64,000 bases of DNA, taken from positions 1-64,000 of the forward strand of contig JARKQN010000059.1 in the NCBI GenBank assembly GCA_029974835.1. Reading direction: 5' to 3'. The stretch is from Bacteroidales bacterium. GTDB lineage: Bacteria > Bacteroidota > Bacteroidia > Bacteroidales > VadinHA17. The notes under the pieces are model-generated. The model was not told the origin of the DNA and did no database searches. It worked only from the letters and a program-made list of their open reading frames with translations. Shown here in pieces: positions 1-64,000 of the stretch (the first letter of the stretch is position 1; each line of letters starts with the position of its first letter). A program made the translations under genes and the position numbers.

Positions 1-87
1 TGTGGTGCCTTCGAAGCCCTTTTCCTGGAAAACTTCCGTGGCGGCCTCGAAAATTTTCTATTCGTTAAGTTTTTCAACTTCAGTCAT
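1..87 (-). pseudogene. TetR/AcrR-family regulator, 5' end only, with in-frame amber codon
   Basis: Reading the minus strand from the ATG at 87-85 gives MTEVEKLNE, then TAG at 60-58, then KIFEAATEVFQEKGFEGTT to the window edge. The part after the stop is the classic first helix of a TetR-family DNA-binding domain (I.EAA.EVF.EKGFEGTT). The amber codon falls where Q or K is common, so a C-to-T change of CAG is the simplest explanation. No ATG, GTG or TTG follows the stop before the conserved helix, so a downstream start looks unlikely. The rest lies outside the window. It may be a pseudogene, a sequencing error or a readthrough case. The TetR-like reading itself is fairly secure. Confidence 0.6.
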
Positions 88-102
88 AATGTTTTTTATT
101 TT

Positions 103-144
103 GGTTAAACCAAAAGGATTAAATAAAAGGTTTAACCGAACGGT
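103..144. promoter_or_regulatory. Inverted repeats upstream of the TetR-like gene, possible operator
   Basis: GGTTAAACC at 103-111 is repeated inverted as GGTTTAACC at 129-137. An overlapping short palindrome ACCG-aa-CGGT lies at 135-144. Both sit directly upstream of the TetR-like start at 87. TetR-family regulators often bind such palindromes in their own promoter, so autoregulation is a reasonable inference. Binding itself is not shown. Confidence 0.4.
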
Positions 145-223
145 CAAAAATAAACTATTTTTTACAAATGCAAAAATTTTTAAAATTATTTTAAGGATAA
201 ATTTTCCTCAGCGGAGGGTACTG

Positions 224-1093
224 TTACCTTAATCTTATCCTGCAGTTTCCGATGGTTTTATTGCGGCAGATGAGTTCGATGCTGTAAACACCTGTCGTCA
301 GTTTCTCCTTTGGAGTGTAGGTGAGGTTAACCTGTCTCGATTCTTCGAATTCTCCCGTAAAAGGTGACAGGCTGGCTGTCAGGTTGGCCGTATTAAAGGA
401 GACATTCCATTTTATTTCTCCGCTTTCGGCGGTAACTGTCTGACCCGATGGAGTCTTAATCCTGAAAGAAATGTCATCTGTAAGGGTTTTGGGGACATCA
501 AAAGACATATTGATTCTTTTTGTCCTCACGGCGCAGATAACCGGTTTGTCGGTTTTTTTGCCTCTCACGGCAGTTACCATGATGTTATCGGTATCGAAGA
601 GCATTAATTCGTCCAGTTTTGCGGCAAGCTGCTTTTTCTCCTGTTCAAGAAGCTCGTTGTTTTTCTGCAGTTCATTGCTCTTTGCCATCAGTTTGTCATA
701 TTCCGACCTGAGCGATGCAGCTTCAGATTCAAGGTCTGCTTTTGCCTTTTTCAGGTCCTCCGTTTCTGTACGGCAGGCTTTCAGCGCAGCGCTCTCACCC
801 GCCAGTGCCCGGGCTCTTCTCTCGGCGGCTGCCAGTTTATTGTTTGTCTCCTCGAGAAGTTTACCGTTCTCGTTCAATTTTGTGTTAAGGGCCTCCAGAT
901 CGGATTTCAGTTTTGCAATGTCGGCGTCGGCCTGTGTCTTCTCAGCCATAAGTTTCTCGTAACGAAGCTGTTCCTCGTTCAGCTTATTGTTGGTCTTCTT
1001 CACGGCGCCCAGTGCAATGAGCAGTCCTATCAGCAGGATAACGGCAAGAGCCGCGCAACCGCCGAGTATGATTTTCATATTACGGTTTTCCAT
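224..1093 (-). CDS. Membrane-anchored coiled-coil protein, function unknown
   Basis: This 289-residue protein has a short cytoplasmic N-terminus, one hydrophobic helix at about residues 7-31 and then a long heptad-rich region from about 33 to 165, rich in Glu, Lys, Leu and Ala. A compact beta-rich C-terminal domain of about 120 residues follows. The topology suggests a bitopic inner-membrane protein with the coiled coil and C-domain in the periplasm. I do not recognise the C-terminal domain. The gene stands alone. A TAnnTTTG-like box (TATATTTG, minus strand 1127-1120) lies just upstream. Confidence 0.7.
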   Translation of the reverse strand: MENRNMKIILGGCAALAVILLIGLLIALGAVKKTNNKLNEEQLRYEKLMAEKTQADADIAKLKSDLEALNTKLNENGKLLEETNNKLAAAERRARALAGESAALKACRTETEDLKKAKADLESEAASLRSEYDKLMAKSNELQKNNELLEQEKKQLAAKLDELMLFDTDNIMVTAVRGKKTDKPVICAVRTKRINMSFDVPKTLTDDISFRIKTPSGQTVTAESGEIKWNVSFNTANLTASLSPFTGEFEESRQVNLTYTPKEKLTTGVYSIELICRNKTIGNCRIRLR

Positions 1094-1119
1094 TTTATTG
1101 GTTTTTTACAGGTTTCATA

Positions 1120-1127
1120 CAAATATA
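1120..1127 (-). promoter_or_regulatory. Promoter -7 box (TATATTTG)
   Basis: TATATTTG on the minus strand matches the Bacteroidota -7 consensus TAnnTTTG, about 26 bases upstream of the coiled-coil gene start. A TTG at 1152-1150 could serve as the -33 element. Confidence 0.5.
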
Positions 1128-1247
1128 CAACACAAATGTTAAAATAAGGCAACAACAGGAGAGAAATAAAAAGTCATTTTAAATGCCGTCCTGATAAGGA
1201 AATATATATTTAAGGTACATGGAAATTACGGGTATTTTCTATCGGGG

Positions 1248-1278
1248 TTTTGACACATTAAACGATTTAGGTAAATTG
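1248..1278 (+). promoter_or_regulatory. Candidate promoter of the aldolase gene
   Basis: TTTTG at 1248-1252 and TAAATTG at 1272-1278, 19 bases apart, approximate the Bacteroidota -33/-7 pair TTTG and TAnnTTTG. They lie 26 bases before the aldolase ATG. Confidence 0.4.
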
Positions 1279-1303
1279 CACCCCGTTTTTAAATAAATCT
1301 GTC

Positions 1304-2275
1304 ATGATACATTACAAAGAGCTAGGACTGGTAAATTCGCGCGAGTTATTCAAGGGCGCAATAAAGGGGGGTTATGCTATCCCGGCATTTAATTTCAACA
1401 ATCTCGAGCAGCTTCAGGCAATAATAGGGGCATGTGTCGAGACAAAGTCACCGGTGATATTGCAGGTGTCGAAGGGAGCGAGGAAATATGCAAACCAGAC
1501 TCTGCTTCAGTACCTTGCAAAGGGAGCAGTGGAGTATGCAAAGGAGCTGGGGTATGCCGTGCCCATAGTACTTCATCTCGACCATGGGGATGCATTTGAA
1601 ACCTGCAAGGCCTGTATTGAAACGGGGTTCTCGTCGGTTATGATTGACGGTTCGCATCTTCCTTACGAGGAAAATATAAAGGTTACCAGGCAGGTTGTTG
1701 AATTTGCCCATCAGTACGATGTCACTGTTGAGGGAGAGCTGGGTGTGCTGGCAGGTATAGAGGATGAGGTTTCGGCAGAACATTCTTCCTATACCCGGCC
1801 CGAGGAGGTTGAGGATTTTGTAAAGCATACGGGGGTTGATTCGCTTGCAATCTCGATCGGGACATCACACGGGGCTTTCAAGTTCAAGGTAAAACCCGGC
1901 GAGATGCCTCCTCCGCTCAGGTTCGACATACTGGAGGAAGTGGAAAAACGGCTGCCCGGTTTCCCGATAGTGCTTCACGGTGCATCGTCGGTACCGCAGG
2001 ATATTGTGGATGAAATAAACCGTTACGGAGGAAAGCTTGATAATACAGCAGGTGTCTCTGAAGATCAACTCCGCAGGGCAGCTTCATCGGCCGTGTGCAA
2101 GATTAATATCGACTCCGACGGCCGTCTGGCAATGACAGCCGCTATAAGAAAAGTGCTTACAGAGAAGCCGTCAGAGTTCGACCCGAGAAACTACCTCGGT
2201 CCGGCACGCGACAAGCTGAAGGAGCTGTACAAGCACAAGATTGTAAACGTACTGGGCAGCGCAGGGAAAGCATAA
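1304..2275 (+). CDS. fba: Class II fructose-bisphosphate aldolase
   Basis: This cytoplasmic enzyme of 323 residues cleaves fructose 1,6-bisphosphate to glyceraldehyde 3-phosphate and dihydroxyacetone phosphate, or condenses the two, in glycolysis and gluconeogenesis. Visible class II motifs are HLDHG at 91-95 (catalytic Asp and zinc His), EGELG at 143-147, the metal-binding His189 in GTSHGAFKF, and His225 in HGASS. The length fits the family. An insertion around residues 235-270 is typical of the longer class IIA/B forms. The gene is monocistronic, flanked by non-coding DNA on both sides. The related tagatose-bisphosphate aldolase is an alternative but less likely given the overall pattern. 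Confidence 0.93.
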   Translation: MIHYKELGLVNSRELFKGAIKGGYAIPAFNFNNLEQLQAIIGACVETKSPVILQVSKGARKYANQTLLQYLAKGAVEYAKELGYAVPIVLHLDHGDAFETCKACIETGFSSVMIDGSHLPYEENIKVTRQVVEFAHQYDVTVEGELGVLAGIEDEVSAEHSSYTRPEEVEDFVKHTGVDSLAISIGTSHGAFKFKVKPGEMPPPLRFDILEEVEKRLPGFPIVLHGASSVPQDIVDEINRYGGKLDNTAGVSEDQLRRAASSAVCKINIDSDGRLAMTAAIRKVLTEKPSEFDPRNYLGPARDKLKELYKHKIVNVLGSAGKA

Positions 2276-2453
2276 GCCCCGCCCGTATCATGGGGAACGC
2301 CCCGTTCACCCGGAGTCAATGTCAAATGATATTGGTTTCAGTGCATTAGATTTCGTACAGTATATCAGGATAAAATAATTTCTCCCCGGGAGAAGTATCT
2401 GTTGTCTTTCCCGCCGGGGAGCCTTTCATTGTACCGGAACATATTGCTCCGGT
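2276..2453. other. Intergenic DNA after fba, with a weak hairpin
   Basis: No gene is visible. CTCCCCGG at 2382-2389 and CCGGGGAG at 2414-2421 form an 8-bp stem with a 24-base loop. It has no U-run, so it is only a weak terminator candidate for fba. Confidence 0.3.
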
Positions 2454-2703
2454 CTATCGGGGAAATTGGAAATGTTGCAGAATGATTGATAATCGGTCAA
2501 TTCCGGACCCGTAATAATGAGGCATTTCGTTACAGGCTATATCCGTTGCAAATGTATTCTCGTAATGCCATCCAAAAAGTTCAGTAACTCTCTTGTGGTT
2601 CAAGAACGCTCAGTACAACATATTAATCTGAATTTCCAGAAAGTCTCTGGCTAAATTTATAGCATTCCCTGCCGGAGGCAGAGTACCATCAGATTCCAGA
2701 TCC
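2454..2703 (-). pseudogene. Possible remnant of a degraded coding sequence
   Basis: On the minus strand, just after the stop of the next upstream gene, one frame reads DLESDGTLPPAGNAIN and on to INMLY, then TGA. The same frame continues with TELFGWHYENTFATDIACNE and PHYYGSGIDRLS until a TAG at 2456-2454. The composition looks protein-like across both segments, but there is no start codon and there is an internal stop. I cannot name the family. It may be chance. Confidence 0.25.
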
Positions 2704-3312
2704 CTAAAACTGTACTGTCAGAGGCAGGATAAATCCGTAGAAGAGGAAAGATGCATTGCTTCCTCCTGAAAAAACCGCCTGCAACTGGGGATGGACTCCT
2801 ACCGGGCCGATTCTCCCGTATATACCAAGAGAACTTATTGCTCCAGGACCGGAAGAATATTTTTTCCTTTCGATTATACTAGATAAGTTTGAATCCGGAG
2901 CATAATAAAAGTATTCCTTATAACTGAGCATTCCAATTGCAAAAAGGCTTGTAAAACCAAAATTTTTTGTTTTGATGCAGGGGCTTATTCCGGCATAAAC
3001 CCCACCACCATTCATAGAATAATTATGAGAAGAGGTCAAATATGAGTCCCAGCATTTTTCAAATAAAGTTCCTGCTATAAGATCCAGATTCATAAATTTT
3101 GTCGGAAATACAATTCTTAAATCAGCTCCAGTCAGACCTGATGCACTGTTTGGTCCGGAGGGACTGACGTAATCTATATAATGGTCAGTATTCAGTGTGT
3201 TCCAGTGAAACAAAAAACCTGTTTCCAATCTGATTCCATTAATTCTTTTTTCAGTTTGTCCTGCCAGATTCAGACAGGCTGACATTAAAATAAGGATAAA
3301 AATTTTTTTCAT
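2704..3312 (-). CDS. Exported protein, probable small outer-membrane beta-barrel
   Basis: The 202-residue product has an N-terminal signal peptide (basic MKK, hydrophobic core, cleavage likely after LNLAGQ). The mature part is rich in Gly, Ser and Tyr with alternating hydrophobic strands and ends in the aromatic TVQF, which resembles an outer-membrane barrel C-terminus. No specific family is recognised. It lies 8 bases downstream of the broken fibronectin-III lipoprotein gene on the same strand and probably shared its transcript. Like that gene it is AT-richer than the neighbouring housekeeping genes. Confidence 0.6.
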   Translation of the reverse strand: MKKIFILILMSACLNLAGQTEKRINGIRLETGFLFHWNTLNTDHYIDYVSPSGPNSASGLTGADLRIVFPTKFMNLDLIAGTLFEKCWDSYLTSSHNYSMNGGGVYAGISPCIKTKNFGFTSLFAIGMLSYKEYFYYAPDSNLSSIIERKKYSSGPGAISSLGIYGRIGPVGVHPQLQAVFSGGSNASFLFYGFILPLTVQF

Positions 3313-3320
3313 ATGAATTC

Positions 3321-5055
3321 TTAATTATCAGATTCGCTTAATAGAATTTGAACTCCGTAATTAGGAAAAACCAACCATTTTTCAGGAAAGTCAAAATAAT
3401 TTATATATGCATTTCCGCACTTCTCTCCTTTATCCTGAAATTTAACAGAATACTTGACTCCTGCTGTTGGTGTAATAAAATCCAGTTTTGAGACATTTTT
3501 TGCATTGAATCCGACTCCTATTTCAAATGCAAGGTCGCCTGATGGTTTGTCATATTCAATTGCCGTGAAAGTCAGCATATCATACCACAGTCCGGGTTTC
3601 CAGTCGAGCACTTTTACTCCGTAAAAAACCTGGGACAAACTACTTCTTTTCGAAAACTCACAATTTATTTCATCCTGTACCTTAAATGGGTTCTTGTTGA
3701 CGGGATCAACATTGGTAACCGTTATGTAAAACTCCGGTTTGCCTGCCAGCCAGCCTTCGATGCTCCAGTCGGTAAACTTGATTTGTTTGATATAGACCGG
3801 AGAATATTGTGAAATATCCCTGTAGGGGGCCTGAATGAAATCATATTTCGGATTGGACACTCCAAGCCGGGTAACATGTACTGCTTTGTAGATTATTTTC
3901 TTACCTGGTTTTATGTTTGTATCAAAATAATCATGCTGCGATACCGGAAAACTGTTAAGAAGAACATAATCGGCATCTTCCCCCACTATAAGCTTATAAA
4001 GGTGAGTCTCCTCAATGTACTGGCTGTTATCGTTCTGCCAGCGAAGCTCAACCAGATTCCGTGCATGCTGGATTGCTTCAAAATCAAGGACCGGTTTAGG
4101 AAGGGCAGGGGCTGTAATCGTGACATAATTCGATGGAACAGACTCGGTTGACTCATAAAAAGCGGTAACAAAGTATGTATATGAACTTATTGCAGTAACT
4201 GTTTTATCATCATAACTTTTGTTGTTTACTCCTGAGATGGTTGCAATTCTGATAAAATTTATATCGGAAGTGGATTTCCGGTAAATATGATAGCCATGTG
4301 TGTTTGTTGCGTCGGCTTCTGCCGGCATCCCCCAGCCCAGCCTGATCCCGGCCTCTGTTGTTACGCAAGTAAGCCCTGTTGGTGCAGGAGGAGCAGCTTT
4401 TGTTTCATCTCCGGGAACTGAGACACGTTCATTAAGCCCAATCACAATTACAGGTTCATCAGGAGGTGTTACTGCATCAATCATAACCATTTCTCCATCG
4501 GGACGGTAACCTGTAACAAATCTGGTTGAAAGTTCATCGTATTCAAAAGGTATAAAAGTGACCACCGGAACATATTTTTCATCCACCCATTTCTCTGCAT
4601 TCACCGGAACAGAAACCTGCAGGAGAGGATATTTTGCCATTAGCATATCTATAAATGATTCAGAATTTCCTCCTTTTCCTTCGGCAGATCCGCCTTCAGC
4701 ATACCTGTTAAGCATGTCTTTTACAGTAAGGTAGGAGACTCCTTTGGTCGTAAGTTCTTTTTCCGGTAATCTCATTTCAGCAATAGCTGACAGAAGAACA
4801 TCATAATCTCCGTCAAATTGTTTTATGACTTCCTCTTTTATTATGTATTATGGAACTGAAAACTTTGTTCTCAGCAAGAGCCTTACAGACAGTCTTTGAG
4901 AAATTGCTCAGATCCCTGTTATAAGGGGTATTATCAAAAAGCTCTTTAGAAATTACTCTGAATTCCGAACTGGTTTTTTCAGCTTTTTCGCATGCATTTA
5001 GCAAAAATGCCATGACGGTAACCAGCAAACAAATTTTTAATGCAGCACTTTTCAT
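3321..5055 (-). pseudogene. Fibronectin type III lipoprotein gene split by a +1 frameshift
   Basis: Two frames together encode one protein. The first (5055-4813) starts with a lipoprotein signal ending in LLNAC and runs to ALAENKVFSSI before an early TGA. The second frame carries on with IIKEEVIKQFDGDYDVLL at about 4845-4790, through the apparent ATG at 4775, to a TAA near 3321. The switch must occur between about 4847 and 4816, and one extra base there would explain it. The second part contains two fibronectin-III-like domains at roughly residues 125-225 and 228-320 of the 484-residue frame, then an unrecognised beta-rich C-terminal region. A real mutation and a sequencing error are both possible. 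The intact protein would be a surface or periplasmic lipoprotein of about 575 residues with unknown role. Confidence 0.65.
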
Positions 5056-5427
5056 GATTTAAATTTTTTAGCACGAGGTTAATTTTTTCTCCCCCGGTAT
5101 GGTTTCGGAATCCGGGGATTAGTAATTCCCGTATTCTCAGAATTACTCTTCTTCGTTCGGAGAATAAAATAATATTAAGCATTTCTTCGGCGAAGCAGTT
5201 AATTTTATTTCCTTAATGAAGTTTCTGAATGTATTGCTGAATAAATATACGAAATAAATTTTAATTTCAAACATGTTCAGGTAATTTTTTTCACCTGCCC
5301 GGGATACTTTCAATTCCGTGTTGTTCTTTCATGGCCGTTCACTTACCTGACAGCCGGACCAGGGTGGTAATATTCCAATGTTTATTAATTTCATCCCGGT
5401 CCGGCTTCAGCAGAGCGTTGCGGGCAT
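5056..5427. other. Intergenic region, AT-rich
   Basis: No gene is seen. The half next to the lipoprotein gene is AT-rich. The other half holds the long inverted repeat listed separately. Confidence 0.4.
5352..5406 (-). terminator. Hairpin downstream of the HerA-like gene
   Basis: AGCCGGACC at 5352-5360 and GGTCCGGCT at 5398-5406 form a perfect 9-bp stem with a 37-base loop, 22 bases after the stop of the minus-strand ATPase gene. There is no clear U-run, so it may stabilise the 3' end rather than terminate transcription. Confidence 0.35.
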
Positions 5428-7026
5428 TTAAAGAACTTTCTTAAGAATACCGAAAACTCCGCGCATGAATGTTGCGCTGGTAAGCACTTTCACGGCAGGC
5501 GGTATTGTGGTCCTTCTCCTTGACGGATAGGAGGTTCTTCCGGCATAGGGTCGCGACGGGCGCCGCGTCTCCCTCGACCATTCCGCCTCCCGCTGCTTCT
5601 GCGCCTTCCATTCGGCTTCTCTCTGCTTCTCCCATAACTTTCTCGCCTCCTCGTCGGCACGCTGTTTTTCAATCATCTCCACCTTCCTGCCGAGTATCTC
5701 GTAGGCACTCTCCCGGTCAATAACCTGTCCGTATTTACTTACCAGCAGCGATGAACGGTTAATCGAAGATATCTCGTCCGGTGTCAATACATCCATTCTG
5801 CTCTGAGGAGCCCGAAGCATTACAGCTGCAAGAGGAGTAGGAATTCCCTTTTCGTTCAAAGCCGTCACAAGAGCTTCGCCGATGCCAAGCGACATTATTA
5901 ATTCATCTGTTTTATAGAATTCGGAAAGCGGATAATTCTCTGCGGTAAGTTTTATGGCTTTCCTGTCGTTGGCTGTAAAGGCCCTGAGAGCATGCTGAAC
6001 CTTTAACCCAAGCTGTGAAAGTACTCCCGCCGGGATATCGGTGGGGTTCTGTGTAACGAAGAAAACCCCGACACCCTTCGACCTTATCAGTTTTACAATG
6101 TTTTCGATCTGTTCGAGCAATTCTTTGCCTGCCTGGTTAAAAATCAGATGTGCTTCGTCAATGAACATAACCAGTTCGGGTTTTTCGGCATCGCCTTTTT
6201 CGGGCATGGTGTTGTAAATCTCTCCCAGCAGCGACAGCATAAATGTTGAGAAGAGCTTTGGCCTGTCCTGTATATCTGTAACCCTTACAATATTTATGTA
6301 TCCGTATCCTCTGCTGTCGCGGCGCATCAGATCAGGTATTTCAAACGAGAGTTCCCCGAAAAAAAGTTCTCCGCCCTGCTGCTCCAGTTCGATGATTTTG
6401 CGAAGTATTATTCCTGTAGTTGTTGATGAAGATTTACCGTACTCCTTCTCAAATTCGGCCTTGCCTGCGCCGTTCATATATTGGATCACCTGTTTAAGGT
6501 CCTTCAGGTCGAGAAGAGCAAGATTATTGTCGTCGCAGTATTTAAAGATTATTGCCATCACGCCTGCCTGGGTGTCGTTGAGATCCAGTATGCGGGAGAG
6601 AAGAACGGGTCCGAATTCCGATACCGTGGCTCTTAATCTAACCCCGTCCTGCCTCGAAAGTGAAAGAAGTTCAACAGGGTATCCTTCCGGAGACCATTCA
6701 AGCCCGATCTTCCGGTGGCGCTCTGTTATAAATGATTTTTCCCCGCCCGGCATGGCTATCCCGCTGAGGTCGCCTTTAACATCCATAAGAAGAACCGGAA
6801 TACCTTTCCGGGAGAGCTGTTCAGATATAACCTGAAGCGTCTTTGTCTTGCCTGTTCCGGTGGCGCCGGCAATAAGGCCATGACGATTCATTGTTTTGAG
6901 GGGAATCTTAACCATAGCGCCCGGGATTACCTCGCCTCCAAGCATTGCGGATCCCAGAATTATGCTATCGCCCTTGCATGAATAGCCTTCGTTTATTAAG
7001 GCTGAGAATTTTTCTGCAGAGTCCAT
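5428..7026 (-). CDS. HerA-like ATPase, DUF853/YjgR family
   Basis: The 532-residue protein is a P-loop NTPase of the HerA/FtsK-like superfamily. It has a Walker A motif GATGTGKT (residues 54-61) and a Walker B motif MFIDEAH. The sequence FFVTQNPTDIPAGVLSQLG is characteristic of the DUF853 (YjgR) group. The C-terminal 90 residues are charged, then Arg/Ser/Pro-rich, and end in a short hydrophobic helix. The role of the family is not established; DNA translocation is inferred from HerA. The gene is transcribed alone. The start follows from conservation of the N-terminal segment before Walker A. Confidence 0.85.
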   Translation of the reverse strand: MDSAEKFSALINEGYSCKGDSIILGSAMLGGEVIPGAMVKIPLKTMNRHGLIAGATGTGKTKTLQVISEQLSRKGIPVLLMDVKGDLSGIAMPGGEKSFITERHRKIGLEWSPEGYPVELLSLSRQDGVRLRATVSEFGPVLLSRILDLNDTQAGVMAIIFKYCDDNNLALLDLKDLKQVIQYMNGAGKAEFEKEYGKSSSTTTGIILRKIIELEQQGGELFFGELSFEIPDLMRRDSRGYGYINIVRVTDIQDRPKLFSTFMLSLLGEIYNTMPEKGDAEKPELVMFIDEAHLIFNQAGKELLEQIENIVKLIRSKGVGVFFVTQNPTDIPAGVLSQLGLKVQHALRAFTANDRKAIKLTAENYPLSEFYKTDELIMSLGIGEALVTALNEKGIPTPLAAVMLRAPQSRMDVLTPDEISSINRSSLLVSKYGQVIDRESAYEILGRKVEMIEKQRADEEARKLWEKQREAEWKAQKQREAEWSRETRRPSRPYAGRTSYPSRRRTTIPPAVKVLTSATFMRGVFGILKKVL

Positions 7027-7298
7027 TGGAATTAGTTTTTGATTTCGACGAAAGTTACCTGTAATATTTTTATCATAAAAATTACTTCTGCTTTAGCAGC
7101 AAAATAAATATAATCATTTATTAAAGCTTTGCATTCGGTTCTTCAGAATTAATTATTTCACAAAAAGACCTTTGATTCTGTCAAATGCTTAATTTTGAAG
7201 ATAAAGGGAAAAGAATAATATTGAAACAAAACCTTTACCCGCTGATTGCTTAAAGGCTTTCGATTGAGAGTATATTTTACCTGCAGGAGGATAAGCAG

Positions 7299-8558
7299 AT
7301 GCGCAAAAGAGAATTCATAAAAAAGGCAGGCATTCTGGGTATGGGTGCTGCCATGTCGGATAAATTATATTTGGAAATGATCGGAAAATATGCTGAGGTG
7401 CCGGCAGGGGAGCTGGCAGAAAATGAAGATTTCTGGCTTGATATCAGGAAGGAATACAGGCTCAACCCGGATATCATCAATCTCGAAAACGGTTATTACA
7501 ATATCATCCCTGAGCCGACCCTGGATAAATATATAAGACATTTAAGGGATGTAAATTACCAGGGTTCATATTATATGCGGACAGTTCAGACCGACAATAA
7601 AAAGGCTATGGCGGCAAAAATGGCAGCCATTGCCGGCTGCCCGGCCGACGAGCTCATTCTGACCCGCAATACTACCGAATCGCTCGACATCATAATCGGC
7701 GGCTACCCCTGGAAAGAAGGCGATGAGGCCGTGATGGCAGAGCAGGATTATCCTTCAATGCTTTCAATGTTCAGGCAGGTTGGCAGGCGTTACGGTGTGG
7801 TCAACAGGATTGTATCTGTCCCCACCGATCCCGGATCCGACGATGAAATAGTGAATCTCTATGCAAATGCCATCACCGGAAAAACAAGGCTGTTGATGAT
7901 ATGTCACATGATCAACATTACAGGTCACATACTGCCTGTAAGGAAGATATGCGAAATGGCACACCGCCGGGGCGTTGAGGTAATGGTTGACGGCGCCCAT
8001 ACCGTGGGCCATATCAGCTTTACAATTCCTGAACTCGGGTGTGATTATTTCGGCAGCAGTCTGCACAAATGGATGAGCGTGCCTCTCGGGTCCGGCTTAT
8101 TATGGGTGAAAAAGGAACATATACGGAAGATATGGCCGCTGATGGCACCATTTGAGGATAAGCCGGAGGATATTTCAAGGCTGAACCATACGGGAACACT
8201 CCCTGTTCACACCGATCTTGCCGTTGAGGATGCTGTTGAATATTACCTGAGGCTCGGCCCCGGGCGCAAAGAGGCCCGGCTGAGATACCTGCAGCATTAC
8301 TGGACCGACAAAGTGAGAAATCTGCCGCACATAGAAATGTACACCCCTTCCGACCCTGCACGTTCTTGTGGCATTGCAACAGTCGGAGTGAAAGGCATGA
8401 AACCTTCAGACCTGGGTGATATCCTTTTTAAAAAATACAAAATATACACAGCCCCCGTCGACGGGGCAGGGGTCCACGGATGCCGCGTTACACCCAATGT
8501 GTTTACGACAACTGAAGAACTTGACGTTCTTGTCAGGGCCCTGAAAGAGATTAAATAA
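7299..8558 (+). CDS. PLP-dependent class V aminotransferase-fold enzyme, probably exported
   Basis: This 419-residue fold-type I PLP enzyme resembles isopenicillin-N-epimerase and cysteine-desulfurase-like proteins. The cofactor Asp is in DGAHTVGH (Asp231), and the Schiff-base Lys is Lys257 in SSLHKWMS. TRNTTESLD is the phosphate-binding region. The N-terminus MRKREFIKKAGILGMGAA resembles the Tat-type header seen on many Bacteroidota proteins (RREF.KK.GL.G) but has RKREF rather than a perfect twin Arg, so Tat export is an inference. The substrate is unknown. It is upstream of the PadR operon but separated by an AT-rich promoter region. Confidence 0.82.
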   Translation: MRKREFIKKAGILGMGAAMSDKLYLEMIGKYAEVPAGELAENEDFWLDIRKEYRLNPDIINLENGYYNIIPEPTLDKYIRHLRDVNYQGSYYMRTVQTDNKKAMAAKMAAIAGCPADELILTRNTTESLDIIIGGYPWKEGDEAVMAEQDYPSMLSMFRQVGRRYGVVNRIVSVPTDPGSDDEIVNLYANAITGKTRLLMICHMINITGHILPVRKICEMAHRRGVEVMVDGAHTVGHISFTIPELGCDYFGSSLHKWMSVPLGSGLLWVKKEHIRKIWPLMAPFEDKPEDISRLNHTGTLPVHTDLAVEDAVEYYLRLGPGRKEARLRYLQHYWTDKVRNLPHIEMYTPSDPARSCGIATVGVKGMKPSDLGDILFKKYKIYTAPVDGAGVHGCRVTPNVFTTTEELDVLVRALKEIK

Positions 8559-8576
8559 AAAATTTTTTCTGAATGC

Positions 8577-8608
8577 TTGTATTATTAAAATTAAATATCA
8601 TATATTTG
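8577..8608 (+). promoter_or_regulatory. Promoter of the padR operon
   Basis: TTG at 8577-8579 and TATATTTG at 8601-8608, with 21 bases between, match the Bacteroidota -33/-7 pattern. They lie in a very AT-rich stretch with several overlapping ATATTAAATATAATAT palindromic runs (8600-8640) that could also serve as an operator. Confidence 0.55.
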
Positions 8609-8640
8609 CAATATATAAGAATATTAAATATAATATAAAT

Positions 8641-8985
8641 ATGATATCAGGTGAACTATTAAAAGGATCGTTAAAGACCATTGTTCTGAAAATCCTTAAG
8701 GAAGAGGGTCCTCTGCACGGCTATGCCATAAGCCGCAGGGTGGAAGAGCTTACAGGCGGCAGGATAAGGCTTACCTACGGTGCTCTTTACCCGGTACTCC
8801 ATAAGCTGGAAAGCGAAAACATTCTGATAACCCGGCAGGAGAACTTCAACAACCGTACAAGGGTCTATTACAGCATTTCGCCCAAAGGTCACTCAGTGAT
8901 AGAGGAGAAAGTGCAGGAAATGAAGGAGTACATTGAATCACTGCAGAAAATCATTGAATTAAAACCCGGTTTAAATTATGCCTGA
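8641..8985 (+). CDS. PadR-family transcriptional regulator
   Basis: The 114-residue winged-helix protein has the PadR signature: LKTIVLKILKEEGPLHGYAI, then LTYGALYPVLHKLE for the recognition helix, and a wing with YYSISPKG. It ends with one dimerisation helix, as in the short subfamily. The gene overlaps the next one by 8 bases and is almost certainly co-transcribed with it. Members of this family usually repress their own operon until a ligand or signal is bound; here the controlled target would be the two membrane proteins that follow. Confidence 0.9.
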   Translation: MISGELLKGSLKTIVLKILKEEGPLHGYAISRRVEELTGGRIRLTYGALYPVLHKLESENILITRQENFNNRTRVYYSISPKGHSVIEEKVQEMKEYIESLQKIIELKPGLNYA

Positions 8986-10432
8986 TCTGACAATCGAAAA
9001 CATTGAGAGGATTGCAAATGATGTCAGGAGCCAGGAGATAATTTTTTCCCGCTTGCCTGATGAACTTATTGATCATATCTGTTGTGACGTTGAATATGAG
9101 ATGAATAACGGCCTTGATTTTTTTGAAGCATACCGGGTGGTAAAACAGAAAATGGGTTCATTAAAAAGACTGAAGGAGATACAGGAAGAAACATTGTATG
9201 CGGTTGACACTAAATACAGATATATGAAAAACACTATGAAGATTTCGGGGATTGCCGGCACGGTATTGCTGGGCATCGCGGCATTGCTCAAGATGCAGCA
9301 CTGGGCTTTTGCCGGGGTTATGTTAACACTAGGGGCACTGACCCTGGCATTTATCTTTCTGCCATCGTCACTCGGAGTACTCTGGAAGGAGACTCATAAC
9401 AGCAGGAGACTCTTTCTGTTTGTCTCGGCATTCACCGCCGGATTTTGTTATATCCTGGGTACCCTTTTTAAAGTCCAGCACTGGCCAGGTGCGGGGTTGA
9501 TCATCCTGATTGCGGCAATTACCGGATTGTTGTTTATTATTGCATTGCTTGTGAGCAAATTACAGGAACCTGAAAGTGCCTCAAAAAAACCTGTCTATAT
9601 CATCGGGGCTCTGGGGGCGGTTCTGTACATCACCGGGATGTTCTTCAAGATAATGCACTGGCCCCTTTCCGGTAATTTCCTTATTTCCGGCATGATAACT
9701 ATCAGTGTAATTGCCTTCCCTCTCTATACACTGACCACCTGGAAAGAAGAATCTCATGTTGATGCCAGGTTTATATTTATGGTAACAGCCATTTTAATGA
9801 TCATTCTCCCGTCGACGCTGATTACGCTCAACCTTCAGCAGTCGTACGTGAACGGTTACTTTCCTCACCTCGAACAGCAACGTGCTTTATACACCTATCT
9901 GAACACGAATAATGATGCATTTATGGCGAGGTATAAGGATTTGCCGGCCTACCCTGAAATGGCAAATCTAAAAGCCCGGACAGATGAACTGCTTGGTTTG
10001 ATAAGCAAGATTGAATCAGATATGATAAGCGAAGCTGATGAAATCTCTTCCCCGGTAACTGAAAGCGCCAATCCTGCCCGGTACGAAGCCGGGCTTGAAG
10101 AAATGTACGGGGAGATACAGGGGACAAAAATAACGAAACCTGTTGCGGCAGAGTATCTTCTGCCGGGTCGCGAAACCCGGAATTTGCTTGAAAGGTATGC
10201 CGGAGAGCATATAAAATATTTTGCCACACTGGTACCTGAAGAGGCTTTGCAGAAATATTCCCGGCTCGTCGATCCTGCGAATTACCTGCCTGGTCAGATC
10301 CCTGATGATAATTACATCTCACTTGCAGCCGGACTTCATTCACTTTTGCTCTATAAAAACGGTATCCTGTCTGCCGAAACGGTAATGCTGAAACTGATTG
10401 CAGGATCAAAAGAAACGGATAAATCCAAATAA
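8978..10432 (+). CDS. Membrane protein with PadR-partner (HAAS-like) N-terminus and three HWP repeats
   Basis: The 484-residue protein begins with a soluble helical domain (residues 1-75) containing LPDELIDHICCDVEYEMN, which resembles the HAAS-like domains encoded next to PadR genes. Three related two-helix membrane modules follow, each with the motif FKxxHWPxxG: HW at 108-109, 168-169 and 227-228, spaced about 60 residues. A further membrane helix lies at about 265-290. The last 190 residues are soluble and probably helical. The same motif occurs at the N-terminus of the gliding protein GldL. Overlap with padR and a 2-base gap to the next gene indicate an operon. The function is unknown; a membrane sensor of stress or proton-motive force is speculation. 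Confidence 0.7.
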   Translation: MPDLTIENIERIANDVRSQEIIFSRLPDELIDHICCDVEYEMNNGLDFFEAYRVVKQKMGSLKRLKEIQEETLYAVDTKYRYMKNTMKISGIAGTVLLGIAALLKMQHWAFAGVMLTLGALTLAFIFLPSSLGVLWKETHNSRRLFLFVSAFTAGFCYILGTLFKVQHWPGAGLIILIAAITGLLFIIALLVSKLQEPESASKKPVYIIGALGAVLYITGMFFKIMHWPLSGNFLISGMITISVIAFPLYTLTTWKEESHVDARFIFMVTAILMIILPSTLITLNLQQSYVNGYFPHLEQQRALYTYLNTNNDAFMARYKDLPAYPEMANLKARTDELLGLISKIESDMISEADEISSPVTESANPARYEAGLEEMYGEIQGTKITKPVAAEYLLPGRETRNLLERYAGEHIKYFATLVPEEALQKYSRLVDPANYLPGQIPDDNYISLAAGLHSLLLYKNGILSAETVMLKLIAGSKETDKSK

Positions 10433-10434
10433 TC

Positions 10435-11370
10435 ATGAAACAAAAAATTTACATACTGGGCATGATTACCGTACTGGTAATCTTTCTCGGCACGATTTTC
10501 AAGCTGATGCACTGGCCCGGAGCAGGATATCTGCTTATAACCGGTATTGCTTCGCTGGTCCTTTGCTTTCTGCCCCTTGCGTTGTTGAATCACTACAGGG
10601 CATATGGTGAAAAACAGAATTTGCCGCTTCATATAATTACCTGGCTCACAGCATTTGTGGTATTTACCTCAATGCTGTTCAAAGTGCAGCATTGGCCTTA
10701 TGCAGGTGTTATGATGACCATTGCCCTTCCTTTCCCATACCTGGTATTCCTGCCGGTTTTTCTTATTACAATCTCAGGGAATAAGAATTTCGATATCTAT
10801 AAGGTTGTTTTTGTCCTTTTTCTGCTGGCGGTCAGTTCTGTTCTGTCTGCCCTCCTCGCTTTAAATGTATCTGCAACCGTAATCCGCGATAGTCTTGATT
10901 TATCGGGGCATTATAACGGTGTCGAAAAAGTTCTGGATCAGTCGCCGGAAGGAAATAGCGGGGCCGGAATGGTGACGAAGATTGATGAAGTGGTTGAGGT
11001 TGCAGGTGAATATAAAAGCCTTATTCTTATGGCCGAAGGCAGCTCTGTTCAGGAATGGGATAAAAACCCCGGAAGCCTTCCAATACCCGGTTCACGTAAT
11101 GCCCTGGCAAAGGCTTTAGCCTCAACCGGGAATGCCAGGTTGGGAGAAAAGCTTGATAACGCCATGAGAGCATTGCTTGAAGAGGCAGAAAAAACTCCCG
11201 GATACAGTGAACTGGCAAAATCACTTCCTGCCATTCTCGGACTGCAGGTGCAGGATAAGAATAATCCTTCGCCGGTGTGGCACAATCTTAACGGTAATCT
11301 TTCATGGACGCTTATTTACCTTGATGGTGTGGAAACAAACCTGAAACTGATAAAAACAACCCTGCCGTAG
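10435..11370 (+). CDS. Membrane protein with two HWP repeats, companion of the preceding gene
   Basis: The 311-residue protein has two two-helix modules with FKLMHWPGAG (His26) and FKVQHWPYAG (His86), again about 60 residues apart. A fifth membrane helix lies at about residues 120-145, followed by a soluble domain of about 165 residues. It has the same overall plan as the previous protein without the HAAS-like domain, so the two are probably paralogous. The stop-to-start gap is 2 bases. I do not recognise a characterised homologue. Confidence 0.7.
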   Translation: MKQKIYILGMITVLVIFLGTIFKLMHWPGAGYLLITGIASLVLCFLPLALLNHYRAYGEKQNLPLHIITWLTAFVVFTSMLFKVQHWPYAGVMMTIALPFPYLVFLPVFLITISGNKNFDIYKVVFVLFLLAVSSVLSALLALNVSATVIRDSLDLSGHYNGVEKVLDQSPEGNSGAGMVTKIDEVVEVAGEYKSLILMAEGSSVQEWDKNPGSLPIPGSRNALAKALASTGNARLGEKLDNAMRALLEEAEKTPGYSELAKSLPAILGLQVQDKNNPSPVWHNLNGNLSWTLIYLDGVETNLKLIKTTLP

Positions 11371-11439
11371 AAAAAATGTCAGGTTCTTCAGTCAAGGACC
11401 GGCTTTGGCAGCTCACCGGCAAAAACTGCAGTTCACCTT

Positions 11440-11476
11440 AAAATAATTGCCCCATTTAAAATGGTTGATTATTTTT
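11440..11476 (+). terminator. Candidate terminator of the padR operon
   Basis: AAAATAAT (11440-11447) pairs with ATTATTTT (11468-11475), with an inner CCAT/ATGG stem and a T-run at the 3' side. The hairpin is imperfect and AT-rich. Confidence 0.4.
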
Positions 11477-11499
11477 AGGGCAACAAAAAGTTCAGCCTG

Positions 11500-12057
11500 A
11501 TGAAAAAACATCATGTATGTCCCTTCTGGGTGGCATATACTTTCCTGCTTCCGGTACGAAAGCTGCAGCATAATCCTTATAAAATTCTCAAACCTTATGT
11601 TAAGCAGGGTATGACTGTTATGGATTACGGGTGCGCTATGGGTTATTTCAGCATCCCGATGGCCAGGATGACAGGACCTTCGGGTATGGTCTATTGTGTT
11701 GACATTCAGGAAAAGATGCTGGTTAATCTTCAGAAAAGGGCTGCCAGGTACAAGGTGGCGGATATTATAAAAACCCTTCTCGTCAATAAAAACTTTAACC
11801 CTGAAGAGATGGCCGGTAAACTCGATTTTGTCCTGCTTTTCTTTGTTGCCCATGAAGTGCCCGATCAGAAAAGTCTGTTTACCGGTCTGCACTTAATGCT
11901 TAAGAACGGGGGAAAGGTACTTTTTGCCGAACCAAAGGGGCATGTCAGCGAAGATGATTTCCGACGTTCATTGCGACTGGCTGAAGAAGCGGGACTGACA
12001 ATAACTGGCGATAAACCGCTGAGAAGCAGGCTGTCAGTTATTTTGAGAAAGGACTGA
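11500..12057 (+). CDS. Class I SAM-dependent methyltransferase
   Basis: The 185-residue protein has a Rossmann-type methyltransferase core. Motif I is MDYGCAMGYFS, an acidic residue follows in YCVDIQ, and LLFFVAHEVPD and FAEPKGHVS are later core strands. It resembles UbiE-like Methyltransf_11 proteins. The substrate cannot be told from the sequence. It stands between two unrelated genes, and the terminator-like hairpin before it suggests its own transcript. Confidence 0.82.
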   Translation: MKKHHVCPFWVAYTFLLPVRKLQHNPYKILKPYVKQGMTVMDYGCAMGYFSIPMARMTGPSGMVYCVDIQEKMLVNLQKRAARYKVADIIKTLLVNKNFNPEEMAGKLDFVLLFFVAHEVPDQKSLFTGLHLMLKNGGKVLFAEPKGHVSEDDFRRSLRLAEEAGLTITGDKPLRSRLSVILRKD

Positions 12058-12219
12058 TCACCGGAAAGAAAAATTTGTCCGGCCCTCGCGGATTCTGCAG
12101 AAATACTTATTTCCTCCGGGAATCATTTCCTGTTTGAGAACCTGAAGCTCTCTTCAATTATCTTATGAGAAAGAGGTGCAGCTGTGCAATAAAATCATAT
12201 TTTAGTAAAAAAATGAGAT

Positions 12220-13608
12220 ATGAGAAGGGCAATTTCGTCTTTGCTGGTTTTACTGACATCTGCAGCACTATATGCACAGTATGGTGCTGACTGGGAATCT
12301 CTCGACAGCCGACCTGTACCGGCATGGTTTGAGGATGCCAAATTCGGAATTTTCATCCACTGGGGGCTCTATTCCGTGCCGGCATATAGTCCTACAGCAC
12401 GCGACGGGGTGAGCGTCTATCAGCGATATGCCGAATGGTACTGGCGCCGGTGGAATGAGAAATCGGACATACAGCATTTCTTTACGGACTTCCATAACAG
12501 GGTGTACGGACCCGGCTTCAAATACCAGGATTTTGTGCATTATTTTAAGGCAGAAATGTTTAACCCGTCCGATTGGGCCGAAATTTTCCGCAGGGCAGGA
12601 GCAAAATATGTGGTCCTGACTTCAAAACACCATGAGGGCTTCACCCTCTGGCCGTCAAAATATTCGTGGAACTGGAATGCTATGGATGCAGGCCCTCACC
12701 GCGACCTGCTGGGCGACCTGACAAAAGAGGTAAAAGATAAGGGGTTGAAGATGGGCTACTACTACTCACTTCTTGAGTGGTATCATCCACTTTATAAAAG
12801 GGAGACTATAGAGCAGTATGTCGATCAGCACATGATACCGCAGATGAAGGAACTGGTTACAAATTACAAACCTGATCTCTTATGGACCGACGGTGAATGG
12901 GATTACCCTTCGGAGGTTCTTAAAAGCACTCAATTCCTGCAATGGCTGTTCAATGTATCACCTGTTAAGGAAACAATCGCAATAAATGACCGCTGGGGGA
13001 AGGAGACGAGAAGCAGGCATGGAGGTTATTTTACCACCGAGTACGACCTGGTGCATGATGGCGATGCCACCGCAATGAAGTTTGAGAGACCATGGGAAGA
13101 GTGCCGTGGCATGGCAGGCTCGTTCGGATATAACCGTAATGAGATGCCGGAAGATTATTCCACATCAGAAGAGCTTGTTCATATACTTATCAATAAGGTG
13201 GCCCGGGGAGGAAACCTGCTTCTGAATATCGGCCCTACAGCCGACGGGCGCATTCCGGAAATAATGCAGCAGCGACTCCTCGACATGGGCAGATGGCTTG
13301 AAGTAAACGGCGAAGCCGTTTACGGCACACGCAAATGGGACGAAGCACCTGCGGTTACCCCTGAAACAACACATTATTTCACCAGGAAAGGAAACGATCT
13401 CTTTCTTATTGTCACAAAATGGCAGGACAAACCCCTTACCGTGAACGGAGTGAAAAATCCTGAAGGCGTTGAAATGCAGGGATATTCAGGAAAAATTAAG
13501 TATTCGTATTCCGGAGGCCGTCTTACCATCAACCCGCCCCCTATAACCCCTGCAACGATGCCCTGCAGCTATGCATGGGTATTCAGAATAAAAGGGTGTT
13601 TGAAGTGA
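12220..13608 (+). CDS. GH29 alpha-L-fucosidase, secreted
   Basis: The 462-residue protein has a signal peptide with cleavage near LYAQ (residue 20). The GH29 catalytic domain shows WFEDAKFGIFIHWGLYSVPA, KHHEGF (137-141) and LLWTDGEWD, in which Asp224 is the expected nucleophile. The enzyme would release terminal alpha-L-fucose from glycans in the periplasm or at the cell surface. A small beta-sandwich C-terminal domain (about 375-460) is present. No SusC/SusD pair or other glycan-utilisation genes flank it, so this is not a typical polysaccharide utilisation locus. The acid/base Glu cannot be assigned by eye. Confidence 0.9.
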   Translation: MRRAISSLLVLLTSAALYAQYGADWESLDSRPVPAWFEDAKFGIFIHWGLYSVPAYSPTARDGVSVYQRYAEWYWRRWNEKSDIQHFFTDFHNRVYGPGFKYQDFVHYFKAEMFNPSDWAEIFRRAGAKYVVLTSKHHEGFTLWPSKYSWNWNAMDAGPHRDLLGDLTKEVKDKGLKMGYYYSLLEWYHPLYKRETIEQYVDQHMIPQMKELVTNYKPDLLWTDGEWDYPSEVLKSTQFLQWLFNVSPVKETIAINDRWGKETRSRHGGYFTTEYDLVHDGDATAMKFERPWEECRGMAGSFGYNRNEMPEDYSTSEELVHILINKVARGGNLLLNIGPTADGRIPEIMQQRLLDMGRWLEVNGEAVYGTRKWDEAPAVTPETTHYFTRKGNDLFLIVTKWQDKPLTVNGVKNPEGVEMQGYSGKIKYSYSGGRLTINPPPITPATMPCSYAWVFRIKGCLK

Positions 13609-13761
13609 AAGTAAAAACAGCTGAAAAACTTACAGCAATCTTTGAATTAAGGTGGCAGAGGACTGCGGTTATTTCCCCGGTTAATGTTGTATGATATAAC
13701 TGGATGCTGTTTAATATTAATAGCAAAAAATCAGCACCGAATAAAAAATAATTGAAAAAGG

Positions 13762-13790
13762 TTGATTATTATAAAAAATATTTACATTTG
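13762..13790 (+). promoter_or_regulatory. Promoter of the trp operon
   Basis: TTG at 13762-13764 and TACATTTG at 13783-13790, 18 bases apart, match the Bacteroidota promoter consensus. Transcription would start near 13797, just before the leader peptide ATG. Confidence 0.6.
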
Positions 13791-13808
13791 TGCGATTTTA
13801 GTTTCAGG

Positions 13809-13868
13809 ATGAAAATATTGTTTACAAGCTGGTGTTGGTGTTGCTCAATGGTTTCCGGAACCACGTGA
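13809..13868 (+). CDS. trpL: trp operon leader peptide
   Basis: This short ORF of 19 codons reads MKILFTSWCWCCSMVSGTT and ends with TGA. It has two Trp codons separated by one Cys codon (W-C-W) in the middle. It lies between a good promoter and a strong terminator hairpin, 214 bases before trpE. This is the arrangement of ribosome-mediated attenuation: when charged tRNA-Trp is scarce, ribosomes would stall at the Trp codons. No ribosome-binding site is obvious, as is usual in this phylum. The peptide itself probably has no other function. Confidence 0.88.
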   Translation: MKILFTSWCWCCSMVSGTT

Positions 13869-13950
13869 GGAGGCACACCTGTTTGTAAATTTTAAGGAAT
13901 TTTCGACAACGGCCTGCCGTACTCACGGCAGGCCGTTGTCATTTTAAAAA
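13831..13950 (+). promoter_or_regulatory. trp attenuator with competing RNA structures
   Basis: Three pairings are visible. GGTGT, present twice inside the Trp codon region (13831-13835 and 13837-13841), can pair with ACACC at 13875-13879. GGAGGC (13869-13874), directly after the leader stop codon, can pair with GCCTGCC (13912-13918) with one bulge as an antiterminator. The latter sequence is the 5' arm of the perfect terminator stem at 13905-13940. A ribosome stalled on Trp codons would block the first pairing and favour the antiterminator; one paused at the stop would favour termination. The mechanism is inferred from known trp attenuators. Confidence 0.75.
13905..13946 (+). terminator. trp attenuator terminator hairpin
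   Basis: GACAACGGCCTGCCGT (13905-13920) and its exact complement at 13925-13940 form a 16-bp perfect stem with the loop ACTC, followed by ATTTTAAAAA. The 3' U-run is short, but the stem is very strong. Confidence 0.85.
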
Positions 13951-14082
13951 CTATTGCAGCTTGTTTCTCCTCCCGCTTCCGAACGCCTGTCGGCCGGAAC
14001 CATGGCACAGGCAAACAGCGGGCGGAATGATTAGGAAAGATTTAAGAAATAGATTACCAATGAAATACAAAATAGATAAATT

Positions 14083-15495
14083 ATGAAGAAATTCAGCATC
14101 AGAACTACCTGCAGGAGACTGCTTGCCGATACAATCACCCCGGTAAGCATATATCTTCGTTTAAGAGATGAATTTCCCAATTCCTTTCTTCTCGAAAGTT
14201 CGGATTACCATGGCAATGAGAACAGCTACTCCCTGATTTGCCTTAAACCGGTTGCCGGCTTTACCGCAGATAACGGAAATATTAAGGAAACCTATCCCGA
14301 TGGTACCACCCTGCAATCTGCAGTCACATCAGGGTACGATTTCCTTGAAAGATTCTCTTCATTTTTCAAATCATTCAGCATGACCGAATCGGACACAGAT
14401 ATTCCTGTCAACGGAATCTTCGGATATATGTCGTACGACGCCGTTCAGTACTTTGAAAAAATAAAACTTCTTGCACCCGAAAATACCGACTGCAGGATAC
14501 CACATGTCAGGTATGATTTTTTCAGGTACATAATCGCAGTAAATCACCATCAGAACATACTTTATATAATTGAAAACAGTATTGATGGCGACACGGAAAG
14601 CGAGGCTGAACATATTGAGGATCTCCTTCGTAACCAAAATTTTGCCACCTTCAGGTTCAGAACAACAGGCCCTGAGAAGAGCAGCGTCACCGACGGGCAA
14701 TATAAACAGATGGTGCAGAAAGGCAGGGAGCACTGTTTCAGGGGAGATGTTTTTCAGGTTGTTTTGTCGCGCCGGTATTCAATCGACTTTAAGGGAGATG
14801 AATTCAACGTTTACAGAACACTCCGGTCCATAAACCCGTCGCCATACCTGTTTTATTTTGATTACGGCAATTTTAAAATCTTTGGTTCATCACCCGAAGC
14901 CCACCTTAAAATAAACAGAGGTAAGGCATACATTAATCCAATAGCCGGTACCTACCGCCGTACAGGCAACGATGAAGCCGATAAAATGATTGCAGAACGG
15001 CTCGGATACGACCAGAAGGAGAATGCCGAACATATCATGCTGGTCGACCTTGCCCGTAACGACCTCAGCCGTAAGGCCGGAAATGTTAAGGTCGAAAACC
15101 TCAGGGAGGTTCAGTTCTATTCCCACGTAATACACCTTGTTTCTTCCGTTTCGGGCGAAATGACGGAAGGAACAGATATAACAGATATGCTTGCGGCAAC
15201 CTTCCCGGCCGGAACGCTTACAGGAGCCCCCAAACATATGGCTATGCAGCTTATTGACAGATATGAAAACCATAAAAGAGGATATTACGGCGGCGCCCTT
15301 GGATTCATAGACTTCAGAGGAGTATTGAACCATGCCATTATGATCAGAACATTCCTGAGTATCGGTAACACTCTCTTTTACCAGGCAGGCGCCGGAATAG
15401 TAGCCGGCTCCGACGAGGAAAAGGAACTTCAGGAAGTAAACAATAAACTCGGTGCACTTAAAAATGCAGTTAAAACGGCGGAGGAGATAAAATGA
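14083..15495 (+). CDS. trpE: Anthranilate synthase component I
   Basis: The 470-residue chorismate-using subunit makes anthranilate from chorismate with ammonia from TrpG. The chorismate-binding domain shows FQVVLSRRYSIDF, INPSPYLFYFDYG, GSSPEAHLKI, PIAGTYRRTG, LVDLARND and TFPAGTLTGAPK, all standard for the family. LLESSDYHGNENSYS at the N-terminus is the region that usually binds the feedback inhibitor Trp. It is the first gene of the trp operon behind the attenuator and overlaps trpG by 4 bases. PabB is excluded by the operon context. Confidence 0.96.
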   Translation: MKKFSIRTTCRRLLADTITPVSIYLRLRDEFPNSFLLESSDYHGNENSYSLICLKPVAGFTADNGNIKETYPDGTTLQSAVTSGYDFLERFSSFFKSFSMTESDTDIPVNGIFGYMSYDAVQYFEKIKLLAPENTDCRIPHVRYDFFRYIIAVNHHQNILYIIENSIDGDTESEAEHIEDLLRNQNFATFRFRTTGPEKSSVTDGQYKQMVQKGREHCFRGDVFQVVLSRRYSIDFKGDEFNVYRTLRSINPSPYLFYFDYGNFKIFGSSPEAHLKINRGKAYINPIAGTYRRTGNDEADKMIAERLGYDQKENAEHIMLVDLARNDLSRKAGNVKVENLREVQFYSHVIHLVSSVSGEMTEGTDITDMLAATFPAGTLTGAPKHMAMQLIDRYENHKRGYYGGALGFIDFRGVLNHAIMIRTFLSIGNTLFYQAGAGIVAGSDEEKELQEVNNKLGALKNAVKTAEEIK

Positions 15496-16067
15496 AAACT
15501 CTTGTTATTGATAATTACGATTCATTTACTTACAACCTTGTCCATTACATCGGTAAGCTGACGGGTATAAGACCTGATGTGTTCAGAAACGATGAAATCA
15601 CAGTCGAAGAGGCCGGCAGATATGATAAGATTCTTATATCTCCGGGCCCCGGGATTCCCTCTGAAGCAGGCATCTGCATTGATCTGATAAAAAGATGGGC
15701 TCCCGAAAAGAGTATACTGGGCATATGCCTGGGCCATCAGGCGGTTTGCGAGGCTTTCGGAGGCAAACTGCTGAATCTGAGTACCGTGTACCACGGGATC
15801 TCTTCTCCTGTTAAAATAAAGACTCCGGATGAACCTCTTTTTAAAAACATCCCTCCGATTTTCATGGGCGGAAGATACCACTCATGGGTGGTCTCGCGAA
15901 AACACCTGCCGGCCTGCTTCAGGATTACATGTGAAGATGATAACGGCATCATAATGGGCATCAGCCATGAAGAATATGATGTTAAGGGTCTTCAGTTTCA
16001 CCCCGAATCGGTTATGACCGAATTCGGCCCGGAGATAATCAGAAACTGGATAAGGACGTCGGATTGA
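15492..16067 (+). CDS. trpG: Anthranilate synthase component II (glutamine amidotransferase)
   Basis: The 191-residue class I amidotransferase supplies ammonia to TrpE. The nucleophile Cys79 lies in ILGICLGHQAVCEAFGG and the His-Glu pair in LQFHPESVMTEFG. The N-terminal DNYDSFTYNLVHY and the PGPG oxyanion motif are conserved. It overlaps trpE (ATGA), indicating translational coupling of the two subunits. Many organisms share this subunit with folate synthesis (PabA role). That is possible here, since no separate pabA is in the window. Confidence 0.95.
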   Translation: MKTLVIDNYDSFTYNLVHYIGKLTGIRPDVFRNDEITVEEAGRYDKILISPGPGIPSEAGICIDLIKRWAPEKSILGICLGHQAVCEAFGGKLLNLSTVYHGISSPVKIKTPDEPLFKNIPPIFMGGRYHSWVVSRKHLPACFRITCEDDNGIIMGISHEEYDVKGLQFHPESVMTEFGPEIIRNWIRTSD

Positions 16068-16085
16068 ATTATAAATGTTCTGAAA

Positions 16086-17078
16086 ATGAAAAAGATACTT
16101 AACTACCTGTTTGAGCATAAAACCCTCAGCCGGTCGGAGGCCGAGGAGGTTATGATTAACATTGCCGGAGGAAAATACTCCGAAACGGAAATAGCAGCAT
16201 TCATTACCGTCTATCTGATGCGAAGCATTACCGTTGAGGAGCTTTCAGGTTTCAGGAACGCATTGCTTAACCTTTGCAACAGGGTCAACCTTTCTGATTT
16301 CGACACCATTGACGTTTGCGGTACAGGCGGAGATAACAAGGAAACATTCAACATTTCAACCCTTACCGCCTTCGTCCTTGCAGGAGCCGGCGTAAAGGTC
16401 GCAAAACACGGTAATTACGGCGTGACATCGGCCTGCGGATCTTCCAATATTCTGGAACATTTCGGTTACAGATTCTCAACCGACCCCGGAAAGCTCAAAA
16501 GAGAACTGGGAGAATCGGGAATCTGTTTTCTCCACGCTCCGCTCTTCAATCCCGCTATGAAAACCGTTGCTCCCGTCAGAAAGGCGCTTAAAGTGAAAAC
16601 TTTCTTCAATATGCTGGGCCCTACCGTAAACCCTTCATCTCCAAAACGCCAGATGATAGGAGTTTACAGCCTTGAGATTGCCCGCCTTTATAATTATATG
16701 TACCAGGAATCGGACATAAATTATGCAATTGTACACAGCCTCGACGGTTACGATGAAGTATCCCTCACATCTTCCTTCAGGTATATTTTTAACGGAACTG
16801 AGCAGATACTTGATCCCGAAACGATAAGCTATCAGAAGGTTCTTCCGGCCGACCTTGCAGGAGGGAAGAGCGTAAAAGAATCCGCGGAAATATTCATCGG
16901 CATACTTGAAGGCAGGGGAACCACCGCACGCAACAGTACAGTGCTGGCAAACTCCCAGATCGCTCTGCGTTGCTGTTTCCCCGGGAAAAGCCTTGATGAA
17001 TGCAGGGAAATGGCCGAAGATTCCCTCTTTAACGGAAAGGCCCTCAAATCATTTAAAAGACTGATGGAGATTCAATGA
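16086..17078 (+). CDS. trpD: Anthranilate phosphoribosyltransferase
   Basis: The 330-residue enzyme transfers the phosphoribosyl group of PRPP to anthranilate. VCGTGGDNKETFNISTLTA is the glycine-rich PRPP-binding motif, and KHGNYGVTSACGSSN is the anthranilate/pyrophosphate region. GPTVNPSSPKRQMIGVYS is conserved. Length is typical for the stand-alone form. It is separated from trpG by 18 bases and overlaps trpC by 4 bases. Confidence 0.96.
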   Translation: MKKILNYLFEHKTLSRSEAEEVMINIAGGKYSETEIAAFITVYLMRSITVEELSGFRNALLNLCNRVNLSDFDTIDVCGTGGDNKETFNISTLTAFVLAGAGVKVAKHGNYGVTSACGSSNILEHFGYRFSTDPGKLKRELGESGICFLHAPLFNPAMKTVAPVRKALKVKTFFNMLGPTVNPSSPKRQMIGVYSLEIARLYNYMYQESDINYAIVHSLDGYDEVSLTSSFRYIFNGTEQILDPETISYQKVLPADLAGGKSVKESAEIFIGILEGRGTTARNSTVLANSQIALRCCFPGKSLDECREMAEDSLFNGKALKSFKRLMEIQ

Positions 17079-17875
17079 TGAAATTTCTCGAAAGAATAAA
17101 AGAGGTAAAAGAGAGGGAGGTAGCCTTACTTAAACAAAAGACACCGGGATGGAAAACAGACAGTCTGTTCACCGCCGGAAGAAAGACACTGTCACTTTCG
17201 GAATCATTAAGGAACCACCGCGAAGCGCCGGTTATTGCCGAATATAAAAGGAGGTCTCCTTCGAAGGGCATTTTAAATCTTAATTCTCCGGTATCGGAAG
17301 TGGCGGAGGGTTATGAATCGGCTGGTGCGGCAGGAATCTCAGTTCTCACTGAAAATGTTTTCTTCGGAGGCTCGGCGGGAGATCTTTCCGTTGCCCGCAA
17401 CCATACCCGGCTGCCAATACTCAGGAAGGATTTCATTATTGATGAGATCCAGATTTATGAGGCTTCCGGAGCCGGTGCAGACGCAGTTCTTCTTATTGCG
17501 GCACTGCTCGGCAAAAAACGACTGAAGGAACTCTCTCTGGCTGCATGGACGGCCGGACTGGAAGTGGTTCTTGAAATTCATTCGGAAAAAGAACTTGAAT
17601 GTATAAATGACCACGTCAGCATAATAGGGGTTAACAATCGCGACCTCAATACACTCAAAGTTGACATAAATACATCTGTAAAACTCGCCGGCAGAATTCC
17701 GGCAGGTTTTATGAAGATTGCGGAAAGCGGCATTTCATCACCCGGACAGATCGCGATGCTTATGGAAGCGGGATACGACGGGTTCCTGGTCGGAGAGAGG
17801 TTTATGGCAAACCCCGATCCGGTGAAAGCATTCAGACTCTTTATCGGAGAAGTGAAACAAAACAGCGGTATTTAA
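17075..17875 (+). CDS. trpC: Indole-3-glycerol phosphate synthase
   Basis: The 266-residue TIM-barrel enzyme converts carboxyphenylamino-deoxyribulose phosphate to indole-3-glycerol phosphate. Key segments are AEYKRRSPSKG (catalytic Lys), SVLTENVFFGGS, LRKDFIIDEIQIYEA, GVNNRDLNTLKVD and AESGIS. It is not fused to TrpF, unlike the enterobacterial protein. Two adjacent ATG codons (17075 and 17078) are both possible starts; the first overlaps trpD. Confidence 0.96.
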   Translation: MMKFLERIKEVKEREVALLKQKTPGWKTDSLFTAGRKTLSLSESLRNHREAPVIAEYKRRSPSKGILNLNSPVSEVAEGYESAGAAGISVLTENVFFGGSAGDLSVARNHTRLPILRKDFIIDEIQIYEASGAGADAVLLIAALLGKKRLKELSLAAWTAGLEVVLEIHSEKELECINDHVSIIGVNNRDLNTLKVDINTSVKLAGRIPAGFMKIAESGISSPGQIAMLMEAGYDGFLVGERFMANPDPVKAFRLFIGEVKQNSGI

Positions 17876-17887
17876 AAACCTGAAAAT

Positions 17888-18520
17888 ATGCTTAAGGTAA
17901 AGGTATGCGGTATTACGGATGCGGATAATGCAAAAGCGATAGCTGAGACCGGAATTGACTTTGCAGGGTTTATTTTTTACCCCGGCTCAAAACGGTATGT
18001 CGGAGAAATGCCCGATAACAGGTTGTTTGAAAATATACCCGAAAGTGTGGTGAAGGTCGGAGTGTTCGTGAACGAAAACCCTTCAACGGTTATGGGAATC
18101 TCACGGTTTGCCGGAATAGAAATGGTGCAGCTGCACGGAAATGAAACAGTAAGTTACTGCGGCTCCCTGAGGTCTTGCGGTCTGAAAGTGATAAAGGCCT
18201 TCAGGATAGGCAGTAAAACAGACCTGCAATTAATCAATGCGTATTCTGATGTCTGCGATTATTTCCTTTTTGACAGCAGCACCGGAAGTTATGGAGGAAG
18301 CGGCACGAAATTCAACTGGCAGATAATCGAAGGGGCCGGTTTTTCAAAACCTTTCTTTTTAAGCGGCGGCATCGGCCCGGAAGATGCTCACCTGCTTAAA
18401 AAAATCACATGCAATATGTTTTTTGCAGCAGACATTAACAGCAGGTTCGAAGTTAAACCAGGAATAAAGGATACGGACAAAGTGAAAAAGTTTACAGATC
18501 AGATCAGAAACTTATGCTAA
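17888..18520 (+). CDS. trpF: Phosphoribosylanthranilate isomerase
   Basis: The 210-residue TIM-barrel isomerase carries out the Amadori step before TrpC. The KVCGIT motif with the catalytic Cys is at the N-terminus. GFIFYPGSKRYV, VGVFVN, VQLHGNE, DYFLFDS and LSGGIGPED are family-typical. It follows trpC by 12 bases and overlaps trpB by 7 bases. Confidence 0.95.
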   Translation: MLKVKVCGITDADNAKAIAETGIDFAGFIFYPGSKRYVGEMPDNRLFENIPESVVKVGVFVNENPSTVMGISRFAGIEMVQLHGNETVSYCGSLRSCGLKVIKAFRIGSKTDLQLINAYSDVCDYFLFDSSTGSYGGSGTKFNWQIIEGAGFSKPFFLSGGIGPEDAHLLKKITCNMFFAADINSRFEVKPGIKDTDKVKKFTDQIRNLC

Positions 18521-19710
18521 TGATGTACAAGATAGACAAAAAAGGATTTTACGGCGAATTCGGGGGAGCATTTATTCCTGAGATGCTTTATCCGAATATC
18601 AGGGAACTGCAGAGTGAATACCTGCAGATTATCGGAAGTGATGATTTCAGGGAGGAATATTATTCCCTGCTCAGGAATTATGCAGGCAGGCCTTCGCCTC
18701 TCTATTATGCCGCAAGGTTGTCGGAACATTACAAAACCAGGATCTTCCTGAAACGCGAGGATCTGAATCATACCGGGGCACATAAAATAAACAACACCAT
18801 CGGTCAGATCCTTATTGCCAGGCGCATGGGAAAGACGAGAGTGGTGGCCGAAACCGGAGCCGGACAACATGGCGTTGCGGCCGCTACCGTCTGCGCCCTT
18901 GCAGGACTGAAGTGCGTGGTATACATGGGGAAACTTGACGTGGAGAGACAGGCCCCAAACGTTCAGAGAATGAGAATGCTTGGTGCAGAAGTAATACCGG
19001 TGATGAGCGGTAACATGACGCTTAAGGATGCCACCAATGAAGCAATACGCGACTGGATAAGCAACCCTGCCGACACTTATTACATGATCGGATCGGTGGT
19101 GGGGCCTCATCCTTACCCCGACCTGGTGACAAAACTGCAATCGGTCATAAGTGAGGAGATTAAGATTCAGCTGCAGGAACAGACAGGCAGAAAGAATCCC
19201 GACTCCATAATAGCATGTGTGGGAGGCGGCAGCAACGCGGCCGGCTCATTCTATCACTTTCTGGATGAGAAAGAAGTTAAACTGATCGCCGTAGAAGCTG
19301 CCGGAAAAGGAACAGAAACGGGCGAATCGGCTGCTACCATTGCCATAGGCTCACCGGGAATTATCCATGGCAGCCGGACAATACTGATGCAGAACGACGA
19401 CGGCCAGATAACAGAACCTTATTCGGTTTCGGCAGGTCTCGATTACCCGGGTATCGGACCTCTCTTCGCCTGGCTGAATGAAAAAGGCAGGGTGATTTTC
19501 GAGAATGCAACCGATAAGGAAGCACTCGATGCCGCATTTCTCCTTATGAGACTGGAGGGAATAATTCCGGCCCTTGAATCGGCTCATGCCCTGGCGGCAC
19601 TGGGGAAAATGACTTTCACGGAGAATGATATCGTGGTGGTTATCATTTCGGGAAGAGGCGATAAGGACATGGAAGCATTTGTAAGATACGCTGAACAGAA
19701 CAATTTATAA
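18514..19710 (+). CDS. trpB: Tryptophan synthase beta chain
   Basis: The 398-residue PLP enzyme joins indole and serine to give tryptophan. FGGAFIPEML, KREDLNHTGAHKINN (PLP Lys in HK), ETGAGQHGVA, GGGSNAAGSFYHF and SGRGDKD are the TrpB1 signature, so this is the alpha-dependent form rather than TrpB2. Three in-frame ATGs occur at 18514, 18520 and 18523. The third (MYKIDKKGFYGEFGG) is equally plausible as the start. Confidence 0.96.
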   Translation: MLMMYKIDKKGFYGEFGGAFIPEMLYPNIRELQSEYLQIIGSDDFREEYYSLLRNYAGRPSPLYYAARLSEHYKTRIFLKREDLNHTGAHKINNTIGQILIARRMGKTRVVAETGAGQHGVAAATVCALAGLKCVVYMGKLDVERQAPNVQRMRMLGAEVIPVMSGNMTLKDATNEAIRDWISNPADTYYMIGSVVGPHPYPDLVTKLQSVISEEIKIQLQEQTGRKNPDSIIACVGGGSNAAGSFYHFLDEKEVKLIAVEAAGKGTETGESAATIAIGSPGIIHGSRTILMQNDDGQITEPYSVSAGLDYPGIGPLFAWLNEKGRVIFENATDKEALDAAFLLMRLEGIIPALESAHALAALGKMTFTENDIVVVIISGRGDKDMEAFVRYAEQNNL

Positions 19711-19734
19711 GACGGAGTAATAATTTGCCATATC

Positions 19735-20514
19735 ATGAACAGGATAGACAAACTCTTTAATGCGAAAAATACAGGTATCCTTTCCGTTTATTTTACGGCA
19801 GGATATCCGTCCCTCGATTCAACAACGGAAATAATAACTAATCTCGCACGCGGGGGCGCGGACATGGTGGAAATCGGTGTCCCCTTTTCCGATCCGCTCG
19901 CCGACGGACCTGTCATCCAGAACAGCAGCTCCAGGGCCCTCAGAAACGGAATGAGCCTCAAACTGCTCTTCAGCCAGCTTGAAGGAATAAGGAAAAAAGT
20001 TGATATTCCCCTCCTGCTTATGGGGTATCTGAATCCAGTACTTAGATTCGGTGTGGAAAATTTCTGCAGGAGATGTGCCGAAACAGGTATTGACGGTGTT
20101 ATACTGCCCGACCTCCCGCCGGAAATATATGTTGAACAATACCGGACTCTTTTCAGGAAATACAACCTGTTCAACATATTGCTTATTTCTCCCCGCACTG
20201 ATTCCGAACGTGCACACTTTATCGACAGCATTACGGACGGTTTTATTTATGTGGTTTCATCTTCTTCCGTAACGGGAGTTAAACCGGGCTTTACCGGAGA
20301 GCAGGAATCCTATTTTAAAAGAACAGTCAGTCTGAATCTTTCACATCCGCTGTTAATTGGCTTCGGAATCTCATCGCCCGAGACTTTCAGTGAAGCCTGC
20401 CGGTACGGAAGCGGAGCCATTACGGGAAGCGCCTTCATCAGAATGCTTGAAAAGGAAGGCTGCAACGGGAGCAGCATCATTCGGTTTGTTAAGGATTTTA
20501 AAAGAAAATTATAA
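19735..20514 (+). CDS. trpA: Tryptophan synthase alpha chain
   Basis: The 259-residue TIM-barrel subunit cleaves indole-3-glycerol phosphate and channels indole to TrpB. The catalytic Glu is in DMVEIGVPFSDPLADGPVIQ, and the second catalytic Asp is in GVILPDLPPE. FIYVVSSSSVTG and GFGISSPE bind the phosphate. It lies 24 bases after trpB and is the last biosynthetic trp gene. The next gene, cysE, starts 24 bases later without a visible terminator, so the transcript probably continues. Confidence 0.96.
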   Translation: MNRIDKLFNAKNTGILSVYFTAGYPSLDSTTEIITNLARGGADMVEIGVPFSDPLADGPVIQNSSSRALRNGMSLKLLFSQLEGIRKKVDIPLLLMGYLNPVLRFGVENFCRRCAETGIDGVILPDLPPEIYVEQYRTLFRKYNLFNILLISPRTDSERAHFIDSITDGFIYVVSSSSVTGVKPGFTGEQESYFKRTVSLNLSHPLLIGFGISSPETFSEACRYGSGAITGSAFIRMLEKEGCNGSSIIRFVKDFKRKL

Positions 20515-20538
20515 ACAGTACAGGAAATATTTCCGTTC

Positions 20539-21333
20539 ATGACACTTCTAAGAAATCTGATACTCCGGAGAACACGGGGGATACCTTCCACAGAAATGAC
20601 GATAAAACTCATCGGTGATGTGACAACATTTCTTTATCCTGCTCTTGCAGCGACTAACAGTACAGGTCGTTCGAAGAGCAAAGTGAGGAAATCGCTCTGC
20701 CGGGTTCTTTCTTCAGTAGCCGCAGGCCTTTCCCTGCCTCCCGGGATGGTCGCCGAAAGGTTCACGGATGCCCTGGCAGATATTAAAAAACAGGTTGATG
20801 CAGACGCATGTTTCATAATGGAAGGCGATCCAGCCGCAACTTCGGTGGAGGAGGTGATAATCACTTATCCCGGTTTTTATGCCATCCTTGTTTACAGGCT
20901 TGCAAACAAGCTTGCATTGCTTGAAGTACCTCTCATACCGAGAATTATGACCGAATATGCTCATTCACTGACAGGTATAGACATTCATCCAAAAGCCACC
21001 ATCGATTCGCCCTTTTTTATCGACCACGGAACAGGAGTTGTGATAGGAGAAACCTCGGTTATAGGTAAAAGGGTCAAGCTCTACCAGGGGGTTACCATCG
21101 GGGCCCTCAGCGTCAGCAAGGGAATGGCAGGAACCAAACGTCATCCCACCATTGAGGATGATGTTGTTATTTATGCAGGAAGCACTATTCTGGGAGGTGA
21201 AACGGTAATCGGGCACGACAGCATAATTGGGGGTAACGTTTGGCTTATTTCTTCTGTGCCTCCTTATTCGCTTGTTTACCATGAGAATGTGATGAAGATC
21301 AGAGATATAAACAATAAAAATCATAAAAAATGA
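20539..21333 (+). CDS. cysE: Serine O-acetyltransferase
   Basis: The 264-residue enzyme acetylates serine for cysteine synthesis. An N-terminal helical domain precedes the left-handed beta-helix with hexapeptide repeats. [20 protein letters not shown] (catalytic His), [23 protein letters not shown] and [17 protein letters not shown] are characteristic. It overlaps cysK by 4 bases (ATGA). Its position directly behind trpA links serine consumption for Trp and Cys on one transcript, although coordinated regulation is an inference. Confidence 0.93.
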
Positions 21334-22247
21334 AGTTTGATAATATTATTGATACAATAGGGAATACACCCCATATAAGGCTTTCAGCACTTTTTCCCGG
21401 ACATGAGGTCTGGATAAAGGATGAAAGAAGGAATCCAGGCGGGAGTATTAAAGACCGTATTGCAACTGCGATGATCGAGGATGCTGAAAAATCGGGCAAA
21501 TTAGTTCCTGGTGGAACTTTAATTGAACCAACTTCCGGTAACACAGGGATTGGTCTGGCCATGGTTGGAGCAGTAAAAGGGTATAGAGTAATTCTTGTAA
21601 TGCCCGCATCGATGAGTGTTGAAAGAAGAAAGATACTCAGGGCATTTGGTGCAGAGGTTGTTCTCACTCCCCCTGAGAATGGGATGAAGGGGGCAGTTGA
21701 AAAAGCCATGGAAATAATGGCTGATATAAAAGGCGCATGGATGCCGATGCAGTTTGAAAACAAAGCGAACCCTGATATTCACTCAAAAACTACAGCAACG
21801 GAAATATTATCTGATTTCCCTGAAGGTTTTGATTTTATGGTGGCAGGCGTTGGAACGGGCGGACACATCAGCGGTGTTGGAAGGATACTCAAAGGTGAAT
21901 TCCCTTCACTTAAAATAATTGCTGTAGAACCTGCAGATTCCCCTGTACTCGGTGGTGGCAATCCTGGACCTCACAAAATACAGGGTATTGGTGCCGGATT
22001 TGTCCCGAAAAACTGTAATAAAGAAATAATTGACAGAATTATACAGGTGAAAAATGAGGATGCATATGAGATGGCGAGAGAAGCAGCCCGCAGGGAAGGA
22101 TTGTTTGCAGGGATTTCCACAGGAGCCTCACTTCATGCAGTAAAGATTCTCAATGAGGAAGCTTCAGGAACTTTACGAATAATTTGCTTTGCCTATGACT
22201 CAGGCGAAAGATATTTAAGCGTTGAAGACCTCCGGAACCCTGCCTGA
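21330..22247 (+). CDS. cysK: Cysteine synthase (O-acetylserine sulfhydrylase)
   Basis: The 305-residue fold-type II PLP enzyme makes cysteine from O-acetylserine and sulfide. PLP Lys41 is in [11 protein letters not shown], the substrate loop is [13 protein letters not shown], and [15 protein letters not shown] binds the PLP phosphate. GISTGAS is near the C-terminus. It is translationally coupled to cysE. It looks somewhat AT-richer than the trp genes by eye, but nothing suggests it is defective. A cystathionine beta-synthase-type role is less likely because no CBS regulatory domain is present. Confidence 0.94.
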
Positions 22248-22356
22248 ATTATTCAGGATTTACGGTTATTCCTCAATTTATCCGGCAATTTTTAATAACC
22301 ATGATGGCAGATGCAGTTTAGAATTGCTTTTTGAATTCTTTTTTCAGAAGAAAAGA

Positions 22357-22473
22357 GGGGTCAAAAAGAAAATAAAGGTATAAAAATGGAAAATATATAT
22401 TCTAAAATGGGGGTATATAGAAGAAAAATATATAAAAAATGAAATAAATATAAAAATAAATAGGGGGTATAAT
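22357..22473. repeat. G-tract/TATA elements upstream of the porin gene
   Basis: In very A-rich DNA, short G-runs are followed by TATA-like sequence: GGGG at 22357-22360, GGGGGTATATAG from 22409, and GGGGGTATAAT from 22463. The same motif recurs upstream of amt (see 23322-23379). Their role is unknown; a regulator-binding site, a DNA-structure element or a slippage-prone tract are options. Confidence 0.5.
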
Positions 22474-22516
22474 TAAAAAAAATATATTTTTACAATGGAT
22501 TTTTAAAATAATAATA

Positions 22517-23218
22517 ATGAAAACAAAAAGAAACATGGTAAAAGTATTTGGATTGTTGGCCCTGGTTTATTTTTTGTACAGCAATCCGGTAATTGCCCAG
22601 GATGAAAAAAAAGTATCAATGGATGCCGGTGCTGATTTTTACAGCAGCTACGTCTGGAGAGGCACCCAGTACGGGTCAGGCCCTTCGGTACAGCCTTCAA
22701 TTACTTTAAATGCCGGTATCTTCAGCGCAGGAGTATGGGGGTCATTCGATTTTAACGGGTACAGGGAGTCGGATCTCTGGTTTGCATTTGATCTGCCTGC
22801 CGGATTCAGACTCGGAATGACTGATTATTATTATCCCGGACTTGATTATTTCGATTATTCAGAGAATACCGGTGGTCATGCATTTGAAATAAATACCGGT
22901 TTCTCAAAAGGAGGTCTTGATCTCTCCGCAAACTATATTCTAAACCAGGCAGGAAATGCAGGGTCGGCCGGTTCCGATATCTATGCCGAAGCCCGCTATT
23001 CCTTCAATCTTTTTTATTTGTTCCTGGGGGCGGGATCAGGCTGGCATACATCTCTCCCCGCCGATGAAAAAAACAAAATCAGAATCTGCAACCTGGGACT
23101 GGGTACTGTGAAGGAAATAAATATTTCTGAAAAATACACCGTTCCGGTTAACGCGCAGGTTATTGTTAATCCGGACCGGAAGATAATGTTCCTTTTGCTG
23201 GGATTCACAATTCATTAG
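22517..23218 (+). CDS. TorF-like putative outer-membrane porin
   Basis: The 233-residue protein has a signal peptide (cleavage near VIAQ, about residue 27) followed by a beta-barrel-like mature part. DAGADFYSSYVWRGTQYGSG matches the start of the TorF/Gcw_chp group, with YVWRG as the strongest clue. The C-terminus ends in alternating hydrophobic residues. It lies directly before amt and the PII gene, so uptake of a nitrogen compound across the outer membrane is a fair inference. A strong terminator follows, so it can be expressed separately from amt. Confidence 0.75.
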   Translation: MKTKRNMVKVFGLLALVYFLYSNPVIAQDEKKVSMDAGADFYSSYVWRGTQYGSGPSVQPSITLNAGIFSAGVWGSFDFNGYRESDLWFAFDLPAGFRLGMTDYYYPGLDYFDYSENTGGHAFEINTGFSKGGLDLSANYILNQAGNAGSAGSDIYAEARYSFNLFYLFLGAGSGWHTSLPADEKNKIRICNLGLGTVKEINISEKYTVPVNAQVIVNPDRKIMFLLLGFTIH

Positions 23219-23233
23219 TGGGGGAAAAACAGG

Positions 23234-23260
23234 AAAAAAGCCGCTTATGCGGCTTTTTTT
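23234..23260 (+). terminator. Rho-independent terminator after the porin gene
   Basis: AAAAAAGCCGC and GCGGCTTTTTTT flank the loop TTAT, giving a GC-rich core stem with a long T-run. It starts 16 bases after the stop codon. Confidence 0.88.
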
Positions 23261-23321
23261 GTTTATAAAGATTGAAAACAATCTTTTTTGTTGAATAAAG
23301 TCCTGTCCGGGTAATAAAAAA

Positions 23322-23379
23322 GGGGGGGTATAATGAAAAAAATATAAATAGATGTAAAAAGAGATAAAAAAAAGGGGGG
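23322..23379. repeat. G-tract elements upstream of amt
   Basis: GGGGGGGTATAATG from 23322 and GGGGGGTGGAATG from 23374 stand in A-rich DNA. They resemble the copies upstream of the porin gene, especially the shared G-run plus TATAAT. The last copy ends about 27 bases before the amt -33 element. Confidence 0.5.
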
Positions 23380-23405
23380 TGGAATGAAAAAAAAGATATA
23401 AAAAA

Positions 23406-23436
23406 TTGGTATATATATAAAAAAGATATAGGTTTG
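23406..23436 (+). promoter_or_regulatory. Promoter of amt-glnK
   Basis: TTG at 23406-23408 and TAGGTTTG at 23429-23436, 20 bases apart, fit the Bacteroidota sigma factor pattern. I see no sigma-54 type -24/-12 motif. Confidence 0.55.
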
Positions 23437-23464
23437 TCACGAAAAAACAAAAAATAGCTTACAA

Positions 23465-24805
23465 ATGATTATGAAAACAGGAATGAAACGGATTTTTGCA
23501 ATTCTTTTGTTAAGTGTTTGCGGGTCCTCTGCTTTGATTGCAGCGGAAAACACCCCGGTCGATACCGGGGCAACTGCATGGATGCTGACGTCAACCGCTC
23601 TCGTGCTTCTGATGGTGCCCGGACTGGCAATGTTCTATGGCGGACTGGTAAGGTCGAAAAATGTGCTGGGTACAATTATGCATAGTTTCGCCGCAATGGG
23701 TATTATTTCAGTCCTCTGGATGGTTGCAGGTTACTCAATGAGTTTCGGAACAAATGTTCTGGGCGGTCTCTTCGGATGGAATAAGGATTATTTCCTGCTG
23801 AAAGGTATTGATACAAATATTCTTGAATCAGGAGTGCCGGAATATGTCTTTACCATGTTCCAGGGAAAGTTTGCAATCATAACTCCGGCCCTCATCGCCG
23901 GAGCTTTTGCCGAAAGAATATCCTTTAAGGCTTACTGTTTCTTTATAGCGCTATGGAGCCTGTTTGTATATAACCCGCTCTGTCACTGGGTATGGGCGTC
24001 CGACGGGTTCCTTTTTAACCTGGGAGCAAAGGGAGCAATCGACTTTGCAGGCGGAACGGTTGTCCATATTTCTGCAGGTGTCAGCGGACTGGTTGCCGCA
24101 ATATACCTTGGGTCAAGAAGGGGTTATCCCTACCAGGTTATCCGGCCCAACAACCTGGTGATCACCATGCTGGGTGCCGGCCTGCTCTGGGTAGGCTGGT
24201 TCGGCTTCAACGCAGGCAGCAGCATTTCGAGCGGATTAAGCACAGCCCAGGCTCTGACAGCAACACAGATTGCAGCTGCATCCGCCGCACTGACATGGAT
24301 AGTGATTGAAGGCTTTCACCAGGGAAAAGCCACGGCACTCGGATTCGCCAGCGGAATTCTTGCAGGCCTGGTTGCCGTTACACCCGCTGCAGGTGTGGTA
24401 CAGCCATATGGAGCATTGCTGATCGGGATATTTGCCTCAGTCCTTTGCTACCTGGCAATACAGGTTAAAAACAGGCTCGGCTACGACGACAGCCTCGATG
24501 CATTCGGGATACACGGCGTGGGAGGAATGGCCGGCGCTCTTTTGCTTACTTTCTTTATCAGACCCTCATGGATGGCTGAAGCCGCCGGAGCTTCACCCAC
24601 AGGTTCATGGACAATATGGAACCAGCTGGGAGTCCAGGCCCTTGCCGTGGGTGTCGCGGTTGCCTATGCGGCCATAATGACACTTGTTTTATTATACGGA
24701 CTCAATAAAATTATGAAAATAAAATCTGAGGAAGCTGACGAAATGGCCGGTCTCGACAGATCGTACCACGGAGAAAGAGGTTACGGAATGGTTAACCCTA
24801 GCTGA
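23465..24805 (+). CDS. amt: Ammonium transporter, Amt family
   Basis: The 446-residue inner-membrane protein has a cleavable-looking signal segment (LIAAE near residue 27) and 11 membrane helices. Conserved segments include MLTSTALVLLMVPGLAMFYGGLV (first helix), GAIDFAGGTVVHISAGVSGL with the first pore His, and DAFGIHGVGGMAGAL with the second pore His. It conducts ammonium into the cytoplasm and should be gated by the PII protein encoded 24 bases downstream. ATG at 23465 and a second at 23471 are both usable. Confidence 0.95.
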   Translation: MIMKTGMKRIFAILLLSVCGSSALIAAENTPVDTGATAWMLTSTALVLLMVPGLAMFYGGLVRSKNVLGTIMHSFAAMGIISVLWMVAGYSMSFGTNVLGGLFGWNKDYFLLKGIDTNILESGVPEYVFTMFQGKFAIITPALIAGAFAERISFKAYCFFIALWSLFVYNPLCHWVWASDGFLFNLGAKGAIDFAGGTVVHISAGVSGLVAAIYLGSRRGYPYQVIRPNNLVITMLGAGLLWVGWFGFNAGSSISSGLSTAQALTATQIAAASAALTWIVIEGFHQGKATALGFASGILAGLVAVTPAAGVVQPYGALLIGIFASVLCYLAIQVKNRLGYDDSLDAFGIHGVGGMAGALLLTFFIRPSWMAEAAGASPTGSWTIWNQLGVQALAVGVAVAYAAIMTLVLLYGLNKIMKIKSEEADEMAGLDRSYHGERGYGMVNPS

Positions 24806-24829
24806 TTTGAAATTTTAAAACATTATGCC

Positions 24830-25177
24830 ATGAAATTAATAACTGCAATAATCAGGGAAGTGCAACTCGACAAGGTAAGGGAAGCTCTCATTGAAACCGG
24901 AATTAACAGGATAACGGTAAGTCTTGTTTCAGGTAACGGCCGCCAGAGAATAGAGGAAATGTACAGGGGGCTTACTATAGTGCCCGATCTCATTCCGAAG
25001 ATAAGGATTGAAATTGCCGTAAATGATGAATCGGTTGAAAAAGCCGTGCAGACCATTCTTAAATCGGCAAAGACCAATGGCCCGGAAGGTTCTTCGGGCG
25101 ACGGAAAGATTTTTATTATCCCCCTTGAGGATTGCATCAGGATACGGACAGGCGAAAGAGGTCCTTCCGCCATCTGA
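24830..25177 (+). CDS. glnK: PII nitrogen regulatory protein
   Basis: The 115-residue trimeric signal protein senses ATP/ADP and 2-oxoglutarate and controls Amt. MKLITAIIREVQLDKVREAL and the C-terminal GDGKIFIIPLEDCIRIRTGERG are diagnostic. The T-loop (GRQRIEEMYRGLTIV) keeps the modifiable Tyr equivalent but is about one residue shorter than that of E. coli GlnK. The B-loop region carries a short insertion (TNGPEGSSGDGK). Pairing with amt supports the GlnK name over GlnB. Confidence 0.9.
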   Translation: MKLITAIIREVQLDKVREALIETGINRITVSLVSGNGRQRIEEMYRGLTIVPDLIPKIRIEIAVNDESVEKAVQTILKSAKTNGPEGSSGDGKIFIIPLEDCIRIRTGERGPSAI

Positions 25178-25201
25178 TTCATAGGTTGGTTAGGTTAGTA
25201 T

Positions 25202-25240
25202 GGAAGACCCGGTGAAAAGTTCACCGGGTCTTCCTTTTTG
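25202..25240 (+). terminator. Rho-independent terminator after glnK
   Basis: GGAAGACCCGGTGAA (25202-25216) pairs perfectly with 25220-25234 across a 3-base loop and is followed by TTTTTG. This 15-bp stem starts 24 bases after the stop codon. Confidence 0.92.
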
Positions 25241-25249
25241 CTTTTATCT

Positions 25250-25280
25250 TTTGTCTTTTATCTTTCTTTTCCTATATTTG
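25250..25280 (+). promoter_or_regulatory. Promoter of the comM-like gene
   Basis: TTTG at 25250-25253 and TATATTTG at 25273-25280 with 19 bases between match the -33/-7 consensus. The T-rich region before them repeats CTTTTATCTTT. Confidence 0.65.
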
Positions 25281-25308
25281 TTATGCATTTCCTTAAACGT
25301 GCTTAAAC

Positions 25309-26847
25309 ATGCTGGTAAAGACATTTGCAAGTGCAGTAACCGGCATTGATGCTGTTACTGTTACCATTGAGGTAAATCTCTCCCGGGGAATCAGGTTTTT
25401 CCTTGTCGGGCTTCCCGATGTGGCTGTTAAGGAGAGTCAGCAGAGGATAGAATCGGCCCTGCGCTCTCTTGGTTTTCACTGGCCCGGGAAGCAGGTTGTA
25501 ATAAATATGGCTCCGGCCGATATCCGGAAGGAGGGTTCTGCTTACGACCTTCCGCTCGCTGCAGCCATCCTGGCCGCCGATGAAAAGATTTCTCAGGGGG
25601 CGCTCGACTCCTTCATGATGATGGGCGAACTCTCCCTCGACGGCACCCTCAAACCTGTAAGGGGCGTGCTGCCAATGGCGATAAAGGCAAGGGATGAAGG
25701 CTTCAGGGGATTGATAGTGCCTTCGGGTAATTCATGCGAGGCCGCAGTGGTGAGGGGGATAGATGTTTACGGCATGAATTCGCTTGGGGATGTGCTGGCA
25801 TTTTTTAACGGCAGAAACGGTTTTGAACCGGTAAGAGTGGATATAGAAGAGCTGTTCAGCAGGGAAGCAAACAGATATGATATTGATTTCTCGGATGTAA
25901 AGGGTCAGGAGAGCGTTAAGAGAGCTCTCGAGGTTGCAGCAGCCGGAAATCATAATGTGATAATGGTCGGCCCGCCAGGATCGGGAAAGACAATGCTGGC
26001 AAAAAGGCTCCCTACAATTATACCGCCCCTTATGCTTGAGGAAGCGCTTGAAACTACAAAGATCCATTCGGTAGCCGGCAAACTGGGCGACAATGTCTCG
26101 CTTATGACCAGGCGCCCCTTCCGTTCGCCTCATCATACAATCTCCGATGTCGCCCTGGTCGGCGGGGGAACATTCCCGCAGCCCGGGGAAATATCGCTTG
26201 CCCACAACGGAGTCCTCTTCCTCGACGAACTGCCCGAATTCAGAAGAACAGTGCTCGAAGTGCTGCGCCAACCCCTCGAAGACAGGATCATAACAATCTC
26301 CAGGGCAAAATTCACCGTTGATTATCCTGCAAATTTCCAGCTGATTGCTTCAATGAATCCCTGCCCGTGCGGCTACCATAACCACCCCGAAAAAGAGTGC
26401 TCCTGCAGCTCCGGAATGGTCCAGAAATACCTCAGCCGGATCTCAGGTCCGCTTCTGGACAGGATCGACATACACATTGAAGTGGTTCCAGTAAAGTACG
26501 ATAAACTTTCAGGCAATCTGAATACCGAAAAGTCTGCAGCTATCAGGGAGAGAGTCATAAAAGCCAGAAATATCCAGGCCGAAAGATATGCCGGATACCC
26601 GGGGATTTATACAAACTCCCAGATAACCCCTTCACTGCAGAGGAGATTCTGCCATCTGAATGAGGCGGGAAGCCGCCTGCTTAAGACCGCCATGGACGTC
26701 AGGGGGCTGTCGGCCCGCGCGTATGACAGAATTTTAAAAACGGCCAGGACCATCGCCGACCTCGACGGATCACAGAATATAGAGGCAAACCATATAGCCG
26801 AGGCAATTAATTACCGTAACCTCGACAGGGAAGGATGGGCAGGGTAG
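25309..26847 (+). CDS. comM: YifB/ComM family Mg-chelatase-like AAA+ ATPase
   Basis: The 512-residue protein has an N-terminal Lon-S5-like fold (ASAVTGIDAVTVTIEVNLSRG), a central AAA+ Mg-chelatase domain with Walker A GPPGSGKT and Walker B LFLDELPEF, and a C-terminal region with FQLIASMNPCPCGYHNH. Characterised ComM is a branch-migration helicase that helps integrate DNA during natural transformation. Homologues occur very widely in bacteria not known to be competent. Length matches the family. No competence genes except a comF relative (48720) occur in the window. Confidence 0.93.
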   Translation: MLVKTFASAVTGIDAVTVTIEVNLSRGIRFFLVGLPDVAVKESQQRIESALRSLGFHWPGKQVVINMAPADIRKEGSAYDLPLAAAILAADEKISQGALDSFMMMGELSLDGTLKPVRGVLPMAIKARDEGFRGLIVPSGNSCEAAVVRGIDVYGMNSLGDVLAFFNGRNGFEPVRVDIEELFSREANRYDIDFSDVKGQESVKRALEVAAAGNHNVIMVGPPGSGKTMLAKRLPTIIPPLMLEEALETTKIHSVAGKLGDNVSLMTRRPFRSPHHTISDVALVGGGTFPQPGEISLAHNGVLFLDELPEFRRTVLEVLRQPLEDRIITISRAKFTVDYPANFQLIASMNPCPCGYHNHPEKECSCSSGMVQKYLSRISGPLLDRIDIHIEVVPVKYDKLSGNLNTEKSAAIRERVIKARNIQAERYAGYPGIYTNSQITPSLQRRFCHLNEAGSRLLKTAMDVRGLSARAYDRILKTARTIADLDGSQNIEANHIAEAINYRNLDREGWAG

Positions 26848-26850
26848 GAA

Positions 26851-26892
26851 AGTGAGAGTGAGAGCGAGAGCGAGAGTGAGAGTGAGAGTGAG
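26851..26892. repeat. Hexanucleotide tandem repeat (AGYGAG)x7
   Basis: Seven consecutive copies of AGTGAG or AGCGAG lie between the convergent comM and acyltransferase genes, starting 4 bases after the comM stop. Copies 3 and 4 are AGCGAG and the others AGTGAG. The length is outside coding DNA, so variation would not change a protein. Confidence 0.9.
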
Positions 26893-26945
26893 TGCAAGTG
26901 CGGAAGGGAGTGGAATTTCAGGGTGCAGGGAGTTTACAGCCGGAT

Positions 26946-28259
26946 TCAGACAGACTTATACTCCTCAAACTCCTTCAGGATTTCTGCTCTTCGCGCAGAG
27001 AGTTCCTTAATAAGCCCGGGCCTGGTAAGTTTCTTCAGCCGGTACCTGAAGGTGTGATACCTCTCCCTGGCAATCTCCTGGTAAAAGAGAACAGCATACC
27101 CGAGAAGCGGTACGGCAAGCGCCGCAGGTATTCCCCACCATCCGAGGAAAACAACGGAAAGTATTGCTGCAACGGGGAAATAAATAATATAAAGTATCGT
27201 CCCGACAGCCATGTAAACTGAACTGTAGAACCTGAGGTCTTTAATCAGGGTGTTGCAGATGATGCGCGGAACCAGATAGGGTATAAGGTTTGCAGCATAA
27301 CCCGCAACAAATAGCGGTAATCCGGCAACAAGTGTCAGATACCTCAGGAATCCGTAATCGAGCTTCCTTGCGATGTTTTCATCCCTGATGCCATTTTCCT
27401 GAAGCAGCTTCATATAGGCACCGGCCTTTTCCCTGAACAGGTTAAGCTTCTCCCGGTCGCGGATATCCATGTAATTTATTTTATCGCATATGCCTTTCTC
27501 CATAGCCCTGCGGCTGTCATCGTCAAATTTCCATCTGAAGAAAGGATGAATGGTGTTGTTGCGGGCCATCATCAGCATCTGTTCTGCAAAGGTGTCATTC
27601 TCAGGGTTCTCGACAATAATTACCTGTCTGTTCAGTCCGGCTGCCACTTTTTCGTTGAAGGCCAGAAGCGCCTTTGCCTTGTTGGTCTCGTACAGGCTCT
27701 TTAACTCCTTTATGCTGAAGGCATCATCAAAGTTTATCAGTACCTCTTTACGGAATTTTGAAGGATAGGTATAATTTATCCCTACAGGTACAATATGAAC
27801 GTCAAGTCCGAATTCCTCCTCGGCTCCGAAAGCCATCCTCCCCGTTCCCTTCCTGAGTTTCTGGAGACGTTTCTCCTGCACGCATATCCCTTCGGAGAAT
27901 ACAACATAGTTCCCGTTCTTCTTAAGCACGTCGTATATCCAATTGAATGTCTCCCTGTTCCTGTGAACATTTTCAAGTCCCTCCTCGAACCGGTATACGG
28001 GCGATACGTTAAGTTCCCGCAGGCAGAACCTGGCTATTGAATTACGGAACATGTCCGCCCGCATAAGAAAATTGATGGGCTGCGTCAGATAAGCCCCTAC
28101 CAGCATCCCGTCGGTAAATGAGTTCTGATGATTGCCGGCAAAAAGCAAAGGCTTGTCGAGCGGGACTTTCTTCAGATTGGAATAGAAAATTCTCCTGAAA
28201 AAGACCCTGAATGTAAAGGGGGGAAGGATAAACGTCAGAAACCTGTAAAAAATACCCAT
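26946..28259 (-). CDS. PlsC-like glycerolipid acyltransferase
   Basis: The 437-residue protein has an acyltransferase domain with GNHQNSFTDGML (block I, His-X5-Asp spacing), FSEGICVQEKRLQKLRKGTGRMAF (block III) and VPVGINYTYPSKFR (block IV). Two or three C-terminal membrane helices (about residues 315-395) anchor it in the inner membrane. It resembles bacterial 1-acyl-glycerol-3-phosphate or glycerol-3-phosphate acyltransferases; the exact acceptor cannot be told. It is convergent with comM and divergent from the SiaB-like gene. Confidence 0.82.
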   Translation of the reverse strand: MGIFYRFLTFILPPFTFRVFFRRIFYSNLKKVPLDKPLLFAGNHQNSFTDGMLVGAYLTQPINFLMRADMFRNSIARFCLRELNVSPVYRFEEGLENVHRNRETFNWIYDVLKKNGNYVVFSEGICVQEKRLQKLRKGTGRMAFGAEEEFGLDVHIVPVGINYTYPSKFRKEVLINFDDAFSIKELKSLYETNKAKALLAFNEKVAAGLNRQVIIVENPENDTFAEQMLMMARNNTIHPFFRWKFDDDSRRAMEKGICDKINYMDIRDREKLNLFREKAGAYMKLLQENGIRDENIARKLDYGFLRYLTLVAGLPLFVAGYAANLIPYLVPRIICNTLIKDLRFYSSVYMAVGTILYIIYFPVAAILSVVFLGWWGIPAALAVPLLGYAVLFYQEIARERYHTFRYRLKKLTRPGLIKELSARRAEILKEFEEYKSV

Positions 28260-28508
28260 GTCAAACCCAAAAAACGGTCAAACTTAAAGGTTTTTCAGGG
28301 AAAATTTTATCCCTGTCTGATAACTGGGTATTTATGCTTATTCCAATATTGGTATAAAAACCTATCAGGAATATGAACCTGTTCCGGTACTCAGGAACAT
28401 TTTGCTGCATTGAAGGGTGTCCGCTTTTTTATCACGTTATTATAATAATTTGTAATATTGATGATTATTAGTATTTTTATTGTCAGTAAAATTTAGTTGC
28501 TGCCCTAT

Positions 28509-29615
28509 ATGGATTTTATCCGTGCAATAAGACAAAAGATACATGAAGGGAACCTGATGTTTGTTTACCGCGGTGTTGTGACGGTTGAGAACACTTCTTC
28601 CCTGCTTATGCTGCTCGAGAAGGAGATGGAAAGTTCGGAGTTCGGTTTTCAGGGACGTAAACGACTCTTTATGTTTGTGCTTGAAAGCCTGCAGAATGTA
28701 TCCCGACACAGTACATCTGATGATTACTCCGAAATGTCGCTGGTGATGTATTCAAGAAGGCCGGACGGTTACACGGTAACAACGGGCAACGTTATAGAGA
28801 CCTCGCAGATCGGGAATCTCAAAAAGAAACTTGAAGAGATCAATAATCTTGAACCGGGCGAAATAAGGACGGTATATCGTCAGATGCTTAACGCCTCGGA
28901 ATTCAGTACCAAGGGAGGGGCTGGTCTGGGGCTGATAGAGATGGCTAAAAAAACCGGGAACAGGCTGGATTACGACTTTGTACAGCTCGACGGGGATTAC
29001 TCTTATTTTATTCTGAGCAAAACAGTCGACTCAAAAGGTACGGGTTTCAGAACCGGATCTGCCGGCAGATTTGAAGGCAGGTCAGTTTCCGAGCTTGAGC
29101 AGCTTATGGCTTCCTATAACATCTACATGATATGGTCGGGTCATTTCTCACCCGACGTCAGCAAGGAAGTGCTCTCATTTGCGGAAACCAGGCTGTCGGA
29201 AGGTGATACCGATACCGCTCTCAGAAGGAAAGTGTTCGGTGTCCTGGTGGAGGCTCTCGACAACGTTGCGAGGCACAATCCCGGCCAAACGGTTGAGGAG
29301 CAGTATGGCATGCCCCTGGTGCTTATCAGGTTTAAAGAGAAGGAATACACGATTACAACAGGCAATCTTATCGAAAATGATAAGATCTCCCCGTTCAGGC
29401 AAAAGCTTGATACAATAAACAATGCCGACAGGGAAGGACTTAAGAATCTCCTGAAACAATCGCTGATGAATCAGCAGATGAATGTACAGAGCACAGGAAA
29501 TCTCGGGCTGATAGAAATGGCAAGGAAGTCGGACGGTAAACTGAATTACAATTTTGAGAAAATAAACGACAGGTATTCCTATTTTATCCTTGAAGTCAAA
29601 GTGTCGGGCCGGTAG
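28509..29615 (+). CDS. Tandem-duplicated SiaB-family (HATPase-like) signalling protein
   Basis: The 368-residue protein consists of two homologous halves of about 180 residues each. In the first, MFVLESLQNVSRHS resembles the N-box of GHKL ATPases, and GGAGLGLIEMAKKTGNRLDY the G-box. In the second the matching segments are VFGVLVEALDNVARHN and TGNLGLIEMARKSDGKLNY. Both halves end with YSYFIL. SiaB-type kinases usually have one such domain and phosphorylate a SiaC-type partner. No siaC or siaD homologue is adjacent. I prefer the ATG at 28509 (MDFIRAIRQK) over the in-frame TTG at 28497. Confidence 0.78.
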   Translation: MDFIRAIRQKIHEGNLMFVYRGVVTVENTSSLLMLLEKEMESSEFGFQGRKRLFMFVLESLQNVSRHSTSDDYSEMSLVMYSRRPDGYTVTTGNVIETSQIGNLKKKLEEINNLEPGEIRTVYRQMLNASEFSTKGGAGLGLIEMAKKTGNRLDYDFVQLDGDYSYFILSKTVDSKGTGFRTGSAGRFEGRSVSELEQLMASYNIYMIWSGHFSPDVSKEVLSFAETRLSEGDTDTALRRKVFGVLVEALDNVARHNPGQTVEEQYGMPLVLIRFKEKEYTITTGNLIENDKISPFRQKLDTINNADREGLKNLLKQSLMNQQMNVQSTGNLGLIEMARKSDGKLNYNFEKINDRYSYFILEVKVSGR

Positions 29616-29617
29616 TA

Positions 29618-30361
29618 TTACCTGTATTCTTCAAGTCTCAGGTCAATGCCATCCCATACTGCATAGCCGGGGCTCTCAATCCAGTCGCCAAGTATAACAA
29701 TAACCTGACCGCCCGGAAGGCAGTATCTGAGGGGCAGGTGGCGGTGACCGTAAACAAAATAATCTATATCTTCCTTTTCGAGCAGGGATTTTGAATGCCT
29801 GAAAAGGTCCTCTTTTTCTTCACCCATAAAAGGCAGTGAGATTCCTTTGCCGAGGCGGCTGTTCATCGACCACCTGTGCCCGACGGCTACGCCAAATGCA
29901 GGATGAAGCATTGAATAGAACCTCTGAATGGTTCTGTTTCTGAAAAGCCACAGCAAGACCCTGTATCCGGCATCCTCTGATCCAAGCCCCTCACCGTGTG
30001 CAAGATAGAACTTCTTCCCGTTCAGATTTCTGACAACAGGCTCCCTGAAGATTTCAACTCCGCACTCGTCTTCCAGGTATTGCCCGATCCACATGTCATG
30101 GTTACCGGGGAACATATATACACTGAGTCCGGCATCGGTGAGGGCAGAGATTGTACCAAGGAACCGTGTAAATCCTTTTGGAACCACTTTTTTGTACTCC
30201 CACCAGAAATCGAAGACATCGCCGAGCAGGTATATTTCACCGGCATCAGGGGCAACACCGTTGAGCCATGCAACAACTTTTTTTTCCCGGGCAGCCGGGT
30301 CGGTACCGGCTTTCAATCCAAGGTGAAAATCGGATGCGAAGTATGTTTTCTTACCGGTCAC
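29618..30361 (-). CDS. lpxH: UDP-2,3-diacylglucosamine diphosphatase
   Basis: The 247-residue calcineurin-fold metallophosphatase removes UMP from UDP-2,3-diacylglucosamine to give lipid X in lipid A synthesis. Metal-binding motifs are in order: ASDFHLG, LLGDVFDFW, FPGNHDMW, AHGEG and YGHRH. The family in Bacteroidota is the LpxH-like type. It lies 11 bases downstream of a TlpA-like lipoprotein gene and is probably expressed with it. Generic phosphoesterase is the fallback name. Confidence 0.88.
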   Translation of the reverse strand: MTGKKTYFASDFHLGLKAGTDPAAREKKVVAWLNGVAPDAGEIYLLGDVFDFWWEYKKVVPKGFTRFLGTISALTDAGLSVYMFPGNHDMWIGQYLEDECGVEIFREPVVRNLNGKKFYLAHGEGLGSEDAGYRVLLWLFRNRTIQRFYSMLHPAFGVAVGHRWSMNSRLGKGISLPFMGEEKEDLFRHSKSLLEKEDIDYFVYGHRHLPLRYCLPGGQVIVILGDWIESPGYAVWDGIDLRLEEYR

Positions 30362-30372
30362 TTCGGCGCTTT

Positions 30373-31548
30373 TTAAAATCCGAATATCTGCTGAAGCTTT
30401 AACTGCAGCGGCTTACCGTGAAGGTTTACGGCGATAATCTCTCCTTCCCTGCTGTAAAGATAATTGGCGGGAAGAACGGTTACATTGTAAAGCCTTGCAA
30501 ATTCGGGTTTGGCGGGATCGTCTTCCCTCACATTTATCCATGGCAGTTCATCAAACCGGACTGCTTTTTTCCATGTCTCCTCGTTTAAATCGAGATTGAC
30601 CTGGTAAATCTCGAAACCTTTATCGCGGTACTTTGAATAGTAATTCTTCAGTTCGAGGTTTTCCCTGATGCAGTCGGCTGAAGCTGCCGACCAGAAACTA
30701 AGCAGTACAAATTTTCCTCTGAGGGAAGAGAGCGCAATTCTTTTGCCTTCAGTGGTTTTAAGATTAGGGTCCAGCACTTTTTCGGGAACATTTTCAAGGA
30801 GTTTCCCGAACTGGTCGATTCTCATCTTTTTTCTTTCGTTTTCGAAATAAATCTTCAGGGCTCTTGCCTGCTTCGACTTGGGATAGCGATGATTTAGAGT
30901 GTCTGATACAAGTTTGAAAAACTGCAGGTCGCGCGAATCGTACAAAACATAAGTCTGATCGTCCACCTTCTGGTAAAGCGCCTTAATTGAGGCAAATGAG
31001 CCGAGGTTTTTCAGAATGAAGGCTATATTGAACATCCTCTGGTCCTTCAGTAATTTCACGAAGGCATCATTAAGTTCTTTTTCCTTCTCGGGAAATCCGG
31101 GAAGTGAATAGGCTTTGTCATATTCAAGCCTCAGGGAGTCAATTTTCCTTTTTGTTACGGCAAGAGCCGAATCGAGAAGAATCATCTTACGGGTTTCGGG
31201 CGATCCGGAAACTGAATATTCGCGGTCAAAGTAGCCGGTCAGGTATTTGATTTCAATTTTATCGCCCGGGGCGGCAATGAATGTTGTGTAACCTTTGGTA
31301 CTGTTTCCGACCTGATAAAATTCGGGAAGGTCAGCATTAAAGGTGAATCTGAATCTGCCGTCCTTCTTCACCCTGGCCGAGTCTATGGGAACGGCAATAT
31401 CGATATCTATTCTGGATAAGGTAATGTTTTCCCCTCTGTTTTCCGGGCTTACTCCCTTTAGCCTTATACTTTTTCTGCCGGAACATGACACAAGCAGCAG
31501 GGCGATAAACAGAACCGGCAGGATTTGAAATATGCACTTGTTTTTCAT
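30373..31548 (-). CDS. TlpA-like thioredoxin-fold lipoprotein lacking one catalytic Cys
   Basis: The 391-residue protein has a lipoprotein signal with lipobox LLVSC (Cys22). A DUF4369-like beta domain (about 25-125), a helical linker and a C-terminal AhpC/TSA-type thioredoxin fold follow. Where active members have WCxxC, this sequence has FWSAASADC: the first Cys is Ser while the second is kept. It cannot form the usual active-site disulfide, so it is unlikely to act as an ordinary thiol reductase. It is a neighbour and clear paralogue of the 31574-32743 gene. Confidence 0.8.
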   Translation of the reverse strand: MKNKCIFQILPVLFIALLLVSCSGRKSIRLKGVSPENRGENITLSRIDIDIAVPIDSARVKKDGRFRFTFNADLPEFYQVGNSTKGYTTFIAAPGDKIEIKYLTGYFDREYSVSGSPETRKMILLDSALAVTKRKIDSLRLEYDKAYSLPGFPEKEKELNDAFVKLLKDQRMFNIAFILKNLGSFASIKALYQKVDDQTYVLYDSRDLQFFKLVSDTLNHRYPKSKQARALKIYFENERKKMRIDQFGKLLENVPEKVLDPNLKTTEGKRIALSSLRGKFVLLSFWSAASADCIRENLELKNYYSKYRDKGFEIYQVNLDLNEETWKKAVRFDELPWINVREDDPAKPEFARLYNVTVLPANYLYSREGEIIAVNLHGKPLQLKLQQIFGF

Positions 31549-31573
31549 CGGTACCCTGGTTTACTGATTCGGG

Positions 31574-32743
31574 TTATTGTTTAAAAATCTCGGCAAGCCT
31601 GATCTGCAGTTCCTGACCCCTGAGGTCTGAAGCAATAATTTTGCCTTCGCGGTCGAGGAGAAAATTATGGGGTATGCTTTCAATGCGGTACTGCGGCACA
31701 ACTGATGAGTTCCAGTATTTCAGGTCGCTTACGTGTATCCATGCGCCGAGGTTGTCTTCCTCGATTCCTTTCAGCCATGCCTCGCGTGTTCGGTCGAGTG
31801 ATACCTGGAAGATTTCAAATCCCTTGTCCCTGTAGGCATTGTAAGCCTTTACAAGGTTGGGATTCTCCTGCCGGCATGGCGGACACCATGCTGCCCAGAA
31901 ATCGAGCAGTACTATCTTCCCCCTTGTAGAAGAAAGAGAGATTATTTTGCCATCCGGAGAAGGAAGTGAAATCTCGGGAGCCTCGCTGCCAGTGCTCAGA
32001 AATGCACTGCTGCCTTTTGCAGCTTCGATGCTTTCAACGAGCGCCCCGACCTGTTCATGAAGAGCCTTTACCGGGCCTGATTCAGGATACTTCCTGAAAA
32101 GAACAGAGTCAACCTTTACAAAATATTTTATGTCCTTTTCCGGATCCAGTACATATGCCCTGGGGGCTACCTGCTGATAGAGAGCAAGCAGCGTAACCAG
32201 CGAACCGCTGTTTTTATCAATGTAATCCTTGGTGTATGAATTGATTTCGGAGAGGTATGACTTGTTCATACTGTCGAGAGTCTGCATCACTTTTTGGAGA
32301 TCAGGGCTGTCGGTATTCTGATTATAGATGTCGAAGAGACCTCTTATCTTCTCGATGGTGGCCTTTAGTTTTTTATTGTACTCAATCATCTTTGCAGTTC
32401 CTTCCGAACCTCTTACCGATTCGGGCTCGTTGAGGGAATTGTATTTTGCCAGGAATTCAATCTTTTCGCCGGGCTCGGCCAGAAGAGTGAAGAAGTTCCC
32501 GTTCTTAAGCCTGAGAAGATAGAATACAGGTATGGTTATCTCTCTTGAAAATGAAAAGGTTCCCTTTTCGTCGAACTTTACCGAATCGACATCCTTAACC
32601 TCATTCTCCATTAACTCGGCAAGAAAAATATATTCACCCCTTGTCGCATTTTCAATTCTGCCCGAGATGACTACTGACTTTTTCCCGCAGGAAAGGAGCA
32701 AAAGTGTTAAAAGGAAGGCCGTAATGATGATCTGTTTTTTCAT
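31574..32743 (-). CDS. TlpA-like thioredoxin-fold lipoprotein with intact CPPC site
   Basis: The 389-residue protein begins with a lipoprotein signal (LLLLSC) and a DUF4369-like domain. The C-terminal thioredoxin domain has VLLDFWAAWCPPCRQENP, so the catalytic pair is complete. The later IESIPHNFLLDREGKI carries the cis-Pro. It is probably a periplasmic thiol-disulfide reductase attached to a membrane. It shares length and domain order with the following gene, 25 bases downstream, so the two are likely tandem duplicates on one transcript. A TATCTTTG box lies upstream (32788-32781). Confidence 0.87.
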   Translation of the reverse strand: MKKQIIITAFLLTLLLLSCGKKSVVISGRIENATRGEYIFLAELMENEVKDVDSVKFDEKGTFSFSREITIPVFYLLRLKNGNFFTLLAEPGEKIEFLAKYNSLNEPESVRGSEGTAKMIEYNKKLKATIEKIRGLFDIYNQNTDSPDLQKVMQTLDSMNKSYLSEINSYTKDYIDKNSGSLVTLLALYQQVAPRAYVLDPEKDIKYFVKVDSVLFRKYPESGPVKALHEQVGALVESIEAAKGSSAFLSTGSEAPEISLPSPDGKIISLSSTRGKIVLLDFWAAWCPPCRQENPNLVKAYNAYRDKGFEIFQVSLDRTREAWLKGIEEDNLGAWIHVSDLKYWNSSVVPQYRIESIPHNFLLDREGKIIASDLRGQELQIRLAEIFKQ

Positions 32744-32780
32744 TAACCAAAATGTATTAATTTTGAAATTTTATTGTCTG

Positions 32781-32788
32781 CAAAGATA
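32781..32788 (-). promoter_or_regulatory. Promoter -7 box of the tlpA-tlpA-lpxH transcript
   Basis: TATCTTTG on the minus strand, 37 bases before the start of the first TlpA-like gene, matches TAnnTTTG. A -33 element is not obvious. Confidence 0.5.
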
Positions 32789-32930
32789 TTCTTTTTAAAT
32801 TATCTGATTATGAGTGGTGATAAAAGATATATCACGGTCTGAAGTCATTTGTCAGAAATTAATTAAATTACTACTTTTTGGCAGATAAAATAAAATGATT
32901 TAACTTAAAAGGGTTAATTAATAACGATGT

Positions 32931-34883
32931 ATGGGGTATATAAAATTTGATAAAACAAAGCTGGTAAACCTGGAGTACTCATTAAGCAGGGAAATCATCA
33001 GGACAAACAGGGCGGGCAGTTATACATCAACAACAATTGTGAATTGCAATACCCGAAAATATCACGGCCTGCTGGTATGTCCGGTTGACGAACTGGGCGG
33101 GGAGAGACATGTACTGCTATCCTCCCTGGATGTAACAGTTGTAAACAATGAATCGTCATTTAACATCGGCCTGCGAAAGTATAAGGGGGATTTTTACAAT
33201 CCAAGGGGGCACAAGTACCTGGAAGACTTTGACATCGAAATTATTCCTGTTACAACCTACAGGGTTGGAAGCGTTATTCTGAAGGAGGAGAGGCTTCTGG
33301 TGCATTATGAGGAACAGTACCTTGTGCGGTATACTATTCTTGAGGCGGGTGAGCCGGTCAAACTGCAGATCAGGCCTTTCCTTGCATTCAGGAATATCCA
33401 CCACCTTACCCATGCCAATATGTGCGCGAACACAAAGGTTGAATATGTACAGAACGGCATAAAGGCAAGGTTATATGAAGGCTTTCCCTGGCTTCACATG
33501 CAGCTTTCGAATGATACTGAGTTTATACCGGTGCCCGACTGGTATTATGGTGTCGAGTATATGGAAGAACAGAAACGGGGATATGATTATTCTGAAGATC
33601 TTTTTACCCCCGGCTTTTTTGAGGTAGTTGCGGGTGAAGGCGACAGCGTTGTCTTTTCCGCATCCACAAAGGAGGAAAAGCCTTCCGGCTTTAAAACAAA
33701 ATTTACAAAAACGGTCAGGGCCAAAATTCCGAGGAATAGTTTCAAACAGTGTCTGCAGAATGCAGCCCAGCAGTTTATTGAGAGAAGAAAGGGAGCAACG
33801 CTTATCGTTGCGGGTTATCCCTGGTTCGGGGCCTGGGGAAGAGATACCTTTATCTCGCTTCCGGGACTGGCAACGGCCAAACATAAACTCCAACTCTATA
33901 CTGATGTGCTTGATACACAGGTACTAAGACTGAGGAAGGGACTTTTTCCCAACATGGGAAGCGATGAGAACCCTGCCTACAACAGCATAGATGCGCCTCT
34001 CTGGTTCTTCTGGGCACTTCAGCATTACATAAAGTGCGGCGGAAAAGATGCATGGGAAAGATACGGGGAAGCTGCCAGATCGATTATTGAATTCTTTTCG
34101 ACAGGAACGGAGCATACAATAAGGATGCGCGAAAACGGCCTCATTTACTGGGATGAACCCGGGAAAGCTCTTACATGGATGGATGCCGTCGTAAACGGTG
34201 TGCCGGTCACTCCGCGGCAGGGATATGATGTCGAGATTAACGCTCTGTGGTACAACGCGGTATCATTTGCCCTCGAAATGGCACAACAGGCGGGCGATAA
34301 ACTGTTTACCGACCGCTTCGGATACCTTCCGGCCCTGATTAAAAAATCATTTATTGAAATATTCTGGGATGAGCGGCTGGGTTACCTGGCAGATTATGTT
34401 AATGATACCGAAGGGGCAAACACTTTTGTCAGGCCCAATATGGTTATAGCAGCCTCGCTTCCTTACAGTATGCTGTCGGTGGAACAGATGAAAAAAGTGC
34501 TCGATGTTGCTGAAAAGAATCTGCTGACCCCCAGGGGACTCAGGACCTTATCTCCCCGGAATCCGAATTACAAGGGTATTTACGCAGGCGGTCAGGAACA
34601 GCGCGACAGCGCTTACCACCAGGGAACAGTGTGGCCATGGCTGCTCGGACCTTTCTGTGAAGCGTGGCTGAGGGTCTACGGAAGCCAGGGCGTTGCTAAA
34701 GTTGAGAGTATTATTTATAGCTTTGAGGAGGTTATGAATGAGCACGGGATAAGCACCATCTCCGAAATCTATGACGGCGATCCTCCGCATGCCCCGAGAG
34801 GCGCTGTTTCACAGGCATGGAGTGTGGCTGAGATACTTAGAATTATTGAGTTACTTGAAAAACAATATTCAGTGAAAAGATAA
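32931..34883 (+). CDS. Glycogen debranching enzyme (amylo-alpha-1,6-glucosidase)
   Basis: The 650-residue cytoplasmic enzyme has an N-terminal glycogen-debranching domain (LSREIIRTNRAGSYTSTTIV, NTRKYHGLLVCPV) and a C-terminal GH133/GDE_C (alpha/alpha)6 barrel. WFGAWGRDTFISLPGL carries a conserved Asp, and YHQGTVWPWLLGPF and EIYDGDPPHAPRGA lie near the end. It hydrolyses alpha-1,6 branch points of glycogen limit dextrins. It is the first gene of the glycogen cluster; the GT4 gene follows after 11 bases. Confidence 0.92.
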   Translation: MGYIKFDKTKLVNLEYSLSREIIRTNRAGSYTSTTIVNCNTRKYHGLLVCPVDELGGERHVLLSSLDVTVVNNESSFNIGLRKYKGDFYNPRGHKYLEDFDIEIIPVTTYRVGSVILKEERLLVHYEEQYLVRYTILEAGEPVKLQIRPFLAFRNIHHLTHANMCANTKVEYVQNGIKARLYEGFPWLHMQLSNDTEFIPVPDWYYGVEYMEEQKRGYDYSEDLFTPGFFEVVAGEGDSVVFSASTKEEKPSGFKTKFTKTVRAKIPRNSFKQCLQNAAQQFIERRKGATLIVAGYPWFGAWGRDTFISLPGLATAKHKLQLYTDVLDTQVLRLRKGLFPNMGSDENPAYNSIDAPLWFFWALQHYIKCGGKDAWERYGEAARSIIEFFSTGTEHTIRMRENGLIYWDEPGKALTWMDAVVNGVPVTPRQGYDVEINALWYNAVSFALEMAQQAGDKLFTDRFGYLPALIKKSFIEIFWDERLGYLADYVNDTEGANTFVRPNMVIAASLPYSMLSVEQMKKVLDVAEKNLLTPRGLRTLSPRNPNYKGIYAGGQEQRDSAYHQGTVWPWLLGPFCEAWLRVYGSQGVAKVESIIYSFEEVMNEHGISTISEIYDGDPPHAPRGAVSQAWSVAEILRIIELLEKQYSVKR

Positions 34884-34894
34884 ACCGGAACGGG

Positions 34895-36199
34895 ATGAGA
34901 GTACTGATGTTCGGCTGGGAATTCCCTCCCCATATTTCAGGAGGCCTTGGTACGGCGAGTTACGGCCTTACCAGGGGCATGACTTCCCTTAAGGATATGG
35001 AGGTCATCTTCGTGGTGCCGAAGGCATGGGGAGACGAAGATCAGTCGGCCGTGCGACTCATCGGGGCAAACAATATTCCGGTGGCATACCGCAGAATATC
35101 TTACCGGGGTTTTACACGCGAAGTCGAGAAAATTGAAGTCAGGTCCGAGATAATCCCTTATACCGATCCCGAAGAATTCTGGAAGATCACAAGGAGGAAA
35201 GAGGCGGCCGGTCAAAGAATACTCGTACGGACAGATAATAAGGGAAAGATAGAATTCTCGGGCCGCTATAACGGCAACCTTCTCGAAGAAATATACAATT
35301 ATTCGGTAGTTGCAGCCGTGATAGCCTCCGAAGAGAATTTCGACATAATCCATGCCCACGACTGGCTGGCCTACCCGGCCGGCATAGCCGCCAGTCAGGT
35401 TTCGGGCAAACCGCTTGTCATACATGTTCACGCAACCGATTTTGACCGCAGCGGCGGAAACGTCAACCCTGAGGTTTACAGGATAGAGAAGCAGGGAATG
35501 GATGCTGCTGCCAGAATAATTACCGTCAGCAACCTTACACGCGATATCGTTATCAGCAAATACAATATCGACCCGGCAAAAGTTGAAACCGTCTATAATG
35601 CCGTTGAACCCGTTGATGTTACGGAGCAACTCCAGGTGAACAAGGGTTTCGATGAAAAAGTGGTCACATTCCTGGGAAGAATCACCCTGCAGAAGGGTCC
35701 GGAATACTTTATTGAGGCTGCCAACAAGGTCCTGAAAGTGATGAAGAATGTCAGGTTCGTGATGGCAGGTTCGGGCGACATGATGGAAAGAATGATGCGC
35801 CGTGCCGCAGCACTCAGAATTACCGACAGATTCCATTTTACTGGATTCCTGAGAGGCCGCGACGTCTTTACAATGCTGGCAATGAGCGATGTTTATATAA
35901 TGCCTTCCGTTTCGGAACCTTTCGGCATTTCACCCCTTGAGGCAATGCTATCCAACGTGCCTGTAATAATAAGCAAACAGTCGGGAGTGGCAGAAATCCT
36001 TACCCATGCGGTTAAGGTCGACTTCTGGGATATCGATGCCATGGCTGATGCCATTTACGGAATACTTACATATCCGGCTCTTTCCGGAGAATTTATCAGA
36101 AACGGCAGGGAAGAGGTTATACGGATAAAATGGGAAAACTCTGCACGTCACGTCAGGGAAATATATGAGGAAGTACTTGGGAAAAACAAAAGTCATTAA
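34895..36199 (+). CDS. GT4 glycosyltransferase, glycogen-synthase-like
   Basis: The 434-residue enzyme has a GT-B fold. MLMFGWEFPPH-type start with SGGLGTASYGLTRGM, IIHAHDWLAYPAGI and the C-terminal PSVSEPFGISPLEAMLSNVP are typical of GT4 alpha-glucosyltransferases of the glycogen/maltose-1-phosphate group. The donor could be UDP- or ADP-glucose and the product an alpha-1,4-glucan or its precursor. It is 2 bases before the GH57 gene and presumably acts with it. The precise reaction is an inference from the cluster. Confidence 0.82.
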   Translation: MRVLMFGWEFPPHISGGLGTASYGLTRGMTSLKDMEVIFVVPKAWGDEDQSAVRLIGANNIPVAYRRISYRGFTREVEKIEVRSEIIPYTDPEEFWKITRRKEAAGQRILVRTDNKGKIEFSGRYNGNLLEEIYNYSVVAAVIASEENFDIIHAHDWLAYPAGIAASQVSGKPLVIHVHATDFDRSGGNVNPEVYRIEKQGMDAAARIITVSNLTRDIVISKYNIDPAKVETVYNAVEPVDVTEQLQVNKGFDEKVVTFLGRITLQKGPEYFIEAANKVLKVMKNVRFVMAGSGDMMERMMRRAAALRITDRFHFTGFLRGRDVFTMLAMSDVYIMPSVSEPFGISPLEAMLSNVPVIISKQSGVAEILTHAVKVDFWDIDAMADAIYGILTYPALSGEFIRNGREEVIRIKWENSARHVREIYEEVLGKNKSH

Positions 36200-36201
36200 A
36201 T

Positions 36202-37893
36202 ATGAGCGCCGCTGGTAAAAAGGTAATCTGCCTGTTTTTTGAGGTGCACCAGCCCTTCAGGCTGAAAAGGTACCGGTTCTTTGATCTTGGTCATGATCAT
36301 TATTATTATGATGATTATACCAATGAATCAATCCTACGCAAAGTCGCCGAAAGGTGTTACCTCCCGGCAAATAAAATTATTCTTGACCTTATAAATAAAC
36401 ATAAAGGCAAATTTAAGGTGGCATTCTCCGTATCCGGTATCCTTATCGACCAGCTCCGCCTTTATGCACCTGAAGTGCTCGACTCTTTCAGGAAACTTGC
36501 CGAAACAGGAAGCGTTGAATTCCTTGCCGAAACACAGGCTCACTCGCTCGCTTCGCTTAAAAGCCGCGCCGAGTTTGAGAAACAGGTAAATAACCATGTC
36601 GGGCTTGTTAAAGAGTTCATAGGATACGATCCGCAGTCATTCCGCAACACAGAAATGATCTATTCCGATCAGATGGGAGCCTGGGTCGCGGATATGGGAT
36701 TTAAGGCAATGCTCACGGAAGGTGCCAAACACATTCTCGGATGGAAAAGCCCGAACTTTCTCTACTGCAATACAATAAACCCGAGGCTGAAGGTGCTCCT
36801 CCGCAATTTTGTGCTGAGCGACGACATAGCTTTCAGGTTTTCAAACAGGAGCTGGAACGAATGGCCCCTGACTGCCGATAAATACGCTTTATGGCTCGAA
36901 AAAATATCAAAAAAGTCCGAGCTTGTCAACATATTCATTGATTATGAAACTTTCGGTGAGCATAATTCCGCGGAGTCTGGAATATTTGATTTCCTTGAAC
37001 ATATGCCCGCCGCCATTCTGAAGAAGACTCCTTTCAGGTTCATGACACCGACTGAAATATCAAAAACACTTCAGCCGGTGGCCGCAATAAGCGTGCCTTC
37101 CCCGATATCGTGGGCCGATGAGGAGAGAGACCTGACGGCCTGGCTCGGAAACGAGCTGCAGAGTGCCGCTTTCGAAAAACTTTATGAACTGGAAGAAAGG
37201 GTCTACAGGTGCAATTCGGATCAGATATTCAAAGACTGGACCTACCTGCAGTCGAGTGATCACTTTTATTACATGAGCACCAAATTCTTTTCTGACGGAA
37301 TAGTGCATACCTACTTTAATCCTTATGACAACCCGTACGAGGCTTTCATGAACTATATGAATGTGCTGAGCGATTTTGAAATAAGATTAAACAGGATATG
37401 CAATACATCTGAACAGGAACTGGCCATGATCAGAGTCCGGGAACAGATAAAGGAAAAGGATGAAATCATCCGGAAACAGGAAAAGGAAATTGAAACGCTC
37501 AGGTCAAAATTGCAGAAACTTACCGGAACTGCCGGGAAAACAACCGGAAAAGAAAAAAAATCCAAAGAAACAGTGAAAAAATCCGGTACTGAAAAGAAAA
37601 CCAGGTCGCTTGCCGAGATTGCTGCCGAAGCTATTGCCAAATCGAAGATTGTTAAGACAAAAACAGAAGCAAAAAAGAAACCCGTGAAAGCAGGTGCGGC
37701 AAAAAAGAGTGTAAAGGCCGGAGCCAGTAAGAAAAGCACTGCCGGTAAAACAGCCGCGAAAAAAGAAGTTCCGGCAAAAAAAGCCGGCCCGCGAAAAACA
37801 ACCGTTAAGAAAACTGCATCAAAAAAAACAGGGGCAGCAGCAACAAAAACAGCAACAGGAAAAAAAACCACGGGCGCAAAAAAGAGTAAATAA
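36202..37893 (+). CDS. GH57 alpha-amylase-like enzyme with coiled-coil and Lys/Ala-rich tail
   Basis: Residues 1-400 form a GH57 catalytic barrel: CLFFEVHQPFRLKRYRFFD at the start, FRNTEMIYSDQM with Glu151 as candidate nucleophile, and NIFIDYETFGEH with Asp248 as candidate acid/base. A short coiled coil (about 403-441) follows. A low-complexity tail of about 122 residues then consists almost entirely of Lys, Ala, Thr, Gly and Ser, resembling histone H1 or Hc1 tails. Such a tail is not part of usual GH57 enzymes. Binding to an acidic polymer is conceivable but unproven. There is no signal peptide, so the enzyme should be cytoplasmic. Confidence 0.85.
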   Translation: MSAAGKKVICLFFEVHQPFRLKRYRFFDLGHDHYYYDDYTNESILRKVAERCYLPANKIILDLINKHKGKFKVAFSVSGILIDQLRLYAPEVLDSFRKLAETGSVEFLAETQAHSLASLKSRAEFEKQVNNHVGLVKEFIGYDPQSFRNTEMIYSDQMGAWVADMGFKAMLTEGAKHILGWKSPNFLYCNTINPRLKVLLRNFVLSDDIAFRFSNRSWNEWPLTADKYALWLEKISKKSELVNIFIDYETFGEHNSAESGIFDFLEHMPAAILKKTPFRFMTPTEISKTLQPVAAISVPSPISWADEERDLTAWLGNELQSAAFEKLYELEERVYRCNSDQIFKDWTYLQSSDHFYYMSTKFFSDGIVHTYFNPYDNPYEAFMNYMNVLSDFEIRLNRICNTSEQELAMIRVREQIKEKDEIIRKQEKEIETLRSKLQKLTGTAGKTTGKEKKSKETVKKSGTEKKTRSLAEIAAEAIAKSKIVKTKTEAKKKPVKAGAAKKSVKAGASKKSTAGKTAAKKEVPAKKAGPRKTTVKKTASKKTGAAATKTATGKKTTGAKKSK

Positions 37894-37916
37894 ATTAAGG
37901 TAACATTGAAAAGATA

Positions 37917-40900
37917 ATGAAAACAGAACTATTATTTGAAACAAGCTGGGAGGTCTGTAACAAGGTCGGAGGTATACATACTGTAATTTCTACAAAGGCT
38001 CTGAACATTGTAAATGAGCTGGGCGATAATTATATTCTTATTGGACCGGATGTATGGAGAGAGGACAGTTCAAACCCCGAATTTATCCAGGATGACATAA
38101 TATGCAATGACTGGAGAACAAGAGCACTTGCAGAGGGCTTAAAGGTGAGAATCGGAAGATGGAATATAGCGGGAAAACCACTTGTTTTTCTTATAGATTT
38201 TACTCCCTATTTCGGGCAGCAGAATGAAATCTTCGCCCGTTTCTGGGAAACATACAAGCTCGACAGCATTTCGGGCCAGTGGGATTACATTGAGCCCGCC
38301 CTGTTTGGATATGCCGCCGGCAAGGTTATTGAAAGTTATACAACTTTTTATCACGACCATCATGATATTGTTGCACAGTTCCACGAGTGGATGACGGGGA
38401 CAGGCGTACTTTACCTTAAGAAACATGCTCCGTGGATTGCCACAGCCTTTACGACACATGCAACAGTACTTGGACGCTGCATAGCAGGGCACGGTAAACC
38501 GCTATACGGCAAACTTGAGGAATACAACCCCGTTCAGATGGCAAGGGAATTCAACGTGATCGCCAAACAGTCGCTAGAGAAAATTACTGCTGCCGAGGCA
38601 GATGTTTTCACTACCGTAAGCGAGCTAACGGCAAGGGAGTGCACCCAGTTCCTGGGCAAAAATGTGGACATGGTGACCCCAAACGGTTTCGAAGACTCAT
38701 TTGTTCCGGGAGAAGCCGAATTCGACGGAAAAAGAGAAGCAGCGCGTGAAAAACTTATCAGAGTGTCGGAAGCCCTGCTCGGATACAAACCAGACAGCAA
38801 TACATTCTTCATTTCAACCAGCGGAAGATATGAATTCCGTAACAAGGGAATGGACATTTTTATTGATTCACTTGCCGAACTAAATAAAAATGAAAACATA
38901 AAACGGGAATGTATTGCCTTCATCCTTATACCTGCTTACCATAAAGGACCACGTCAGGATATTGCCGAATTCCTGAACGGAAACGCTCCCCTTCCGCAGG
39001 GAGACAAGTATCTTACACATAATCTTCATTACCCCGATTCTGATATGGTGCTGAAGAGACTTTCAGAAAAAGGCCTCTTTAATAACCATACAGATAAGGT
39101 AAAGGTCATTTTTGTACCTTCTTACCTGAACGGAAATGACGGTATCTTCAACATGCCTTACTATGATCTCCTGATAGGTTTCGATCTTACCGTTTATCCT
39201 TCCTATTATGAGCCATGGGGCTACACTCCCCTCGAAAGCCTTATGTTTCACATCCCTACAGTGACAACAACTCTCTCGGGCTTCGGGTTGTGGGTAAAAG
39301 ATAATTTCAGGGATCCCGACGGAGGAATTGCCGTAATAAACCGAACCGACACAAATGAGGCAGAAGTAACCAGGGCCATAAGCGAATTCGCTTCCGGACT
39401 GATTTCGGCAACGAATGAGAAAACAGACGAAGCAAGGAGAAAGGCGTTTGAAATATCCCGCATTGCGATGTGGGACTCCTTTGTCAGCTATTACTATAAA
39501 GCTTACGACAAGGCCCTTACAGGCAGCCTGGAACGCAGAAACGAACCCAGGGAGTTCGTTAAAATGGTGGAGGCTCCCGTACTCGAAATCAGAAAACCTC
39601 ACCAGATACCGGTTTGGAAGAGTATCTATGTGCAAAGTGATGTGCCTGAACGCCTTGCCTCTCTTAAAGAGATGGCCGGCAATCTGTGGTGGTCATGGAA
39701 CATCGAGGCTGAAAACCTCTTTAAAAGAATGGACCCGTCCCTGTGGGATGAGGTGGGCCATAATCCAAAACTGCTGATTGAAAAAATAGATTATAAACGG
39801 CTCCTTGTCCTCGGAGAAGACGAAAGTTTCCTTGCCGAGGCCGACAGGGTCTACGGAATCTTCAAAGATTACATGTCGAGGCCGCCCGACAACACCAGAC
39901 CCTCTGTGGCTTATTTCAGCATGGAATTCGGAATACATCCGTGCCTTAAAATATATTCGGGCGGACTTGGAATTCTTGCAGGCGATTATCTGAAGGAAGC
40001 CAGCGATTCAAACTACAGGATCACGGGAATAGGCCTGCTTTACAGGTTTGGATACTTCAAGCAGAAACTCGGGCCCAAAGGCGAACAGCTGGCTGTTTAC
40101 GAGGCCGAGGAATTCAGCCATCTGCCGGTTACACCGCTGAAGGACAAAAACGGAAATCCGCTGGTGGTCTCACTTGCATGGCCCGGCCGTATTGTAAAGG
40201 TAAAAGTATGGGAGGCAAAGGTCGGAAAAGTGAGCCTGATACTTCTCGACACCGACTTTGAAGAGAACATCCCGGAGGACAGGTCAATAACTCATCACCT
40301 GTACGGCGGAGACAACGAAAACAGACTTAAACAGGAACTTGTTCTCGGAATAGGAGGGATGAGGGCCCTGGCGGCTCTTGGTATTAATCCTGACTTATAT
40401 CACAGCAACGAGGGTCATAGCGCTTTCATAAGCCTCGAAAGACTCAGGGTGATGATAAATGACCATCATCTTACATTCGATGAGGCACTCGAAGCGGTAC
40501 GTTCCTCAACACTCTTTACAACCCATACCCCGGTGCCGGCAGGGCACGACTCTTTCGAGGAAGACCTGCTGAGAAAATATATTTCACATTACCATTCACG
40601 ACTCAATATTTCATGGGACCGCCTTATGTCTCTCGGAAGATGCGAGTCGGATCACGACAGGAAATTCAATATGAGTTTTCTGGCAACAAGGATGTCGCAG
40701 GAAGTGAACGGAGTCTCAAAACTTCACGGTGAAGTAAGCAGGGATATGTTTAAGAAACTCTGGCCCGGTTATCTTAAGGAGGAGCTCTTTATAGGACATG
40801 TCACCAACGGAGTCCACTTTCCTACATGGCAGGCCCCTGAATGGCAGGAGCTTTACGGTGAAATTGCCGGCGACAGGCATTTTGACCAGACCGACAGGTC

Positions 40901-42140
40901 GCTTTGGGAGAAAATATACAACGTTGAAGACGCAAGAATCTATGAAATAAAGAAAAACCTCAAGAAGAAGCTTTTCTCAAATATCAGGAAAAAGCTGCAG
41001 GTAGAAATGATCGACAGGCATGTAAGCCCGAGGACTCTTCTGAATATCAGCACCCATCTCAATGAAAAAGCCCTCACAATAGGTTTTGCCAGAAGGTTTG
41101 CCACATACAAGAGGGCATACCTTCTTTTCAGGGATCTTGACAGGCTTGCCAGGATTGTCAATAACCCCGACCGGCCCGTTCAGTTCATTTATGCCGGAAA
41201 GGCGCACCCAAACGATGGAGGCGGCCAGGAGCTGATCAGGAGAATACACGAAATATCGCAGATGCCCCAGTTCACGGGAAAGGTTATCTTTCTCGAAAAC
41301 TATGATATTGAACTGGCCAAACAGCTTGTCCGCGGTGTCGACATATGGCTTAACACCCCGACACGTCCCCTTGAAGCCTCCGGTACCAGCGGTGAAAAAG
41401 CCGTTATGAACGGCACTCTTCACTTCAGCGTCCTCGACGGCTGGTGGGTTGAAGGTTATCATGCATTCGCAGGATGGGCATTGCCAAAGAAACGCACTTT
41501 CGAGAACCAGGACCTCCAGGATGACGTCGATGCCGAAACAATCTACAACATGCTGGAATATGAAATAATCCCGGCTTACTATTCCTTCAACAAGGACGGA
41601 ATACCCGTTGAGTGGATCAGTTACATCAAAAACTCAATGGCTAAAATTGCCCCCGAGTTTACAATGAAAAGGCAGATAGATGATTATTATGAGAAATACT
41701 ATGACAAATTGTGGATCAGAAGCAAACACATGTCCGCAAATTGTTTTGATAAAGCCCGGGAAATGGCTGCCTGGAAGAAAAAGATGGCAGAGGAGTGGGA
41801 TAAAATAGAAGTTCTGAACTATAAGTTTGAAAAACCGGGAGACAACTTTTACCGTTCGGGTCGGGACTATAAGGCAGAGATACTGCTTAATGTAAACAAT
41901 ATACCGAAAGAGAATGTAGGCGTGGAGTTTATCATTACACAGCCCTCGAAGACAGGTGAGCATGAATTTGTTGCAGGCAAGGAATTTTCACTGGTGAGCT
42001 GTAAAAGCGGCAAATGCCTGTACCGTACCAGTTTAACTCCGGAAAAGGCAGGCGCTTTTTCGTATGGGATACGGATATTCCCTAAACACCAGGATCTGCC
42101 GCATAAACAGGATTTTTACCTCCTGAGATGGATTGACTAA
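37917..42140 (+). CDS. Fused GT3 glycogen synthase and GT35 alpha-glucan phosphorylase
   Basis: The 1407-residue protein joins two enzymes. Residues 1 to about 545 form a eukaryotic-type GT3 glycogen synthase (ETSWEVCNKVGGIHTVISTK, TTHATVLGR, PSYYEPWGYTPLESL). From about 560 a DUF3417 segment (NLWWSWNIEAENLFKRMDP) leads into an alpha-glucan phosphorylase, with YFSMEFGIHPCLKIYSGGLG, SNEGHSAF and the PLP Lys region EASGTSGEKAVMNG. About 100 beta-rich residues close the chain. It would both elongate and phosphorolytically shorten glycogen. No frameshift or internal stop is seen. It ends overlapping the convergent glgB by 4 bases. Confidence 0.9.
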   Translation: MKTELLFETSWEVCNKVGGIHTVISTKALNIVNELGDNYILIGPDVWREDSSNPEFIQDDIICNDWRTRALAEGLKVRIGRWNIAGKPLVFLIDFTPYFGQQNEIFARFWETYKLDSISGQWDYIEPALFGYAAGKVIESYTTFYHDHHDIVAQFHEWMTGTGVLYLKKHAPWIATAFTTHATVLGRCIAGHGKPLYGKLEEYNPVQMAREFNVIAKQSLEKITAAEADVFTTVSELTARECTQFLGKNVDMVTPNGFEDSFVPGEAEFDGKREAAREKLIRVSEALLGYKPDSNTFFISTSGRYEFRNKGMDIFIDSLAELNKNENIKRECIAFILIPAYHKGPRQDIAEFLNGNAPLPQGDKYLTHNLHYPDSDMVLKRLSEKGLFNNHTDKVKVIFVPSYLNGNDGIFNMPYYDLLIGFDLTVYPSYYEPWGYTPLESLMFHIPTVTTTLSGFGLWVKDNFRDPDGGIAVINRTDTNEAEVTRAISEFASGLISATNEKTDEARRKAFEISRIAMWDSFVSYYYKAYDKALTGSLERRNEPREFVKMVEAPVLEIRKPHQIPVWKSIYVQSDVPERLASLKEMAGNLWWSWNIEAENLFKRMDPSLWDEVGHNPKLLIEKIDYKRLLVLGEDESFLAEADRVYGIFKDYMSRPPDNTRPSVAYFSMEFGIHPCLKIYSGGLGILAGDYLKEASDSNYRITGIGLLYRFGYFKQKLGPKGEQLAVYEAEEFSHLPVTPLKDKNGNPLVVSLAWPGRIVKVKVWEAKVGKVSLILLDTDFEENIPEDRSITHHLYGGDNENRLKQELVLGIGGMRALAALGINPDLYHSNEGHSAFISLERLRVMINDHHLTFDEALEAVRSSTLFTTHTPVPAGHDSFEEDLLRKYISHYHSRLNISWDRLMSLGRCESDHDRKFNMSFLATRMSQEVNGVSKLHGEVSRDMFKKLWPGYLKEELFIGHVTNGVHFPTWQAPEWQELYGEIAGDRHFDQTDRSLWEKIYNVEDARIYEIKKNLKKKLFSNIRKKLQVEMIDRHVSPRTLLNISTHLNEKALTIGFARRFATYKRAYLLFRDLDRLARIVNNPDRPVQFIYAGKAHPNDGGGQELIRRIHEISQMPQFTGKVIFLENYDIELAKQLVRGVDIWLNTPTRPLEASGTSGEKAVMNGTLHFSVLDGWWVEGYHAFAGWALPKKRTFENQDLQDDVDAETIYNMLEYEIIPAYYSFNKDGIPVEWISYIKNSMAKIAPEFTMKRQIDDYYEKYYDKLWIRSKHMSANCFDKAREMAAWKKKMAEEWDKIEVLNYKFEKPGDNFYRSGRDYKAEILLNVNNIPKENVGVEFIITQPSKTGEHEFVAGKEFSLVSCKSGKCLYRTSLTPEKAGAFSYGIRIFPKHQDLPHKQDFYLLRWID

Positions 42141-44164
42141 AGATCGGTTACCTTCCGCACAGGCTCTTTCTTAAAGACCAAAGCCGTGCGGGAGGGAAGA
42201 TACAGGAAAAGAAAGTAGGATTCTTTTATACCTGCTTTCTCACTTCTCTTTATGGCCCTGTATAATATTGAACGGTCTATTCTGTTGAATCCCCCGTAGG
42301 CGGGATCATCAGAATCGAGAACAATTCTGAATTTCCCCGTTACCGGAATCCCATAACCGGTATATGATGTAACCGGATGGAAGTTAAAAACAAACAACAG
42401 GTCGCCTCTCATATAGGCAATCACCTTATCGGCTGAGTTTTCAGTGATTCTTTTTATCACAGGTGCTCCCAGCAGTTTTCCTCCGTTGTCAAGTGCCAGC
42501 ATACTCCGGTCGAACTCTGCCAGCTGGTGATATTTAAGGTTTCTGTCCTTTACCAGCGACCATTGCCTTCGGGCATACTTGTAACTCCATTTATTGCCTT
42601 CCCTTGGGAAGTCGATCCATTCGGGATGCCCGAATTCGTTTCCCATAAAATTCAGGTACCCTCCTCCGGAGGTTGAAAATGTTATCAGCCTTATCATTTT
42701 ATGAAGGGCTATGCCGCGGTCGATATTCAGGTTATGGAACCAGATGTTCATGCCGGAATACATGTCGGCATCTATCATTCTGAAGATAAGTGTTTTATCG
42801 CCCACAAGCGCCTGGTCGTGCGATTCACAGTAAGAGATCACTTTTTCTTCGGGGCGGTGCTGGGACAATTCATGCATAAGAGCGCCCATGTCCCACGCCT
42901 CGTCGAATGTATCCTTTACCAGCTTAATCCAGTAGTCGGGCACCCCCATTGAAAGACGGTAGTCGAATCCGTATCCCATTCTGTCTGTCGGGGCGGCAAT
43001 ACCCGGCATGCCGCTCATTTCCTCTGCAACGGTTATCGCTCCCGGATTGAGATCGTGAATAAGCTTGTTGGCAAGAAACAGGTAGGCCAGTGCATCTTCA
43101 TCCTGCCCTCCGTCAAAATAGTCGGAGTATGAAACAAAATTCCGGCCGAGACCATGATCATAATAAATCATGCTGGTTACCCCGTCGAACCTGAAACCGT
43201 CGAACCGGTACTCTTCGAGCCAGTACCTGCAGTTGGAGAGCAGGAAATGCAGGACTTTGTTCTTTCCATAATTGAAGCACAGTGAATCCCATGCAATATG
43301 ATTCCTCCTGTCGCCGGTATGAAAGTACTGTCCGGGATCGCCGTCGAAAAGTCCAAGGCCTTCATTAATGTTTTTCACACTGTGTGAGTGTACCAGGTCC
43401 ATTATTACCCTAAGCCCGTAACCATGGGCCGTGTCAATAAGTTCCCGCAGATCGTCGGGCGTGCCGAAACGTGAAGAAACGGCGAAAAAGTTGGCAACGT
43501 GGTAGCCGAACGACCCGTAAAAGGGATGTTCCTGTATTGCCATCAGCTGGATGGTATTGTACCCGGTGGCGGCTATATAAGGTATAATATCGCTGGTAAA
43601 CTCCCTGAATGTGCTTATTGTCTCCTTTTCCGACGACATCCCCACATGGGCCTCGTAGATCAGAGGAGGAAGGCTGCTTCCCGGAAGAGTTTTATTTTTC
43701 CATTTGTATTTAACGGGAGGGTCCCACACTTCAGCAGAGAAAATCTTGGTTTTATCATCCTGTATCACCCTTACGGCATACGACGGAAGACGCTCTCCCT
43801 TGCCGCCTTTCCAGTGAACCGAAAGTTTATAGAGCTCTCCATGCTTCAGAATATCTTCTCCCATACAGATTTCCCAGTTGCCTTCCTCGTCTGTCATCCT
43901 GAGCTTGAATTCAGCCGACTCTTTCCAGCCGCTGAAAGGACCGATAAGGTAAATTTCCGTAGCACCGGGAGCCCATTCCCTGAATACCATTTTATTGCCT
44001 GAACGGTGCAGTCCGTAATAATGATGGCCAGCTGCAAAATCTGACAATGAACCATCTCCGGCGAGCTCTCTTTCCTTTGCGGTACACTTCAGGTACCTGC
44101 TCTCTATAATCCCTCTGTAAGGATTGAGCCATGGATCGGAATTATAAAAAGATTCTTTTTTCAT
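42137..44164 (-). CDS. glgB: 1,4-alpha-glucan branching enzyme, GH13
   Basis: The 675-residue protein has a CBM48 domain (FREWAPGATEIYLIGPFSGW) and a GH13 barrel. RVIMDLVHSH, GFRFDGVTSMIY (nucleophile Asp), ITVAEEMSGMPG (acid/base Glu) and YCESHDQALVGDKT form the four conserved regions. GYGFDYRLSMGVPDYWI indicates the eukaryotic-like GH13_8 subgroup. It introduces alpha-1,6 branches into glycogen. It faces the synthase-phosphorylase gene tail to tail, so the cluster is not one operon, yet it is functionally complete. Confidence 0.94.
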   Translation of the reverse strand: MKKESFYNSDPWLNPYRGIIESRYLKCTAKERELAGDGSLSDFAAGHHYYGLHRSGNKMVFREWAPGATEIYLIGPFSGWKESAEFKLRMTDEEGNWEICMGEDILKHGELYKLSVHWKGGKGERLPSYAVRVIQDDKTKIFSAEVWDPPVKYKWKNKTLPGSSLPPLIYEAHVGMSSEKETISTFREFTSDIIPYIAATGYNTIQLMAIQEHPFYGSFGYHVANFFAVSSRFGTPDDLRELIDTAHGYGLRVIMDLVHSHSVKNINEGLGLFDGDPGQYFHTGDRRNHIAWDSLCFNYGKNKVLHFLLSNCRYWLEEYRFDGFRFDGVTSMIYYDHGLGRNFVSYSDYFDGGQDEDALAYLFLANKLIHDLNPGAITVAEEMSGMPGIAAPTDRMGYGFDYRLSMGVPDYWIKLVKDTFDEAWDMGALMHELSQHRPEEKVISYCESHDQALVGDKTLIFRMIDADMYSGMNIWFHNLNIDRGIALHKMIRLITFSTSGGGYLNFMGNEFGHPEWIDFPREGNKWSYKYARRQWSLVKDRNLKYHQLAEFDRSMLALDNGGKLLGAPVIKRITENSADKVIAYMRGDLLFVFNFHPVTSYTGYGIPVTGKFRIVLDSDDPAYGGFNRIDRSILYRAIKRSEKAGIKESYFLFLYLPSRTALVFKKEPVRKVTDL

Positions 44165-44264
44165 TTCAGCCCGGGATAGAGGGTTAAAAATACAAAAATG
44201 ATGCGAACAGTGTCACGCGTTGCTCTTATTTGACAGAAACCGGCCAACACTTAAGCTACTTTAT

Positions 44265-44272
44265 TATTTTTG
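44265..44272 (+). promoter_or_regulatory. Promoter -7 box of ribF (TATTTTTG)
   Basis: TATTTTTG matches TAnnTTTG, 33 bases before the ATG at 44306. The in-frame TTG at 44270 falls inside this box, which argues against it being the start codon. Confidence 0.5.
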
Positions 44273-44305
44273 TCGTGCGAAGAGAGATTTCTTCCGGAAA
44301 ATAAA

Positions 44306-45241
44306 ATGAAGGTTCACCATAGCTATAAGAATCTTTCCATTGCAAGGCCTGTTGCAACCATCGGTACTTTCGACGGGGTTCACACCGGACACAGACATGT
44401 GCTCGGGGTGCTTAAAACCAGGGCGAAGGAAATGAAAGGCGAATCGGTTGTGATAACCTTCGAACCACACCCCGGAAAGATTATATCGGGCGAGGGGTTT
44501 ACACAATTACTTTTAACAACTACCGAAGAAAAAATATCACTTATTGAAGCTCTCGGAATCGATCACATGGTAATACTTAAATTCAGCAGGGCTCTCAGCA
44601 GGATGAATTCCGAAAGCTTCCTCGAACGAATCCTTGCAGACGGCATAGGGATACGGCATTTGCTGATTGGTTTCAATCACAGCTTCGGACATATGGGGTC
44701 GTTCAGCTACGATAAAATCAGCAGCCATGCATCCATGATGGGTATAACCTCCGAAATTCTGGATGCCAGGGAGGAGGGAGGTTCTGTAATCAGTTCCACC
44801 AGGATCAGGGAAGCCCTTGCCTCCGGCGACCTGGATCTTGCCAGCAATATGCTTGGGTACAGCTATTCTATTGACGGAAATGTGATAAGGGGAAAGGGAC
44901 TGGGCAGGAAGCTGGGTTATCCGACCGCAAATATAAAACCGGCATCTTCTGATAAGATTATCCCGGCCGACGGAGTTTACGCTGTGGAAGCAGTGGTAAA
45001 GGGAAAAATATTTCCTGCAGTAATGAGCATCGGCTTTAACCCGACCATTAATACAGCTAAACCAGAAAGAAGCCTCGAGGTCCATATCCCGGGTTTCACA
45101 GATGATATTTACGGAGAAAAAATAAGGGTTATCTTTAAATACCGCCTCCGCGGAGAAATGATATTTGAGTCCCGCACCGAACTTGCCCGCAGGATAAAAG
45201 ATGATATTCACAATGCAATGAAATTGTTGAGAAACGGGTAA
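44306..45241 (+). CDS. ribF: Bifunctional riboflavin kinase / FAD synthetase
   Basis: The 311-residue enzyme phosphorylates riboflavin to FMN and adenylylates it to FAD. The N-terminal nucleotidyltransferase domain has [26 protein letters not shown] and STRIREAL. The C-terminal kinase domain has [26 protein letters not shown] and [10 protein letters not shown] place the start at the ATG at 44306 ([18 protein letters not shown]), since the upstream in-frame TTG lies in the promoter. Confidence 0.94.
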
Positions 45242-45251
45242 CACTTTTTAC

Positions 45252-45259
45252 TATCTTTG
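45252..45259 (+). promoter_or_regulatory. Promoter -7 box of ahcY (TATCTTTG)
   Basis: TATCTTTG matches TAnnTTTG, 24 bases before the ahcY ATG. TTG at 45227-45229 is a possible -33 element (22-base gap). Confidence 0.55.
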
Positions 45260-45282
45260 CAGATCGAAATAAAGGAAAAGAA

Positions 45283-46698
45283 ATGAGTATTTTAACAGCA
45301 ACCCTGCCATACAAGGTAAAGGATATAAAGCTTGCCGGCCTGGGACGAAAAGAGATAGAGATTGCCGAGAAAGAGATGCCAGGACTACTGGCCATACGGA
45401 ACAAATATTCGGCCGAGAAACCGCTTAAAGGAGCAAGGATTACAGGGTCACTGCACATGACCATTCAGACAGCAGTGCTTATTGAGACACTGGCCGAACT
45501 TGGTGCCGATGTGCGGTGGGCAAGCTGTAATATCTTCTCAACACAGGATCATGCCGCCGCAGCCATTGCTGAAAGAGGCATACCCGTGTTTGCATGGAAA
45601 GGCGAAACTCTCGAGGAATACTGGTGGTGCACTGCTCAGGCCCTCTCATTTCCCGACGGCAAAGGCCCGAATCTCATTGTCGACGACGGCGGAGATGCCA
45701 CTCTTATGGTGCACCTTGGATACAAGGCCGAGAAAGACCCTTCCGTTCTGGACGTAAAAGCAGGCAGCCGCGAAGAGGAGATAATCCTCGATACTCTCCG
45801 GAAAATACAGAAGGAGGATAACCGCAAATGGCACAGGGTAGTGGCCGAACTGAAAGGTATCTCTGAGGAAACCACCACCGGTGTGCACAGGCTTTACCAG
45901 ATGCTTGAGAAGGGAGAACTGCTTGTTCCTGCAATTAACGTTAACGATTCTGTTACCAAGTCAAAATTCGACAACCTTTACGGCTGCAGGGAGTCACTTG
46001 CCGACGGCATTAAAAGAGCCACCGATGTGATGATCGCCGGAAAGGTGGTTGTGGTGTGCGGTTACGGCGACGTGGGAAAGGGCTGCGCTAAATCAATGCG
46101 CTCATACGGCGCAAGGGTTATCGTCACCGAAATTGACCCTATCTGCGCCCTCCAGGCTGCAATGGAAGGATTCGAGGTTAAAACAGTTGAAGATACTCTA
46201 AGCGAAGGAAATATTTACGTGACAGCTACCGGCAACTGCGATATAATCACGCTCGAACACATGCTTAAAATGAAAGACCAGGCAATCGTCTGCAACATCG
46301 GACATTTCGACAATGAAATACAGGTCGACCGCCTGAATGCATACGAAGGAGCAAAACGGATAAATATCAAGCCCCAGGTTGATAAATATCAGTTCCGGGA
46401 CGGGCATGCAATTTATCTCCTCGCCGAAGGAAGACTTGTTAACCTCGGCTGCGCGACAGGACATCCTTCATTCGTTATGAGCAATTCGTTCAGTAACCAG
46501 ACGCTTGCCCAGATTGACCTCTGGAAGAAGAACTACAAGACCGGGGTTTACCGCCTTCCGAAATATCTCGACGAGGAAGTTGCCAGGCTCCATCTGGAAC
46601 AGCTCGGCGTGAAGCTTACAACACTTACCGAAAAGCAGGCAAAATATATCGGTGTGAATTCCGAAGGACCTTATAAACCGGAACATTACCGTTATTAA
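45283..46698 (+). CDS. ahcY: S-adenosylhomocysteine hydrolase
   Basis: The 471-residue NAD-dependent enzyme splits S-adenosylhomocysteine into adenosine and homocysteine in the activated methyl cycle. [57 protein letters not shown] (NAD-binding glycine motif) and the C-terminal KPEHYRY are diagnostic. The length corresponds to the form with the 40-residue insertion found in bacteria and plants. It is transcribed alone and convergent with the Rieske-like gene. Confidence 0.97.
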
Positions 46699-46707
46699 CC
46701 GGGGGTC

Positions 46708-47184
46708 TCAGTGATTCCAGACATGAACCACTGAGCCGTTGAAAGAGGTCCGGTAGTTCTTGAGAGGATACCTTCCAACTCCCGAATAAGGGGTGCCCGA
46801 AGCCGGCAGGGCATAAGATGTACCGCACCGTGGACAAACGGCAAAATTGCCATCAGCATTCACTTTTACGCTTACCCCTTCCGATACAAAATCGTGCGGG
46901 CACGTACGGTCGTAGGCATAAAACTGATCAAGAGTGGCCCTGTAAATAATTATCCCATTGTTGTCGTACCCTGCAGCCACCGATCCGAGATTGTTCGTCT
47001 GGTAGCTGACATAGGCAAAACTGCCGACGGCATTCAGGTCGAAAAACAAAGGATCGGAAAGATTTATAAAGAAATCGACATAAACATCAGGGATAACATC
47101 ATTTTTATCCTTGTTGCAGGAAGAGAAAAATAGCGAAGAGGTTAAAATTAAGAATGAAAATAATATATTTGGTTTCGGTTTCAT
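46708..47184 (-). CDS. Rieske-like lipoprotein with CxH...CxxC ligand set
   Basis: The 158-residue protein has a lipoprotein signal (FFSSC, Cys23) and a small beta domain. Two short motifs stand where a Rieske [2Fe-2S] domain has its ligands: CPH at 95-97 and CPRC at 117-120. Classical Rieske clusters use CxH and CxxH; here the last His is replaced by Cys, and the disulfide Cys pair is absent. GTSYALPASGTPYSGVGRYPL follows, as in Rieske ferredoxin-like lipoproteins. Whether it binds a 3Cys-1His cluster, another metal or nothing is open. It is likely envelope-located. No obvious redox partner is adjacent. Confidence 0.72.
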   Translation of the reverse strand: MKPKPNILFSFLILTSSLFFSSCNKDKNDVIPDVYVDFFINLSDPLFFDLNAVGSFAYVSYQTNNLGSVAAGYDNNGIIIYRATLDQFYAYDRTCPHDFVSEGVSVKVNADGNFAVCPRCGTSYALPASGTPYSGVGRYPLKNYRTSFNGSVVHVWNH

Positions 47185-47253
47185 GAATTACATTAAGGCG
47201 CCAAAGTTACAATCAACTCTGAATAAAAACGCAAAAAACCAATTAATAGTTGT

Positions 47254-47631
47254 ATGAGAAAGATTCTTTTATTCTCCATCAGCGTGGTATTGCTCGTATT
47301 TCTTGGCACGGCTGCGGCCGAAGCACAGCAGCGTCCAAGGACAAGAGGAAAAAGCCCCGAGAAGGCCCTGTTCAGCAAGAAGAGAAAGGTGCAGGTTGTT
47401 GAATCGCGCGGTGTGAGGAAAAAGAAGAAAGAACAACAGAAAAAGGAGGAAAAGCTCAAAAAAGAGTATAACGATTTCGTTAAGCAATCAAAAAAGAGGG
47501 CGTTTCAGATACAGTCGCCTGATGTACAGGCACGTATGAAGCAAAACGAGAAAGATATTGCAGTGAGGGAGAAACAGAAGAAGAAACAGACATCATCGGC
47601 AACAAAAAAAGCTGCAAGGAAATACAAATAG
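47254..47631 (+). CDS. Small exported Lys-rich protein, function unknown
   Basis: The 125-residue product has a signal peptide (cleavage near AEAQ, residue 25). The mature protein is strongly basic: about a third of residues are Lys or Arg, with runs such as VRKKKKEQQKKEEKLKKEYN. It is probably helical and contains no recognisable domain. Divergent from the Rieske-like gene, it leads towards greA but is separated by a promoter. A periplasmic role in binding acidic polymers is only speculation. Confidence 0.65.
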   Translation: MRKILLFSISVVLLVFLGTAAAEAQQRPRTRGKSPEKALFSKKRKVQVVESRGVRKKKKEQQKKEEKLKKEYNDFVKQSKKRAFQIQSPDVQARMKQNEKDIAVREKQKKKQTSSATKKAARKYK

Positions 47632-47675
47632 TTGGTTAATTAATTGAAAAACACACATAATAGAGTGTAATTTTT

Positions 47676-47705
47676 TTTGAATTTTCAAAAAATATTTTAA
47701 TTTTG
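47676..47705 (+). promoter_or_regulatory. Promoter of greA
   Basis: TTTG at 47676-47679 and TAATTTTG at 47698-47705, 18 bases apart, fit the Bacteroidota consensus and lie 61 bases before the greA ATG. Confidence 0.6.
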
Positions 47706-47766
47706 TGTTCATGAAGAGTTCCGGTAAGGCTGGAATTCTTCTTATTTTTAATATAATCAGAATCAA

Positions 47767-48240
47767 ATGGCTGATAATACGTATATTACAGAGGAGGGAA
47801 TGCAGAGGCTCAGGGAAGAGCTCGAGCAGCTCAGAAATGTCGAAAGGCCCCAGATAGCAAGGATGCTTGCGGAAGCGAGAGAAAAAGGCGACCTGACCGA
47901 GAACGCCGAATACTCCGCCGCCAAGGAGGCGCAGGCTATGCTGGAACTTAAAATCTCGAAGCTTGAGGATCTCATTGCACGCTCAAGGATTATTGACAAT
48001 TCAAAGATTGACACATCCACTGTTCGAATCCTTAATAAGGTGAAAATCAAGAACCGGGTAAACAATTCAATTATGGAATACCAGATTGTCCCCGAGAGCG
48101 AGGCAAGCCTTAAACAGGGCAAAATTGCAATCAACTCACCCATCGCCCAGGGTCTGATAGGGAAAAAAGTCGGTGAAGTGGTCGATATTAAAGTGCCCTC
48201 CGGCACTATTCCTTTTGAAATTTTATCAATCTCAATCTGA
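47767..48240 (+). CDS. greA: Transcription elongation factor GreA
   Basis: The 157-residue protein rescues backtracked RNA polymerase by stimulating transcript cleavage. The N-terminal antiparallel coiled coil includes EGMQRLREELEQL and AREKGDLTENAEYSAAKE, in which the acidic tip residues (D, E) are conserved. The C-terminal FKBP-like domain has SPIAQGLIGKKVGEVVDIKVP. Standard length. It is followed after 13 bases by the HIT-family gene, which is the usual neighbour in Bacteroidota and suggests one transcript. Confidence 0.96.
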   Translation: MADNTYITEEGMQRLREELEQLRNVERPQIARMLAEAREKGDLTENAEYSAAKEAQAMLELKISKLEDLIARSRIIDNSKIDTSTVRILNKVKIKNRVNNSIMEYQIVPESEASLKQGKIAINSPIAQGLIGKKVGEVVDIKVPSGTIPFEILSISI

Positions 48241-48253
48241 ATAACAGGAAGCC

Positions 48254-48655
48254 ATGGCATCAATATTCACCATGATAATAAACGGGGAAATACCCTGTTA
48301 CAAAGTGGCAGAAGATGACAGGTATTTTGCTTTTCTCGATATAAATCCTCTTAACGAGGGGCATACCCTGGTCGTGCCAAAGAAAGAGGTCGATTATATA
48401 TTTGATCTCGATGAGGAGACCTATACCGGATTGATGCTCTTTGCCAGGAAGGTGGCTCTGGCAATAGGCAGCGAGATACCGTGCGAAAGGATTGGAGTGG
48501 CAGTTGTGGGACTTGAAGTTCCTCATGTTCACGTACACCTCGTACCCATGAATACCATGGAAGACATCAACTTTAAAAAGCCAAAACTTAAATTGTCTCC
48601 CGAACAGTTTAAAGAGATTGCATCCAGGATAGGATCGAGGTTTAATTCACTCTGA
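48254..48655 (+). CDS. HIT family nucleotide-binding hydrolase
   Basis: The 133-residue protein has the histidine-triad motif HVHVHLVP and the N-terminal IFTMIINGEIPCYKVAED typical of the HinT group. Members hydrolyse adenosine phosphoramidates or related nucleotides. The natural substrate cannot be told. It is co-oriented with greA 13 bases upstream. Confidence 0.92.
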   Translation: MASIFTMIINGEIPCYKVAEDDRYFAFLDINPLNEGHTLVVPKKEVDYIFDLDEETYTGLMLFARKVALAIGSEIPCERIGVAVVGLEVPHVHVHLVPMNTMEDINFKKPKLKLSPEQFKEIASRIGSRFNSL

Positions 48656-48685
48656 ACAGATTTATAAATCATTTTACTGAAAACT

Positions 48686-48700
48686 TTACTAAATTAGTAA
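48686..48700. promoter_or_regulatory. Perfect AT-rich palindrome before comF
   Basis: TTACTAA-A-TTAGTAA is a perfect 7-bp inverted repeat with a single central base, 20 bases before the comF start. It might be a small operator or the weak terminator of the greA-HIT transcript. Confidence 0.3.
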
Positions 48701-48719
48701 GGTCTTTTGATCTTGCTGC

Positions 48720-49421
48720 ATGGGTTTCTTTTACGAACTGGCCGATGACTTCCTGTCGCTTTTTTTCCCGCGTATATGTCACGGATGCGGAGAACATCTT
48801 CTCAGAAATGAGAAGCTTATCTGCACAGAATGCCTCGTGGCTATACCCCGCACCCGGTATCACCTTTCAGAGGATAATCCCGTCGCCCGTCTTTTCTGGG
48901 GCCGCTGCAGCATCGAAAGAGCGGCTGCATTTTCTTATTACAACAGGGGGTCGCGGATAAGAAAAATTATTCATGCCCTGAAGTATGACGGGGTAAAAGA
49001 GCTTGGGGAGTTTCTTGGCAGGATCTACGGCACTCAGCTGATGGAGAGCAGTTTCCTTGAAGGGATAGACTATATTGTACCTGTCCCTCTGCATCCGGCC
49101 CGGGAGCGAAAAAGAGGTTATAACCAGAGTGCCGGGATTTGCTCCGGACTCTCTGCAGCGACCGGAATACCGGTAAAAACAGATCTGCTGAAGCGTTCAG
49201 CTTTTTCCGCAACCCAGACAAAAAGGTCACGGTACGACAGGTGGCTGAATGTGGAAGGTATTTTCACCATTTCCGGCAAGGAGATGCTTAAGAACAAACA
49301 TATTCTGCTTGTGGATGATGTTATCACAACCGGGTCGACCATAGAAGCCTGTGCGGCTGAGCTTAAGAAAGTTGAAAACCTGAAGATAAGTGTGGCTGCA
49401 ATGGCCTGGTCACCCGCCTGA
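48720..49421 (+). CDS. ComF-family phosphoribosyltransferase-like protein
   Basis: The 233-residue protein has an N-terminal zinc-ribbon (CHGCGEHLL and CTEC) and a type I phosphoribosyltransferase domain with VPVPLHPARERKRGYNQSA and the PRPP-loop HILLVDDVITTGST. In naturally competent bacteria ComF acts in DNA uptake or integration, but the family is also widespread elsewhere. It overlaps the convergent ruvC by 12 bases. No other uptake genes are in the window. Confidence 0.9.
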   Translation: MGFFYELADDFLSLFFPRICHGCGEHLLRNEKLICTECLVAIPRTRYHLSEDNPVARLFWGRCSIERAAAFSYYNRGSRIRKIIHALKYDGVKELGEFLGRIYGTQLMESSFLEGIDYIVPVPLHPARERKRGYNQSAGICSGLSAATGIPVKTDLLKRSAFSATQTKRSRYDRWLNVEGIFTISGKEMLKNKHILLVDDVITTGSTIEACAAELKKVENLKISVAAMAWSPA

Positions 49422-49982
49422 TTTGTTCACCCTGCCGGGGTTTTTACTGATAAAATCTTTCCAGCTGTTATAACTTTTCCCGGCGGCAGGCTTATTACTC
49501 TGGTAATAATGGCAAAGCGCGGCAGCGAGACCGTCGGTGGCATCCAGTATGATTTCATCCTCCCTGAATTTCAGTATGCTCATAAGCATGAAGGCAACCT
49601 GTTCCTTGGAGGCTGACCCGAGGCCGGTGATGGACATTTTTATTTTTCGGGGAGCGTATTCAAAAACAGGCACCGACCTCGAGAGGGCGGCAGAGATGGC
49701 TGCCCCCTGAGCCCTCCCCAGCTTTAACATCGACTGAACGTTCTTGCCGTAAAAGGGTGATTCGATTGCCAGTTCGCCGGGATGGTACTCTTCTATCAGA
49801 CCGGTGGTCCTTTCGAAGATATGCTTTATCTTGAGAAAATGGTCCTTAAACCCTGATAGTTCGATAACCCCCAGGGTAATCAGCCTGGGCTCTTTGCCGG
49901 AGCATTCTATGATGCCGTACCCTGTGATATTGGTTCCCGGGTCAATTCCGAGAATGATCCTGTCCTCGGGTTTTCTTTTCAA
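49410..49982 (-). CDS. ruvC: Holliday junction resolvase RuvC
   Basis: The 190-residue endonuclease cuts Holliday junctions together with RuvAB. The catalytic acidic residues lie in GIDPGTNITGYG, AIESPFYGKN and DATDGLAAALCHYY (Asp). RNase H fold and length are normal. Its 3' end overlaps comF on the other strand. ruvA and ruvB are not in the window. Confidence 0.95.
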   Translation of the reverse strand: MKRKPEDRIILGIDPGTNITGYGIIECSGKEPRLITLGVIELSGFKDHFLKIKHIFERTTGLIEEYHPGELAIESPFYGKNVQSMLKLGRAQGAAISAALSRSVPVFEYAPRKIKMSITGLGSASKEQVAFMLMSILKFREDEIILDATDGLAAALCHYYQSNKPAAGKSYNSWKDFISKNPGRVNKSGG

Positions 49983-50003
49983 CTGCTTCCTTATTGTAAC
50001 TTA

Positions 50004-51311
50004 TTATCTGTTAATGATGTATGCATTATTCATCAGTCCGGGCCGTTCTCTGAAATACTGTACTCTCTTACCGGTGTAAGAGCCTTTGGCGCCAAAGGTT
50101 CCGTTTTCCATATAATATACTGCCTGGCTGAAGCTGGCCTCCGCAGGGTCGCCCCAGTTATGTTTGATATCATCATCGGCAAGCTTCTGTGGCGGCAGCC
50201 CCGTGTAAAAGTCCCCGAAATTATCTTTGTTAACCAACTTAAAGGTAACCGGGGCATAGACATACTTTGGTACTGTTCCGGGGTATGTCCATACATTCAT
50301 GCCGGTGGGTTTGCCGTTGGTGGTGTCGCCCACAAGCACAACGTTCAGATAGGGCCTCAGCCCGTTGATAACAACCTCGCTTGCGGAGGCTGTTTCGCGG
50401 GTGCATATTACCACCAGCCTCGACAGATTCAGTGGATAGAGCATGGTCTTGAAATAGGTGGTCTGATTCTCCGACGACTTCAGGTCGTTGAAAAGCATCT
50501 TTATCAGTATGCTTGAAGGAGACTGTCCCGAGATATAGCTGGCCAGTTCGGTAGCCACACTCAGAATGCCCCCGGTATTGTACCGCAGATCGAGTATCAG
50601 GTCTTTTACGTCTTCCTGTTTGAATTTTGCGAATGATGCCTTGAGTTCATTTGATGAAGGTTCGATAAACTCATCGAAAACAAGATACCCTGTCTTTCCG
50701 GATGAGAGGTTCAGTACAGTGTCGACCAGGACGGAATTAAGAGTGAACGACTGTTTAGTGGTGGTAATGGTCGAATCCTTTCCTTCGGGTGTTACAAAAA
50801 CAAAGGTATTGGTAACGCCGGCTGTTGAGGGCCCTATAAGCTGGTTATATGCATTTGCATCACCCGAGAGGAATACGGCAGCCAGGTCGGTGTTGTTGAG
50901 TTTTTTGACTATCCAGCCTCTGCGCACCCCCAGCGGATAAAGAGGAGAGTTTTTATAGATTGTAACTATGCGGACCTTATTATCGTTGTCGAGACCCATC
51001 CTTATTCCATGTCCCACAAATGTTCCCTGCATTGAGGCGACAAAAGATGCATAATCGGCCACGAAACTCCACCTGTCGTATTGTTTATACCTGAGGTCAA
51101 CCATCAGTTCATACGGATCCTTGTAATCGGATGCCTTAACTACGGGAAGTTTATCATACCACAGGTACCACTCCTTCATCAGGCTGTAAAGTGCCTCGTT
51201 TGCCTTTGTCTCCCCTGATGTATTTGTAACGGGCTGGATATCATCCTTCTTGCAGGCACCTGCTAACAGCAGCGCGGCAATGATTAGTATTAAATTCTTT
51301 CTGGCTGACAT
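50004..51311 (-). CDS. S41 family C-terminal processing protease, lipoprotein
   Basis: The 435-residue protein carries a lipoprotein signal (LLLAGAC). A PDZ-like region (GIRMGLDNDNKVRIVTIYKN, SPLYPLGVRRGWIVKKLN) precedes the tail-specific protease domain, in which LILDLRYNTGGILSVATELA and CTRETASASEVVINGL contain the catalytic Ser, and GDTTNGKPTGMN the catalytic Lys. It is probably anchored in the envelope and degrades or processes exported proteins. The substrate is unknown. It lies downstream of the DMT transporter gene on the same strand. Confidence 0.88.
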   Translation of the reverse strand: MSARKNLILIIAALLLAGACKKDDIQPVTNTSGETKANEALYSLMKEWYLWYDKLPVVKASDYKDPYELMVDLRYKQYDRWSFVADYASFVASMQGTFVGHGIRMGLDNDNKVRIVTIYKNSPLYPLGVRRGWIVKKLNNTDLAAVFLSGDANAYNQLIGPSTAGVTNTFVFVTPEGKDSTITTTKQSFTLNSVLVDTVLNLSSGKTGYLVFDEFIEPSSNELKASFAKFKQEDVKDLILDLRYNTGGILSVATELASYISGQSPSSILIKMLFNDLKSSENQTTYFKTMLYPLNLSRLVVICTRETASASEVVINGLRPYLNVVLVGDTTNGKPTGMNVWTYPGTVPKYVYAPVTFKLVNKDNFGDFYTGLPPQKLADDDIKHNWGDPAEASFSQAVYYMENGTFGAKGSYTGKRVQYFRERPGLMNNAYIINR

Positions 51312-51350
51312 AAGAATATAATGATTTCAGATTTGCTAAAGTAATAACAA

Positions 51351-52241
51351 TTAATATGCCACCGGTGTTTTCCTGTTCTGAATGTAGATTCCGGCCACAA
51401 TCAGAACCAGCCCGGCCGGTGTTGTGTAATAAACGGGTTCGTTGATGATAAAGTATAAAAAAACAAGTGAAATAAACGGTGCGATATATACCAGGTTGCT
51501 CACACGGGCTGTGTTTTCCGCCATCTGAAGTGCCTTGAGCCATAACAGGAATGTGATGCCCATTTCAAAAATGCCCGTATAGACCGATGCTGCAAATCCT
51601 TTTAAACCAGGTATCTTACTCCATCCTCCTGTAACCGACATTGCAATTATAAGGTATATGGAAGCAAACAGAAACCCCGTGAATAGCTTCACGGCTTCGT
51701 CGCGGCCATCCTTCATGTTGAAGATGAAGTAAAGTGCCCAGAAGAATGAGCTGCCGGCCGCCAGCAATATTCCCGGAAGATTTGTTATGCCCGGGTTCAG
51801 GGGGTGGCCCTGGGAGGAAACAATGTAAACACCTGCGAAACTGATGAAAAGTGCCAGAAAACTCTTTGCCGGGATTCTTTGTTTCAGTATGGGAACCGAG
51901 AGAAAAACAAGAATTATCGGCCATATCATGTTCAGCGGTTGTGCGACCTGGCCGGGCAGAAGACTGTAGGCTTTAAGAAGTATGATGTAATAGATAAATG
52001 GATTTACCAGGCCCAGAATCATTGAGGAGATTATTTCCTTTTTACGTGGCCGGAGCGCCGTACCAATCCTGCCTGTAAACAATACCGCCGCAAAAAGCAC
52101 CAGTGTGGATGTGAATGAAGCCACGGCCAGCATCGGAAGGACTTCTGTCTCCGAGAGGCCGATCTTAAAGACCGTGGGTATTGTCGACCAGAAAAGAACC
52201 GCCAGGATGGCATAGAGATATGACTTTTGCGTCCTGGTCAT
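51351..52241 (-). CDS. EamA/DMT-superfamily transporter
   Basis: The 296-residue inner-membrane protein has ten predicted helices in two EamA repeats; the first helix AILAVLFWSTIPTVFKIGL and the repeat LLAAGSSFFWALYFIF are typical. Such proteins export metabolites or amino acids. The substrate is unknown. I place the start at the ATG at 52241 rather than the in-frame TTG at 52271, which would overlap serS by 8 bases; neither has a ribosome-binding site. Confidence 0.85.
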   Translation of the reverse strand: MTRTQKSYLYAILAVLFWSTIPTVFKIGLSETEVLPMLAVASFTSTLVLFAAVLFTGRIGTALRPRKKEIISSMILGLVNPFIYYIILLKAYSLLPGQVAQPLNMIWPIILVFLSVPILKQRIPAKSFLALFISFAGVYIVSSQGHPLNPGITNLPGILLAAGSSFFWALYFIFNMKDGRDEAVKLFTGFLFASIYLIIAMSVTGGWSKIPGLKGFAASVYTGIFEMGITFLLWLKALQMAENTARVSNLVYIAPFISLVFLYFIINEPVYYTTPAGLVLIVAGIYIQNRKTPVAY

Positions 52242-52263
52242 GTTCAGGGTTGAGGTTTGTAAA

Positions 52264-53538
52264 TCAGTCAATAATCCCGAAACCGGTATACTTAACCAGT
52301 ACTTCAGGTATGCGGATGCCCTCTTTTGTCTGGTTGTTTTCGAGAATTGCGGCGACTATCCTGGGCAGGGCAAGGGCGCTGCCGTTGAGTGTATGCACCA
52401 GCCTGTTCTGTTTCTCCCCCTTTTCCCTGAACCTGCATTTCAGGCGGTTGGCCTGGAAGGACTCGAAATTTGATACCGAACTTACTTCGAGCCATCTCTT
52501 CTGGGCGCCCGACCATACTTCAAAATCGTAGGTAAGGGCCGAGGTAAATGACATGTCTCCGCCGCAGAGTCTCATTATCCTGTAGGGAAGGTCAAGTTTC
52601 CTTACAAGGCCTTCAACGTGGGAAACCATCTCCTCAAGGGCTTCGTAGGAGTGTTCGGGGTGGGCAATCTGGACAATCTCCACCTTGTCGAACTGATGAA
52701 GCCGGTTAAGGCCTCTGACGTGGGCTCCCCACGATCCGGCTTCGCGCCTGAAGCATGGGGTGTAACCCATATTCTTTACGGGGAGATCTTCAGAATTCAG
52801 GATTACATCCCTGTAAATATTTGTTACCGGAACCTCAGCGGTGGGGATAAGGTAGAAATTATCGGCGGTAACATGGTACATCTGGCCCTCTTTGTCGGGG
52901 AGCTGACCTGTTCCGAAGCCCGAGTCCTCGTTGACGACAATAGGGGGCAGGATTTCGAGATATCCCGCTTTTTCACCCTCGTCGAGGAAGAAGTTGATAA
53001 GTGCTCTTTCGAGTTTTGCGCCTTTGCCTTTATATACGGGAAACCCGGCCCCGGTGAGCTTTATTCCGAGTTCGAAATCGATTATGCCGTACTTCTTAAT
53101 CAGTTCCCAATGGGGAAGGGCATCAGCGGGCAGTTCAACCGCCGTACCGCCCTCCCTGACTTTAAAATTATCTTCAGCACCTTTCCCGGGGTTGACCGAT
53201 GCATGGGGGAGGTTTGGAATCTTTACGAGTTCGGTTCTGAGTTCTTCATCCAGTGCAGCCAGCTTTTCGGCCAGACGCCGTGACTCCTCTTTCAGCGAGG
53301 CTGTTTTTGCCCGGGCACTTTCGGCTCCGGCGCTGTCGCCCGATTTGATCAGCATCCCAATTTCCTTCGAGATTTTGTTCTGCTCGGCAAGAAGAGCGTC
53401 CGACTCTTTCTGGGTTTCTCTTCTGCGGAGGTCAAGCTCAAGAACCCTGTCAACCAGGGGAGCGGCATCAAAATTCTTGATCTTCAGGCGTTCGATTACA
53501 AAATCTCTTTTTTCCCTTATCAGGTTAAGTGTAAGCAT
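52264..53538 (-). CDS. serS: Seryl-tRNA synthetase
   Basis: The 424-residue class II enzyme charges tRNA-Ser. The N-terminal coiled-coil arm (about residues 30-105) binds the tRNA long arm. Class II motifs are visible: motif 2 in PCFRREAGSWGAHVRGLNRLHQF and motif 3 in LNGSALALPRIVAAILEN. LIPTAEVPVTN binds the serine substrate. Length is normal. It lies downstream of a terminator that closes rplU-rpmA and upstream of the DMT gene. Confidence 0.97.
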   Translation of the reverse strand: MLTLNLIREKRDFVIERLKIKNFDAAPLVDRVLELDLRRRETQKESDALLAEQNKISKEIGMLIKSGDSAGAESARAKTASLKEESRRLAEKLAALDEELRTELVKIPNLPHASVNPGKGAEDNFKVREGGTAVELPADALPHWELIKKYGIIDFELGIKLTGAGFPVYKGKGAKLERALINFFLDEGEKAGYLEILPPIVVNEDSGFGTGQLPDKEGQMYHVTADNFYLIPTAEVPVTNIYRDVILNSEDLPVKNMGYTPCFRREAGSWGAHVRGLNRLHQFDKVEIVQIAHPEHSYEALEEMVSHVEGLVRKLDLPYRIMRLCGGDMSFTSALTYDFEVWSGAQKRWLEVSSVSNFESFQANRLKCRFREKGEKQNRLVHTLNGSALALPRIVAAILENNQTKEGIRIPEVLVKYTGFGIID

Positions 53539-53548
53539 AACTTTATTT

Positions 53549-53577
53549 AAATAAAAAGCAGGCTTCGGGAGCCTGCT
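53549..53577 (-). terminator. Rho-independent terminator after rpmA
   Basis: On the minus strand AGCAGGCT and AGCCTGCT form an 8-bp stem with loop CCCGA, followed by TTTTTATTT. It closes the rplU-rpmA transcript just before serS. Confidence 0.85.
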
Positions 53578-53646
53578 GTAAAATTATAAAAAACTTGTTT
53601 GCCGTAACTGCTTAATCGGGTAATTAATCAGAGCCGGTGTTTTTTG

Positions 53647-53913
53647 TTACTCCTGGCTGCTGACAGGTTTAACGGAAACGTATGATCTGTTTCCTTTCTT
53701 CCTTGTAAACACCACTTCTCCGTCAACAAGGGCGAAGAGGGTATGATCTTTTCCTATTCCCACGTTAAGGCCGGGGTGATGGACAGTGCCTCTCTGGCGT
53801 ACCAGGATATTGCCAGCCTTTGCAAACTGGCCTCCGAAAAGTTTCACTCCCAGTCTTTTGCTTTCAGAATCTCTGCCGTTGCGCGAGCTTCCTGCTCCTT
53901 TCTTGTGTGCCAT
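53647..53913 (-). CDS. rpmA: 50S ribosomal protein L27
   Basis: The 88-residue protein has the basic N-terminus [20 protein letters not shown], which reaches the peptidyl transferase centre, and [15 protein letters not shown]. No N-terminal presequence of the type cleaved in Firmicutes is present. It follows rplU by 35 bases, the usual gene pair. Confidence 0.97.
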
Positions 53914-53948
53914 AACTAAAAGTTTTAAATCCCGTTATTGAGGATAAA

Positions 53949-54470
53949 TTATTCTTTCTTTGATGCGCTTTTCTTTGCGGTGGTTTTCGGGGCTGCCTTT
54001 TCAGCACTCTTTTCCCCTGCAGCCTGGGCTTTGGGTGCACGCGGCTTTTTTACAGCAGGCTTTTCTGCTGCTTCGGGTGCGGTTGCAGCTCCGGTCTGAA
54101 CAGCAGCCTCCTGCTCTGCGGCCTTTTCGGCATGATGTTCAGCTTTTTTCCTTGCTGCCTTTTCCTTGATGCTTACAATTTCCACCTGGGTGAAGTACTG
54201 GCGATGGCCATTCTTTACCCTGTAGCCTTTCTTTCTCTTCTTCTTGAAAACAATCACCTTGTCACCTTTAAGGTGTTCCAGGACTTTTGCTTCAACCACT
54301 GCGTCCTTAATAACAGGCTCTCCTACGGTTACTTTACCCTTGTCTTCGATAAGAAGAACCTGGTCAAATTCAAGTTTTTTCCCATTTTCTGCCTGGAGGC
54401 GGTGGACAAATATCTTCTTTCCTTCTTCCACCTTGAACTGCTGCCCGGCAATTTCCACGATTGCGTACAT
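53949..54470 (-). CDS. rplU: 50S ribosomal protein L21 with long Ala/Lys-rich C-terminal tail
   Basis: The first 103 residues form a normal L21 (MYAIVEIAGQQFKVEEG, FKKKRKKGYRVKNGHRQ). A tail of about 70 residues follows that is almost only Ala, Lys, Glu, Pro and Ser. L21 proteins usually end near residue 105. Such extensions occur in some Bacteroidota, and their role is unknown. The start is the ATG at 54470; the frame is open further upstream, but that part lacks family similarity. Confidence 0.93.
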   Translation of the reverse strand: MYAIVEIAGQQFKVEEGKKIFVHRLQAENGKKLEFDQVLLIEDKGKVTVGEPVIKDAVVEAKVLEHLKGDKVIVFKKKRKKGYRVKNGHRQYFTQVEIVSIKEKAARKKAEHHAEKAAEQEAAVQTGAATAPEAAEKPAVKKPRAPKAQAAGEKSAEKAAPKTTAKKSASKKE

Positions 54471-54488
54471 AAATGTCGTCGTTATGTT

Positions 54489-54514
54489 TTTCCGTGAGGC
54501 GCACCGTTTCTTAA
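54489..54514 (-). promoter_or_regulatory. Inverted repeat in the rplU leader
   Basis: On the plus strand the sequence ACCGTTT-CTTAA-ACACGGT lies between the rplU promoter and start codon. It forms a small hairpin with one mismatch. It may be an autoregulatory site for L21, as ribosomal protein leaders often are; this is a guess. Confidence 0.3.
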
Positions 54515-54559
54515 ACACGGTAACTTTACATGCCCCGGCCGGATTATTATTTTGGACTG

Positions 54560-54589
54560 CAAAGATATAAAAATTGAATTAAATACAAA
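54560..54589 (-). promoter_or_regulatory. Promoter of rplU-rpmA
   Basis: On the minus strand TTTG (54589-54586) and TATCTTTG (54567-54560) with 18 bases between them match the Bacteroidota consensus closely. Confidence 0.65.
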
Positions 54590-54648
54590 TTATACATGAC
54601 GGTTAATAAAAAAATATTATTTGTTCCTCCAGTTAGGGCATTAATATT

Positions 54649-54656
54649 TATATTTG
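54649..54656 (+). promoter_or_regulatory. Promoter -7 box (TATATTTG) of the DUF151 gene
   Basis: TATATTTG matches TAnnTTTG, 46 bases before the start of the bifunctional nuclease gene. The nearest TTTG (54620-54623) is 25 bases upstream, a little far. Confidence 0.45.
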
Positions 54657-54702
54657 TCGAAGGTCAGGTAAAATAATCAACTTTCTCCCATAAAATGGGC
54701 TT

Positions 54703-55299
54703 ATGAAGAGGATCAAGCTGAAAGTATTGGGTATATCTTACAGTCAGACACAGTCGGGCGCCTACGCACTCGTTCTGATGGAGGAACAGGGTGAAAGGAG
54801 GATTCCTATAATAATAGGAGGTTTTGAAGCACAGTCAATAGTGATTAAAATCGAAAATCTTGAACCTCCCCGGCCTCTGACGCACGACCTTTTCAAGAGT
54901 TTCGCAGACGCATTTAACATTGACATTACGGAAGTATTCATTTACAAGCTGGAAGACGGAATCTTCTACTCGAAACTTATCTGCAACAGGGATGACGAAG
55001 AAATTGAAATAGACTCCCGTACGTCGGATGCGGTGGCACTTGCCTTGCGCTTTAACTGCCCCATCTACACCACACCCGAAATACTGGAAAAGGCCGGCAT
55101 AACAATTTCACAGGCAGCAGAGAACGGGAAATCCAGAGAAGATGATTCTCCCGAAAAGAACAGTCAATCTTCGGAATTCAGCTCTTTCACCGATGAAGAA
55201 CTGTACGGCATGATTGATGAGGCGGTAAAAACTGAGGATTATGAACGCGCAGCTCTGATACGTGATGAAATTGAAAAAAGAAAAAGACTCAAATCTTAA
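54703..55299 (+). CDS. Bifunctional nuclease family protein (DUF151) with UVR motif
   Basis: The 198-residue protein has an N-terminal DUF151 domain (VLGISYSQTQSGAYALVLME, RRIPIIIGGFEAQSI, SRTSDAVALALRFNCPIYT) and, after a charged linker, a C-terminal UVR-type helix pair (IDEAVKTEDYERAALIRDEI). A plant DUF151 protein has DNase and RNase activity; the bacterial role is uncertain. The UVR motif suggests contact with UvrA/B-like or McsA-type partners. The GH97 gene follows after 31 bases. Confidence 0.86.
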   Translation: MKRIKLKVLGISYSQTQSGAYALVLMEEQGERRIPIIIGGFEAQSIVIKIENLEPPRPLTHDLFKSFADAFNIDITEVFIYKLEDGIFYSKLICNRDDEEIEIDSRTSDAVALALRFNCPIYTTPEILEKAGITISQAAENGKSREDDSPEKNSQSSEFSSFTDEELYGMIDEAVKTEDYERAALIRDEIEKRKRLKS

Positions 55300-55330
55300 T
55301 AATCCCAAACCACATTTTAATTTACAGAAC

Positions 55331-57277
55331 ATGAAAAAATATGTTTCGGTTTTTCTTTTATGGTTTCTGATATTAAACCCGGTAATTCCGCGCGACTACA
55401 AAATAAGCTCGCCCGACGGAAAGCTTGCACTGACGGTAAGCGTAGACAAAAATATATCCTGGACAGTTACTTATGACGGAGTTCAGCTGTTCACTTCGCC
55501 GCGGGTGGCAATTGTGACGGGAAACGGCGCAATTCCGGTTGAAAACCAGCCTGTAAGGAAACAGCTTACAGGTAAAATAAATGAGCAGATCAGACCTGTG
55601 GTGGCACATAAAAGGGCGGTCATAACAGATAACTGTAACTTCATTACACTTACTTTCAGATCAGGCTTTAGCCTTACCTTCAGGGCTTACAACGATGGAG
55701 TGGCATACAGGTTTGAGTCGGACATTAACGATTCGCTTATTATTAAAAATGAAATTTCCGAACTCGCTTTTCCTGCTGAGACAAAATCGTGGTTCCCTGC
55801 CGAAGCGGGATTTATGTCGCATAATGAGAACACATTCAGGTATTCCTCTCTCGACACCATTACGGGTAGGCACCTTGCAAGCCTGCCGGTGCTTTTCAAA
55901 ACCGGAAACATTAACGTGCTGCTTACCGAATCCGATATTGAAGCGTACCCCGGCATGTGGCTCAGGGGAGACGGAGAGGGTAAACTCCATGGTGTATGGC
56001 CCGCCTATCCTGCAGAAGAGAGACTCAAAAGCGACAGAAATCTGTATGTAACCAAAACAGAAAATTATATTGCAAAGGTGGCCGGGAAAAGAAGCTACCC
56101 GTGGAGAGTGTTTGTAATATCTCCAACCGACGAAGGACTCATTGAAAGCGATATGGTTTTCAGGCTTGCCTCTCCGCTGCGCCTTAAGGAAACCGGCTGG
56201 ATAAAACCCGGCAAGGTGGCCTGGGACTGGTGGAATGCAAACAACATTTACGGCGTTGACTTCAGGGCAGGGATCAACAACCAGACTTACAAATACTACA
56301 TCGATTTTGCCTCACGTTACGGAATCGAATATGTTATCCTCGATGAAGGCTGGTACAGGCTCGGGAATGTCCTTGATGTTGTGCCTGAGATTGATGTACC
56401 CGAATTATGCAGGTATGCCGCTTCGAAAAATGTCGGAATAATACTTTGGGTTGTATTCAAAACACTCGACGACAAACTCGATGAGGCCCTTGCCAGGTAC
56501 AGCGAATGGGGCGTAAAGGGAATAAAGGTCGATTTTATGCAGCGCGACGACCAGAAAATGGTGGAATTTTATTACAGGGCCACGCAAAAGGCTGCCGAAC
56601 ATAAAATGCTTATCGACTTTCACGGGTCATACAAGCCCGACGGAATTATACGGACATATCCCAACGCCCTCACACGCGAAGGTGTAAAAGGAATGGAGCA
56701 CAGCAAATGGAGCAGGGACGTGAGTCCGGAACATGATGTAACCTTACCCTTTACCAGAATGGTTGCCGGACCAATGGATTACACCCCCGGAGCTATGGTA
56801 AATATGGAGAGAAACAATTTCCAGCCTGTTTTCTCAAGGCCGGCAAGCCAGGGCACAAGAGTGCACCAGATGGCTTTGTATGTCGTATTCGAAAGCCCCC
56901 TTCAGATGCTTGCCGACTCACCTTCAAACTATGAACGTGAAAAAGAGTGCACAGGCTTTATAGCCGGGGTGCCTGTGGTATGGGATGACCTGAAAGTGCT
57001 GCAGGCCAAAACAGGTGATTATGTTCTGCTTGCCAGGAAAAACGGAAAGAACTGGTTTGTCGGCGGATTAACCGACTGGTCGGCACGCGACCTTGAACTG
57101 GATCTTTCTTTCCTTGAACCTGGCGAATATACCATGGAGATTTTTGAAGATGGTATAAATGCCGACAGGTATGCAGGCGATTACAGCCACCGCTTTCTTG
57201 AGGTGAGACCCGGAATAAAAATGAAAATTCACATGGCCCCGGGAGGCGGATGGGCGGCAAAAATATCCCCGAAATGA
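55331..57277 (+). CDS. GH97 alpha-glucosidase/alpha-galactosidase family enzyme
   Basis: The 648-residue protein has a signal peptide ([20 protein letters not shown]). An N-terminal beta-sandwich, a TIM barrel and a C-terminal beta domain follow in the order known from GH97. [26 protein letters not shown] and [19 protein letters not shown] are family hallmarks. GH97 contains both inverting alpha-glucosidases (SusB) and retaining alpha-galactosidases; the sequence alone, read by eye, does not decide which. The start is the ATG at 55331; the frame is open upstream into the DUF151 gene. The stop overlaps thyA by 4 bases. Confidence 0.9.
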
Positions 57278-58068
57278 GACAATACCTCGATCTGGCAGAC
57301 CATATACTTAAGAATGGCGTGACAAAGGGCGACCGTACCGGTACGGGCACCATAAGTATTTTCGGTTACCAGATGAGGTTCAACCTTGAGGAAGGCTTCC
57401 CGCTGCTTACAACAAAAAGGCTCCATCTTAAATCAATAATCCATGAGCTTCTTTGGTTCATTAGCGGGGATACCAACATTAAATACCTTGTCGGCAACGG
57501 TGTGAGGATATGGAATGAATGGGCCGACAGCGAAGGAAACCTCGGCCCGGTGTACGGCAGCCAGTGGCGGTCATGGCGCGCCCCGGGTGGCGAACGTATC
57601 GACCAGCTGATGAACGTAATCGAAAGCATAAGGAAAGATCCCGATTCCCGAAGGCATATTGTCAGCGCATGGAACGTGGGCGAGCTCGATAAAATGGCCC
57701 TTCCTCCATGCCACCTCCTGTTTCAGTTCTATGTGGCCGGGGGAAGACTTTCGTGCCAGCTTTACCAGCGCAGCTGCGATGTTTTCCTGGGGGTGCCTTT
57801 CAACATTGCATCATATTCCCTGCTTACCATGATGGTTGCCCGGGTAACAGGCCTCCGGCCCGGAGAGTTTATTCATACACTCGGCGATGCCCATATCTAC
57901 CTTAACCACGTGGAACAGATGAAGCTGCAGACGACACGCCAGCCTTACCCACTCCCGCAGATGAAGATAAACCCGGCCGTTACTGACATCAGAGAGTTCA
58001 GGTACGAGGATTTCGAACTGGTTAACTATATATCACACCCGCATATCAAAGGCGATATTTCCGTATAA
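57274..58068 (+). CDS. thyA: Thymidylate synthase
   Basis: The 264-residue enzyme makes dTMP from dUMP with methylene-tetrahydrofolate. [45 protein letters not shown] (catalytic Cys) and [15 protein letters not shown] are diagnostic. The ATG at 57274 gives exactly the usual 264 residues and overlaps the stop of the GH97 gene (ATGA); the in-frame ATG at 57250 would add eight residues. It is directly followed by folA. Confidence 0.97.
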
Positions 58069-58563
58069 ATGGCAAAAATAATATCAATAATCGCGGCAGT
58101 CTCCGAAAACCTTGGCATAGGCCTTGGCAACAGGCTGCTCTGGAATATCCCGGATGACCTTAAAAGATTCAAAAAGCTCACAACGGGCAAATGCGTCATT
58201 ATGGGAAAAAGAACATGGGAATCACTTCCGGTAAAACCTCTTCCCGGCAGAAAAAATATAGTTCTTACCGATAATCCCGGAGAATGCTTCGAGTGCGGCA
58301 TCACTGCATACTCGGTCGAAGAGGCGTTAAGGTTATGCGGTGATTGTGATGAGGCCTTTATCATTGGCGGCGGTTCCGTATACCGCCAGTTTATGCCGCT
58401 TGCAAACCGGTTATATATTACCAGGATTCATTCCGTGACGGAAGCCGACACTTTTTTCCCCGAGATTCCGGAAAAGGAATGGAAAGTGGTTTTCTCTGAA
58501 TATCACGAGGGTACAGCCGGCATCTTCCCCTCCTATACCTATTGCATCTACGAAAGACTGTAA
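58069..58563 (+). CDS. folA: Dihydrofolate reductase
   Basis: The 164-residue enzyme regenerates tetrahydrofolate used up by ThyA. IIAAVSENLGIGLGNRLLWNIPDDLKRF carries the substrate Asp, and VIMGKRTWESLP and FIIGGGSVYRQFMPLANRLY bind NADPH. It starts immediately after the thyA stop, so both are made from one transcript. Confidence 0.96.
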   Translation: MAKIISIIAAVSENLGIGLGNRLLWNIPDDLKRFKKLTTGKCVIMGKRTWESLPVKPLPGRKNIVLTDNPGECFECGITAYSVEEALRLCGDCDEAFIIGGGSVYRQFMPLANRLYITRIHSVTEADTFFPEIPEKEWKVVFSEYHEGTAGIFPSYTYCIYERL

Positions 58564-58585
58564 CATTTTTTTATTTTCTCCGTTA

Positions 58586-58617
58586 AACCTTTTGAAGAAT
58601 GGTTAATCTAAAAGGTT
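58586..58617. promoter_or_regulatory. 8-bp inverted repeat upstream of a lipoprotein gene
   Basis: AACCTTTT (58586-58593) and AAAAGGTT (58610-58617) face each other 16 bases apart, about 35 bases before the lipoprotein start. It may be an operator or an RNA hairpin. Confidence 0.35.
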
Positions 58618-58651
58618 GTTAAATCAATTTACGAACCAAAAAACAAAAGGT

Positions 58652-59518
58652 ATGAAAACAAAATTGTTTACTTTGCTCATAGCGTCGGCTTTTATTTCAT
58701 TCACAGCATGCCAGAAGGATTCGAGTCCCATCGATAATGATTCAGTCAACCTGGCAGATGATGATGCAGTGACAAATGTGGTGTTTGATGACATTTTCAG
58801 CACCGTCGACAACGCCACCCTGATGATGGAAGATGTTCTTGGCAAGGGAGATGCTAAGGGAGGGGAGTATGTCATGGCAGACTCCTGTCCCACCGTTACC
58901 GTAAGCAGCACCTCGCCGGAGGTGTGGCCGAAAACAATCACCATTGATTATGGTACAGGCTGCACCGGTTACTACGGTAGCACAAGAGCCGGTAAAATCA
59001 TAATTACTGTTACGGCCCGCCGCAATGTGCTGAACGCCACCCGTACGGTGACATTTGACAACTATTATTTCAACGGCATTAAGGTTGAGGGCACAAAAGA
59101 GGTAAAGAACCTTGGTCCCAACGAGGCACAGCATGTTGTTTTCTCGGTTAAGCTTACCAACGGCAAACTGACTCTTCCCGACGGAAAGACAATTGAACGC
59201 AATGTCGATCACCAGAGGGAATGGATAGCAGGATGGCTCACCAGGAATATATGGGATGATGAATGCCTCATTACGGGAACAGCCACCGGCAAAACCATCA
59301 ATGGTGTTGCATATACAAATACCATTCTCACAGCACTTCACTGGAAAAGGGTTTGTGAGTTTTTTGTTTCGGGCGTGATAAAAATTGAAAGGGAAGGAGC
59401 CGAACCGGTAGAACTTGACTACGGCACAGGGGAATGCGATGCAGTAGCAACAATCAAAAAAGGAGATGCCACAAAGGAAATTACACTGAGGCACAAGCAC
59501 AGGCTGATGCAGCCATAA
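58652..59518 (+). CDS. Lipoprotein of unknown function
   Basis: The 288-residue protein starts MKTKLFTLLIASAFISFTAC, a lipoprotein signal with Cys20. The mature part is predicted to be beta-rich and includes ITIDYGTGCTGYYGSTRAGKI and LTNGKLTLPDGKTI. Similar Bacteroidota lipoproteins are common, but I do not recognise a characterised one. I use the ATG at 58652; an in-frame ATG at 58616 would precede the signal peptide with a polar stretch. It is transcribed separately, with its own terminator. Confidence 0.7.
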   Translation: MKTKLFTLLIASAFISFTACQKDSSPIDNDSVNLADDDAVTNVVFDDIFSTVDNATLMMEDVLGKGDAKGGEYVMADSCPTVTVSSTSPEVWPKTITIDYGTGCTGYYGSTRAGKIIITVTARRNVLNATRTVTFDNYYFNGIKVEGTKEVKNLGPNEAQHVVFSVKLTNGKLTLPDGKTIERNVDHQREWIAGWLTRNIWDDECLITGTATGKTINGVAYTNTILTALHWKRVCEFFVSGVIKIEREGAEPVELDYGTGECDAVATIKKGDATKEITLRHKHRLMQP

Positions 59519-59540
59519 GAAATCATCGGTATAATAATGT

Positions 59541-59580
59541 AAAGAGCGCAAAGAATCTGATTCTTTGCGCTCTTTGCTTT
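59541..59580 (+). terminator. Rho-independent terminator after the lipoprotein gene
   Basis: AAAGAGCGCAAAGAA (59541-59555) pairs with 59561-59575 over a 5-base loop, followed by GCTTTTTAT. It sits between convergent genes and may also serve clpX on the other strand. Confidence 0.85.
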
Positions 59581-59623
59581 TTATATTGCCTTAAAAGTTA
59601 AATTTCCCCGGAAGGATATTCTT

Positions 59624-60844
59624 TTATGAGGCCTTCAGAACCTTAATATCTGCCTTCTCCAGTTTGTTCCTGGCATAGTCGGTTGTGATTACCAGTTCCG
59701 ACGAACCTGATGACGGCATATCGAACATGGCATCGAGCATAATTGTTTCGCATATTGACCTGAGTCCTCTGGCACCGAGCTTGAATTCGATTGCCTTGTC
59801 GACGATATAATCAAGCACCTCATCGGTAAAGGTGAGTTCTATATTGTCCATTTTGAAGAGCTTGATATACTGTTTCACAATGGCATTCTTTGGCTCGGTA
59901 AGGATTTCCCTGAGCGCCTTGCGGTCGAGCGGATTCAGGAAAGTAAGCACGGGCAGGCGGCCGATGATTTCCGGAATCAGTCCGTAGGTTCTGAGATCCT
60001 GGGGTGCAATATACTGCAACAGGTTTTCCTTGTCTATCCTGTCCCTGTTTTTTGAGGCTCCGTAACCGACAACGGTTGTGTTAAGCCTTTGTGCAATTTT
60101 CTTCTCAATGCCTTCGAAGGCGCCGCCGCAAATAAAGAGAATGTTCTTGGTGTCGACCGGAATCATTTTCTGTTCCGGGTGTTTTCTTCCTCCCTGGGGT
60201 GGTACATTTACTATGGAGCCTTCAAGAAGCTTCAGCAAACCCTGCTGCACTCCTTCTCCCGAGACATCCCTTGTAATTGAAGGATTATCTCCCTTCCTGG
60301 CAATCTTGTCAATTTCGTCGATAAATACTATTCCCCTTTCTGCAGCCTTAACGTCATAATCGGCGTTCTGAAGCAGCCGTGTGAGCAGGCTCTCGACGTC
60401 TTCGCCCACGTAACCGGCCTCGGTAAGGACGGTGGCATCGACGATTGTGAAAGGGACATGAAGCATTCGTGCAATGGTGCGTGCCAGAAGAGTTTTGCCG
60501 GTGCCCGTTTCTCCCACAAGAAGGATATTGGATTTTTCAATTTCAATATCCTGGTTGTCGGGTTTCTGCATCAGTCTCTTGTAATGGTTGTAGACTGCTA
60601 CCGAGATGATTTTTTTCGCCCTTTCCTGGCCTATCACATATTCATCAAGGAAGGCTTTGATTTCGGCCGGTTTAAGAAGGTTTACCGAGTCGAACGAAGA
60701 TCCGGGCCTGGGGCCAAGCTCCTCGTTCATTATACTGTATGCCTGCTCGATGCAATGGTCGCAGATATGACCCTCGAGACCGGCAACAAGTATATTGGCC
60801 TCTTTCTTTGTCCGTCCGCAGAATGAACACCTGTCCATTTTCAT
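59624..60844 (-). CDS. clpX: ATP-dependent Clp protease ATP-binding subunit ClpX
   Basis: The 406-residue AAA+ unfoldase has an N-terminal zinc-binding domain (CSFCGRTKKEA...CDHC), Walker A GETGTGKT, Walker B IVFIDEIDKIA and a C-terminal sensor region GARGLRSICE. It unfolds substrates and feeds them to ClpP, encoded directly upstream. The stop of clpP and the start of clpX share one base (TAATG). Confidence 0.98.
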   Translation of the reverse strand: MKMDRCSFCGRTKKEANILVAGLEGHICDHCIEQAYSIMNEELGPRPGSSFDSVNLLKPAEIKAFLDEYVIGQERAKKIISVAVYNHYKRLMQKPDNQDIEIEKSNILLVGETGTGKTLLARTIARMLHVPFTIVDATVLTEAGYVGEDVESLLTRLLQNADYDVKAAERGIVFIDEIDKIARKGDNPSITRDVSGEGVQQGLLKLLEGSIVNVPPQGGRKHPEQKMIPVDTKNILFICGGAFEGIEKKIAQRLNTTVVGYGASKNRDRIDKENLLQYIAPQDLRTYGLIPEIIGRLPVLTFLNPLDRKALREILTEPKNAIVKQYIKLFKMDNIELTFTDEVLDYIVDKAIEFKLGARGLRSICETIMLDAMFDMPSSGSSELVITTDYARNKLEKADIKVLKAS

Positions 60845-61521
60845 TAACGTGATGTCTTCTGGAGTATTTCGTCTATCATGCCGTAGTCTTTCGCCTCCTG
60901 CGCGGTCATCCAGTAATCCCTGTCGGCATCTTTCTCAACCTTTTCGTAAGGATTTCCCGAATGCAGCGAAATGATTTCATAAAGTTCCTTTTTAAGCTTC
61001 AGGATTTCCCTTACTGTTATCTCTATATCTGAAGCATGTCCTTCAGCGCCTCCCATGGGCTGGTGAATCATTATGCGGGAGTGTTTCAGTGCCGATCTTT
61101 TTCCCTTTGTGCCGGCGGTCAGCAGAATCGCCCCCATTGAGGCTGCCATTCCCGTGCATATAGTGGCAACGTCGGCTGTTATGTACTGCATGGTGTCATA
61201 TATGCCCAGTCCGGCGTGCACCGACCCTCCCGGAGTGTTGAAATATATCTGGATATCCTTTCCGGGATCGGTGGAGTCGAGGTAAAGCAACTGGGCCTGG
61301 ATAATGTTGGCCACGTAATCGTCGATGGGAAGCCCGAGGAAGATTATCCTGTCCATCATCAGCCGCGAGAACACATCCATGGTTGCTATGTTCAGCTGTC
61401 TCTCCTCTATGATGGTTGGTGAGATATAACTGCTGGCAATGGATGTATACCTGTGCAGGGTAAGGCTGCTCAGTCCCATTTTGCTGCCGGCAAATTTTCT
61501 GAAATCTTCGTACTGACTCAT
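60844..61521 (-). CDS. clpP: ATP-dependent Clp protease proteolytic subunit
   Basis: The 225-residue serine protease subunit has the nucleophile Ser in CTGMAASMGAILL and the His in MIHQPMGGAEGHASD; the Asp is in DYWMTAQEAKDYGMIDEI. The N-terminal 30 residues form a propeptide-like extension compared with mature ClpP. It forms a barrel of two heptamers capped by ClpX. Confidence 0.97.
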   Translation of the reverse strand: MSQYEDFRKFAGSKMGLSSLTLHRYTSIASSYISPTIIEERQLNIATMDVFSRLMMDRIIFLGLPIDDYVANIIQAQLLYLDSTDPGKDIQIYFNTPGGSVHAGLGIYDTMQYITADVATICTGMAASMGAILLTAGTKGKRSALKHSRIMIHQPMGGAEGHASDIEITVREILKLKKELYEIISLHSGNPYEKVEKDADRDYWMTAQEAKDYGMIDEILQKTSR

Positions 61522-61586
61522 AATAAACTCTTTTTAATAAAACACAAAGATACTAATAATGTTTTTTCAACCTTTGGGGCGTCGTT

Positions 61587-62936
61587 TTATTTAAAGAGGG
61601 CGTCAAATTCCTCGTCAGTGACCTTTTTGTTCTCGACGGTAACCATCTCCTTTATTTTCTCTACGGCTTTTTCATCGAGTATTCTGTCGGCAATAGACCG
61701 GGCATCCTCTTCCTTTTTAATCATTTCGCGGGCGTAATTTGTTATCTGTTCGTCAGTGGCATAGAACAGCCCGTACTGGTGAAACTGGTAGCGGGTGATG
61801 TTTTCGGCCTCTTTCAGAAGCTCATCCTCCGTCACTTTAATGTCGTTTTCCCTTGCAATTTTTTTCCTTATGAGCTGCCACCTCAGGTTTTCGCGGAAGG
61901 CCGGGTATTCTTTTTCAATCTCTTCTGCGTTTGCTTTTTCGTCGGCCTTCAGAAGCCATTTTTTCAGAAACTCGTCAGGTAGGTCGAAGTTTATCTTATC
62001 CAGGGCGAGTTTTTTGAGGTCGAGCTTCAGCCTGTAATTGCTCTCGCCTGCAAGGTTGGCGGTGATTTCTTCGTCAATTTTGCCGTGGAACTCTTCAACG
62101 GAGTTTACCACGTTTTCGCCGTAAACATTGTTGAACAGTTCCTGGTCGGCATCCGCCATTTCAAACCTTGACACTTCTGAGATTGTAAATGCATACACCC
62201 CGGATGCTTCAGCCGCCTTTTCCCGGCTGATGCCAAGGAGCCCGGATATTTCATAGTCGTTCGGAAATGCCTTTTTCAGGTCAAATTCAATAACATCTCC
62301 TGCTTTCCTGCCAATGAAGAGATTCTTAATCTCCTCGTCCTTGACGATGCTGATGGCAAGAGTGGCATTTTCGTTTGAGAAACCCTCAGGTGTCTCTGCG
62401 CCTTCGGAGGCAACAGGGCTTATTTTTCCCTTAAGGATATCTTTTTCACCGGAGATGTCGGCGGTTACAAACTTACCGTAACGGCGCCTGTAGTTGTTGA
62501 CATATTCCTCCCTGATTTTCTCGCTGATTTCTATTTCATGGTAGAAAACTTTATCTTTTTTCGAAAGGTTAATTTCAATTTCAGGGGAGAGGCCTATTTC
62601 GAACGAGAAAGTAAAATCTTCGCGGGTTTCAAAATCGCGGTTTTCCTCAGTGTCGGGAACGGGAATGGGTTCTCCCAGTATTTCAGTATTTTCGTCGCGC
62701 AGGTATTTAAACAGGTTTTCGGAAATGATTTTGTTTATTTCATCGAGTTTAACCTGATTTCCGAACATCTTTTTTATCAGGCCGAAGGGGGCCATTCCCG
62801 GCCTGAAGCCTTTCAGATTGGCTTTTCTCCTGTATTCCCTGAGAGTTTTCTCAACATTATCAGCATAATCGGCCTTTGTTATGCCGACTTTCACCACAGC
62901 GGTCAGATTACCGGTTTCTTCCTTTACTATGTTCAT
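61587..62936 (-). CDS. tig: Trigger factor
   Basis: The 449-residue ribosome-associated chaperone begins with the ribosome-binding domain. The signature GFRPGMAPFGLIKKMFG is close to the canonical GFRxGK loop, though the Lys is replaced (Pro-Gly-Met). A middle PPIase-like region (KISPVASEGAETPEGFSNENAT) is diverged and a long helical C-terminal domain follows. The order tig-clpP-clpX is common across bacteria and places folding and degradation together. Length is normal. Confidence 0.93.
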   Translation of the reverse strand: MNIVKEETGNLTAVVKVGITKADYADNVEKTLREYRRKANLKGFRPGMAPFGLIKKMFGNQVKLDEINKIISENLFKYLRDENTEILGEPIPVPDTEENRDFETREDFTFSFEIGLSPEIEINLSKKDKVFYHEIEISEKIREEYVNNYRRRYGKFVTADISGEKDILKGKISPVASEGAETPEGFSNENATLAISIVKDEEIKNLFIGRKAGDVIEFDLKKAFPNDYEISGLLGISREKAAEASGVYAFTISEVSRFEMADADQELFNNVYGENVVNSVEEFHGKIDEEITANLAGESNYRLKLDLKKLALDKINFDLPDEFLKKWLLKADEKANAEEIEKEYPAFRENLRWQLIRKKIARENDIKVTEDELLKEAENITRYQFHQYGLFYATDEQITNYAREMIKKEEDARSIADRILDEKAVEKIKEMVTVENKKVTDEEFDALFK

Positions 62937-62987
62937 TCAGTTAAAAATAAATTAGAGATTCAAAAAACTACTTAAATTACTTATTTG

Positions 62988-63070
62988 TGCGGATGAAGGG
63001 ACTCGAACCCTTACGTCACTAGGACACAAGATCCTAAGTCTTGCTCGGCTACCAATTACGACACATCCGC
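62988..63070 (-). tRNA. tRNA-Leu (UAG anticodon)
   Basis: The minus strand folds to a cloverleaf with acceptor stem GCGGATG/CATCCGC, anticodon arm CAAGA-CTTAGGA-TCTTG with the anticodon TAG, a long variable arm as in class II tRNAs, and a T-arm AAGGG-TTCGAGT-CCCTT. The discriminator base is A, as Leu tRNAs require. CCA is not fully encoded (ACA follows). Confidence 0.95.
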
Positions 63071-63081
63071 GAAAACCGCGG

Positions 63082-63111
63082 CAAAGGTACTCAAAAAAAA
63101 CAGTAATGCAA
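63082..63111 (-). promoter_or_regulatory. Promoter of tRNA-Leu
   Basis: On the minus strand TTG (63111-63109) and TACCTTTG (63089-63082), 19 bases apart, match the consensus. Transcription would begin a few bases before the mature 5' end. Confidence 0.6.
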
Positions 63112-63121
63112 GGAGGAGAAA

Positions 63122-63847
63122 TCAGCGTCTGAGTTCGAAGTTCCTGCCAAGGTACACTCTTCTAACGTGTTCATCTTCGGCAAGCTGTCTGGCTGTCCCC
63201 GACATGAGGATTCTTCCTTCAAAGAGGAGGTAAGCCCTGTCGGTTATTGAGAGAGTCTCATGAACATTGTGGTCGGTGATCAGGATGCCGATATTTTTGT
63301 CTTTAAGGTGTGCGACTATACTTTGTATGTCTTCAACGGCAATCGGGTCAACGCCTGCGAAGGGTTCGTCGAGCAGTATGAATTTTGGTTTAAGGCTGAG
63401 AGCCCTGGCAATTTCCGTACGCCGCCTTTCCCCTCCTGAGAGCTGTATGCCTTTGCTTTTTCTTATTTTCTGAAGTCCGAATTCATCCAGCATCATCTCG
63501 AGTCTCTCCTTTTGTTCGGAGAGAGGGAAACCGGATAATTCAAGAACGGCCCTCAGGTTGTCCTCGACGGAAAGGTTTCTGAAAACCGAAGGTTCCTGCG
63601 ACAGATACCCGATACCTCTTCTTGCCCTCATGTAAACGGGCATCTGGGTTATGTCTTCATCGTCAAGATAAATCTTGCCCTCATTAGGCTTGATAAGGCC
63701 GACAATCATATAGAAGGAAGTCGTTTTGCCTGCACCGTTGGGACCCAGAAGACCGACAATCTCACCCTGTTCAACTTCAATGGATACATGGTCGACAACC
63801 TTGCGGTTGCGGTATTTCTTTACCAGGTTGTCGGTATAAAGTTTCAT
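63122..63847 (-). CDS. lptB: LPS export ABC transporter ATP-binding protein
   Basis: The 241-residue ATPase powers transport of lipopolysaccharide from the inner to the outer membrane. Walker A is GPNGAGKTT, the signature is [16 protein letters not shown], and Walker B is [36 protein letters not shown] is typical of LptB. It lies 4 bases downstream of tatC on the same strand. Confidence 0.94.
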
Positions 63848-63851
63848 TTTC

Positions 63852-64000
63852 TTACAGTTTTGAAACCTCGGTTGAATTATTCTCTCCCTTCATAAAATCA
63901 TCATGTGCTTTCTGTTTTCTTTTATAGACCATTTTTGAGATTAGGATTCCCACTTCATAAAGACCCAGAAGCGGGATACTAACCAGTATCTGGGAGAAAA
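63852..64000 (-). CDS. tatC: Twin-arginine translocase TatC, C-terminal end
   Basis: The last 48 codons are present and read [20 protein letters not shown], then a basic tail ending in STEVSKL and TAA at 63854-63852. The segment matches the final membrane helix and cytoplasmic tail of TatC. The rest of the gene is beyond the window edge. TatC is the receptor for twin-Arg signal peptides in the inner membrane. Confidence 0.75.

Follow-up and report, generated by a model that had tools for sequence, protein, structure and literature searches.

A padR-linked pair of GldL-GldM-like fusion proteins forms a candidate envelope-sensing operon in Bacteroidota

Introduction

The type IX secretion system (T9SS) is driven by a rotary proton motor with a GldL5:GldM2 stoichiometry, in which GldL (PorL) forms the ring and GldM (PorM) forms the axle. 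A glutamate in the second transmembrane helix of GldL (E49 in F. johnsoniae) is reported to be strictly conserved (PMC8986121). In the HAAS/PadR dyad (Ravi et al. 2024, PMC11237479), a stand-alone padR gene lies beside the gene of a membrane protein that starts with a helical domain; the main text of that study does not mention GldL, GldM, gliding or type IX. In Listeria, LstR is reported to be a PadR regulator that mainly controls its own operon (PMC6624303), which holds a RodA/FtsW homologue without the function of that machine.

Here, we analyze a padR gene followed by two genes, A and B, in a 64,000-nucleotide stretch of a Bacteroidales genome (hereafter, the window). The literature that we searched contained no description of a padR-coupled GldL-GldM fusion pair. 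On balance, we favor the reading that padR-A-B is a HAAS/PadR-type operon that senses the envelope and regulates itself, its receptor being a GldL-GldM fusion no longer able to transport protons.

Results and discussion

The padR, A and B genes form a compact locus

A first-pass annotation of the sequence described a PadR-controlled pair of membrane proteins at positions 8577-11476. This span holds padR-A-B but also flanking DNA, since padR starts at 8641 and B ends at 11370. The proposed coupling of a PadR regulator to A was borne out, with the end of padR overlapping the start of A by 8 bp and the padR product matching Pfam PadR (PF03551, E 9e-18). Only 2 bases separate the A stop from the B start. 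The features of the locus are as follows.

8601..8608, + strand: TATATTTG, matching TAnnTTTG
8611..8631, no strand assigned: candidate PadR operator, ATATATAAG-AAT-ATTAAATAT, a 21-bp palindrome at the padR promoter
8641..8985, + strand: padR, 114 aa
8978..10432, + strand: gene A, 484 aa, HAAS-like domain, three GldL-type hairpins, and GldM-type transmembrane helix and D1
8978..9229, + strand: A residues 1-84, HAAS-like helical domain, putatively cytoplasmic (model helices; single-gene profile matches)
9236..9394, + strand: A hairpin 1 (LKMQHWAFAG), GldL_N stretch
9404..9562, + strand: A hairpin 2 (FKVQHWPGAG), GldL_N stretch
9587..9742, + strand: A hairpin 3 (FKIMHWPLSG), GldL_N stretch
9761..9832, + strand: A transmembrane helix 7, GldM-type, hydrophobic core 263-284, collinear with the GldM transmembrane helix in hhalign
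9842..10429, + strand: A residues 289-484, GldM/PorM D1-type domain (PorM 7cmg_B), putatively periplasmic
10435..11370, + strand: gene B, 311 aa, two GldL-type hairpins, and GldM-type transmembrane helix and D1
10441..10605, + strand: B hairpin 1 (FKLMHWPGAG), GldL_N stretch
10612..10776, + strand: B hairpin 2 (FKVQHWPYAG), GldL_N stretch
10795..10869, + strand: B transmembrane helix 5, GldM-type (LLALNVS), hydrophobic core 122-144, from hhalign
10870..11367, + strand: B residues 146-311, GldM/PorM D1-type domain (7sau_A, 7sax_B), putatively periplasmic

A methyltransferase-like gene, named by eye, comes after B in the window.

Relatives in Bacteroidota have either padR-A-B, with three plus two hairpins, or padR and one gene with two hairpins and a GldM end. 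The linkage to padR that the first-pass annotation anticipated is conserved, with a PadR-like ORF at 77 of 80 named loci. Hairpins number three and two at 33 of these 80 loci, and 38 are single-gene loci with two. Four loci have three hairpins without a detected B (L109, L118, L133 and L136), and B is in pieces, mostly recovered by tblastn, at L106. The partial or odd loci are L123 (one and two hairpins), L141 (none), L160 (two, plus a second ORF with two) and L172 (one); the contig end is reached at L118, L123 and L141. L133 and L136 seem to be genuine three-hairpin proteins that lack a B partner, since a tblastn search beyond A found none in either. The residue counts below use an A4 set without L116, L118, L123 and L134, an A5 set without L123 and, among loci with B, L106, L114 and L134, and an A6 set without the single-gene loci L142, L148, L153, L161, L173 and L178.

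A and B contain GldL-type hairpins that lack the proton-carrying glutamate

Three stretches of A (E 8.6e-18) and two of B (E 5.1e-12) match Pfam GldL_N (PF22827, cut-off 24 bits), so the five hairpin units are not a chance resemblance. Hairpin 2 of A taken alone scores 23.2 bits, slightly below the cut-off. The same domain was found in all relatives scanned (36/36 A, 32/32 B and 34/34 single-gene proteins). Five FKxxHWPxxG units of GldL type had been noted previously; all five match GldL_N, but hairpin 1 of A reads LKMQHWAFAG and departs from the motif. At the level of the whole protein, A and B score 47.3 and 29.6 bits, respectively, against the GldL equivalog TIGR03513, below its cut-off of 68.3, and phmmer against PDB sequences returned weak GldL matches alone (best E 0.05 for A and 0.019 for B). 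The Pfam and NCBIfam matches are thus at domain level, and none assigns either whole protein to a characterized family, in keeping with the first-pass view of the system as uncharacterized.

Like GldL/PorL, A and B have GldL_N-like hairpins in which the Lys and His of FKxxHW are mostly kept (231/240 and 234/240 hairpins, respectively). Unlike GldL/PorL, they have two or three hairpins per chain and no GldL cytoplasmic region, and the position of the proton-carrying glutamate is acidic in 0/240 aligned hairpins, compared with Glu in 29/29 canonical GldL proteins. No transmembrane-core column was at least 30% acidic in A, B or the single-gene form, and the sole conserved charge in the transmembrane cores of all three is this Lys. 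A and B therefore differ from 5:2 ion-driven motors in having no conserved acidic carrier in their transmembrane helices. Together, A and B have ten GldL-type and two GldM-type helices, which is the helix count of the GldL5:GldM2 motor, while the single-gene form has two hairpins and one GldM helix compared with five and two in A plus B.

A and B end in a GldM-type helix and a D1-type domain

Like GldM/PorM, A and B have a D1-type helical domain behind a transmembrane helix. Unlike GldM/PorM, this version is fused behind GldL hairpins and both proteins end after D1; GldM_2nd, GldM_3rd and GldM_4th, corresponding to the D2-D4 shaft, were absent from the Pfam matches of A, B and their relatives. 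The ends of A and B each aligned to GldM in hhalign with Prob 99.8, and shuffled and reversed GldM gave Prob <=0.4 in the first round. The AlphaFold model of A superimposed on PorM 7cmg_B with Z 17.2 and rmsd 2.4 over 163 residues, and the model of B matched 7sau_A (Z 14.3) and 7sax_B (Z 13.9). For each model, the best nine structural matches were all GldM/PorM, with the tenth for B at Z 8.2. Since Z under about 13 can arise by chance for helical bundles, the 14.3 of B lies barely above this level; AlphaFold training may have included GldM structures, and Foldseek E-values were not significant (best 0.042 for A and 0.093 for B).

The D1 domains of the window are nearly invisible singly to the GldM HMM (E 0.055 and 0.034 among 794 proteins), and GldM_1st was detected at E<=0.01 in 18/36 A, 12/32 B and 11/34 single-gene proteins. 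D1 is absent from A and B alike in L134, L070 and L034. The Arg motif that precedes the transmembrane helix in GldM is a further difference, with the pattern (P/A)RQ(K/R)(M/L) occurring anywhere in the protein in 1/102 fusions versus 29/29 canonical GldM proteins, and PRQ occurring within residues 101-300 in 0/102 fusions. The earlier reading of the sequence had overlooked this second half of A and B.

A begins with a HAAS-like domain

The helical N-terminal domain that the first-pass annotation called HAAS-like is present in the model of A (helices 6-17, 26-43, 48-58 and 63-76), but Pfam HAAS and DUF1700 did not match the A of the window (E up to 1) or the relatives scanned, and NCBIfam perm_prefix_1 matched the A of the window at E 0.052 at best and was found in 3/34 single-gene proteins. 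The profile of the single-gene family matched two PadR-linked MacB/FtsX permeases at their N-terminus (9.9e-18 and 4.7e-17), and the A-type N-terminal domain appears, by sequence, to be related to that of such permeases. The locus resembles the HAAS/PadR dyad (PMC11237479) in its stand-alone padR and N-terminal helical domain, while its receptor is GldL/GldM-like and the GxP motif named for the third HAAS helix is mostly absent (found in 2/36 A and 1/34 single-gene proteins).

The padR promoter carries a candidate operator

The -7 box of Bacteroidota promoters has the consensus TAnnTTTG. The TATATTTG upstream of padR fits this consensus; TAnnTTTG was present upstream of padR in 55/77 stretches (76 loci plus the window) versus 12% expected from shuffles. 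The adjoining palindrome at 8611-8631 has two mismatches to the pattern ATATATAAG-N3-CTTATATAT and was the sole match in the window at <=3 mismatches (chance mean 0.01). At <=4 mismatches, the pattern occurred in 68/77 padR upstreams versus 3.6 expected, in the same loci from which it had been derived. An ATACAT-type palindrome was found in L138 and L140 alone among 31 two-gene loci.

The 8611-8631 palindrome was also the sole site with two mismatches found in its own genome; at <=3 mismatches, there were 3 sites versus 2 for a control pattern, which is chance level. With the genome at about 92% completeness and the search confined to the ATATAT form, PadR may have a wider regulon. With no equally good operator found elsewhere in the genome, A and B are probably both the sensor and the product of the operon.

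This same finding would also fit an effector role for A and B, such as stabilizing the membrane as a complex or serving in an export pathway, with the HAAS-like domain and PadR only setting their dose. A TolC-like gene, named by eye, follows B on the same strand at 9/80 loci (contig ends may cut others); MacA-like and ABC genes come after it in 5 of these 9, joined by a permease gene in 4. However, this link is limited to one clade, with 8 of the 9 loci falling within the ten-row clade of the window and the ninth, L116, lying outside the tree; no TolC-like gene follows B in the window itself, and Pfam detected no enzymatic domain in the A or B of the window. We therefore regard an effector role as rather unlikely.

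A canonical type IX motor is encoded separately

A and B could instead regulate the T9SS motor or act as its decoy, mixing with canonical GldL or GldM to inhibit or tune it. The genome of the window does have a separate canonical GldL-GldM locus, and the GldM C-terminal domain was found in 48/50 fusion genomes (50 of 80 loci queried). Nevertheless, the background is alike (47/49 among the same-class genomes listed), the fusion genes, unlike GldL, lie outside the gld operon of their own genome, and neither canonical GldL nor GldM was found in MAG G526 (locus L139), which may be incomplete. We consider such a role unlikely. As a functional link, T9SS co-occurrence was discarded as uninformative, since the same-class background is equal.

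That A and B are an energized motor in which another residue replaces the GldL glutamate is very improbable, because the matching GldL5:GldM2 helix count and the retained FKxxHWP Lys and His are set against transmembrane cores with no conserved acidic column and Lys as their sole conserved charge, and against a D2-D4 shaft not found by Pfam.

A and B as a receptor for the cell envelope

Since the proton-carrying residue is absent and a gene switch adjoins A and B, these proteins probably serve to monitor the cell envelope and not to power movement. Of the two roles first suggested for the system, membrane sensing is accordingly the likelier, while energy coupling is at odds with the loss of the glutamate. 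According to the envelope-sensing reading, A and B would assemble via their transmembrane helices and pair their two D1 domains in the periplasm in a GldM-dimer-like manner. An envelope change, whether in the cell wall, the outer membrane or the membrane potential, would shift this assembly, and the altered assembly would signal to the HAAS-like domain, which would face the cytoplasm. This domain could then bind or free PadR, which would repress its own operon at the candidate operator; the joint switch of PadR, palindrome type and HAAS-like domain in a single lineage, described below, speaks for this reading, though it bears on HAAS-PadR binding indirectly.

A narrower proposal, which we advance tentatively and with some doubt, is that one A and one B constitute a covalently pre-set copy of GldL5:GldM2, with a five-part ring (3+2) and an axle (1+1), that is proton-dead and serves as a fixed-stoichiometry transmembrane sensor controlling PadR. 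Should A and B indeed stand in for five ring and two axle subunits, they would form a natural heteromeric 5:2 complex, and its ring positions could be changed singly, which is impossible in homomeric GldL.

If the envelope-sensing reading is true, a rotary proton motor has been reused without energy coupling as a signal receptor across Bacteroidota. The Listeria LstR operon (PMC6624303) is likewise a PadR operon with an envelope-machine homologue that lacks the function of the machine, although the homologue there is of RodA/FtsW in a Gram-positive bacterium rather than of a proton motor in Bacteroidota. Together, the two systems hint that PadR operons may repeatedly retain envelope machines in degenerate form and use them as sensors.

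The two-gene form lacks a single origin in the tree

A phylum-wide search at E<=1e-12 recovered 7/395 genomes, including that of the window, which is a poor estimate of frequency because at most 4 candidates were scored per genome, some matches were just the HAAS-like end of permeases, and many sampled genomes belonged to other classes. In a tree of the HAAS-like domain and first hairpins, the two-gene form had no single origin, with 4 changes, at least 3 of them forced by starred branches; the membrane part alone gave 3 changes, at least 1 of them forced. In the former tree, L133 and L136 joined L139, which is a single-gene locus, and L152, on a long branch, fell among two-gene rows. Hairpin-profile scores placed A1 with B1 and S1, and A2 with S2, but were too weak to fix the order of events. 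The HAAS-like domains of L137, L138 and L140 grouped with single-gene forms (3/3), as did the PadR of this lineage (2/2 having it on the contig), while their membrane part grouped with two-gene forms. In this one lineage, the type of palindrome has switched together with padR and the HAAS-like domain, with the membrane part unchanged.

A and B are GldL-type hairpins fused to a GldM-type end

Our analysis makes it almost certain that A (484 aa) and B (311 aa) have a fused GldL-GldM architecture that has lost the proton carrier. Both are encoded behind a PadR gene in a compact operon:

8641-8985, padR, overlapping A by 8 bp
8978-10432, A
10435-11370, B, starting 2 bases past A

These coordinates, together with three Pfam GldL_N matches in A and two in B, agree with the coupling, spacing and five repeat units described in the first-pass annotation. 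Its view of the proteins as built of HWP units held for the hairpins, which are real, but overlooked the GldM-like second half of both. Past the hairpins, A and B each carry one further TM helix and about 170-195 residues (D1), and hydropathy over the alignments gave seven cores in A, five in B and five in the single-gene form (padR plus one gene with two hairpins and a GldM-type end). Since the genome of the window also has one canonical GldL (marked by GldL_N at 110 bits) with an adjoining full-length GldM on another contig, flanked by GldK and GldN (named by eye), A and B are extra to the normal motor.

Using 29 GldM N-termini from the same order as reference, hhalign matched the ends of window-clade A with probability 94.4 over 190 columns and those of B with 97.3 over 170, compared to ≤0.4 for column-shuffled and reversed GldM controls; wider named sets gave 99.8 for each end. 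Pfam GldM_1st matched 18 of 36 A, 12 of 32 B and 11 of 34 single-gene proteins at E ≤ 0.01, the window's own A and B not being among them, and the low scores of these two against a GldM HMM count against a GldM-type end. With the GldM of the window's genome as query, A and B of two further genomes (G069 and G084) and single-gene proteins of two others (G071 and G064) were retrieved.

Template-free AlphaFold models (mean pLDDT 83.2 and pTM 0.60 for A; 83.9 and 0.59 for B) had PorM/GldM as their first structural matches. Residues 289-481 of A aligned with 7cmg_B at Z 17.2 (rmsd 2.4, 163 residues), with ranks 1-9 all GldM/PorM and catenin tenth at Z 10.2. The B model matched 7sau_A at Z 14.3 (rmsd 4.5, 186 residues) and 7sax_B at Z 13.9 (rmsd 3.3, 152 residues), barely above the Z of ~13 that helical bundles can attain through common arrangement alone; its ranks 1-9 were also all GldM/PorM, with the tenth at Z 8.2. 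Foldseek alone gave no E-value <0.001 for either model.

PMC8986121 describes the TM2 glutamate of GldL (E49 in F. johnsoniae) as strictly conserved and required, and the complex as two GldM helices wrapped by ten GldL helices. None of 240 hairpins (108 from A, 64 from B, 68 single-gene) had an acidic residue at the aligned position, and seven acidic residues fell elsewhere in their TM2 zone; canonical GldL of the same order had Glu there in 29/29 (30 loci drawn, one yielding no GldL). The fusions (A, B and single-gene proteins) kept Lys in 231/240 hairpins and His in 234/240, the Lys and His counts in the canonical control being fixed by the search pattern and so uninformative. Lys was the sole conserved charge in the TM cores of all three protein types, and no TM-core column of their alignments was ≥30% acidic. 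The GldM motif (P/A)RQ(K/R)(M/L) was found in 1 of 102 fusions compared to 29 of 29 canonical GldM, where it lies near the N-terminus.

Distribution and stoichiometry of the fusions

Within the genus, B matched over ≥250 of 311 residues in 29 of 58 genomes. With one genome scanned per species, we analysed the best 80 of at least 439 confirmed relatives; 79 of these 80 were titled Bacteroidota. The exception, an 'Azovibrio restrictus' MAG locus (L155), has almost the same receptor as a Bacteroides MAG (L156), and its contig is probably misbinned or misassigned. These best 80 comprised 33 two-gene loci with three and two hairpins, 38 single-gene loci with two, and nine others. Linkage of padR to these genes across Bacteroidota, singled out earlier as a point to check, was borne out by a PadR-like ORF in 77 of the 80. 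The three loci without one are L115, L116 and L137, the latter two starting near a contig start and L115 not. The ORF lay directly upstream of the receptor except in L157, where padR follows a single-gene receptor (L157:3995-5530), and in L140, where padR and A are separated by two genes (L140:4150-5992), one for a HAAS-like-domain protein of 291 aa and one for a 210-aa protein, an arrangement that resembles insertion of a second HAAS module. In the genome of L109, the end of A resembles the last 29 residues of B (69% identity; G012:C349:10738-10824), as if B had been lost through a deletion between the two.

D1 was missing from both A and B in L134, L070 and L034 (A-B gaps of 12, 12 and 20 bases), with hairpins and last TM helix retained by eye. 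Single-gene L148, L161 and L178 also lack D1, and single-gene L173 ends at an undetermined base. Judged by length, no one-sided loss was seen: of the 33 named loci that have both ORFs, only L134 combined a short A with a short B. After L134, A is shortest in L116, L119 and L115 (418-444 aa) and B in L114 (256 aa).

One A plus one B might, as a tentative reading of the sequences, constitute a 5:2 copy of the GldL-GldM motor. This is favoured by the 3+2 hairpins in 33 of the best 80 loci, by the GldM-type ends on both proteins and by the joint loss of D1, and disfavoured because a single-gene dimer would give 4:2 and because A occurs without B in L133 and L136.

PadR, its predicted operator and the HAAS-like domain

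The palindrome ATAYATAAG-N3-CTTATRTAT occurred with ≤4 mismatches in 68 of 77 padR upstream stretches (76 loci plus the window) compared to 3.6 expected from shuffles, a descriptive count because the pattern was derived from the same loci. A TAnnTTTG box was present in 55 of the 77 (12% expected). The window's candidate operator (8611-8631, two mismatches) lies immediately 3' of TATATTTG. Scanning the window's genome (about 92% complete) for the ATATAT form gave two further sites at three mismatches, a total of three compared to two for the backward control, and nothing pointing to a large regulon of this form; such counts are consistent with autoregulation. PadR likely autoregulates the operon at the predicted operator.

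At its N-terminus (residues 1 to 78-90), the single-gene family matches the start of two 898-903 aa proteins (L185, L186) that contain MacB_PCD and FtsX domains. Each of these two has a PadR-like gene immediately upstream (called by scan in L185, by eye in L186). PMC11237479 presents PadR with HAAS on FtsX/MacB permeases as an alternative to two-component systems, and PMC12419801 describes a sensor-fused HAAS domain that releases PadR. The GxP motif described for HAAS is rare in A and in the single-gene proteins (2/36 and 1/34), so we call the domain HAAS-like and claim no formal membership.

In three loci with 3+2 hairpins (L137, L138, L140), the HAAS-like domain fell within the single-gene forms (SH-aLRT 98) and the membrane part grouped with two-gene forms (97); PadR of L138 and L140 also nested in single-gene forms (96), all in separate, quick trees of few columns. 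Likewise, the ATACAT...ATGTAT palindrome was found in 2/31 two-gene loci, only L138 and L140, and in 28 of the 36 other loci with a site; these 36 include L141, a fragment at a contig end whose form is unclear. Such a joint swap of PadR, palindrome and HAAS-like domain, counted as a single event, is what one would expect of a PadR that touches DNA and the HAAS-like domain rather than the membrane part. On balance, we favour a route in which a signal would pass from the membrane module through the HAAS-like domain to PadR.

Literature and gene neighbourhood

A literature search covering few subscription papers found no paper with GldL and PadR as whole words; GldM with PadR gave only an unrelated radiomics paper, and GldL with HAAS gave seven papers, of which the two on T9SS or gliding have Haas once per paper, possibly an author's name. 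'GldL-like', 'GldM-like', 'GldL paralog' and 'GldL homolog' led only to a plant paper and PMC8986121, and among the ten of 209 matches listed for PadR with gliding, Bacteroidetes and type IX, only a Salmonella paper has PadR. GldL, GldM, gliding and type IX are absent from the main text of PMC11237479.

Nine loci (L102, L103, L105-L107, L109, L111, L113, L116) carry a TolC-like gene 3' of the fusion operon and on its strand, followed by MacA-like and ABC genes in five and a permease gene in four (by eye). Two such sets, assigned by eye, are:

L103:5489-10228, TolC-like gene set
L106:8802-12305, TolC-like gene set

TetR-like and TolC-like genes lie upstream on the opposite strand in L102, L103, L106, L107 and L115 (by eye). 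The TolC/MacA-like set is absent from the window, where a tryptophan biosynthesis run (14083-20514) lies some distance past the operon; because L054 has a TrpE-like gene (by eye) directly behind its fusion operon, this neighbourhood is partly common within the genus. The genome of L122 (G510) has six GldM C-terminal domain matches, which suggests several copies of the T9SS motor, or else orphan shafts.
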